A stretch of DNA of 34,315 nucleotides from a virus: positions 1-34,315 of IMG/VR virus record IMGVR_UViG_3300042375_000092; one strand, given 5' to 3'. The notes below the pieces were generated by a model that worked only from the letters and a program-made list of their open reading frames with translations, had not been told where the DNA came from and did no database searches. This document shows, one piece after another, positions 1-34,315 of the stretch. The position numbers and the translations under genes are program-made. The first letter of the stretch is position 1. Each line of letters begins with the position of its first letter.

Positions 1-132
1 AAGTTTGTCGCATTAGGTGGTGCATTACAAGGTGCTACTGCAGGATTCAGCGCATTACAAGGAGCGATAGGTTTATTTGGAGATGAGAATAAAGAATTAG
101 AAAAGACTTTATTAAAAGTTCAAAGTGCAATG
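1..132. repeat. Terminal repeat, left copy (contig overlap)
   Basis: This segment is repeated at 34184-34315. The two copies agree at 131 of 132 positions; the only difference is G at 127 against T at 34310, which changes an alanine codon to serine. The repeat lies inside one open reading frame that continues correctly across the join. That fits an assembly overlap of a circular or circularly permuted genome better than a biological terminal repeat. The mismatch near the very end probably reflects strain variation or an end error. Confidence 0.9.
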
Positions 133-1452
133 GCTTTGCAGCAAGGGATTAGCGGAGTTGCAGGCGCAATGGATTCATTTAAATTATTAGGTAATCAAGT
201 AAAGGGTAGTCTAGTAAATGCGTTTACTACATTAAAAGGTGCTATTATAGGAACAGGTATAGGCTTATTGGTTGTTGGAATAGGTTTATTAGTAGCAAAC
301 TTTGAAAAGGTTAAAGAGGTAATGCTTAATCTAATTCCTGGTCTTGGTAAGGTAGCTGATTTCTTTGGAAATATGATTGAAGCGATTACAGATTTCGTAG
401 GTGCTACAAGTCAAGCTGAAAGGGAATTACAAAAGTTAAACGATAGAACAAATGAAAGGAATGCAACTATAGACCAACAAATGAAAGTTCTTGGTGCTAT
501 GGGAAACCAAGAAGCTGCAATATATAAACTAAAGCAAGAAAGGGCTGAAGGGGAAGTTGAAATGTTATTAGCAAAAACAAAAAGAACAAAAGAAGAAGAT
601 GCTAAATTAATAGAATTAAATACACAAAGAACAGTAAATGAAATTGAAAATACTAAAAGAATTGAAAAGGCAAATGAAGATGCAGCAAAAAAATCAAAAG
701 AATTAAGAGATAAAGCTGCAAAAGAAAGAAAAGAAGCAGAGGAAAAAAGAATTAAAGATTCTGATGCAAGTATTGAAGCAGTAAGAAAGCAAACGGCTTT
801 AGACATAGAAAATGCAGCTAAACAAATAAAAGAGCAAGAACAGTTAAACGAAAGAGAAGCATTTTTTGCAAAAACAAAAGTAACTATTAACCAAGATGCA
901 GCCAACGCAATAAAAGCACAAACACAATTAACCGAATTACAAAAATCAGATATTTTAAAAAATTCTTTAGATGAAGATTTAAAAAATGCAGAAATATTAA
1001 AAGATGCTAAAATAAAAGCTACAGTTGATACTTTAAATATTGTTAGTGATATTTTAGGCAAAGAAAGTGCAGCAGGTAAAGCAGTTGCAATAGCTAGTGC
1101 ATTAATAAATACTTATTTAGGTATTTCTGCAGGTGTTAAATTAGGATTCCCTGCAGCTATTCCGGCAGTATTGGCAGCATCGGTAACAGGTTTTAAAGCC
1201 GTTAAAAGTATTATGGCTACTAAGTTACCAGGAAAGGCAAGTGGCGGTGCTAGTGCAGGCGGTTCAATGTCAGCACCATCTTTATCAAGTGCAACTGCTC
1301 CAATAACACCACAAGCGCAAACAACTACTTTATCTACTCAATCTATTAATCAAATAGGAGTAGCAAGTTCTAGAGCATACGTATTAGAAACTGATGTAAG
1401 CAGTAACCAAGAAAGGTCGCAAAGATTAAATAGGGCTGCTAGGATAAACTAA
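1..1452 (+). CDS. Tail tape measure protein, C-terminal part (gene spans the contig join)
   Basis: The frame is open from base 1 and continues the gene that starts at 33953. Joined through the 132-bp overlap, the protein is 560 residues. Tape measure proteins fill the tail tube, set its length and are ejected with the DNA. Visible signs are an Ala/Gly/Gln-rich helical start, a strongly hydrophobic segment (nt about 235-300, AIIGTGIGLLVVGIGLLV), a long Lys/Glu/Ala coiled-coil stretch (nt about 420-1060), a second hydrophobic Ala/Gly segment (nt about 1070-1200) and a low-complexity Ser/Thr/Gln tail. At about 1.5 angstrom per residue, a general rule for tape measures, the tail would be near 80 nm (inference). 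The long antisense frame under the coiled coil is a shadow. Confidence 0.85.
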   Translation, partial: KFVALGGALQGATAGFSALQGAIGLFGDENKELEKTLLKVQSAMALQQGISGVAGAMDSFKLLGNQVKGSLVNAFTTLKGAIIGTGIGLLVVGIGLLVANFEKVKEVMLNLIPGLGKVADFFGNMIEAITDFVGATSQAERELQKLNDRTNERNATIDQQMKVLGAMGNQEAAIYKLKQERAEGEVEMLLAKTKRTKEEDAKLIELNTQRTVNEIENTKRIEKANEDAAKKSKELRDKAAKERKEAEEKRIKDSDASIEAVRKQTALDIENAAKQIKEQEQLNEREAFFAKTKVTINQDAANAIKAQTQLTELQKSDILKNSLDEDLKNAEILKDAKIKATVDTLNIVSDILGKESAAGKAVAIASALINTYLGISAGVKLGFPAAIPAVLAASVTGFKAVKSIMATKLPGKASGGASAGGSMSAPSLSSATAPITPQAQTTTLSTQSINQIGVASSRAYVLETDVSSNQERSQRLNRAARIN

Positions 1453-1482
1453 ACAACTATTTTTAAATTATATATTATAAAT

Positions 1483-2205
1483 ATGAAATTGCCTATTTAC
1501 GATTTAATAATAAATCAAGATGAGAATAATGATGCTGAGGTTTCTTTTGTGGCACTCGTTGACAGTCCTGCAATTAAAAAGGACTTTCTTGCATTTAAAG
1601 AAGAATTTATAGACCCATCAAAAGGAGAACAAAAAGACGAGTTTTTAAATCGTTGCATTAGTTACGTAATTAATGAGGGTAAAGAAACAGAACAAGCAGT
1701 AGCAATATGTAATAGCTTATGGGAGCAACACTTTGAAGAGAAACCTATGGCATTTGCTATACAGTCTGAAAGTGAGCATATCATTACTGGTCCTTTAATG
1801 ATTCCTCAACAATTAATCTACCGTAATTCAGAGCAGTTTGGAGAACACTATGTTAAGTTTTCAGTTGATACTATCAAACAGATAGCAATTAAGTTTAGCA
1901 AAAAGGGATATCAAAAGAACGTTAACCTAATGCACGAAGCAGATATGCAGGTTGAAGGACTTACAATGTTTGAAAGTTTTATCAGCGATTCTAAAAGAGG
2001 TATTAAACCGATGGAAGCATTTAAAGATTTGCCGGATGGAACTTGGTTTGGTAGTTTCTATGTAGAGAATCCTAAAGTATGGGAGTTAATCAAGAAAGGG
2101 GAAGTAAAAGGATTTAGCGTTGAAGGTATGTTTGATTATGAAGCACCTTTGTCAGAAGATGAAAAACAATTAGCAGAATTAAGAGAAATTTTAAACAGTT
2201 TTTAA
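1483..2205 (+). CDS. Prohead protease, XkdF-like
   Basis: The 240-residue protein resembles the XkdF-like serine protease family that matures phage heads. The N-terminus (LPIYDLIINQDENNDAEVSF, then VALVDSPAIKKDF) is the usual opening. A Cys-containing stretch (FLNRCISYVINEGKETEQAV) matches a motif seen in many phage head proteins. The C-terminal half contains VNLMHEAD (about residues 147-154), a candidate active-site His region, and GEVKGFSVEGMF, typical of the protease core where a catalytic serine would lie. Its place directly before a scaffold-like and a capsid gene supports the call. I did not verify the catalytic residues by alignment. Translation starts at ATG 1483 after an A/T-rich leader (TATAAAT), the usual Bacteroidota context without a Shine-Dalgarno sequence. 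Confidence 0.75.
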   Translation: MKLPIYDLIINQDENNDAEVSFVALVDSPAIKKDFLAFKEEFIDPSKGEQKDEFLNRCISYVINEGKETEQAVAICNSLWEQHFEEKPMAFAIQSESEHIITGPLMIPQQLIYRNSEQFGEHYVKFSVDTIKQIAIKFSKKGYQKNVNLMHEADMQVEGLTMFESFISDSKRGIKPMEAFKDLPDGTWFGSFYVENPKVWELIKKGEVKGFSVEGMFDYEAPLSEDEKQLAELREILNSF

Positions 2206-2224
2206 AAATCAATATAATAGTAAT

Positions 2225-2782
2225 ATGGAAGCAAAAGAAATTTTACAAAAAGTAAAGCAATATTTTAACGAATTAGCTGCTGCACCTGAAGTTGAACCAA
2301 TGGCTGAAGCCACCGAATATGAATTAAAAGACGGTGGTAAGGTTATGATTGATAAACTAGAGGTTGGCGGTATTGTTATGATTGACGGAAATGCTGCATT
2401 GCCAGGAGAAGCTGAATTGGTAGACGGTACAAAAATGACTATCGGAGATAATGGTGTTATCACTGCTATCGAAATAGTAGAAGTTGCTGAAGAGCCAGTT
2501 GAAGAGCCTATCGTTGAAGATATGGGAACTAAATTTGCAGCTTTTGAATCATCAACAAATGAAAAATTTGCTAATTATGAAATTAAGTTTTCTGCATACG
2601 AACAACGTTTTGCTGATTACGAGGTTAAAATGAAAAAGGCAAACAAAGTAATTGATGAACTTTTGAAATTATCAACTTTATTGGTAGAAGCACCAGTACA
2701 AGCACCTGATAATTCAGTAAGAACTTCAAATGCTTTTAAAGAAGTAGAAGAAAAGAAAACACTAAATATTTTATTTAACTAA
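2225..2782 (+). CDS. Putative scaffold or capsid-assembly protein
   Basis: This 185-residue acidic protein sits between the protease and the major capsid gene, where scaffolds are usually encoded. Residues about 30-85 hold two similar beta-rich units with L-DG-K patterns (ELKDGGKVMIDKLEVGG and ELVDGTKMTIGDNGVI). A Pro/Glu/Val linker follows, then a helical, probably coiled-coil stretch (about 98-155) with F-AYE repeats: KFAAFESS, KFANYEIKFSAYEQRFADYE. The helical end would fit a scaffold that is removed by the upstream protease. No enzymatic motif is visible. A head decoration role cannot be excluded, because the L-DG beta units look like a small structural domain. The function is inferred mainly from position and composition. 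Confidence 0.55.
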   Translation: MEAKEILQKVKQYFNELAAAPEVEPMAEATEYELKDGGKVMIDKLEVGGIVMIDGNAALPGEAELVDGTKMTIGDNGVITAIEIVEVAEEPVEEPIVEDMGTKFAAFESSTNEKFANYEIKFSAYEQRFADYEVKMKKANKVIDELLKLSTLLVEAPVQAPDNSVRTSNAFKEVEEKKTLNILFN

Positions 2783-2796
2783 ACAATTATAAAAAA

Positions 2797-3762
2797 ATGG
2801 CATTAGCTTTTAGCGGATTATCCGCATACACTAAACAACTTGTTAAACCACTTTTGACAAGTGCAGTATTTGACGCAAAGACACAACAATTAATCTTATC
2901 AAGCGGTATCGTTATCCCGAACGTTAAAAGTTCAGTAGCTATTCCTTTGATGGAAACAGATGCAGTATTTGCTGCTCAGTCTTGTTCTTTCGATGCAAGT
3001 GGAACAACTACTTTCTCTCAACGTACTATCACAGTAGGTAAGATTAAAGTAGAAGAGAAAATCTGTCCGAAGGATATGGAAGCGTACTTCACACAAGAAG
3101 CGTTGAAAGCAGGTTCAACTTACGAAGATTTCGGTAATGCTGATTTCCAAAAAGCATTCTTAGATAAGAAAAACGCAAGAATTGCTTCTCAATTAGAGAC
3201 TGCAATTTGGCAAGGAGATGCAACAGGTGCAACTGCAAACACAAACAAATTTGACGGTTTACAGAAATTAATCGCTGCAGGTTCTCCAGTAGATGCAAAC
3301 GTATCAGGTTACACAGGAATCAGTGGTTCAGCTATTGCAACTGTTAACGCTTCAAACGTTATCGCTTGTACTGAAGCTATCTACAAAGCTATCCCTGTTC
3401 AAGTATTGAGCAAAGGAGATACTAAAATCTTCGTTGGTAATGATTGGTATCGTTTATTAATCCTTGCTTACAGAGAAAAAAATATGTTCTCTTACAATCC
3501 ACAAGATTCTCAAGCATCTTCATTTATCCTACCTGCAACTAACGTTGAAGTTGTAAGTGTAAATGGTTTGAATGGAACTGGTGATGCTTATGCAATCAGT
3601 CTTTCAAATATGGCTCTTGCAGTTGATTTGGTTGACGAAGAAGGTTCATACAAGATGTGGTATTCAGAAGATAATAACGATGTAAGATATCGCGTAGAAT
3701 TTAAAATCGGAGTGAACGTAGCTTTCACAAATGAGTGTGTTAAATTCGTAGCAGGAATCTAA
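2797..3762 (+). CDS. Major capsid protein
   Basis: The 321-residue protein follows the protease and scaffold candidate and has the character of an HK97-fold shell protein: an N-terminal helical part, then a long beta-rich region (SSVAIPLMETDAVF, TFSQRTITVGKIKVEEKICP), a helix with TYEDFGNADFQKAFLDKK, and a C-terminal part with KIFVGNDWYRLL and NNDVRYRVEFKIGVNVAF. Codon choice differs from the neighbours, with many ATC, TTC, AAC and TAC codons where other genes use ATT/ATA, TTT, AAT and TAT. This is expected for the most abundant protein. A stable hairpin follows 10 nt after the stop. I see no separate decoration domain. Confidence 0.82.
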   Translation: MALAFSGLSAYTKQLVKPLLTSAVFDAKTQQLILSSGIVIPNVKSSVAIPLMETDAVFAAQSCSFDASGTTTFSQRTITVGKIKVEEKICPKDMEAYFTQEALKAGSTYEDFGNADFQKAFLDKKNARIASQLETAIWQGDATGATANTNKFDGLQKLIAAGSPVDANVSGYTGISGSAIATVNASNVIACTEAIYKAIPVQVLSKGDTKIFVGNDWYRLLILAYREKNMFSYNPQDSQASSFILPATNVEVVSVNGLNGTGDAYAISLSNMALAVDLVDEEGSYKMWYSEDNNDVRYRVEFKIGVNVAFTNECVKFVAGI

Positions 3763-3771
3763 TTTTCTAAC

Positions 3772-3805
3772 ATAGAGAGGTGGTAACCCCATCTCTCTAT
3801 TTAAT
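3772..3805 (+). terminator. Hairpin after the major capsid gene
   Basis: ATAGAGAGGTGG (3772-3783) pairs with CCATCTCTCTAT (3789-3800), with one G-T pair and a 5-nt loop. Only a short T-rich stretch follows, so it may be a partial terminator or a 3' hairpin that stabilises the capsid mRNA. Confidence 0.6.
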
Positions 3806-3815
3806 ACTTATAAAT

Positions 3816-4334
3816 ATGCCTTGTGCAATAGTTAGCGGATATACAATAGACTGTAGAGAGACCATTGGTGGTATAGATGCAGTTTTTTTCGCAGAATATG
3901 GAAATGTAACAATAAACGATGCTAGTGGTATCGTTACAGGAATTACCAAAGTAGCTGGCAAGAAATTTTACAAATTTGAAATACCTACTAAATCTAGTGC
4001 GGTTGCTGCAAGCAATCCAACAGGTTCTATTGAAAACGGTACTTTGTTTTTTGAGCAAACTTTAGATTTCCCTATCAATAAGAGAGATGCAACCACAAGA
4101 AACATCATCACTACCTTAGCTAAAAATAAAGTTGTAGCGGTTACCCTTGATAAAGATGGTACTTACAGAATGTACGGTAAAGGCGCAGGTCTATACTTAG
4201 CAGCAAGTACAGGTACAAGTGGTGCAGCAGCAGCAGATGCTAATGGTTATATGTTGAAATTTGAAGGTTCAGAAAGAGAAGATTTCTTTGAAGTAACCAA
4301 CGCAGTTGGAATAGCTTTGACTACTGCAGGATAG
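3816..4334 (+). CDS. Putative major tail (tube) protein
   Basis: ATG 3816 (MPCAIVSGYTIDCRETIGGI) is preferred over an upstream GTG at 3780, because that region is the capsid-gene hairpin and ATG 3816 has the TATAAAT leader common here. The 172-residue product is beta-rich with few charged helices. The opening with two cysteines followed by GGI-AVFFAEYGNVT, the middle IENGTLFFEQTLDFPI and the late GYMLKFEGSE resemble a family of small abundant structural proteins in Bacteroidota phages that I associate with the tail tube. A strong terminator directly behind it suggests an abundant product made in controlled amounts. It could instead be a head decoration protein; the family is recalled, not searched. 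Confidence 0.55.
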   Translation: MPCAIVSGYTIDCRETIGGIDAVFFAEYGNVTINDASGIVTGITKVAGKKFYKFEIPTKSSAVAASNPTGSIENGTLFFEQTLDFPINKRDATTRNIITTLAKNKVVAVTLDKDGTYRMYGKGAGLYLAASTGTSGAAAADANGYMLKFEGSEREDFFEVTNAVGIALTTAG

Positions 4335-4357
4335 AGTTTTTTAATTTTTAATTTATG

Positions 4358-4386
4358 CCCCGACCGATGAAAGTCGGGGTTTTTTT
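4358..4386 (+). terminator. Rho-independent terminator after the tail-tube candidate
   Basis: CCCCGAC (4358-4364) pairs perfectly with GTCGGGG (4373-4379) around an 8-nt loop, followed by seven T (4380-4386). The T run ends 2 nt before ATG 4389, so read-through or a promoter not recognised here must supply the next gene. Confidence 0.88.
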
Positions 4387-4388
4387 CT

Positions 4389-4757
4389 ATGATTAATTTA
4401 ACAAAAGGACTTACACAGACTATTTATTTCACGGCTACTGAGAAGGCTACCATTAGCAACCCTTACTTTTTATTTGTGTTTATCCACAGAGTAACAGGCG
4501 ATGTTGTTAAGTTAATGGCTACTAATCAGAGTATTACTGGTAGATACGATAGTTTTGCATTTACAGTTAATAACTTTTTTAATTTAAAGGAAGAGGGATT
4601 TTGGGGTTATACAATACATCAAAAAGTAAGTTCAGGAGATTTAACAGTTAGTGGATTAGTGTTAGAAGAAGGGTATATGTTTTTAAATCCTGCTACACCT
4701 TTTGAACCTACTAAATACGAAGAACAAAATAATAATTTCGTTACTTATGGATTATAA
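4389..4757 (+). CDS. Small virion-associated protein of unknown function
   Basis: The 122-residue product is beta-rich. It has conserved-looking segments (TIYFTATEKATISNPYFLFV, GFWGYTIHQK, GLVLEEGYMFL) and ends with Pro, Tyr and Asn. Similar small proteins occur next to structural genes in other Bacteroidota phages, but I cannot give a specific role. The start codon lies 2 nt after the T run of a terminator, so this gene has almost no untranslated leader of its own. Its last 11 bases overlap the portal gene in another frame (ATGGATTATAA), which implies coupled translation. A minor tail, baseplate or head accessory protein is possible. Confidence 0.6.
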   Translation: MINLTKGLTQTIYFTATEKATISNPYFLFVFIHRVTGDVVKLMATNQSITGRYDSFAFTVNNFFNLKEEGFWGYTIHQKVSSGDLTVSGLVLEEGYMFLNPATPFEPTKYEEQNNNFVTYGL

Positions 4758-6717
4758 AAATATTATCACAATAAAATTCGCACAAGCGGAGCAACCACGA
4801 TTTGAAGAAAAGAGGGCTAAGGGTTATGTTGAATTTGGTGGCAATAATAACTATCCTGAATATTTAATTGGTTTATTTAATGAAAGTCCAAAACACGGAG
4901 CAATCATTAAAAGTAAAACGAATTATATTTTCGGTCAGGGATGGGATGGTATTGAACAAAAGGCAAACACTAAGGGAGAAACGTGGAATCAAATTACTAA
5001 AAAATGTATTTTAGATGATGAACTTTTTGGAGGTTATTATCTACAAGTTATATATAATTTATTAGGTCAGATTAAAGATGTGTATCATCTTGAGTATCAT
5101 AAAGTTAGGACTAATAAAGAGCAGAACGAATTTCAAGTTAAAAACGATTGGTCAGATAATAAAGAGAAGCCTAGACATTATCCTGCTTTTAATATTAACG
5201 ACCCAGTAGCAAGTCAGGTTTTATTTGTAAAACAATATAATCCTAAGTCAGATATTTACCCTTTACCTAATTACTTTCAAGGTTTGAATTACATTGAGAG
5301 TGATGTTCAGGTAAGCAGACATATTTTAGGTAATGCAAAGGATGGTTTTGTTGCAACTACTTTAATAAATTTAAATGGTGGCGAACCGGCAGAAGAGGCG
5401 AAAGAAGCAGTTGAAAGAGGAATCAAAAAGAAATTTACAGGTAGTGAAGGCGATAGAGTGGTTATAATGTTTAACAAGTCAAAAGATAATAGTGCAGAGA
5501 TTTTGCCTTTATCTTCTACTATGTTAACCAAAGAAGATTTTACAAACGTAAATAATTTAATTCAACAAGAAATATTCGCCTGTCATCAGGTTACTTCGCC
5601 TTCATTGTTTGGTATTAAGACAGAAGGGCAGTTGGGCGGTTCTACAGAGATTAGAGACGCTTATAAGATATTCGCTAATACGTATGTAAACGAAAGACAA
5701 CAAGCGATTGAGGAAGTATTTAATCAATTATTTGATTATGTAGGTATTAAAGGAGATTATGAATTGATACCAGTAGAACCATTAAGTTTTGAATTTAGTG
5801 AAGGTGTAATGGCTGCTAATATGACTAGGGATGAGATTAGAGAAAAATTAGGTTTAGCTTCTGAAGTTACTGCAGTTAATCCTGCAGTTAATCCAACAGT
5901 TAATCCAACTGACCAACCTATTGCTGCTTCAAATGAATCTATAAAGAATCTTACCGGCAGACAATACCAAAACGTAATGAGGATTGTAAGGCAGTTTACT
6001 AATGGTAAACTTTCAAAAGAACAAGCTGCATTAATGTTAAAGAATGGATTTGCATTTACGGATAGTGATGTAAATACTTTCTTAGGTTTAGATACTGAAA
6101 CATTTAGCGCAGTTGATAAGGAAAGAGAACTGCTTGAAATGTTCGAAAAGTTCAGCGAAAGTTTAGATGATTATGAGGTAATTACAAGCAAATCTCCTAA
6201 AGAGTTTAATCACTTTGCAGAGGAAGTTGTTTTAAGCCAATTAGAAGCCGATATTTTGAATCTAATTAGTAAGGACAAAAGAATCACTAGCGAAACTATT
6301 TCAGAGGTTTTAAAGCAAGATGTGAAGGTTATAGAGGCATCATTAAAAAACTTAGTTGAAAGTAATGTAATAGCTACAAAAGAGGTTAAGGTAGGTAAAG
6401 ATATTGTAATTGAAAGAAAGAAAACTGACATTAAAATAGATAAGCCTAAAACAATTAGATTGTCGGTTGCTTATACTTATGCAAAAAGACTAGATGCAAA
6501 AGGAGAATCTATTATACCAACATCAAGACCGTTTTGTGTTAAGATGGTAGACCTTGCCAAAACAAGATTATGGAGTAGTGCTAACATCCAGCAAATGAGT
6601 GTTGTATTAGGTTATTCCGTATTTGATAGAGTTGGAGGGTTTTGGAATAACAATGGAACTATTGAAACACATTGCAGGCACGAATGGAAACCAGTAATAA
6701 TTCAAAAGAAAAAATAA
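4747..6717 (+). CDS. Portal protein fused to winged-helix and MuF-like C-terminal regions
   Basis: The start is ATG 4747, overlapping the previous stop; an upstream ATG at 4702 would add 15 residues inside that gene. The 656-residue protein forms the DNA channel at one vertex of the head. Portal features are the N-terminal NYPEYLIGLFNES (about residues 35-47), GAIIKSKTNYIFGQGW, and the helical core with HQVTSPSLFGIK and GGSTEIRDAY. Behind the usual portal length come LTGRQYQNVMRIVRQFTNGK (about 400-420), a winged-helix-like stretch around DILNLISKDKRITSETISE (about 500-560), and a final region with TSRPFCVKMV and HCRHEWKPV (about 590-652). That end resembles the C-terminus of MuF head-morphogenesis proteins. 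The order, a portal carrying its own MuF-like end, removes the need for a separate MuF gene, and none is seen. Confidence 0.8.
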   Translation: MDYKNIITIKFAQAEQPRFEEKRAKGYVEFGGNNNYPEYLIGLFNESPKHGAIIKSKTNYIFGQGWDGIEQKANTKGETWNQITKKCILDDELFGGYYLQVIYNLLGQIKDVYHLEYHKVRTNKEQNEFQVKNDWSDNKEKPRHYPAFNINDPVASQVLFVKQYNPKSDIYPLPNYFQGLNYIESDVQVSRHILGNAKDGFVATTLINLNGGEPAEEAKEAVERGIKKKFTGSEGDRVVIMFNKSKDNSAEILPLSSTMLTKEDFTNVNNLIQQEIFACHQVTSPSLFGIKTEGQLGGSTEIRDAYKIFANTYVNERQQAIEEVFNQLFDYVGIKGDYELIPVEPLSFEFSEGVMAANMTRDEIREKLGLASEVTAVNPAVNPTVNPTDQPIAASNESIKNLTGRQYQNVMRIVRQFTNGKLSKEQAALMLKNGFAFTDSDVNTFLGLDTETFSAVDKERELLEMFEKFSESLDDYEVITSKSPKEFNHFAEEVVLSQLEADILNLISKDKRITSETISEVLKQDVKVIEASLKNLVESNVIATKEVKVGKDIVIERKKTDIKIDKPKTIRLSVAYTYAKRLDAKGESIIPTSRPFCVKMVDLAKTRLWSSANIQQMSVVLGYSVFDRVGGFWNNNGTIETHCRHEWKPVIIQKKK

Positions 6718-7503
6718 ATGAGCGCAAATATACTTTTCATATCTGAGAATCTAATTAAAAGCAGAACTGGAATAAGTGATGCTATTGATGGCAAACAATT
6801 AAAGCCACATATTAAAGTAGCGCAAGACCTTTATTTGCAACCTGCTTTGGGAAGTACTTTATACCTACGTTTACAATCAGGAATAGAGGCTGCAAACCTT
6901 TCTAATTTAGAGAAATCTTTATTAGATAATTTTATAACGGATTGTTTGGTTTGGTACACTATGAGTTTATTGCCCTTTGGATTGGGTTATCAATTTTTCA
7001 GTAAGGGGATATTGCAAAAGACAAGCGAAGAAAGTAATGCTCCATCAAGAGCAGATTTAGAGTTGATAGGTAATGAATATAAAAAGACTGCTGAATTTTA
7101 CAAGCAAAGATTAATTAATTATTTAAGAGAGAATTATTTATTATTTTCTGAATACTTTAATCCAGGCAGCGGATTAGATGTTATATTCCCTGAATTAAAA
7201 GCATATACAAGTCCTATTTATTTAGGTAATGTAAATGATGGAGTAAGGGTATTCTCTAACAATGCAACAAGCGGTGGAGCAACAACTATTTATCATACAC
7301 CTGCTGCAGGAGACAGTAGTTTCTCAGTTGGTGGATTAGTTAATAAAGTAGTGTTAATTGCAATGAGGTCAGGATTGGTAAAAGGTATAACAAACTTACC
7401 TACTGCAAATCCTATGTACTTACAAATTGTTGGTAATGTAATTACTTTACCTACTGGGGATGTAACACAAGCAGGAGAATTATTTTCATTCACAATAAGA
7501 TAA
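6718..7503 (+). CDS. Head-tail connector (adaptor) protein with beta-rich C-terminal extension
   Basis: The gene starts directly after the portal stop. The N-terminal part of the 261-residue protein is helical. Its opening (LFISENLIKSRTGISDAIDG) and LYLQPALGSTLYLRLQSGI (about residues 39-57) match DUF6712-like adaptor proteins of Bacteroidota phages, which join the portal to the tail. After about residue 150 the protein changes to a Gly/Thr-rich, beta-type extension (YHTPAAGDSSFSVGGLVN, VITLPTGDVTQAGELF) that looks like an added outer domain rather than connector core. Such extensions might be exposed at the neck, but nothing in the sequence shows a ligand. The position between portal and tail-completion gene supports the call. 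Confidence 0.65.
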   Translation: MSANILFISENLIKSRTGISDAIDGKQLKPHIKVAQDLYLQPALGSTLYLRLQSGIEAANLSNLEKSLLDNFITDCLVWYTMSLLPFGLGYQFFSKGILQKTSEESNAPSRADLELIGNEYKKTAEFYKQRLINYLRENYLLFSEYFNPGSGLDVIFPELKAYTSPIYLGNVNDGVRVFSNNATSGGATTIYHTPAAGDSSFSVGGLVNKVVLIAMRSGLVKGITNLPTANPMYLQIVGNVITLPTGDVTQAGELFSFTIR

Positions 7504-7507
7504 ATTT

Positions 7508-7654
7508 ATGGCTTATAAAAAAGCATTAATTCAAAGAGTTTTATTTTATGACCTACAACCAGTTAATAACAACAATAACAAGTCTGCTGCAAAATCACGA
7601 AATGATAAAAACGGCAAAGTACGCAACCCCGAAAGAGTGGCTACTAAGAGATGA
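7508..7654 (+). CDS. Possible small basic ORF overlapping the tail-completion gene
   Basis: ATG 7508 follows the connector stop after 4 nt and opens a 48-codon frame (MAYKKALIQRVLFYDLQPVN onward, Lys/Arg/Asn-rich) that overlaps the next gene by 107 nt in another frame. The first 15 residues look natural, but the remainder is the second frame of a convincing gene and has simple composition. It may act only as a short leader that carries ribosomes to ATG 7548. No known family is recognised. Confidence 0.25.
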   Translation: MAYKKALIQRVLFYDLQPVNNNNNKSAAKSRNDKNGKVRNPERVATKR

Positions 7655-7979
7655 ACAACCGGTTTATCCGATTGCTTGTTTTTCAATTAATTCAGGTAGT
7701 TTAAATTTAGGTAGGGAACAGATTTACAATGTTCAATTTTTCTTTTTAGATAAGAGTGGTCAAGAGGCTGAATACGAAGAGGATGTAATAAGCGACCAAG
7801 TGCAAATAGCTTCCGATATTCTTAGCTTAATGCGTACAGGTAGAAATAATTATTCAATAGATGATAGCGTAACTTTCAATGCGATATCGGATAAGTACGA
7901 AGATTATTTGGCAGGGGTGGAGTTAACAATTAATATTTCAACACAAAATCAATTTACTGGATGCGACGTGCCATTGTAA
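7548..7979 (+). CDS. Putative tail-completion / neck protein
   Basis: The 143-residue product opens with MTYNQLITTITSLLQNHEMI and continues with a mixed alpha/beta pattern (YPIACFSINSG, EQIYNVQFFFLDKSG). It ends in a short beta strand region (YLAGVELTINIST). The size and pattern fit tail-terminator or completion proteins that cap the tube where it meets the connector. The position right behind the connector gene agrees. It ends inside the first codons of the fibre gene, with a 19-nt overlap. I know of no catalytic motif here. An assignment to a specific family would need a profile search. Confidence 0.5.
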   Translation: MTYNQLITTITSLLQNHEMIKTAKYATPKEWLLRDEQPVYPIACFSINSGSLNLGREQIYNVQFFFLDKSGQEAEYEEDVISDQVQIASDILSLMRTGRNNYSIDDSVTFNAISDKYEDYLAGVELTINISTQNQFTGCDVPL

Positions 7980-10900
7980 CATTATTAGTTTTATTATCTT
8001 TTGGATTGAAAGCGCAGGTTTATCAAGCTATGCCACAGGCGGGATATGGTCCTGTTAAGCGTATGTTATTTGATAGTGTGTTAACTATTCCATTGAATAT
8101 CAATCAGTTAAGAAATATTACAGGTGGAAGGGATGCCGGTCAAATAAGGTATAACGTAACTGATAGTGGCTTGTATGTTTTTAGTGGCTTTCAATGGATT
8201 AAAGCTAACTTAGATAGTACTAATATTTCAAATAGAATTAACGGCAAATTAAATATAAGTGATACGGCTGCAATGCTTTTGCCTTATATGAAATTTATTG
8301 ATACTGTTTCTTTATCCAATAGAATTAATTTAAGGGTTAAATATTCCGATACTGCACAGATGCTTTCGGTTTATTTACGCAAATTAGATACGGCTAGTTT
8401 ATCAGATAGGATTAATAAAAAACAAGACTCAATAACATTAACTACTAACTTTAAAAGCGGTCCTTCTACCTTAGTAGGTGCAACTTTAAATATCCCTAAA
8501 TATAGCGATACATTACAAGATAATTATGTGCCTTATGTCGGAGCGATTAAGGATGTTGATTTAGGTGCTTATCAATTAAATGCAAACGGTATAAAAGCGG
8601 ATTATTTATTACAAGTTAAAAATACTCCCTTTTCCATCACACCCACGAGTGATTATACAAGCATCACTCCAGATAAAACTGGTTTCGTCTTCTATACAAG
8701 TTGGCTTCAAAGTCAAAGTACCTATACTCAATCGAATAGATTTAATTATGCAAATCAGGCTCAGCAAAATAATACAAGGGAATATAATTTACCAGTAAGA
8801 AACGGAACTTTAGCATTAGTAGAAGATACGGTTAACTTATCAAATAGAATTAATTTAAAGGCAGATAAAGCAACTGTTTTAACAATTAACGGAGTGGGTT
8901 ATGATTTAAGTGCAAACAGAACTTGGACTATCCCTACTTTTGATTCTACTTCTATATCAAATAGAATAAATTTAAAACTAAATATAAGCGATACGGCTTC
9001 AATGTTAAGTCCTTATCTTAGGAAAGCGGATACAAGTTCTTTGTCTAATAGGATTGATTTAAGAGTTAAATATAGTGATACTGCAGCAATGCTAAGTCCT
9101 TATTTAAAGAGTGCAGTTACAAGTGTAGGCTTATCTATGCCTGCAGCATTTAACGTTACTAATAGCCCTGTAACAAGCACAGGAACATTAACAGTAACAG
9201 GAGCAGGAACGGCAGCACAATATATTAGAGGCGATGGTCAATTAGCTACTTTGCCATCAGGTGTAAGCGGTGGTAGTTCGGTAGCTTACTATCTAAATGG
9301 TAGTGTTAATCAAGGTACAATAGGTGGAAGCGTTTATTATGAGATGAACAAAACTCCAGTTATTGGTGCAGGTACTGATTTTTCACTAGCAGGGAATGGA
9401 TTAATTTCTCAATTTATTACTGATGTTGCAGACCCAAATAGACTTGAAATTCCTGCCGGTAATTGGAACTTTGAAATTTATATGAGTGCATCTTCTTCAG
9501 GTGGTACTCCTAAATTCTATGTTGAACTACTCAAATATGATGGAACAAATTTTACAAGTATTGCATCATCATCTGCAAATCCTGAAGCAATTACTAACGG
9601 AACTACAATAGATTTATATCTAACTGCTTTGGCAATTCCTCAAACAACTTTACTAGCTACTGATAGACTTGTAATAAGAGTTTACATTGTTAATAGTACA
9701 GGCGGTAGGACAATTACAATGCACACAGAAAATTCACACCTTTGCGAAATCATTACAAACTTTGCCGGTGGAGTTAGTGCGTTAAATGGATTAACTGCAA
9801 ATACTCAATACTTAGCAGTAGGAACAAGTGGCAATGACTTTGCAATTAATAGCTTAACAGATACACATACATTTAATTTACCTACTGCTTCTTCAACTAA
9901 AAGAGGTGCTTTATCAAGTGCTGATTGGAGTACATTTAATGGTAAAATGAATTATAGTGATACTGCTTCTTTGTCTAATAGAATAAATTTAAAATTAAAT
10001 TCTAGTGATACAGTTTCTTTATCTAATCGTATCAATACAAAATTAAATTCTGCTGATACTGCAAGTTTATCTAATCGCATCAATGCAAAAGCGGATGCAC
10101 TAAGCGGAACTACAAACACAGTTGCAAAATTTATTTCAGGAACTACGATAGGAAACAGTAATATTAAAGATGATGGAAGTGTGGTAAGTGTAAGCACTAC
10201 TGCAGGTTCATTCGGTGCTTTACAAGTAGGTAGCTACAATGGTAATATTTTAATGAATACTACCAATACAAATGGTGGTTTAATATTTCAAAATACATCA
10301 TCTTCAAATAAATTATGGGATTTCTCTTCTGATAACAATGATTTAGTTTTTAACGAATCAAATGTTAATCCAGTAATGAAATTAAAAGCAGGTGGCAATG
10401 TAGTAATATCAAATCTTTCAGGTACAGGCACTCGTATGGTAGTGGCAGATGCAAATGGAGTTTTATCTAGTCAAGCAATAAGTGGAGTTGATACAACTTC
10501 TTTAAGTAACCGAATTAATTTAAAATTAAATATAAGTGATACTGCTTCTATGCTTAGCGGATATCAAAGCGCAATTAATTCTAAGCAAGCAGCAATAACA
10601 TTAACAACTACAGGCACAAGTGGAGCAGCAACCTTTAGTTCTAATACTTTAAACATACCACAGTATCAAGCTGCAGGTACTTATGTTACAAGTGTTACAG
10701 GAACTTCTCCAATAGTATCAAGCGGAGGTACTACACCTGCTATTTCTATTCCTGCTGCAACCAGTTCAGTAAATGGATATTTAAGTTCTACTGATTGGAC
10801 AACTTTTAATAATAAATCAAATACTAGCGGAACGGTTACAAGTGTAGCAACAGGTTTAGGATTAAGCGGTGGCACAATTACAACATCAGGAACATTATTA

Positions 10901-12463
10901 GTTGATACTGCTTCTGCATCAATTCTTAGCAGACAAAGGGCAGCTAATACCTATGCAACTACTTCAGCATTAAGTGGATATTTACCATTAACAGGTGGTA
11001 CACTTACAGGTGCTTTGGGTGGGACAAGTGCTACGTTTAGTAGTTCACTTGAAGCAGGAAAATCAGGCTCTTTAACTGTTGGAGATTTATTTGTTGATAA
11101 TCCTAATAAAACATTATATGTAGGAAGGCAATCAGCTACAGGTGGAGATAACACAATTTTTATTGTTAGAAATAGATTAAACACACCATATTTTTATATT
11201 AATCCTTCAAATGATTTTGCTTATTTTAATAATTCTAATGTAGGAATAGGAACTACAACAGATGCAGGATATAAACTAGATGTTAATGGTACAGGAAGGT
11301 TTAGTGGAAATTTAACTACTACTAATTCTATTGCAACTGCATATTCAGCTTCGAATTTATCAGCAGTAGTTGGTCAATATGTAAATAATTTAACGGCAGG
11401 AGGTTTTGCTAATTTAGTGTTTAATGCAGTTGATGCAGGAGGAAGTTCAAATGCTACATCTGCAATTTCAGGAATATCAGAAACTTCAGGTTCTAGAAAT
11501 TCTGCTTTAACTTTTGCAACAAGAGAACAGTCTACAGGTAATATAGTAGAAAGAATGCGTATTACAAGTGGGGGCAATGTAGGAATAGGAACTACAACAG
11601 ATGCAGGATATAAACTAGATGTTAATGGTACAGGAAGATTTGCTAATGTTGTAGATATTCAAGGAACAAGGACACCTCAATTAACTTTATTAAAATTATC
11701 TACTAATACATTGTCATCAGATATTAATGATGAAGTAAGTATTGATTTTGGTAGAGGATTAATGGGTAAATATTCTGGCAGAATTAGTGGTTATTTATCA
11801 AACTTTACTACTTATGATGGTGGATTAAAGTTTTATAGTTCTACAAGTGGAACATTAAATGCAAGTCCATCACTTACCATAGCCTCTACAGGAGCAGCTA
11901 CATTCTCTAGTAGTGTAACGGCAAAAAATGCTTTAATAAGTTGGTCAGCTGCTAGTGCTGCAAATTTATTAATGAACGATTTAAGTGGTAATAGTAAATA
12001 TGAAATTGGATGGGAAGCAAGTAGTAATAACTTTTATATTTATTCTTATGGTGGTGGTGTAAGTGCTTTAAAAATTGCACCAGCTGGAGCGGTTACATTA
12101 AGCAGTCTAGGTACAGGAACAGTTACGGCATCTAGTGGAGTATTATCTACAGTTTCAGATTCATCTTATAAAATAGCAGATGGATTTATTGAAAATGCTT
12201 TGCCAAGTGTAATGAATTTAAAGCCTAGATACTTTTATTGGAAAGACAAAAGCGGTTTAGATACTACAATTAGACAACTTGGATTCTATGCACAAGAAGT
12301 TAATTCAGCAATAGGAGAAGAAGCAGCAAATACACCAAAAGAAAATAGTCCTTGGGGTATTAATGACAGGTCATTAATTGCTTATTTAACAAAGGCTATA
12401 CAAGAATTATCGGTAAAAAACGAAGCATTAATTAAAAGAATAGAAACTTTAGAAAACAAATAA
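7961..12463 (+). CDS. Long tail fibre with S74 intramolecular chaperone and an N-terminal signal peptide
   Basis: The 1,500-residue protein is the largest in the genome. Residues 1-19 (MRRAIVTLLVLLSFGLKAQ) form a typical Bacteroidota signal peptide with cleavage expected before Gln19, which is very unusual for a tail fibre. Then come about ten copies of a DT-SLSNRIN-type unit, often followed by NISDTASMLSPYL, likely trimeric stalk repeats. A beta-sandwich-like domain lies at about residues 447-603 (IPAGNWNFEIYMSASSSGG, KFYVELLKYDGTNF), and repeated NVGIGTTTDAGYKLDVNGTG units follow at about 1,095 and 1,207. The C-terminal about 100 residues are a peptidase S74 chaperone: S1399-D1400 with K1404 (SDSSYK), then LGFYAQEV. 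S74 domains assist trimerisation and then cut themselves off before the serine. It overlaps the upstream gene by 19 nt. If translation began at the next in-frame ATG (codon 24) the signal peptide would be lost. Confidence 0.85.
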   Translation: MRRAIVTLLVLLSFGLKAQVYQAMPQAGYGPVKRMLFDSVLTIPLNINQLRNITGGRDAGQIRYNVTDSGLYVFSGFQWIKANLDSTNISNRINGKLNISDTAAMLLPYMKFIDTVSLSNRINLRVKYSDTAQMLSVYLRKLDTASLSDRINKKQDSITLTTNFKSGPSTLVGATLNIPKYSDTLQDNYVPYVGAIKDVDLGAYQLNANGIKADYLLQVKNTPFSITPTSDYTSITPDKTGFVFYTSWLQSQSTYTQSNRFNYANQAQQNNTREYNLPVRNGTLALVEDTVNLSNRINLKADKATVLTINGVGYDLSANRTWTIPTFDSTSISNRINLKLNISDTASMLSPYLRKADTSSLSNRIDLRVKYSDTAAMLSPYLKSAVTSVGLSMPAAFNVTNSPVTSTGTLTVTGAGTAAQYIRGDGQLATLPSGVSGGSSVAYYLNGSVNQGTIGGSVYYEMNKTPVIGAGTDFSLAGNGLISQFITDVADPNRLEIPAGNWNFEIYMSASSSGGTPKFYVELLKYDGTNFTSIASSSANPEAITNGTTIDLYLTALAIPQTTLLATDRLVIRVYIVNSTGGRTITMHTENSHLCEIITNFAGGVSALNGLTANTQYLAVGTSGNDFAINSLTDTHTFNLPTASSTKRGALSSADWSTFNGKMNYSDTASLSNRINLKLNSSDTVSLSNRINTKLNSADTASLSNRINAKADALSGTTNTVAKFISGTTIGNSNIKDDGSVVSVSTTAGSFGALQVGSYNGNILMNTTNTNGGLIFQNTSSSNKLWDFSSDNNDLVFNESNVNPVMKLKAGGNVVISNLSGTGTRMVVADANGVLSSQAISGVDTTSLSNRINLKLNISDTASMLSGYQSAINSKQAAITLTTTGTSGAATFSSNTLNIPQYQAAGTYVTSVTGTSPIVSSGGTTPAISIPAATSSVNGYLSSTDWTTFNNKSNTSGTVTSVATGLGLSGGTITTSGTLLVDTASASILSRQRAANTYATTSALSGYLPLTGGTLTGALGGTSATFSSSLEAGKSGSLTVGDLFVDNPNKTLYVGRQSATGGDNTIFIVRNRLNTPYFYINPSNDFAYFNNSNVGIGTTTDAGYKLDVNGTGRFSGNLTTTNSIATAYSASNLSAVVGQYVNNLTAGGFANLVFNAVDAGGSSNATSAISGISETSGSRNSALTFATREQSTGNIVERMRITSGGNVGIGTTTDAGYKLDVNGTGRFANVVDIQGTRTPQLTLLKLSTNTLSSDINDEVSIDFGRGLMGKYSGRISGYLSNFTTYDGGLKFYSSTSGTLNASPSLTIASTGAATFSSSVTAKNALISWSAASAANLLMNDLSGNSKYEIGWEASSNNFYIYSYGGGVSALKIAPAGAVTLSSLGTGTVTASSGVLSTVSDSSYKIADGFIENALPSVMNLKPRYFYWKDKSGLDTTIRQLGFYAQEVNSAIGEEAANTPKENSPWGINDRSLIAYLTKAIQELSVKNEALIKRIETLENK
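11237..11298. repeat. 62-bp exact direct repeat in the fibre gene, copy 1
   Basis: These 62 bases recur without change at 11576-11637, 339 nt downstream and in the same frame. They encode NVGIGTTTDAGYKLDVNGTG plus the start of the following codons. Identity at third codon positions suggests recent duplication or gene conversion. Confidence 0.9.
11576..11637. repeat. 62-bp exact direct repeat in the fibre gene, copy 2
   Basis: Second copy of the repeat at 11237-11298. The sequence diverges at once after the repeat (RFSGNL in copy 1, RFANVV in copy 2). Recombination between the copies would delete 339 nt in frame and shorten the fibre by 113 residues. Confidence 0.9.
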
Positions 12464-12464
12464 T

Positions 12465-12998
12465 ATGAAAACTTGGAAAGATATAATAAATTTTGAAGGT
12501 CTTTATAAGATTAGTAGTGATGGAGAAATTGTAAATATTAGAACAAATAAAATATTAGAACCTAATAAAAGTGGTAGATATTTATATTACTCTCTTTCTA
12601 AAAATGCTAAACCTTTATATAGATATTTACATAGAATGATTGCACAATGTTTTATTGAAAATATAGATAATAAACCACAGGTTAATCATATTGATGGAAA
12701 TAGAAGGAATAATAAAATTGAGAACCTTGAATGGGCAACTGCATCTGAAAATATAACTCATGCGCATAAAAATAATTTAATAAAGTGTACGGAAAAAAGA
12801 ATAGAATCGGCTAGAAAATTAGGTAAAACAAGAAATAAATATATTTTATGTACACAAACAGGTGTATTTTATGAAAGTTGCACAGAGGCTTCTAAATTAT
12901 TACTTGGTAAATATAAATCTATTCAATCAGCACAAGCAACATTATCAGCTATGCTATTAGGTAAAATGACAAATAACACATCTTTTATATACGTTTAA
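12465..12998 (+). CDS. Free-standing HNH homing endonuclease (NUMOD4-HNH-NUMOD1 type)
   Basis: The 177-residue protein begins with a NUMOD4-like DNA-binding unit (WKDIINFEGLYKISSDGEI). An HNH_3-type nuclease core follows: LHRMIAQCFIEN, then VNHIDGNRRNNKIENLEW (about residues 67-86), with the His-Asn pairs expected for metal and DNA binding. The C-terminal part (TGVFYESCTEASKLLLGKYK) resembles a NUMOD1 unit. Such enzymes cut an allele lacking the insertion so that their own gene is copied in. It starts 1 nt after the fibre stop codon and ends 10 nt before the next gene. Its placement in the most variable part of the genome is typical. Codon use is as AT-rich as the neighbours. Confidence 0.85.
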   Translation: MKTWKDIINFEGLYKISSDGEIVNIRTNKILEPNKSGRYLYYSLSKNAKPLYRYLHRMIAQCFIENIDNKPQVNHIDGNRRNNKIENLEWATASENITHAHKNNLIKCTEKRIESARKLGKTRNKYILCTQTGVFYESCTEASKLLLGKYKSIQSAQATLSAMLLGKMTNNTSFIYV

Positions 12999-13008
12999 AA
13001 ATCAAATT

Positions 13009-13242
13009 ATGAAATTAAAAACAACATTAATCGCATTATTATTTGCTAGTAAATCATTCTCACAAAATGCAGGAGATAGCTTAATTGTTAAATTTGACAC
13101 AAGTGTCTTTAAAAACGTAATTGCAATAATACAAAAGCAATTAGATTCAAAAGCAGCAAGTGATTATATCTTAGAAGCATTAAGTCATTACGAATTAATA
13201 GCGATTAAGCCTAAAGAAATAGAAACACCTAAAAAGAAGTAA
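13009..13242 (+). CDS. Small secreted protein of unknown function
   Basis: The 77-residue product starts with MKLKTTLIALLFASKSFSQ, a clear signal peptide with cleavage expected before Gln19, as in the Bacteroidota pattern where Gln becomes the new N-terminus. The mature part of about 59 residues is mostly helical and charged (FKNVIAIIQKQLDSKAASDY) and ends in a Lys/Pro/Glu tail (ETPKKK). I do not recognise a family. It lies between the homing endonuclease and another secreted protein, upstream of the lysis genes. A periplasmic role, for example with the fibre or during lysis, is a guess from location only. Confidence 0.65.
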   Translation: MKLKTTLIALLFASKSFSQNAGDSLIVKFDTSVFKNVIAIIQKQLDSKAASDYILEALSHYELIAIKPKEIETPKKK

Positions 13243-13243
13243 T

Positions 13244-13615
13244 ATGAAAAAAATAATCTTATCAGTTTTAGTGTTGGCTAGTTTGTCAACGAAAGCGCAA
13301 ATGTTTAGAAATAGTAGTGATACTGCAATCATTGGAAACGATACCATCTACTATCAAAAAGGTGGAATCTTAATTAAGCCAGTTATAGTTAACTATCAAG
13401 GCGAATTTGCTTGGTCATTAAGTTGGACTGCTAACAACCTTTCAAGTAACGGAGAAGGGTGTAATACCTATGTAACATTAAGAGGTAAAAACAACAACCA
13501 GTTAGCTGATTTTAATTGCTATATACCGGCATCAGTAGTTGCAGTTTGGGGAATTAGTAATGCTCCTATAGATTCTACAATCTTATCTCAATATCCAAGA
13601 TTTGTAAAACAATAG
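13244..13615 (+). CDS. Small secreted protein of unknown function
   Basis: The 123-residue protein has the signal peptide MKKIILSVLVLASLSTKAQ with cleavage expected before Gln19. The mature part is beta-rich and contains GNDTIYYQKGGILIKPVIVN and FAWSLSWTANNLSSNGEGCN. Two cysteines (about residues 73 and 92) could form a disulphide in the periplasm. It starts 1 nt after the previous stop codon, so the two secreted proteins are probably made together. No family is recognised. Possible roles include a fibre partner, a superinfection-exclusion factor or a lysis accessory; the sequence does not choose between them. Confidence 0.65.
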   Translation: MKKIILSVLVLASLSTKAQMFRNSSDTAIIGNDTIYYQKGGILIKPVIVNYQGEFAWSLSWTANNLSSNGEGCNTYVTLRGKNNNQLADFNCYIPASVVAVWGISNAPIDSTILSQYPRFVKQ

Positions 13616-13617
13616 TA

Positions 13618-13776
13618 ATGAACTTTCAAGATTATAAAATATATATTTTTAATGGTTTTGCGCTTTCGGTATCAATGACAAATATTGAAACTTACCTACG
13701 CATAACGTTATTATTGTTATCAATAGCTTACACACTTTTTAAACTTTTAAAAGATGATAAAAATGAAAAACTTTAA
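13618..13776 (+). CDS. Small membrane protein, holin or lysis-accessory candidate
   Basis: This 52-codon gene starts 2 nt after the preceding stop codon. The product (MNFQDYKIYIFNGFALSVSM at the start) has a hydrophobic segment at about residues 28-43 (LRITLLLLSIAYTLFKLL) followed by a charged tail (KDDKNEKL), so one membrane pass is expected, perhaps with a weaker hydrophobic segment at 9-20. It overlaps the next small membrane gene by 23 nt. The place in front of the spanin and lysozyme genes makes it a holin or holin-regulator candidate. There is no sequence proof of pore formation. Confidence 0.6.
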   Translation: MNFQDYKIYIFNGFALSVSMTNIETYLRITLLLLSIAYTLFKLLKDDKNEKL

Positions 13777-13945
13777 GACAAGTATTGCCGGATTATTGGC
13801 AGGTGTACCTTTCATAGTTGATGCTTTATTAGAGGCATATAATGCAGGTGCTTTCACAGGCAAAAGCGGTTTACAATTAGTAGCTGCTATTGGAGTAGTA
13901 TTATTAGGTCTATACTCAAAAGACCACGATGTTAAGGGTTTATAG
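13754..13945 (+). CDS. Putative holin (small membrane protein)
   Basis: The product is 63 residues from ATG 13754, or 60 from ATG 13763 (MKNFKTSI), which is equally possible. It has two hydrophobic stretches: SIAGLLAGVPFIVDALLEAY (about residues 10-29) and LQLVAAIGVVLLGLY (about 40-54), separated by a Gly/Ala/Lys turn (GAFTGKSG). A short polar end follows. Small two-segment proteins of this kind are common next to lysozymes in Bacteroidota phages and are usually regarded as holins. It ends inside the next gene with a 17-nt overlap. The assignment comes from topology and position. Confidence 0.6.
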   Translation: MIKMKNFKTSIAGLLAGVPFIVDALLEAYNAGAFTGKSGLQLVAAIGVVLLGLYSKDHDVKGL

Positions 13946-14432
13946 GATATTAGTAGCAGCTTTCTTATTAGGAGGCTGCTACACCCAAAATAAGGCGGTA
14001 AAACAAGTTAATAAGGCATTGGGCAGCTATCCTGAAATAGTGGCTAAAATCGCCTTAGATTCATTTCCTTGCAATGTTATCAAAGTAGACACAATCATCA
14101 CTCACTTTGATACAACAATCGAAGTAATTTACCCTCACTTTGATACAATCTTGTCCCAAATAGATACAATTTATGGGACGAAAAAAGTGTACGTTAAATT
14201 ACCGTACAAAACAATTTATATAACAAAGTCAATAGAATCAACTGCTAAGTTAACTATCTTAAATGCTAGATTTGATTCATTAACAAAAGTTACTACTTCT
14301 ATTCAGAAGTCTAACGAGGATTTAACCAGTAAGGTAGGCAGAAAAAATAAAGTTATTTATTGGCTAATTGCTTTTTTAATTGGATTATCCGTACCTTACT
14401 TAATTAAATTAATAAAAATATTAGATATATGA
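13929..14432 (+). CDS. Putative unimolecular spanin (lipoprotein with C-terminal membrane helix)
   Basis: The 167-residue protein has an N-terminal lipoprotein signal with lipobox LLGGC and lipidated Cys17 (LVAAFLLGGC). A long periplasmic-type stretch follows with repeated DT units (VDTIITHFDTTIEVI, HFDTILSQIDTIYG) and a helical part. A C-terminal membrane helix lies at about residues 142-160 (VIYWLIAFLIGLSVPYL) with a basic end. An outer-membrane lipid anchor plus an inner-membrane helix in one chain is the layout of u-spanins such as T1 gp11, which fuse the two membranes at the end of lysis. It stands between the holin candidate and the lysozyme and overlaps both by a few bases. An o-spanin/i-spanin pair is not seen. 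Confidence 0.72.
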   Translation: MLRVYRILVAAFLLGGCYTQNKAVKQVNKALGSYPEIVAKIALDSFPCNVIKVDTIITHFDTTIEVIYPHFDTILSQIDTIYGTKKVYVKLPYKTIYITKSIESTAKLTILNARFDSLTKVTTSIQKSNEDLTSKVGRKNKVIYWLIAFLIGLSVPYLIKLIKILDI

Positions 14433-14878
14433 CACCATCGAATGAATTTTACAGGTTATTAAAATTATTTGAGGGTTGTAAATTAGATGCTTATAGATGT
14501 CCTGCAAATGTGGTTACTATTGGGTATGGTAGTGTAATGGATTTAAAAGGCAATTCAATAATAATGGGCAGTAAGATAAGCCTTGCAGAAGCGGAAGTAT
14601 TATTAAAAAATGAGGTAGATAAGAAAGCGAAATACCTAAATAAAGAACTAGGAAAGACAGAGGTTACACAGAATCAATTTGATGCTTTATTATTATTTCA
14701 ATATAATTGTGGTAGTGCAGCATTAACTAGAAGCACGTTATTTAAAAAAGTAAAAGCAAATCCTAACGATAAGACTATTGAAGCTGAATTTATGAGATGG
14801 GATAAAGCAGGTGGTAAACAATTAAAAGGTTTAACAATTAGAAGAGCAACCGAATCAAAACTATACTTCACTAAATAA
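14429..14878 (+). CDS. Endolysin: GH24 (T4-type) lysozyme
   Basis: The 149-residue protein is a T4-like muramidase that cuts the glycan chain of peptidoglycan. The catalytic region reads FEGCKLDAYRCPANVVTIGY: Glu15, Cys24 and Thr30 have the same spacing as Glu11, Asp20 and Thr26 of T4 lysozyme. Cys in place of Asp is common in phage GH24 enzymes, and T4 lysozyme is known to tolerate Cys there. Further family marks are QFDALLLFQYNCGSAAL and GLTIRRATESKLY near the end. There is no signal peptide, so release needs a holin. It overlaps the spanin gene by 4 nt (ATGA). Confidence 0.92.
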   Translation: MTPSNEFYRLLKLFEGCKLDAYRCPANVVTIGYGSVMDLKGNSIIMGSKISLAEAEVLLKNEVDKKAKYLNKELGKTEVTQNQFDALLLFQYNCGSAALTRSTLFKKVKANPNDKTIEAEFMRWDKAGGKQLKGLTIRRATESKLYFTK

Positions 14879-14883
14879 AACTT

Positions 14884-15717
14884 ATGCGCCCAAGATTCAA
14901 TAAAACACAAACGGAATGGTGGCAACAGAAACAGTTATTTGATAAGCAGCTTTATAAAGTATTAATATTTTCAGATTGCCACGGATGGTTAGCAGACCTT
15001 TCAGCTTTACGTTGTATTAATCAAGTGCTGCAACATAATAAATTTGATGAGGTAATAATTAATGGCGATGTAACCGATATGCCGTACATATCAAAGCATA
15101 GTCAGAAGTTATACCAAGAGGGCATACTAAAAGGTTATACCGAAGTTGGAGAGATTGAATATACTAAAGAGCAGATACTTAAGCCTTTACGATTAAGCAC
15201 AGATGCTAAGATAAGGGTTAGATTAGGCAATCACGATGAAAGAATAACAAACCCATATAATCTAGGCGATAAGCAGTTAGCAAGATTGGCAGTTCTTTAT
15301 AAAAATTATAATAGTACTAAGTACAATGAAATGTTAGATTTAAAAAAGACAGATGGCTTTATTTATGACGAAAGCGATGTGTACAATTTATTTAATATTT
15401 TCGACATCACACACGGATTAAGTTTGAACAAAAGCGCAGCAGAAAAAAACATTTTTGAATATATGGGTAGTGGAAGCACTGGTCATACACACCGATTAAA
15501 TTCTAAGTATTTAACAAATAGAAAGAATCCGTATGTATGGCTTGAATCAGGTTGCACTAGGTTAACGAAAGAGGTAGAGTTTTTTCCTACTGGTAAGACT
15601 GCAGATTGGCAACAGGGATTTATAGAGGTTGTATTTACAAAGACAGGTTTCTTTGCACAACCTACTTTAATTTTAAATGGAGAATGTTATTATAACGGAA
15701 TAATTTATAAAGGATGA
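14884..15717 (+). CDS. Calcineurin-like metallophosphoesterase
   Basis: All five metal-binding blocks of the family are present in the 277-residue protein: FSDCHG with Asp31 and His33, NGDVTD with Asp62 and Asp65, LGNHDE with Asn116 and His117, DITHG with His177, and GHTH with His201 and His203. Such enzymes hydrolyse phosphoesters in nucleotides, nucleic acids or proteins. The substrate cannot be read from the sequence. Phages often carry them near nucleic-acid genes, where roles in DNA processing or turnover of signal nucleotides have been proposed. Here the gene lies between the lysozyme and a metallopeptidase-like gene at the end of the late block, before a terminator. Confidence 0.85.
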   Translation: MRPRFNKTQTEWWQQKQLFDKQLYKVLIFSDCHGWLADLSALRCINQVLQHNKFDEVIINGDVTDMPYISKHSQKLYQEGILKGYTEVGEIEYTKEQILKPLRLSTDAKIRVRLGNHDERITNPYNLGDKQLARLAVLYKNYNSTKYNEMLDLKKTDGFIYDESDVYNLFNIFDITHGLSLNKSAAEKNIFEYMGSGSTGHTHRLNSKYLTNRKNPYVWLESGCTRLTKEVEFFPTGKTADWQQGFIEVVFTKTGFFAQPTLILNGECYYNGIIYKG

Positions 15718-16022
15718 ACGGCTCAATATTAATACCTGAAAAATTTAAATTAAATGGTAAAACCATTGAAGTAATAATTGATAATGATTATTGCAAGGAT
15801 AATAAATGTATGGGAGAAGCTGACTTTACTTTGAATATAATTACTTTGTGCGATGAGTATGGTGGTAAGAAAGTAAATAAAAGAAGCAAAGAACAAATAT
15901 TCTACCACGAATTAATACACCATATTTTAAATGCAATGAATTTAGAGAAATTAAAGTATAATGAGTTATTCGTAGATATGTTTGCTGATAAGCTAATTGA
16001 ATACGAAAGGTCAAAAAGATAG
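15714..16022 (+). CDS. Small HExxH metalloprotease-like protein
   Basis: The 102-residue protein has a classic zinc signature, YHELIHHIL, with His65, Glu66 and His69. A downstream acidic residue in ELFVDMFADKL could be the third ligand. Before it are small beta segments (TIEVIIDNDYC, ADFTLNIITLCDE) as in compact phage zincins. It starts in an ATGA overlap with the phosphoesterase and is followed by a strong terminator. It could cleave a host or phage protein, but similar small proteins are known only by motif. No signal peptide is visible, so it should act in the cytoplasm. Confidence 0.65.
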   Translation: MNGSILIPEKFKLNGKTIEVIIDNDYCKDNKCMGEADFTLNIITLCDEYGGKKVNKRSKEQIFYHELIHHILNAMNLEKLKYNELFVDMFADKLIEYERSKR

Positions 16023-16042
16023 TTTGTTTTTTAGTTTTGGTT

Positions 16043-16076
16043 ACCCCTTAGTGTTTCTACATTGAGGGGTTTTTTT
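16043..16076 (+). terminator. Strong rho-independent terminator ending the late block
   Basis: CCCCTTAGTG (16044-16053) pairs with CATTGAGGGG (16060-16069), including two G-T pairs, around a 6-nt loop, and is followed by T at 16070-16076. It separates the lysis and late block from the early promoter downstream. Confidence 0.9.
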
Positions 16077-16159
16077 ATGGCTGAAACCCAATAGAATCAA
16101 TAGTATTATAAATTAAATATATATAATATAAATTAATTTAAAAAATACTTTAAAATTTA

Positions 16160-16191
16160 TTTGGTGGTATGGAATATTCGTTTTATCTTTG
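16160..16191 (+). promoter_or_regulatory. Bacteroidota-type promoter for the early/replication block
   Basis: TTTG (16160-16163), a 20-nt spacer and TATCTTTG (16184-16191) match the Bacteroidota primary-sigma consensus TTTG-N19-21-TANNTTTG exactly. It follows a terminator and a very A/T-rich stretch (about 16100-16158), and the first gene starts about 32 nt further on at 16224. The 201 nt between 16023 and 16223 hold only this terminator and promoter. Confidence 0.85.
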
Positions 16192-16223
16192 ATTTATCAA
16201 ATAACAATTAAAACTAAAAACAA

Positions 16224-16409
16224 ATGAAACCATCTGAATTAAAATTGCTCGAAAGTGTATATAACTTTATGGGCGCAAACGAAACCTTGCTTCAAAAAGA
16301 ATTTAGTAAAATTCCTGAAGTTGAAAAAAACTTTAGCTATCCACAATTTTGTTTAACAATTTATTCTAATTTAAATGAAAACAGTACAACCACCAAATCC
16401 ACCAAGTGA
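16224..16409 (+). CDS. Small early protein of unknown function
   Basis: This is the first gene after the early promoter. The 61-residue product is mostly helical (LKLLESVYNFMGANETLLQK) with a Ser/Thr/Asn-rich end. The leader before ATG 16224 is A-rich (AAAACAA), as usual in this genome. It overlaps the next tiny ORF by 35 nt. First early genes often act against host functions, but no motif supports any particular role. Confidence 0.55.
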   Translation: MKPSELKLLESVYNFMGANETLLQKEFSKIPEVEKNFSYPQFCLTIYSNLNENSTTTKSTK

Positions 16410-16476
16410 TTTTAATAACTGGATTAATTACATTTATTCACTAATAAAACAAAACTATGACACACCAAGAAATTAA
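16375..16476 (+). CDS. Tiny early ORF (33 residues)
   Basis: ATG 16375 opens a 33-codon frame, with a product starting MKTVQPPNPPSDFNNWINYI and ending DTPRN. The proline-rich start and aromatic middle look non-random, and it bridges the preceding gene and the next tiny frame with overlaps of 35 and 20 nt. No family is recognised. It is listed because overlap chaining is typical of real genes here. Confidence 0.4.
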   Translation: MKTVQPPNPPSDFNNWINYIYSLIKQNYDTPRN

Positions 16477-16543
16477 AGACGCAATCCTAATCTCAATCCT
16501 TATTATTGGCGCATTATTAGCCGACAACCTTTTAAACTTTTAA
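16457..16543 (+). CDS. Tiny membrane peptide (28 residues)
   Basis: ATG 16457 opens a 28-codon frame with a hydrophobic core (AILISILIIGALLADNLL) that could cross the membrane once. It ends 2 nt before ATG 16546. It might be a small inhibitor or a chance product of A/T-rich DNA; only the overlap pattern and the hydrophobic core support it. Confidence 0.4.
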   Translation: MTHQEIKDAILISILIIGALLADNLLNF

Positions 16544-16545
16544 TT

Positions 16546-16815
16546 ATGAAATTTAAAATCGAATCAACAGAAGAAATAGAAATTAACCTACCACTATTTT
16601 TTAAATTAAATAATGGTGTTATTCAGGATTCCTACTTTGCTATCCTTAAAGATGATTTAGCAATATCTAACTGGGGGGGTAGGGATATATTAATAGGCAG
16701 ATTTCCTGAGCATATAGCTAAATTAACACTTGATAAAGATTATCAGGAGGTTTCTAAAGAAGAATTTAAAACTAAATTAACCCAATCTTGTAACTATTTA
16801 ATCAATCTAATATGA
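16546..16815 (+). CDS. Hypothetical early protein
   Basis: The 89-residue product has a beta-rich first half (IESTEEIEINLPLFFKLNNG) and a helical end (VSKEEFKTKLTQSCNYLIN). The gene contains a run of seven G (16673-16679), rare in such AT-rich DNA and coding NWGGR. It overlaps the ERF gene by 4 nt, so it is probably translated together with the recombination genes. I recognise no family. Confidence 0.55.
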   Translation: MKFKIESTEEIEINLPLFFKLNNGVIQDSYFAILKDDLAISNWGGRDILIGRFPEHIAKLTLDKDYQEVSKEEFKTKLTQSCNYLINLI

Positions 16816-17360
16816 GTAATTTAATCAAAATTCAAAACGAACTAAAAGCACCAAAGAATCAAACGAATGCGTTTGGTAAGTACAAGTACAGAAGCTGCGA
16901 GGACATACTCGAAGCGGTTAAACCATTGCTTTCAAAGTATAATTGCCAACTTGTAATAAGCGATGCAATTAAGGAAGCTGGAGGGGTTATTTATTGCGAA
17001 AGTAGGATAGTATTTAAAGAATCAGTTAATCCACCATATACAGATGGGCAAGAAATAACGGTTACTGCCTGCGCAGGAATAGAACCTAATCGTAAAGGAA
17101 TGGACATAGCACAATCCTTCGGAGCATCAAGCAGCTATGCTAGAAAGTACGCATTAAATGGGTTATTTCTTATAGATGACACTAAGGATGCAGATGCTAC
17201 AAATGACCACGGTAGAGCAGAAAAACCTTTTATGACTGACCACCAAATGATATCTTTAGTAGCTAGATATAATGAAGGAGAAAGGGATGTATTCGAAAAA
17301 GCAAAAGCACATTTAGTTTTGAGAGACAAAGATTTACTAACTATAAAAGCAATGAAATAA
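16812..17360 (+). CDS. ERF-type single-strand annealing protein
   Basis: The 182-residue protein matches the ERF recombinase family, which anneals complementary single strands for phage recombination and genome circularisation. The family marks are the start (LIKIQNELKAPKNQTNAFGK), YKYRSCEDILEAVKPLL, and the block AQSFGASSSYARKYALNGLF followed by DDTKDADA (about residues 102-136). An exonuclease gene begins at its stop codon (TAATG), the usual annealing-protein/exonuclease pair. The short C-terminal part after the core is poorly conserved in the family. Confidence 0.88.
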   Translation: MSNLIKIQNELKAPKNQTNAFGKYKYRSCEDILEAVKPLLSKYNCQLVISDAIKEAGGVIYCESRIVFKESVNPPYTDGQEITVTACAGIEPNRKGMDIAQSFGASSSYARKYALNGLFLIDDTKDADATNDHGRAEKPFMTDHQMISLVARYNEGERDVFEKAKAHLVLRDKDLLTIKAMK

Positions 17361-18001
17361 TGATAGAACAATATTCAACAGAATGGTTTACCCAAAGAAT
17401 GGGAAAAATCACAAGTTCAACTATTTACAATTTAATGGTTGAGCCAAAACTAAAGTCTGAAGCAGGTAATTTAGCAGCAACTACTAAAGACTATTTAACA
17501 TCTAAACTAGCTGAAAGGCTTACAGGAGTACAAAGAGAATTTACTTCTAATGCAACTAATCACGGACTAGAATTAGAGAACGAAGCCATTAAATTTTATG
17601 AAGGTAAGACAGGTGCAACTGTAAAGTCAGGCGGTTATATTGAAATGATTAATGGATTGTATGGTGGCACACCTGATGGGTTAATAGAAGGCGGTGGTAT
17701 TATACAGGTTAAATGCCCTTACAACTATACGAATCATATTAACAATGGATTAATCGAAGGTCAAGAATATTTTAAGAAAAACTACAAACAGTACTATTGG
17801 CAATGTCAAAGCGATATGATGATTACCGAAAGTGAGTTTTGCGATTTTGTTTCGTATTGTCCTGAGATTGCAGATAACCTTAAAATGTTTATTTTTAGGA
17901 TTGAAGCTAATATTGAAGATATGCAATTACTTTTATCAAAGATTAATCAGGCGGGAGAATATATGAATAACCTTTATAACCAATTAACGAATGACAGATA
18001 A
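17360..18001 (+). CDS. YqaJ/lambda-exonuclease-type recombination nuclease
   Basis: The 213-residue protein pairs with the ERF protein by making single-stranded DNA from duplex ends. Family blocks are YSTEWFTQRMGKITSS at the start, HGLELENEAIKFYE (Glu71-Glu73 region), GGTPDGLI with Asp106, VKCP with Lys118, and YYWQCQSDMMI. The position two before Lys118 is Gln116, where lambda exonuclease and most YqaJ proteins have Glu in a metal site. This could reduce activity or be a tolerated variant. It shares one base with the ERF gene and overlaps the next by 11 nt. Confidence 0.85.
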   Translation: MIEQYSTEWFTQRMGKITSSTIYNLMVEPKLKSEAGNLAATTKDYLTSKLAERLTGVQREFTSNATNHGLELENEAIKFYEGKTGATVKSGGYIEMINGLYGGTPDGLIEGGGIIQVKCPYNYTNHINNGLIEGQEYFKKNYKQYYWQCQSDMMITESEFCDFVSYCPEIADNLKMFIFRIEANIEDMQLLLSKINQAGEYMNNLYNQLTNDR

Positions 18002-18368
18002 CCTAAAGACAATTTTAAAATACATTCAAATTTATACAAGTTGCAGTAATTATGATTTAGAAAAAATTGCTTTATTATTTGATAGATACCCTTTAGAGAA
18101 AATAAAAGTAAAGGTAATTGAGAAAGAAAAAAAGGTATTTGTTAAAGGTAAAAACGACTTAGACTATTGGACAATTAATTATTTAAAAGAAAATAATATA
18201 ACTTACGAACAATTAACAGAGAATAATCGTAAATATGAAACTGTTAAGCGTAGGGTAGAATTTTCAAAAGCAGCTAGAGAAAATGGATTTATTTTAACCG
18301 ATATTGGAAGAAAATTAAAAATGCACCATTCTAGTATCATTCACTTAGTCAACCACTTTAAACCTTAA
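17991..18368 (+). CDS. DnaA C-terminal-domain-like DNA-binding protein
   Basis: The last about 40 residues of this 125-residue protein (EFSKAARENGFILTDIGRKL and MHHSSIIHLVNHFK) match the helix-turn-helix of DnaA domain IV, where the HHS-SIIH part reads the DnaA box. No ATPase domain is present. The first 90 residues are helical and charged, with no recognised domain. Such proteins might bind the phage origin or host DnaA boxes to attract or block host replication. It lies between the recombination and helicase genes, which agrees with a replication role. Confidence 0.7.
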   Translation: MTDNLKTILKYIQIYTSCSNYDLEKIALLFDRYPLEKIKVKVIEKEKKVFVKGKNDLDYWTINYLKENNITYEQLTENNRKYETVKRRVEFSKAARENGFILTDIGRKLKMHHSSIIHLVNHFKP

Positions 18369-18370
18369 AT

Positions 18371-18625
18371 ATGACAACACCAACAAATCAGAATGCAGAA
18401 GTATTAAATTTGCTTCTAACTGAAAAAAGACAAACAAGTTTAAACCTTGTAATGAACGGTATTTTAAACCCAACTGCCAGGATAACCAACCTGAGAAAGA
18501 TGGGAGTAAATATCATATGCGATTTAATCAAGCATACCAATAAGTTTGGTAGAACTATTCATTATGGAGAATTCTCTATTTTGAATAAAAAAGATGCTAG
18601 AAAAATTTACACTCAAATTAATTAA
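18371..18625 (+). CDS. Helix-turn-helix protein
   Basis: The 84-residue protein has a central helix-turn-helix-like stretch (LLTEKRQTSLNLVMNGILNP then ARITNLRKMGVNIICDLIKH) of a type common in small phage proteins. A beta end follows (TIHYGEFSILNKKDARKIY) that could be a wing. It starts 2 nt after the previous stop codon and is followed by a GC-rich hairpin. It may be a transcription regulator of the early region or a replication accessory protein. Confidence 0.6.
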   Translation: MTTPTNQNAEVLNLLLTEKRQTSLNLVMNGILNPTARITNLRKMGVNIICDLIKHTNKFGRTIHYGEFSILNKKDARKIYTQIN

Positions 18626-18632
18626 TTAACTT

Positions 18633-18653
18633 GGGGTGGTTAATCGCCACCCC
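18633..18653 (+). terminator. GC-rich hairpin, weak terminator or mRNA structure
   Basis: GGGGTGG (18633-18639) pairs perfectly with CCACCCC (18647-18653) around a 7-nt loop. The following bases TTAAATTTAA are only moderately T-rich, so full termination is doubtful. It stands between two HTH genes. Confidence 0.5.
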
Positions 18654-18666
18654 TTAAATTTAACTT

Positions 18667-18897
18667 ATGATTAACATTAAAAAAGATATTTTAGAGTATA
18701 GAATAAATAATTCAGCAAAGATTTTTTATATTTACCTTGAGCATACCAAACGTACAAATAAATCAAATGCTTATTATGCAGATGCTTTTGAAGTATCTAC
18801 AATGACAGTAAATAACTGGTTAAATGAATTAAAAGATACAGGGCTAATAGAAATAACATTTGAGGATAACAAACGTAAAATAAAAATAAATGAATAA
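18667..18897 (+). CDS. Small winged-helix protein
   Basis: The 76-residue protein reads as a winged helix of the kind found in replication initiators and GntR/MarR-like regulators: ILEYRINNSAKIFYIYLEH, then NAYYADAFEVSTMTVNNWLN (recognition helix) and ELKDTGLIEITFEDNKRKI (wing). It overlaps the next gene by 8 nt, and the pair may together act like a two-domain initiator or helicase loader. No dimerisation or effector domain is present. Confidence 0.65.
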   Translation: MINIKKDILEYRINNSAKIFYIYLEHTKRTNKSNAYYADAFEVSTMTVNNWLNELKDTGLIEITFEDNKRKIKINE

Positions 18898-19324
18898 ATC
18901 TTATTACTTTAGCCACGATTATAATTCGGCAAATGATGTTAAAATCTTATTTTTAAGGCAGCAACTAGGGATGGAAGGATATGGGATATATTGGTTCTTA
19001 GTTGAGAACCTTGCACAAGCAGGTGGAATTTTACCTTTAAATATTACTCCAGTTCTAGCGATGCAGATGCAAACAAACGAAGTAAAAGTCAAAGCAGTTA
19101 TTGAGGAATTTAATTTATTTACTATTGCTGAAGATGGTTTCTTTTCTCGAAGATTAAATGACCATTTAGGATTAAGAAAAAAGCTAAGCGATAAAGGTAA
19201 ATTAGGTGCAGCTTTACGTTGGAAAAATGGGGGGGCTATTACCCTCCCTAATGGGGAGGCTTATGCAAAGAAAGAAAGTAAAGAAATAAATAAAGGGGAT
19301 TTTTTAACAAAAATAGTTCTTTAA
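18890..19324 (+). CDS. DUF4373 (Lin1244/Lin1753-like) replication protein, short form
   Basis: The 144-residue protein opens with YYFSHDYNSANDVKILFLRQ and continues with GMEGYGIYWFLVENLAQAGG, hallmarks of DUF4373 proteins found before helicase genes in phages and plasmids and thought to be related to DnaD-like loaders. Most relatives that I know of are longer; this one ends soon after the first domain in a Lys-rich tail. Near the 3' end lies a run of seven G (19229-19235) followed by a small hairpin (CCTCCC/GGGAGG, 19243-19259), a possible slippage spot. After it, 128 nt without a gene precede dnaB; I see no clear promoter there. Confidence 0.7.
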   Translation: MNKSYYFSHDYNSANDVKILFLRQQLGMEGYGIYWFLVENLAQAGGILPLNITPVLAMQMQTNEVKVKAVIEEFNLFTIAEDGFFSRRLNDHLGLRKKLSDKGKLGAALRWKNGGAITLPNGEAYAKKESKEINKGDFLTKIVL

Positions 19325-19452
19325 TACAATTTTAGTTATCAAATGAGTATAAGTATCATTTAAACGCATTTTAAGATATCAAGGTTTGATTTTAAATAAC
19401 TTTTGAGGGAATCTATCACGAATACATTAACCAACCTAAAAACAGGCTTAAA

Positions 19453-20775
19453 ATGGCTAAACAACCACCAAACAATAAAGATGTCGAAGATAGGATTCTA
19501 GGAGTACTATTGATTGAACAGAATTCAGTTCATACATATATAGCTAAAATTACAAGTGAGTTCTTTTACCAAACTAAAAACCAATTAATATTTAAAGCGA
19601 TTCAGTCACTTTATGATAAAATGTCTGCTATTGATATTGTAACAGTATCACAATACTTGACAAATAAAAAAGAGATGGATTTAGTTGGCGGTGCTTATGA
19701 GATAGTAAAGTTAACCAATAATGTAACCGGCAGCAGTTCAATGAATGATTGGATATTAATACTTCAGCAAAACTATCTTCAAAGAAAAGGAATTACAATA
19801 GGTCAGGAATTAGTAAATGATTCTTATGTAGGCGATATTGAAAACCATTTAAATAATGCTTCAACTAAGATTTTAAATGCTCAAGAAAGCATCTATAAAA
19901 ATAGTGAGAAAGGTATGGCTCATTACATAATGAGTCTAGCAAAAGAAAGGGATGCAGTAATAGAAAATGGGCAAATAGGAATAGATACAGGATGGGAAAG
20001 TTTAAACAAGTATATAAGCGGATGGGTTAACCCTGATTTAATAATCCTAGCAGCTAGACCGGCACAAGGTAAAACTGCCTTTATGCTAAATGCAATATTA
20101 AACGTACTTAAACAAGACAAGCCAGTAGGCATATTTAGTTTAGAAATGAGCGGAGAACAATTAGTTAACAGGTTAATAAGTTTGGATTCCGGCATTGCAC
20201 ATCATTTGCTAAGAAATAATAATTTAACAGAAGCGCATAAATTTATGTTAATGGCTTCTGAGGGTAGATTGCAGAAAGCAAAATTATACATTGATGACAC
20301 ACCAAGTTTAAACATTAGAGACCTAAGAAGCAAGGCAGCGATACTTAAAAGAAAATATCAAATTGAGTTCTTATGTGTTGATTATCTGCAACTTATGAGC
20401 GGAGTAGATAGGAAAGGGAATAGAGAAAGTGAGATTGCAGAAATAAGTAGAGGATGTAAAATAATAGCAAAGGAATTAAATATACCAGTACTTGCATTAA
20501 GTCAATTAAGTAGAGCAGTTGAAAGCAGAAACGATAAAATGCCACAGTTATCCGATCTTAGAGAAAGCGGTGGTATAGAACAAGATGCTGATTCGGTTAT
20601 CTTTTTAATGCGACCTGAGACATACGGAATAAGAGAAATAGAAGTTGATGGTATGACACATAATGCAGAAGGTAAATGTATAGTTAAGATAGCTAAAAAT
20701 AGACACGGAAGTTTAAAAAACATACCATTTCAATTTATAGGAGAAAGAATGGAATTTAAAGAAATGATATTATGA
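19453..20775 (+). CDS. dnaB: Replicative DNA helicase DnaB
   Basis: The 440-residue protein has the standard length and both DnaB domains. The N-terminal domain begins with DVEDRILGVLLIEQNSVHTY. The RecA-like C-terminal motor has a Walker A block ARPAQGKTAF (about residues 201-210), FSLEMSGEQLVNRLIS, the Walker B/H1 block FLCVDYLQLMSG, ALSQLSRAVESR and SDLRESGGIEQDADSVIFL. It unwinds the phage replication fork as a hexamer. The upstream small winged-helix and DUF4373 proteins are candidate loaders. The stop codon overlaps the next gene by 4 nt. No intein or primase domain is fused, and no DNA polymerase gene is found, so host polymerase is probably used. Confidence 0.93.
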   Translation: MAKQPPNNKDVEDRILGVLLIEQNSVHTYIAKITSEFFYQTKNQLIFKAIQSLYDKMSAIDIVTVSQYLTNKKEMDLVGGAYEIVKLTNNVTGSSSMNDWILILQQNYLQRKGITIGQELVNDSYVGDIENHLNNASTKILNAQESIYKNSEKGMAHYIMSLAKERDAVIENGQIGIDTGWESLNKYISGWVNPDLIILAARPAQGKTAFMLNAILNVLKQDKPVGIFSLEMSGEQLVNRLISLDSGIAHHLLRNNNLTEAHKFMLMASEGRLQKAKLYIDDTPSLNIRDLRSKAAILKRKYQIEFLCVDYLQLMSGVDRKGNRESEIAEISRGCKIIAKELNIPVLALSQLSRAVESRNDKMPQLSDLRESGGIEQDADSVIFLMRPETYGIREIEVDGMTHNAEGKCIVKIAKNRHGSLKNIPFQFIGERMEFKEMIL

Positions 20776-21533
20776 AAAGATTTATCAGCTTTAGCGGTGG
20801 AGTAGAAAGTACTACAATGTGTATTTTATATGGCAAAGGTGCAACTGCTATATGGTGCGATACTGGTGCAGAGCATAATGAAATGTATGAAAGGATTAAT
20901 TATGTAGAAGATAAATTAAAAGAGTTACACAAAGAAGATTTTAATTTAGTAAAAGTTAGTAATGAAAAATATATAGGATTAGAGCATTATGCTAAAAAGC
21001 AAAAGTTTATGCCTTCAGGTCAAGCAAGATATTGTACAAGACTTTTTAAGATTGAGCCAATAGATAACTTTTTACATAATCAAGGAGAATGTGAATTAAT
21101 GATAGGTTTTAATGCAGATGAAGAAGGTAGAACTGGTAACTTAGAATTAAAGTCAAATGTTAAATATAGTTATCCTTTAATTGAAAATGGTTTAAATAGA
21201 AATGATTGCGAAGATATTTTAAAACTAAATAATCTACATCCTGAGTTTCCAGTATATATGTTAAGAGGTGGTTGTCGAATGTGCTTCTTTAAATCAGAGA
21301 AAGAATACAGAGCAATGTATCATTTAAATAATAAAGAGTTTAATGAAATGATTGAGTTTGAAGAAGGTATGCAGGATAAAAGATTAAAGTATTATTCTAT
21401 TATGGGCAATGGTAAAAGTCTCAGACAGTTAGCTGAAGAATGTAAACAAGAGAAATTAATGTTTAATGAAATAGAAACACTTTATAAATCATTAAAGAAA
21501 GAAACTTCTTGCGGTGCTTTTTGTCACAGATAA
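20772..21533 (+). CDS. PP-loop ATPase, phosphoadenosine phosphosulfate reductase-like
   Basis: The 253-residue protein has an N-terminal PP-loop (FISFSGGVESTT, residues 4-15) that binds ATP and activates a substrate by adenylation. Conserved cysteines occur in ARYCTRLF, in GGCRMCFF and in the last residues (SCGAFCHR), a pattern that could hold zinc or an iron-sulfur cluster. The family includes PAPS reductases, DndC of phosphorothioate modification and tRNA thiolation enzymes. Phage members are common but mostly uncharacterised. Its place right after the helicase suggests nucleic-acid modification or protection from host nucleases rather than sulfate metabolism. That role is inference, since other dnd genes are absent. 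Confidence 0.75.
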   Translation: MKRFISFSGGVESTTMCILYGKGATAIWCDTGAEHNEMYERINYVEDKLKELHKEDFNLVKVSNEKYIGLEHYAKKQKFMPSGQARYCTRLFKIEPIDNFLHNQGECELMIGFNADEEGRTGNLELKSNVKYSYPLIENGLNRNDCEDILKLNNLHPEFPVYMLRGGCRMCFFKSEKEYRAMYHLNNKEFNEMIEFEEGMQDKRLKYYSIMGNGKSLRQLAEECKQEKLMFNEIETLYKSLKKETSCGAFCHR

Positions 21534-21964
21534 ATTAATGACGATAATTCGGAATATTTCCGACATAAGCAATATTTTATGACGAAGTCGGTATTAAAAT
21601 AGTGCCAAATTAAGAAGTTATACTGCGCATATTCTAACATTATTAAACTTTATTTGTTACAATAGCTTACATATTATGAACTATTTGATTAACATTTTGC
21701 ATGAATTTTTCTAAATATTGATTATTAAAAAAAACAAATATGAATGAATAACTGGTCATTAATGTCACAAATTTATCGATATGTGTGACATATAAGACAC
21801 ATTAGAAAGTGCAATATCTTGCATTATTGCACATACAAAAGTGCATTTTACATTTAATTGTACAACAAAGTGCATTGTGCGACACTTTAATCGACATTAA
21901 AACTAGGTGCAAAAGAATATAAATAGGCGCATATCAATAAAATATATTTAAAAACATATAAATT
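21534..21964. other. Gene-free control region; origin or operator candidate
   Basis: This 431-nt stretch is the only long gene-free part of the genome and has no ORF of useful size. It contains three exact AAAGTGCA repeats (21806, 21838, 21867), further GTGCA/GTGCG-like sites at 21876 and 21907, an 8-bp inverted repeat GTGCAATA/TATTGCAC (21809-21816 and 21825-21832), a second one ATGTCACA/TGTGACAT (21762-21769 and 21784-21791), and a palindrome TCGGAA-TAT-TTCCGA (21549-21563). A/T-rich runs flank both sides. Spaced repeats next to DnaB and a DnaA-C-like gene fit a replication origin; paired inverted repeats fit operators. I found no exact TANNTTTG promoter here. Confidence 0.6.
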
Positions 21965-22168
21965 ATGACACCAAAACAAAAAGCAGTAGAATTATTTGAT
22001 ATGATGTTATACAATGATGGAGATAAATACCACCATTGCAGCCATTATGTAGGAAAAAATTGTGCTTTAATAGCAATAGACGAAGTATTAAAATATTCTA
22101 AAGCACACGGATTTATTGGATTAACAGAAGAATATCAACAAATTAAAACTGAAATAGAAAAATTATGA
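21965..22168 (+). CDS. Small conserved phage protein, unknown function
   Basis: The 67-residue product (start MTPKQKAVELFDMMLYNDGD) with CALIAIDEVLKYSK in the middle belongs to a type of short protein often found in Bacteroidota phages; no role is known to me. A Cys/His-containing stretch (YHHCSHYVGKNC) could bind metal. It is the first gene after the control region and overlaps the next by 4 nt. Confidence 0.55.
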   Translation: MTPKQKAVELFDMMLYNDGDKYHHCSHYVGKNCALIAIDEVLKYSKAHGFIGLTEEYQQIKTEIEKL

Positions 22169-22476
22169 AAACTGCAATGCAAGAATTATTAAGTGAAATG
22201 TCTTACCCAAATTGGGATAAATTATCTTTTGATGCTAGATATCAGATTTTTGATATACTACTTAAAAAAGAAAAGGAACAAATAATAAATGCTCACGGAC
22301 TTAGATATTCAGATATTACAAAAGAAACAGTAAACGGAGAGCAGTATTATAACAAAACATTTAACCAAGAGCCTAAAAAAGAATATGGACCAAGTAAAAA
22401 ATATCTTAAAAAGCAAAAAGAATTAATAGAAGATTTTGTATGGAATAAAATAAATAAAAATAACCAAAACAAATAA
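22165..22476 (+). CDS. Small helical protein, unknown function
   Basis: The 103-residue protein is charged and mainly helical. It starts MKTAMQELLSEMSYPNWDKL, has a middle KEKEQIINAHGLRYSD and a Lys/Asn-rich end. The GEQYYNKTF stretch resembles small phage proteins of unknown role in Bacteroidota phages. It starts in an ATGA overlap and ends 2 nt before the next gene, so translation is probably coupled along the set of small genes. Confidence 0.5.
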   Translation: MKTAMQELLSEMSYPNWDKLSFDARYQIFDILLKKEKEQIINAHGLRYSDITKETVNGEQYYNKTFNQEPKKEYGPSKKYLKKQKELIEDFVWNKINKNNQNK

Positions 22477-22478
22477 AT

Positions 22479-22673
22479 ATGTTTGACATAACAATGTGTA
22501 AAGGACAAATAGGTATAATTAATTGCCCTCATAAAGAAAATTGTTACAGGTTTACTGCAAAAGCAGATGAACTATATCAAAGTTACTTTATAGAATTACC
22601 ATTAATAAATGGCAAGTGCGACCATTACTGGGGAGAAGATGGAGAAAAGATATGGAGTACTAAAGAAAGATAG
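22479..22673 (+). CDS. Small cysteine-rich protein, possible zinc binder
   Basis: The 64-residue product has cysteines at 8, 16, 22 and 47 (MFDITMCKGQ... CPHKENCYRF ... GKCDHYW), with nearby histidines, suggesting a small metal site. No family name is known to me. Behind it, 50 nt without a gene hold a repeated ATAACTTT motif, with TAACTTTA at 22701, a weak promoter-like element. Confidence 0.5.
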   Translation: MFDITMCKGQIGIINCPHKENCYRFTAKADELYQSYFIELPLINGKCDHYWGEDGEKIWSTKER

Positions 22674-22723
22674 TATTGATAACTTTTTTATTAATGTGAA
22701 TAACTTTATTTTAATTTTATTTT

Positions 22724-23101
22724 ATGTTAGAGAGAGACTTACACAGGTTAGTTTGCGACTACATACGTAAAATCTACCCATACGTTATATTTAGAACTGA
22801 CTTTAGTTCAGGAATGAGAATGAGTATAGGGATGGCAAAGCGACACAAAGCACTCCAGTATTCAAATGCTTATCCTGATTTATTTATTGCTGAGCCTAAA
22901 GGCAATTATGCAGGATTATTTATAGAATTAAAAACAGTTAATAACGTAGTATTTAAAAAAGACGGAACAATGCGAAAGAATGAACACCATCAAGAACAAG
23001 AGGTAATGATGATGAAGCTAAGAGGCAAGGGATATAAGGCAGAGTTTGGGCAAGGATTTGGACATACAATTAAAATAATAAATGAATATCTTAACCAATA
23101 A
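22724..23101 (+). CDS. VRR-NUC domain nuclease
   Basis: The 125-residue protein is a PD-(D/E)xK nuclease of the VRR-NUC type. The catalytic core is YPDLFIAEPKGNYAGLFIEL followed by K, with Asp52, Glu68 and Lys70. The N-terminus (LHRLVCDYIRKIYPYVIFRT) and the late HHQEQEVMMMKLRGKGYKAE also match the family. Stand-alone phage members cut branched DNA and may act as Holliday-junction resolvases needed before packaging. It precedes the SSB-like gene by 11 nt. Confidence 0.85.
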   Translation: MLERDLHRLVCDYIRKIYPYVIFRTDFSSGMRMSIGMAKRHKALQYSNAYPDLFIAEPKGNYAGLFIELKTVNNVVFKKDGTMRKNEHHQEQEVMMMKLRGKGYKAEFGQGFGHTIKIINEYLNQ

Positions 23102-23112
23102 AAACAAATTAA

Positions 23113-23382
23113 ATGAGCAACGAAAAAAAACAAGCAATCAGATTAGGAAGCGGAAAAAAGATTAACGAAACTTTCCTAAGTTCAAGCCTATGTATTACAG
23201 ATGCACTAGAGCATTCTTATGAATACAATGGAAAGAAATATGTAAAAGTTAATATTAATATTTATGCAGAACCTGACCAGTTTGGTAAAAATGTAAAGAT
23301 AACTTTAAACGATTTTGAACCAAAAGCAAAGGTAGAACCAAAAGCGGTTAATATAAACACAAGTGAATCATTACCTTTTTAA
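23113..23382 (+). CDS. Small SSB-like protein with SSB-type C-terminal tip
   Basis: The 89-residue protein has a short beta core (AIRLGSGKKINETFLSSSLC, KYVKVNINIYAEPDQFGKNV) and a flexible Lys/Pro/Glu linker ending in SESLPF. The final aromatic residue after Leu-Pro resembles the tip of bacterial SSB (D-D-D-I-P-F) that recruits repair and replication proteins. I recall relatives in Bacteroidota phages with a more acidic tip. No other SSB gene is found in the genome, which supports a single-strand binding role; this is inference. Confidence 0.5.
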   Translation: MSNEKKQAIRLGSGKKINETFLSSSLCITDALEHSYEYNGKKYVKVNINIYAEPDQFGKNVKITLNDFEPKAKVEPKAVNINTSESLPF

Positions 23383-23654
23383 TGAAAAAATATACCAAAG
23401 AGTATTTTAAATATTTCGGATATGGTATAGAAGATTTTATTCCGTGTGAGGTATGCGGTAGTAAAGCGGTTGACATTGCTCATATAGTAGCACAATCTAA
23501 ATTTGGCAGTAAAAGAAAGGATGAGCAAGATTTAATAACTAATATTGCCGCTTTATGCAGAACTTGTCATTACGACTACGATTTTAAAAATAAATGGACA
23601 GTTGAAGAAATGACTGAAATACATTTAAACTTTTTAAAGAAAAATAAAATATGA
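23382..23654 (+). CDS. HNH endonuclease (small zinc type)
   Basis: The 90-residue protein has the zinc pairs Cys22-x2-Cys25 (PCEVCG) and Cys59-x2-Cys62 (LCRTCH). The HNH core lies between, with His34 (DIAHIVAQS), Asn54 (NIAAL) and His63 (CHYDYD). It could nick or cut DNA in packaging, recombination or as a mobile element. It starts at the stop of the SSB-like gene (TAATG) and overlaps the next by 4 nt. It has no NUMOD units, unlike the homing enzyme at 12465. Confidence 0.8.
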   Translation: MKKYTKEYFKYFGYGIEDFIPCEVCGSKAVDIAHIVAQSKFGSKRKDEQDLITNIAALCRTCHYDYDFKNKWTVEEMTEIHLNFLKKNKI

Positions 23655-23836
23655 ATTTATTAGAAGAGATTAATCAGGACTTACAAAAGCGTGAAGCCAA
23701 AGGAATTAAAACGTACGGAACCACACTAGATGATGCTAATTTAAATAAAGAAGAATTGCTAAATCATTTATACGAGGAGTTACTTGATTCAATTTTTTAT
23801 ATTAAAAAATTAATTAATGATAAGTCAAATAATTAG
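23651..23836 (+). CDS. Small MazG-like fragment
   Basis: The 61-residue product contains KTYGTTLDDANLNKEELLNH followed by LYEELLDSIFYIKKLI. The E-E-x-x-D pattern in a helix is typical of MazG/dUTPase-like nucleotide pyrophosphohydrolases, where it binds Mg. Full MazG domains are longer, so this may be a minimal version that works as a dimer or tetramer. It overlaps the methyltransferase gene by 20 nt. Confidence 0.55.
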   Translation: MNLLEEINQDLQKREAKGIKTYGTTLDDANLNKEELLNHLYEELLDSIFYIKKLINDKSNN

Positions 23837-25391
23837 TATTAATAAGTTAAAGAATAATACTGGACAAATAGAAGGACTACCTAAAAATCCAAGATTATTA
23901 AAAGATGACAAGTTTAAAAAGCTAGTTAAGTCAATTAAGGATGACCCTGAAATGTTACAATTAAGGGAAGTCATTGCTTATGAATTAAATAATGAGTTAA
24001 TAGTTATTGCAGGTAATATGAGATTAGGTGCTTGTAAAGAATTAGGAATAAAAGAAATACCTGTTAAAATACTTCCGCAAGATACATCAGTAGAAAAATT
24101 AAAAGCATATACAATTAAAGATAATTTAGGATATGGCGAATGGTCTTGGGATGACATTGCAAACGAATGGGATATGGAGCAGCTTGAAGGTTGGGGAATG
24201 GATTTACCTGTATTTGATTATAAAGAAATAGAAGCAGAAGAAGATGATTTTGATGTGCCGGATGGTGGATTAGAAACTGATATAGTAATAGGCGATTTAT
24301 TTGAGATAGGAGAGCATAGGTTATTATGCGGTGATTCAACCGATAGTGATGCAGTAGAAAAATTAATGAATGGTCAGAAGGCTGATATGGCACATAATGA
24401 CCCACCATATGGAATGAAAAAAGAAAAGGAAGGAGTATTAAATGATAATCTTAATTATAGTGATTTATTAGATTTTAATAGAGAATGGATTGGCTTACAA
24501 TTTATGCACCTTAAAGAAAGCGGGAGTTGGTATTGTTGGGGTATTGATGAACCACTTATGGATATTTATAGCGAAATATTAAAGCCATACATAGCAGAAC
24601 AAAAAGCAACATTTAGAAATTTAATTACTTGGGATAAAGGACACGGACAAGGTCAAAATTCAGATAATACAAGGAGTTATGCAATAGCAGATGAAAAATG
24701 TTTATTTGCTATGATGGGAGTGCAAGGATTTAATAATAATCAAGATAATTATTTTGATAAATGGGAATCAATAAGAGTATATTTAGAACAAGAAATAAAA
24801 AAACTAAATGAATCCGATGGCAAAATTGCAACCGCTTTAGGTTACAAAGATGGAAGAACTGTAAACCATTGGTGGAGTAAATCACAATGGAATTTTCCAA
24901 CAAAAGAAAATTATGTAGCATTAAAAGAATATAGTAAAACTAAAAACATAGATGCTTTTAAAAAGGAATACGAAGAAATTAAAAAGGAATACGAAGAAAT
25001 TAAAAAGGAATACGAAGAAATTAAAAAGGAATATTATTCAACACGAGCATATTTTAATAATATACACGATAATTTTAATAATGTTTGGAAGTTTGAAAGG
25101 CATTTGCGACAAGGAGATGAAGGAGGACACGCAACACCTAAACCAATTCCATTGTGTGAAAGAGCAATTAAATCAAGTTGCCCAGATAAAGGATTAGTTT
25201 TAGATGTATTTCTTGGTAGCGGTTCAACAATGGTAGCTGCTAATCAACTTAAACGCAAATGCTACGGTATGGAACTTGACCCTAAGTACTGCCAAGTGAT
25301 AGTAAACAGAATGCTTAAACTTGACCCAACATTGACAATTAAAAGAAATGGTATTGATGAAACACAAAAATGGTTAGATGAACAAGTGTAA
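23817..25391 (+). CDS. ParB-like domain fused to a DNA adenine/cytosine-N4 methyltransferase
   Basis: The 524-residue protein starts with a ParB/sulfiredoxin-like domain: GLPKNPRLLKDDKFKKLVKS, then VIAGNMRLGACKELGIKEIP (residues to about 110). The methyltransferase follows, with NDPPYGM (catalytic motif IV, Asp195-Tyr198) before the SAM-binding motif DVFLGSGSTM (from Asp463), the order of a beta-class enzyme. It should methylate the amino group of adenine or cytosine and could protect phage DNA from host restriction. The region between the motifs, where target recognition lies, has a run of KKEYEEI repeats encoded by a 21-nt tandem repeat. No cognate restriction enzyme is seen nearby. Confidence 0.88.
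   Translation: MISQIISINKLKNNTGQIEGLPKNPRLLKDDKFKKLVKSIKDDPEMLQLREVIAYELNNELIVIAGNMRLGACKELGIKEIPVKILPQDTSVEKLKAYTIKDNLGYGEWSWDDIANEWDMEQLEGWGMDLPVFDYKEIEAEEDDFDVPDGGLETDIVIGDLFEIGEHRLLCGDSTDSDAVEKLMNGQKADMAHNDPPYGMKKEKEGVLNDNLNYSDLLDFNREWIGLQFMHLKESGSWYCWGIDEPLMDIYSEILKPYIAEQKATFRNLITWDKGHGQGQNSDNTRSYAIADEKCLFAMMGVQGFNNNQDNYFDKWESIRVYLEQEIKKLNESDGKIATALGYKDGRTVNHWWSKSQWNFPTKENYVALKEYSKTKNIDAFKKEYEEIKKEYEEIKKEYEEIKKEYYSTRAYFNNIHDNFNNVWKFERHLRQGDEGGHATPKPIPLCERAIKSSCPDKGLVLDVFLGSGSTMVAANQLKRKCYGMELDPKYCQVIVNRMLKLDPTLTIKRNGIDETQKWLDEQV
24960..25034. repeat. 21-nt tandem repeat inside the methyltransferase gene
   Basis: Three perfect 21-nt copies (24960-24980, 24981-25001, 25002-25022) and a partial fourth (to 25034) encode KKEYEEI heptads. 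Gain or loss of a unit keeps the frame and alters the length of a helical segment by seven residues. Confidence 0.92.
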
Positions 25392-25890
25392 TGATATAGT
25401 ACTGGAGATATATAACCATCCTGACCTAATAAAAGCAATAGGCAAAACAAAGCCGGAATCAATACAAGACGATTTAAGGCAAGAAATAGCAGTTAGCTTA
25501 CTACTTCAGCCTTGTGATAAGATAGCAGCTTTATTTGCTTCTAATAACTTATTAAGGTATGCAATTAAGATATGTTGGTTTATGGCTACTTCTAAGACAT
25601 CAGAATTCTATTATAAGTATAAAAAAAGTGATTTATTAAAGGCAGTTGAGTATTTTAATTCTCAATTAGATTTACCTACAATCCCTGAGAGTTTAGCAGA
25701 AGAGGCAACAAAAGCGCTAACAAAAAATAACATAGACATTGAAACCGACCACGAGATAAGAATTTTTAATAAATACGTAGAACTAGGAAGCAATAGAAAA
25801 GTAGCAGAGTATTACGGAATACCAGTTAACCACGTTTGCAATATTACTAACAAAGTAAAAAAAGAACTAAAATGTATTTTACTACAATGA
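25378..25890 (+). CDS. Sigma-factor-like / HTH transcription protein
   Basis: The 170-residue protein has an N-terminal part like small phage sigma-type proteins (IYNHPDLIKAIGKTKPESIQ followed by DDLRQEIAVSLLL). The C-terminal HTH (VELGSNRKVAEYYGIPVNHV, NKVKKELK) resembles sigma region 4. A phage-encoded factor that turns host RNA polymerase to late genes would explain why host-type promoters are not obvious before the structural block. It overlaps the methyltransferase by 14 nt and the next gene by 19 nt. The family is recalled rather than verified, and the sigma region 2 contacts are unclear. Confidence 0.6.
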   Translation: MNKCNDIVLEIYNHPDLIKAIGKTKPESIQDDLRQEIAVSLLLQPCDKIAALFASNNLLRYAIKICWFMATSKTSEFYYKYKKSDLLKAVEYFNSQLDLPTIPESLAEEATKALTKNNIDIETDHEIRIFNKYVELGSNRKVAEYYGIPVNHVCNITNKVKKELKCILLQ

Positions 25891-26123
25891 TAACTACAAT
25901 AGCAGCATTTACCTTTGCTTATTATTTTATTAATGTATTTAATGGGCATATCATACTAAAGCGCATATTCAAAATCCCTTTAATTAAAAGACTAAGACCC
26001 TTTGACTGTATTCAATGTCTAACGGTATGGAGTGCTGTATTATTTAGTTTTCTACCAATACATACAGTAGAACTAATAGCAATAATATTCGGAGCAGGAT
26101 TTATATCAATTAAGATTAAATGA
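25872..26123 (+). CDS. Small membrane protein with CxxC motif
   Basis: The 83-residue product has an N-terminal membrane helix (MITTIAAFTFAYYFINVF), a basic middle (LKRIFKIPLIKRLRPF), FDCIQCLTVWSAVLFSFL with a Cys-x2-Cys pair, and a last hydrophobic stretch (VELIAIIFGAGFISI). The F-C-x-x-C-x-x-x-W pattern resembles small DUF1360-like membrane proteins found in many bacteria and phages, with no known role. It starts inside the sigma-like gene and overlaps the glycosyltransferase by 4 nt. A membrane partner of that enzyme is one possibility. Confidence 0.6.
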   Translation: MYFTTMITTIAAFTFAYYFINVFNGHIILKRIFKIPLIKRLRPFDCIQCLTVWSAVLFSFLPIHTVELIAIIFGAGFISIKIK

Positions 26124-27115
26124 ACATAATCGGAGTAACACATAAAGAATCAGGCTGCGGATATCATAGAGTAATGTTACCACTTGCTTTTATGAATGAT
26201 ATTAAAGGCTATGTAACCAATTATATAACAGAAGATAAGACCGATGATTGGGATATTTTACTGTATAATAGGATATGCCAATACGATTTAAATTGGAGCA
26301 AAACTAAGGAATTACTTGGATGTCAAGTAGTTATGGATATTGATGACCATTGGCAACTACCACTTAACCATCTTTATTATAATACTTACCAGGATATAGC
26401 TGAAAGGATTGAAAGGAATTTAATGCAGGCAGATTTAGTTACGGTTACCAATTCTAATTTATTGAATAAAGTAAAGCAGTTTAATGATAATGTAATTGTA
26501 ATGCCTAATGCCTTACCCTATGGATTAAATCAGTTTAATGATACTAGAGTTAAGTCAGATAAGGTAAGATTGTTTTGGTGTGGGAGCATAAGCCACGATA
26601 ATGATATTAAGATATTGAAAGAGCCATTAAAAAGGTTACAAGGTAGAAAGGATATTCAAATGGTAATGGGTGGATATAACGATAGCGATGCTTATACTAA
26701 GTCAATATGGGATAAAATGTTCTCTATGTTTACTGGTAATTTGCCATCAATCAAATTACATTCAGCTAGTCCTACTCAGTATATGGATATGTACAACTTT
26801 GCAGATATTGTATTAATACCTTTAGAAGATTCAGAATGGCACGCTTGCAAAAGCAATTTAAAAATATTAGAAGCAGCAGCAAAAAGATTGCCGGTCATTT
26901 GTTCAAACGTAGCACCTTATAATATGGATGTAGATGCACCTGTATTATGGGTAAACAATCAAAAGGACTGGTTTAGGTATATTAATTTATTAACTAACAA
27001 CCCAAGCCTAAGGGAAAATTTAGGCAACGAACTATATGCGTGGGCGTCCAAAAGGTACAACTTCAAAGAAATTAATCAGCAACGATACGATGCCTACAAA
27101 AGCATTATTAGTTGA
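26120..27115 (+). CDS. Glycosyltransferase (GT-B fold, GT4-like)
   Basis: The 331-residue protein shows a GT-B layout. The N-terminal part has MNIIGVTHKESGCGYHRVML and DWDILLYNRICQ. The linker region has VVMDIDDHWQLP, TVTNSNLLNKVK and VIVMPNALPYG. The C-terminal donor domain has RLFWCGSISHDNDIKIL, YNFADIVLIPLEDSEWHACK and NLKILEAAAKRLPVICSNV, close to GT4 patterns. It could add sugar to phage DNA, a phage protein or the host surface. The substrate is unknown. Neighbouring membrane and methyltransferase genes give no firm answer. Its last 80 nt also encode the start of the next gene. Confidence 0.82.
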   Translation: MNIIGVTHKESGCGYHRVMLPLAFMNDIKGYVTNYITEDKTDDWDILLYNRICQYDLNWSKTKELLGCQVVMDIDDHWQLPLNHLYYNTYQDIAERIERNLMQADLVTVTNSNLLNKVKQFNDNVIVMPNALPYGLNQFNDTRVKSDKVRLFWCGSISHDNDIKILKEPLKRLQGRKDIQMVMGGYNDSDAYTKSIWDKMFSMFTGNLPSIKLHSASPTQYMDMYNFADIVLIPLEDSEWHACKSNLKILEAAAKRLPVICSNVAPYNMDVDAPVLWVNNQKDWFRYINLLTNNPSLRENLGNELYAWASKRYNFKEINQQRYDAYKSIIS

Positions 27116-27329
27116 GAAAGAAACAAATGCAATATTTGATAAGCATAGGCATTACTATGACTTCTACCATAGGACAGGGGAGATAGTAAACTTTCATCAC
27201 GATGTACAAATAGAACTACTAAATGAATATCGTAGAGTAAAGGATGCTTATTATCATTATAATAATAATTGTAATGTTTGCGTAATTGATTTTTTAAACT
27301 TAATATATAGATGGTATGATAACAACTAA
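27036..27329 (+). CDS. Small AT-hook-type protein overlapping the glycosyltransferase
   Basis: From ATG 27036 the 97-residue product starts MRGRPKGTTSKK, an AT-hook-like minor-groove motif. It continues with a helical part (YYDFYHRTGEIVNFHHDVQI) and a Cys pair (NNCNVCVIDF). The first 80 nt overlap the glycosyltransferase in another frame. A second start at ATG 27090 (MPTKALLVEK) would remove the AT-hook and leave an overlap of 26 nt. The arginine-glycine opening is typical of small phage DNA-binding proteins, so the long start is favoured. It overlaps the next gene by 14 nt. No function is known. Confidence 0.6.
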   Translation: MRGRPKGTTSKKLISNDTMPTKALLVEKETNAIFDKHRHYYDFYHRTGEIVNFHHDVQIELLNEYRRVKDAYYHYNNNCNVCVIDFLNLIYRWYDNN

Positions 27330-27846
27330 AGAATTCCTAGAGAAAGAATTGGAGTGGGGAATAAGTTTTGCTAATCCTAGTTTTAAGAATCTAGCAAGTG
27401 TAACGGCAAAGCAATTTACAGAGTTACCAATTAAAACAGTAATGGACTTTGGTGCAGGTACTGGTGTTTATTCTGATGCCTTTCATAATGAGGGATATGA
27501 AACCTTTGTTTATGAAATATGGGATGAGCATAAGGTTTATATAAAAGAGAATGCGCCACATTTGAATATCATTGATAAGCCTATTACAACCGATTTAATG
27601 GCATTCATTGAAGTAGCGGAGCATATGACCGATAAAGAGATTTTAAGCCTATTTAAGAGCGTTAAACCTACATATGTACTATTTAGTTCAACGAGTGAGA
27701 AAACAGACTACGACGAACAATGGGGACACATAAACGTAAAGCCACAAGCTGAATGGGTAGCAATGTTTAAAAAGATGGGTTATGAATTAGACAGGCATTT
27801 ATTTAACCCTACATCTTGGAGTAAATTATTTAAACTATGTCTTTAG
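27316..27846 (+). CDS. Class I SAM-dependent methyltransferase
   Basis: The 176-residue protein has a SAM-binding loop TVMDFGAGTGVYSDAF (Asp44 and Gly45-50 region) followed by YETFVYEIWDEH. Motif IV-like AFIEVAEHMTDKEIL and the late strand TYVLFSSTSEKTDYDEQWGH fit the small methyltransferases that modify sugars or small molecules. The absence of a DPPY motif argues against DNA amino methylation. It lies one gene behind the glycosyltransferase, so the two may work on the same glycan. It overlaps the small terminase gene by 10 nt. Confidence 0.75.
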   Translation: MITTKEFLEKELEWGISFANPSFKNLASVTAKQFTELPIKTVMDFGAGTGVYSDAFHNEGYETFVYEIWDEHKVYIKENAPHLNIIDKPITTDLMAFIEVAEHMTDKEILSLFKSVKPTYVLFSSTSEKTDYDEQWGHINVKPQAEWVAMFKKMGYELDRHLFNPTSWSKLFKLCL

Positions 27847-28220
27847 AGAAACAACCACACGGAGGATATTTAAATAGATATGAGAAAGGTGCAGCCTGGA
27901 AAGGTAACCGTAATGGTAGACCTAGAAAGTATATAACCGAACTTGCACCACACGGATATAAGAATGCTCAGGTAATGGATTGCATTCAGGTATTAATGGC
28001 AATGACAGTTGAAGAACTTAAAGCGGTATGGGACAACAAAGAAAGCACGATACTAGAAAAGACTTTGGCTAATGCTTTAATTAAGTCAATGGCTAAAGGT
28101 TCATTGTATTCCGTAGATACTTTACTGAGTAGAGTATATGGTAAGCCAAAAGAAACAACTGCAGTTACCCAAGATTCAAAAATAGAAGTAGTATTTGTTA
28201 AAGGCAAAACTATATTATGA
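27837..28220 (+). CDS. terS: Terminase small subunit
   Basis: The 127-residue protein has the opening of DUF5681-like small terminases (YEKGAAWKGNRNGRPRKY) and helices with LAPHGYKNAQVMDCIQVLMA. A further helical part (LEKTLANALIKSMAKGSLYS) and GKPKETTAVTQDSKIEVVFV at the end match many Bacteroidota phage proteins placed before terL. It recognises the phage DNA for packaging. It overlaps terL by 4 nt. Confidence 0.75.
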   Translation: MSLEKQPHGGYLNRYEKGAAWKGNRNGRPRKYITELAPHGYKNAQVMDCIQVLMAMTVEELKAVWDNKESTILEKTLANALIKSMAKGSLYSVDTLLSRVYGKPKETTAVTQDSKIEVVFVKGKTIL

Positions 28221-29371
28221 TTATCGAACTACCGGAAGCGCATATTAACCAAACTAAAATACTTGAATCAACTGCAAGGTTTAGGGTTGTTATGTGCGGA
28301 AGGAGATTTGGTAAATCAGAACTTTCACAAGTAGAGATTATAAGCAATGCACTTCAGGGAATGAATGTGGCATATATTACACCTACCTATAAACTAGCAA
28401 AAACATTCTTTGATAAATTAATTGAATGCGTACCTTTTGAAAATAACAAAAGCGATTTAGTGATACACTTTCCTAATATGGGAACTGTTGAATTTTTTAC
28501 AGGAGAAAGGCTAGATAACTTAAGAGGTCGTAAATTTCATTTGGTAGTTATAGATGAAGCTAGTTTTATTTCAGACTTACAAGATGGATGGCTAAATTCA
28601 ATTAGACCTACTTTAACAGACTATCAAGGTAGAGCGTTATTCCTATCTACTCCTAGAGGTAAGAATTATTTTTATTCCCTTTATATGAAAGGCGGTCAAA
28701 GAGATTGGGAGAGTTTTAAATTTACTACCTACGACAATCCGTACATTAAGACTTCAGAGATTAACGATGCAAAAGCGCAATTACCAAAAGCAGTATTTGA
28801 ACAGGAGTATATGGCTAATCCTATGGAGAATGCAGCCAACCCATTTGGTGCTGAACATATTAACAAGTGTACTTGCAATTTAAGTTTAAATGAACCTATG
28901 TTTTATGGAATAGATTTAGCAAAGTCTTTTGACTGGACTGTCATAATAGGATTAGATAGTGAAGGTAAAGTTTGCTACTTTGAAAGATTCCAAAAGGATT
29001 GGTTGCAAACAAAAGAAACTATAAAACAGATACGAAAGCATAAACATATTTTTATAGATAGTACAGGAGTAGGCGATGCAATAGTTGAGGACTTACAAAA
29101 GCACTTCAATGATATGACCGGCTTTAAATATACATCAACCAGTAAGCAGCAGCTAATGGAAAGCCTTGCTTCATCAATCCATAAAAAAGAAATAGGATTT
29201 CCTGAAGGAGCAATTAAAGATGAATTAGAAATATTTGAATATCTATTTACTTCAACAGGGGTAAGGTATTCAGCACCATCAGGATTTCACGATGACTGTG
29301 TAAATGCTTTGGCTTTAGCTAATAAATGCCGGATTGAGAACAGAGGAAGCGGTCAATACCACTTCATTTAA
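28217..29371 (+). CDS. terL: Terminase large subunit (ATPase and nuclease)
   Basis: The 384-residue protein drives DNA packaging into the head. The ATPase has a Walker A-type loop GRRFGKS (residues 28-34), Walker B LVVIDEAS with Asp113 and Glu114, and the coupling motif LSTPRGKN. The RNase-H-like nuclease has FYGIDLAKSFDWT (Asp233), HIFIDSTGVGD (Asp281) and FHDDCVNALALA with Asp near 361. It is short but complete. It is followed by a 31-nt gap and then the tail-assembly chaperone, not the portal as in most siphoviruses. Confidence 0.95.
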   Translation: MIIELPEAHINQTKILESTARFRVVMCGRRFGKSELSQVEIISNALQGMNVAYITPTYKLAKTFFDKLIECVPFENNKSDLVIHFPNMGTVEFFTGERLDNLRGRKFHLVVIDEASFISDLQDGWLNSIRPTLTDYQGRALFLSTPRGKNYFYSLYMKGGQRDWESFKFTTYDNPYIKTSEINDAKAQLPKAVFEQEYMANPMENAANPFGAEHINKCTCNLSLNEPMFYGIDLAKSFDWTVIIGLDSEGKVCYFERFQKDWLQTKETIKQIRKHKHIFIDSTGVGDAIVEDLQKHFNDMTGFKYTSTSKQQLMESLASSIHKKEIGFPEGAIKDELEIFEYLFTSTGVRYSAPSGFHDDCVNALALANKCRIENRGSGQYHFI

Positions 29372-29402
29372 TTACATTTTTCAAAAACTTATATAATAGA
29401 TT

Positions 29403-30044
29403 ATGACAATTAAGCAATTTCAAGAGTTGTACTATGTGGCTACTTCTGAAGATATGGACTTTGATAAGTCTATAAAGATGGTCGGAATTGTTACAGGCAA
29501 AACACCTGAACAAGTAGAGAGGATGTCAATGATAAAATTTAATTTCTTATGTGGTATGGTACATAGGCAATTTAAAATATTTGAGAAAGATTTAATGAAG
29601 GGTAAACCTAAAAAAATTGTAAGGGTAGGAAAGCGATTTTATAGAATTAACTATGATGTAACAAAATGTAAATCAAGCACTTATGTAGAGGTATCAACCT
29701 TTAGTACTGACATCATTCAGAACTTACATAAGATAATGGCTTCAATAGTTACACCAGTTAAATTCAAGTGGGGTAAATGGGTAGAACACGAAGAATTAGC
29801 AAGTGATTTAGAACAGATGGATTTTGAGGTTGCATATCACGCAGCGGTTTTTTTTTACACTTTATTCAACGCATCAATGCAGGTTATCCAGCCTTATTTG
29901 GTAAACGAGATGATAAAGAAGGGGATAGCGAAGGAGAAAGCGGAGAAGATACTGATGAATTCACAAAGCATTTTGGATGGCTTTACAATGCCAAGATGGT
30001 CGCAGACTTCGAGGGAATACCTGTTGAATCGGTTTGGAATTTAA
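29403..30044 (+). CDS. Tail assembly chaperone (G-type, 0-frame product)
   Basis: The 213-residue protein starts MTIKQFQELYYVATSEDMDF and contains KMVGIVTGKTPEQVERMSMI, TFSTDIIQNLHKIMAS and AYHAAVFFYTLFNASMQVI, a family I associate with Bacteroidota phage tail assembly. It ends GFTMPRWSQTSREYLLNRFG. It lies upstream of the tape measure, with only gp10-like and baseplate-type genes between. A run of nine T (29848-29856) sits at codons 149-152, from which a -1 frame is open for 88 codons to 30121 (see the GT product). Both frames in the overlap look coding. Confidence 0.65.
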   Translation: MTIKQFQELYYVATSEDMDFDKSIKMVGIVTGKTPEQVERMSMIKFNFLCGMVHRQFKIFEKDLMKGKPKKIVRVGKRFYRINYDVTKCKSSTYVEVSTFSTDIIQNLHKIMASIVTPVKFKWGKWVEHEELASDLEQMDFEVAYHAAVFFYTLFNASMQVIQPYLVNEMIKKGIAKEKAEKILMNSQSILDGFTMPRWSQTSREYLLNRFGI

Positions 30045-30121
30045 AAGTAATTCATTTTTTAAATGACCTACTTTATTTAAAATTAAAAATAGAAAATGAG
30101 CATAGGCAAAAGTCAAATTGA
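29403..30121 (+). CDS. Tail assembly chaperone, -1 frameshift (GT-type) product
   Basis: Reading 0-frame to Phe151 and slipping back one base on TTTTTTT (29849-29855) joins 151 residues to an 88-residue -1 frame that starts LHFIQRINAG and ends at TGA 30119-30121, for a product of 239 residues. The new end has an acidic Gly/Ser/Glu linker (GKRDDKEGDSEGESGEDT) and then KHFGWLYNAKMVADFEGIPV and WNLKVIHFLNDLLYLKLK, a well-formed amphipathic pattern with no ATG near its start. It overlaps the next gene by 26 nt, in keeping with the genome's compact style. The G/GT arrangement is the hallmark of siphophage tail chaperones. Without this frame the gene would be followed by an unusual 51-nt gap. Confidence 0.6.
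29848..29856 (+). promoter_or_regulatory. T9 slippery tract, candidate -1 frameshift site
   Basis: In 0-frame the site reads GTT TTT TTT TAC; the heptamer T-TTT-TTT (29849-29855) fits X-XXY-YYZ. Slippage gives TTA CAC next. Polymerase slippage on T9 could have the same effect. Confidence 0.6.
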
Positions 30122-30734
30122 CGCTTTAATTAAAGGTAAATTAGGTAAAACAGATTTCTCTATTGAAGATACTGCTAATTTAGATTTAAATAATCCGACA
30201 TTGGCATTGTTTTTTGAATATGCTAAAATATTTCAAGAAGAAGTTAGAGAACAAATTAAAAATAAAAATATAACTTCTAGCGGTAAACTTGCAGACAATA
30301 TTGATGTGGTTGCAAATGATAAAGGTACTGGCATTTACATTAGTATGATTGATTATTATGACTTTGTAAACAAAGGTGTTAAAGGTGTTGATTATCAAGA
30401 CAATGCCCCAAATAGTCCATACCAATATGAAACTTATAAAATGCCTAAATCCGCAAGGGATGGATTAAAAAAATATATAAATAGTGGTAAAGCAAGTATA
30501 AGGGTAGTAAATAAAAAGAAAACAACAATAGGAGCAGAAAAAAAGAAAGTATCGTTAATAGATTTAAAGGTTAATCAATTAGTTTATAATATTAAAAAGT
30601 ACGGTATAAAAACGACAAGTTATTTAGACAATGCGTTGAATGAGGTATTACCTAAACTAAATGAAGATATGCTTAATTTAATAGGAAGGACAATAGTAAT
30701 ACAAATAGGGCAACCTAAAAAGAAAAAGAAATGA
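30096..30734 (+). CDS. HK97-gp10-like head-tail joining protein (putative)
   Basis: The 212-residue protein has an N-terminal helical segment (FEYAKIFQEEVREQIKNKNI) followed by SGKLADNIDVVANDKGTGIY and MIDYYDFVNKGVKGVDYQDN, the pattern of HK97 gp10-like proteins that act at the head-tail or tail-end joint. The C-terminal half is basic (VNKKKTTIGAEKKKVSL, QPKKKKK). The location between the tail chaperone and the baseplate candidates supports a tail role. It starts inside the -1 frame of the chaperone and overlaps the next gene by 4 nt. Confidence 0.55.
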   Translation: MSIGKSQIDALIKGKLGKTDFSIEDTANLDLNNPTLALFFEYAKIFQEEVREQIKNKNITSSGKLADNIDVVANDKGTGIYISMIDYYDFVNKGVKGVDYQDNAPNSPYQYETYKMPKSARDGLKKYINSGKASIRVVNKKKTTIGAEKKKVSLIDLKVNQLVYNIKKYGIKTTSYLDNALNEVLPKLNEDMLNLIGRTIVIQIGQPKKKKK

Positions 30735-31879
30735 GTATAACAATTAATTCTAATCCTCCAAGTGGTTCAACTGCGCAGGATGATTTATGGCACGTAGCAA
30801 CAAGTACTGCATCGGCTTCAACAGATATGAAATATATATTTGAGGTTTATGTAGGTGGAAGTAAGAAATTATCAGTAAGACAATTCCCTGAGCCATCTAA
30901 TGGAAAGGGTTATTTTAATGCAGGTGCAACTGTACGTAATTCAATAACGTTTAATTGGTTTGAACCATTGGGGACTGCTTATGTTTATCAACCTAATGTA
31001 AGCGGAGAAATGGGTGTACAATATGAAATAAGAGTAGGGGATGAAGTAAACGGAGTAGCAGCATTAAATCAAGCCTCTGCAACTACACAGGTATTTAATT
31101 ACATTGCTCCTTTGTTTAAACGTAGAACAATAGGCATATCGGCTAAATTAAATAAATGGTTAACCAATAGACCAAACTATGCTAATACTAAACTAGGAGA
31201 AAATCTATACATACCATTTTATACTAATACAAGTTTAAATTTAAAATGCTCTACTTATAACGAATCCAATAACCTTATAGCAACTGCATCAGGAACTACC
31301 ACTGCAGTTACTAATGGTTTTGTACAAATGAATATAGGCAGTAGCGCAATATCAACTAATTTAGGAATAACGATTGATGATAGTGTTAAATACTATGAAG
31401 TTTGGTTTAATAGCTTTGATAAAATAAGGGTTAACGTAGTTTGCAATCCTAAGTACGAACCAATTAATATTCACTTTATGAATAGTTGGGGAATGTGGGA
31501 TAGTGAAAGATTTGATTTAGTAAGTAAATTGAATTTAAATGTAGAACGTAAATCATACGAGCAAAGAGATTACAGGTTTAATGGTAATTCAGTAGACTAC
31601 AAAAGCGCATCTAATAGATATTATGAAGGTGCAACTAATTATAGTAATAAGGCAACCTATACCTATAAACTAACTGCAGATGCCTTAACAGATGATGAAT
31701 ATACTTGGATGGCAGATATTATAACAAGTCCACAAATATTGATGGAAATAGACGGTTATTTTTATCCAGTTACATTGACAGATAATAACTATGAATTCAG
31801 TAAGAATGTATTTAATAAATTAAAGCCATTGGAACTGACATTTAATATGAATCAAACTAGATACTCACAATTAAGATAA
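30731..31879 (+). CDS. Putative distal tail / baseplate protein 1
   Basis: The 382-residue protein is beta-rich with a Ser/Thr/Asn-rich start (ITINSNPPSGSTAQDDLWHV) and a fibronectin-like opening YIFEVYVGGSKKLSVRQFPE. The middle has IHFMNSWGMWDSERFDLVSK, which I associate with Bacteroidota phage tail structural proteins. The C-terminal part (YTWMADIITSPQILMEIDGY, NVFNKLKPLELTFNM) resembles distal-tail proteins that form a ring at the tail end. It shares one base with the next, larger tail gene. It is placed before the tape measure, whereas distal tail proteins usually come after it. Confidence 0.55.
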   Translation: MSITINSNPPSGSTAQDDLWHVATSTASASTDMKYIFEVYVGGSKKLSVRQFPEPSNGKGYFNAGATVRNSITFNWFEPLGTAYVYQPNVSGEMGVQYEIRVGDEVNGVAALNQASATTQVFNYIAPLFKRRTIGISAKLNKWLTNRPNYANTKLGENLYIPFYTNTSLNLKCSTYNESNNLIATASGTTTAVTNGFVQMNIGSSAISTNLGITIDDSVKYYEVWFNSFDKIRVNVVCNPKYEPINIHFMNSWGMWDSERFDLVSKLNLNVERKSYEQRDYRFNGNSVDYKSASNRYYEGATNYSNKATYTYKLTADALTDDEYTWMADIITSPQILMEIDGYFYPVTLTDNNYEFSKNVFNKLKPLELTFNMNQTRYSQLR

Positions 31880-33951
31880 TGACAAGAATATTCCTAGAAA
31901 ACTTTGAGTTAGATATTGATAAGGGTTTGAGTAATCAAATAACCTTTTCGGTAAGTGATTTAAAAAACATTGATAGCAAAACAACGGCATTTAGTAAGAC
32001 TATTATATTGCCAGGGACTGCTACTAACAATAATTTGTTGGGTAATATATTTGAGTTTAATAATGCAAACTTTACCAATAATTCTTCTGCAAACGTAGGA
32101 TATAACTTTAATGCAAGTAAAACTGCTAAATGTTCTATTGAGGTAGACAGAATGACGGTTATTAAAGGAGTTTTTAAATTACTTGAAATAATAGTTGACG
32201 GAAAGAATGTAGAATATGAGTGTAGTGTTATTGGAGAATTAGGTGGTTTCTCAATGAAGCTAGGAGCAAAGAAATTAGAAGAATTAGATTTTAGTGCTTA
32301 CAATCATACGTATAGCTATCAAAATATTGTAGCAAGTTGGGATAACTATCAAGGTGGAGCAGGATATTATTATCCTCATATTGATTATGGTTTATATTCA
32401 ACTAATAAGCACGATTGGGATTATCAAACATTTAGACCGGCTTTATTTGTTAAACAATACTTAGAGAAAATATTTGCTGCAGCAGGTTATACATATGACA
32501 TTACTTGGAGCAATGGTTTTGAGGTTGATAGATTTAAAACATTAATCATTCCTTTTAATAAAAAGAAATTAACTAAATCAGGAACACAACAAGTAGGATG
32601 TACACCTCAAGCAACTACAGGATGTATTGACCAAGCTACACCAATGCCTATACAATGGCAAAACTTTAGCGGAACAAACTGGACTATCAATGGTGGAACT
32701 ACAGGTAGCGTTTTTACTTATACAGGAATTGACCCTACAACAGTAACGTTTACAGTTGATATAGAATTTGATGCTTTAACAACTAATACACCAGTTAATA
32801 ATGGTATTTATATAGAAACTTTAAAAAATGGAGTTGTAATACCTTCATCTGTAAAATTTATCCCACCATTTTCAGCAACTGTATCTGAATTCTATGTTGT
32901 GAATTTAGTAGATGAACCTATTGTTACAGGAGATTATTTTTCAGTACAAGCAAGGGCAGATGATACAGGAATGTGCTATGATAGTTTAACTAACCAAACA
33001 GGTTCAATAAGTATTAGTTCAGATATTCCAATTATATTAAATGTAAATTTAGGAGATACTGTTTCTTTAAATGATTGCATACCACCGAACATTCTACAAA
33101 AGGATTTCTTTGCTTCTATCTTAAAGCTATTTAATCTTTATGTAGATGAGAATAGGTTTGAAGAAAAGCATTTAATTATTAAGCCATATACTAGCTATTA
33201 TGATGGTACGGTTGAGGATTGGAGTGCTAAAATAGACAGAAGCAAACCGATAAGAATTAAACCTATGTCAGAGTTAAATAGTCGTTATTATTCTTTTAAA
33301 TATAAAGATGATAGTGATTATTGGAATGAGTTATATAGAAAGAGATACAATGAAGGTTATGGCAGCAGAATATTTGATAGTGAGTATGAATTCTCAAAAG
33401 AAACGGAAAGCGTAGATATTATATTTTCTCCAACCGTATTAGTAAGTATAACGGATGAGGATAAAGTTTATAGTACTATTTATAAATTCACAAATAGCCT
33501 AGAAGAAAGAATTGATAGTAATATTAGAATACTACAAGCAAGGAAAATAACAGGTGTTTCAAGTTGGGATTTAAAAGAAGGCGCAACTACCTTAACTACA
33601 TTAACCGTTTATGGTTATGCAGGGCATTTTAATAGTCCTGTAACAGTAGGTAATGATTTAAACTTTGGAGCAACTAGAGAATTGTTTTATTCATTAGCAG
33701 GTGGATTATTAAATCAAAATCAATTTAATATTTATTACAGTCCTTATATGGCTGAGATAACAGATAAGAATAGCAGGTTGTTAAATTGTAATGTTAAGCT
33801 AACTGATACCGATATTTTTAATTTAAGTTTTGCATCTTTTAAATACATAGATGGTGGACTATATAGATTAATTAAATTAACAGACTACACACCGGAATCA
33901 AATGAAACAATAAAAGCGGAATTTTTAAGAGTAATAAACAAAGAATATTAA
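31879..33951 (+). CDS. Putative baseplate / tail-associated protein 2
   Basis: The 690-residue protein opens with RIFLENFELDIDKGLSNQIT and continues with KTTAFSKTIILPGTATNN, ANVGYNFNASKTAKCSIEVD and GVFKLLEIIVDG, a set of features shared by large tail-tip proteins in Bacteroidota phages. A middle insertion (about residues 235-395) holds a Thr/Pro-rich beta domain with several cysteines (QQVGCTPQATTGCIDQ) that may be a carbohydrate-binding or jelly-roll module. The C-terminal part (LNLYVDENRFEEKHLIIKPY) fits a tail-tip hub. The gene ends 1 nt before the tape measure start. No lytic-enzyme motif is evident. Confidence 0.55.
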   Translation: MTRIFLENFELDIDKGLSNQITFSVSDLKNIDSKTTAFSKTIILPGTATNNNLLGNIFEFNNANFTNNSSANVGYNFNASKTAKCSIEVDRMTVIKGVFKLLEIIVDGKNVEYECSVIGELGGFSMKLGAKKLEELDFSAYNHTYSYQNIVASWDNYQGGAGYYYPHIDYGLYSTNKHDWDYQTFRPALFVKQYLEKIFAAAGYTYDITWSNGFEVDRFKTLIIPFNKKKLTKSGTQQVGCTPQATTGCIDQATPMPIQWQNFSGTNWTINGGTTGSVFTYTGIDPTTVTFTVDIEFDALTTNTPVNNGIYIETLKNGVVIPSSVKFIPPFSATVSEFYVVNLVDEPIVTGDYFSVQARADDTGMCYDSLTNQTGSISISSDIPIILNVNLGDTVSLNDCIPPNILQKDFFASILKLFNLYVDENRFEEKHLIIKPYTSYYDGTVEDWSAKIDRSKPIRIKPMSELNSRYYSFKYKDDSDYWNELYRKRYNEGYGSRIFDSEYEFSKETESVDIIFSPTVLVSITDEDKVYSTIYKFTNSLEERIDSNIRILQARKITGVSSWDLKEGATTLTTLTVYGYAGHFNSPVTVGNDLNFGATRELFYSLAGGLLNQNQFNIYYSPYMAEITDKNSRLLNCNVKLTDTDIFNLSFASFKYIDGGLYRLIKLTDYTPESNETIKAEFLRVINKEY

Positions 33952-33952
33952 G

Positions 33953-34315
33953 ATGGCAAAACAAGTAATAGCATTTGAGATAACTTCCGATTCAAAACAA
34001 GCAGAAGCATCGGTAGGTAGTTTTAAGAAACAATTAAGGGAAGCTAATAATGAGTTACTCAATATGTCGTCTCAATTTGGAGAAACATCTAAAGAGGCAA
34101 TTAATGCAGCAAAGAAAGTAGCCGGTCTTAAGGATGCCATTGGTGATGCCAAAGCATTAGCTGAAACATTTAACCCTGATAAAAAGTTTGTCGCATTAGG
34201 TGGTGCATTACAAGGTGCTACTGCAGGATTCAGCGCATTACAAGGAGCGATAGGTTTATTTGGAGATGAGAATAAAGAATTAGAAAAGACTTTATTAAAA
34301 GTTCAAAGTTCAATG
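33953..34315 (+). CDS. Tail tape measure protein, N-terminal part (continues at base 1)
   Basis: ATG 33953 starts 1 nt after the stop codon of the upstream tail gene. The product begins MAKQVIAFEITSDSKQAEAS and continues with SFKKQLREANNELLNMSSQF, a helical, Gln/Lys/Glu-rich start usual in tape measures. It reads through the window's end. Codon 78 (Lys, 34184) corresponds to base 1, so the gene resumes at 1 and ends at 1452. The last 132 bases duplicate the start of the window. Confidence 0.9.
   Translation, partial: MAKQVIAFEITSDSKQAEASVGSFKKQLREANNELLNMSSQFGETSKEAINAAKKVAGLKDAIGDAKALAETFNPDKKFVALGGALQGATAGFSALQGAIGLFGDENKELEKTLLKVQSSM
34184..34315. repeat. Terminal repeat, right copy (contig overlap)
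   Basis: Copy of 1-132 with one mismatch (T at 34310 for G at 127). It marks the circular overlap; one copy should be removed to obtain the 34,183-bp circle. Confidence 0.9.

Follow-up and report, generated by a model that had tools for sequence, protein, structure and literature searches.

A Tail Fibre with a Predicted Export Signal in a Large Family of Uncultured Tailed Phages

Introduction

Tailed-phage virions normally assemble in the cytoplasm, and a tail fibre that appears to begin with a signal peptide therefore raises the question of whether the signal is genuine and, if so, where such a fibre would mature. A fibre of this kind is encoded by an uncultured virus genome from IMG/VR (record IMGVR_UViG_3300042375_000092), the 34,315 nucleotides of which were analysed in full and are referred to here as the window. 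An initial annotation had described three gene products, the fibre and two small proteins, with Bacteroidota-type signal peptides that expose Gln at the new N-terminus, and had offered capture from a host surface protein, masking of receptors by exported fibre, and a downstream start at codon 24 as possible explanations.

Results

Genome and Late Gene Block

The window belongs to a tailed phage and carries terminase, portal, capsid, protease, tail and replication genes, and no integrase was found among the genes scanned. The record is classed as linear. Because its bases 1-126 recur at 34184-34309, near its end, the genome is probably complete and circularly closed, with a putative circular form of ~34.18 kb in which the tape-measure gene spans the join. 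Distant matches of the portal to Nonlabens and Tenacibaculum phages, together with the Q-rule signals described below, suggest a Bacteroidota host for the phage family. All genes of the block lie on one strand, with the fibre gene placed between the structural genes and the lysis genes and its first 19 nt shared with the last connector gene, as follows.

6718-7979, + strand: head-tail connector (DUF6712) and a 143-aa gene, directly 5' of the fibre gene, which served as unbiased anchors
7961-12463, + strand: fibre gene, 1500 aa, with predicted signal peptide 1-18, mature protein from Gln19, S74 and C-terminal coiled coil
7961-8014, + strand: predicted Sec/SPase I (Q-rule) signal peptide of the fibre, MRRAIVTLLVLLSFGLKA, with the predicted cut before Gln19
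8015-8254, + strand: conserved, phage-specific mature N-terminal domain of the fibre, QVYQxMPQxGY..., from alignments and an AF2 model
10961-12463, + strand: hypervariable C-terminal ~500 aa of the fibre, the putative receptor-binding tip, from comparison with the related phage G001
12465-12998, + strand: HNH/NUMOD4 endonuclease, between the fibre and 77-aa genes
13009-13242, + strand: 77-aa protein, predicted signal peptide 1-18, MKLKTTLIALLFASKSFS, Gln19
13244-13615, + strand: 123-aa protein, predicted signal peptide 1-18, MKKIILSVLVLASLSTKA, Gln19
13929-14432, + strand: 167-aa spanin-like lipoprotein, lipobox LGGC17, by sequence
14429-14878, + strand: phage lysozyme (endolysin)

The signal-bearing genes do lie beside lysis genes, as had been stated, with the spanin-like lipoprotein (13929) and the endolysin (14429) downstream. 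The lipoprotein has an N-terminal lipobox and a C-terminal hydrophobic, transmembrane-like stretch and, given its place beside the endolysin, is u-spanin-like; it matched no curated family, though it is widespread beside these fibres, and the assignment is by sequence features. The fibre, 77-aa and 123-aa genes share one block but are not immediately adjacent, as the HNH gene separates the first from the second. Among close relatives only the window has an endonuclease at this position. The HNH gene adjoins the exchanged fibre tip, and the 77-aa signal peptide of the window is atypical within its family, which together suggest local recombination around 12465-12998.

Q-Rule Signals in the Window

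The Q-rule itself is established (PMC5837995). Our rule-based scan looked for an N-terminal K/R, a hydrophobic core, a small residue at -1, a permissive residue at -3 and Gln at +1, and across the ORFs of the whole 34.3-kb window, 52 on the plus strand and 17 on the minus strand, it returned Q-rule signals in exactly three, those of the fibre and of the 77- and 123-aa proteins, and one lipoprotein signal besides, at 13929. The three ORFs and N-termini described earlier are thus as reported, and are the only ones. In the window and in all readable relatives the fibre fits the profile of a Bacteroidetes Q-rule signal peptidase I substrate, with a positive n-region, a hydrophobic core, suitable -1 and -3 residues and Gln at +1.

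Conservation of the Fibre Signal

Relatives were gathered by three routes, through the fibre N-terminus, the 123-aa protein and the connector (DUF6712), the last of which is independent of the fibre; some of the IMG/VR contigs are fragments. All 69 readable connector-anchored fibre slots encode a predicted signal peptide with the mature motif Q-[VIT]-Y-Q-x-x-P-Q after it (66 by rule and three by eye, with 11 further contigs ending too early), and the comparison of start sites among homologs, which had been suggested as a check, thus upholds the signal in all readable relatives. The DNA pattern for YQxMPQxGY alone gave at least 81 matches in IMG/VR, in the loci returned. Among the 81 matches listed, six were short chance frames and one was incomplete. 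The other 74, all genuine and readable, without exception have the signal immediately before the motif; the rule recognised it in 63 and inspection by eye in 11, some contigs in this set being counted under more than one locus. About a dozen genuine signals, many with a second Gln near the cut, were overlooked by the rule-based scan and read by eye.

The codons of the signal are constrained at the level of the protein. In a wider set of 123 distinct N-termini, in which Gln at +1 was fixed by the search pattern while -1 and -3 were free, position -1 is G/A/S/T and position -3 is S/L/V/G/T/A/C, fully compatible with cleavage, and -1 is likewise restricted to G/A/S/T in 70 non-redundant sequences. 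In the latter, T occupies the second position of core codons -15 to -7 at 77-97% while the first and third positions vary freely, which points to selection on hydrophobic residues and not on DNA. The signal core is conserved as hydrophobicity only, and the mature N-terminus is near invariant. Conservation among relatives excludes a chance origin, and we conclude that the predicted fibre signal is neither chance nor a start-site artefact.

The proposed start at codon 24, which would leave the 'signal' untranslated, draws on the presence of Met24 in 67/70 non-redundant fibres. Some relatives have Leu or Tyr there, however, and codon 24 is therefore not the start; moreover, the codons upstream are constrained as protein and the Q-V-Y-Q that precedes Met24 is near invariant, so that we give this explanation virtually no weight. 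A second alternative takes advantage of the fact that the cut site is a prediction from sequence, and would make the hydrophobic N-terminus an uncleaved membrane anchor or tail-docking segment. We consider this very unlikely, as the segment varies in length among relatives but is short (18-20 residues) with a permissive -3, a small -1 and Gln at +1, the same features are found on the two neighbouring small proteins, and a spacer variant (L245) with three extra residues between Gln and YQ nonetheless keeps Gln at the cut. Thirdly, a slow or leaky signal might divide the fibre between a cytoplasmic pool destined for virions and an exported pool used for masking or release, which would reconcile a conserved signal with cytoplasmic assembly. 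The conserved motif begins at the first residue of the cleavage product, though, which suggests that the cut form is functional, and no second start codon is fully conserved; such dual use is in our view clearly unlikely, if less so than an uncleaved anchor.

Architecture and Variability of the Fibre

A Peptidase_S74 domain (PF13884) is recognised at fibre residues 1410-1453 with 25.2 bits against a curated cut-off of 22, a weak match that is above threshold, and the SDxxxK motif is kept as SDSSYK at residue 1399; S74 exceeded the Pfam cut-off in two of five genomes tested. At the other end of the protein, the first ~43 residues of the mature fibre are extended in a weak AF2 model (mean pLDDT 67) and may represent a docking peptide. 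A fold search with the N-domain model gave meaningful matches only to its own homologues from uncultured phages (A0A6J5S6V3 and A0A6J7WPC0).

Comparison with the near-identical phage G001, the closest relative, shows which part of the fibre changes. The last 500 residues have 0-44 identical residues per 100 (the last five bins), whereas the N-terminal 900 mostly have at least 85 per 100 and the other structural genes are 92-99% identical, so that, the fibre apart, no gene of that block is hypervariable. This is the receptor-binding pattern of a conserved N-terminal part and an exchanged C-terminal part among conserved structural genes. The 382- and 690-aa tail proteins were found in 18/18 relatives and evolve vertically. 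Since the fibre alone is hypervariable and the other tail proteins are vertical, its most likely role is that of receptor-binding protein, and it would carry host specificity. In comparisons with phages more distant than G001, a second, milder exchange zone comprises a 212-aa gene (30096-30734) and the C-terminal part of the tape-measure protein (1-1452), which are ~50-55% identical in several relatives in which the neighbouring genes are ~80-98% identical.

A receptor-binding fibre with an export signal need not be destined, or mainly destined, for the virion. Phage T5 produces Llp, a small exported lipoprotein that masks the receptor, and by analogy the exported fibre might act late, masking receptors in the periplasm or at the surface or soaking up receptor fragments, and so spare the progeny from loss to the dying cell and its remains. 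The export signal in all relatives read and the hypervariable, receptor-binding-like tip are consistent with this, and a late position next to the lysis genes is better suited to shielding the progeny than to a role in exclusion early in infection. Against it, the virion would need a second variable receptor binder, for which no candidate was seen, as the 382- and 690-aa proteins are vertical and not hypervariable between near-identical phages, and no way for the fibre to cross the outer membrane is apparent. Masking is a possible explanation and the main rival to a virion fibre matured in the periplasm, but on balance we think it rather unlikely.

Origin of the Fibre

Capture of the fibre from a host surface protein, the first of the explanations offered initially, found no support. 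The N-terminal domain has no relative in 84,980 prokaryote genomes, a search limited by its exact-peptide pre-filter, and the S74 region gave one weak match, to a Clostridiaceae MAG, in a search that was likewise pattern-limited. Nor do cultured phage records hold a relative of the N-domain, the 123-aa protein or the connector, and the family has no isolate among them.

Small Secreted Neighbours

Conservation is strong in the 123-aa protein, in which Cys73 and Cys92 are invariant; its structure model (pLDDT 55.8) is too poor for the fold to be read. The 77-aa protein is less conserved, and its variation does not follow the fibre tip (Mantel p 0.41), which argues against a fibre-specific chaperone. 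Neither occurs outside the near clade. In some distant phages the slot is filled by unrelated secreted proteins, either of 144-167 aa and without a family or of 289-293 aa with matches to PF09206 at ~1e-8. Most distant phages have no such gene but keep the spanin-like lipoprotein, which is encoded 0.5-2.6 kb beyond the fibre gene on its downstream side. The PF09206-matching proteins lie downstream of the fibre at 7610-8476 in L137 and 7437-8315 in L157; we take this family to be the arabinofuranosidase B catalytic domain, possibly of lectin-like fold. As the small proteins are clade-limited and the slot is varied or empty in distant phages, it is the fibre signal that is constant and not the putative helpers. 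The three-gene periplasmic module suggested by the initial annotation is therefore supported only in part, the fibre signal being family-wide and the 77- and 123-aa proteins limited to the near clade.

Two cysteine columns within the first 90 residues of the mature fibre are both occupied in 72 sequences, including L137-type fibres, neither in 44, the fibre of the window among them, and singly in none. Parsimony gives four changes at each column, and because only one of these is on a supported branch the co-occurrence is at most suggestive. Together with the cysteine pair of the 123-aa protein it would fit an oxidising compartment.

Discussion

We propose that the 1500-aa protein is a receptor-binding fibre made as a true Sec preprotein, a conclusion that we regard as highly probable. 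What follows export is more tentative. Host signal peptidase I would cut the precursor, probably expressed late, before Gln19, and the exposed Gln would probably be cyclised by the host to pyroglutamate. In the periplasm the mature fibre may trimerise and the S74 chaperone act, apart from head and tail assembly in the cytoplasm, with the 77- and 123-aa proteins as clade-specific periplasmic helpers of the late step. The mature N-terminus, conserved and modelled as extended, could then dock on the tail and complete the virion once holin, endolysin and spanin have opened the envelope. This whole reading, from export through periplasmic maturation to docking at lysis, is the most likely of those considered and has in our judgement a little less than an even chance of being correct. 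The more general notion of a two-compartment virion, in which capsid and tail made in the cytoplasm and a Sec-exported fibre held in the periplasm are joined at cell opening, we put forward a little more cautiously still.

The export reading draws on the presence of the signal in every readable connector-anchored slot, on the near-invariant mature N-terminus that starts at the predicted cut, and on the late-gene setting of the fibre, with a connector gene overlapping its start and lysis genes coming after it. Against it stand the cytoplasmic assembly of tailed-phage virions and the lack of precedent, as no tailed-phage fibre with a signal peptide was found in the open literature searched. Further arguments against are a phage of similar gene order whose fibre has no signal (P12024S, below), the weak N-domain model, and a cysteine pairing that rests on about four changes, one of them supported, and is absent from the fibre of the window.

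Assembly of tailed phages is held to be wholly cytoplasmic, a rule that a lineage-wide Sec-preprotein fibre would break. The phages described here form a large uncultured family of tailed phages, with Bacteroidota as probable hosts, that make the fibre as an export-signal precursor, which hints at maturation outside the cytoplasm, and this fibre family is a testable case for two-compartment virion assembly or for late secreted receptor masking. There is also a consequence for annotation, in that such signal-bearing fibre genes may be mistaken for host surface proteins; in one study of phage variable proteins the absence of signal peptides was counted as support for phage origin (PMC6199706).

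Of the phages compared, P12024S (Nonlabens phage, Inhavirus) resembles the window in its order of portal, connectors, fibre, small gene and lysis genes, and its portal is distantly similar (27.6% over half). Its similarly placed fibre, gp10, differs in that it lacks a signal peptide and begins with an unrelated N-terminus, and the same rule-based scan found no Q-rule protein in its genome. Fibre export is thus neither needed for the shared genome plan nor part of it. In five further Bacteroidota phages no tail gene carried a clear Q-rule signal. The fibre of the window shares with S74 endosialidase-type tail fibres a C-terminal S74 with SDxxxK, a repetitive fibrous body and a variable tip, to which its family adds a signal peptide and a mature N-terminus of a different kind; to our knowledge the known phage S74 fibres are all cytoplasmic. 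The likeness to T5 Llp is that of an exported phage protein possibly acting on a receptor around lysis, but Llp is a small lipoprotein and the protein described here a receptor-binding fibre. The coat proteins of filamentous phages, which have Sec signal peptides and assemble in the envelope, resemble the fibre as virion proteins with Sec signals, whereas the phage of the window is tailed, with terminase, portal and capsid genes. The Q-rule proteins encoded by Porphyromonas gingivalis phages, the products of five prophage genes of unknown function, may according to their authors modify the host outer membrane (PMC10367356). Those proteins, like the ones described here, are phage-encoded and have a Bacteroidota-type signal that exposes Gln, but in the family of the window the Q-rule protein is a probable receptor-binding fibre, present in every relative read and encoded among the late genes.
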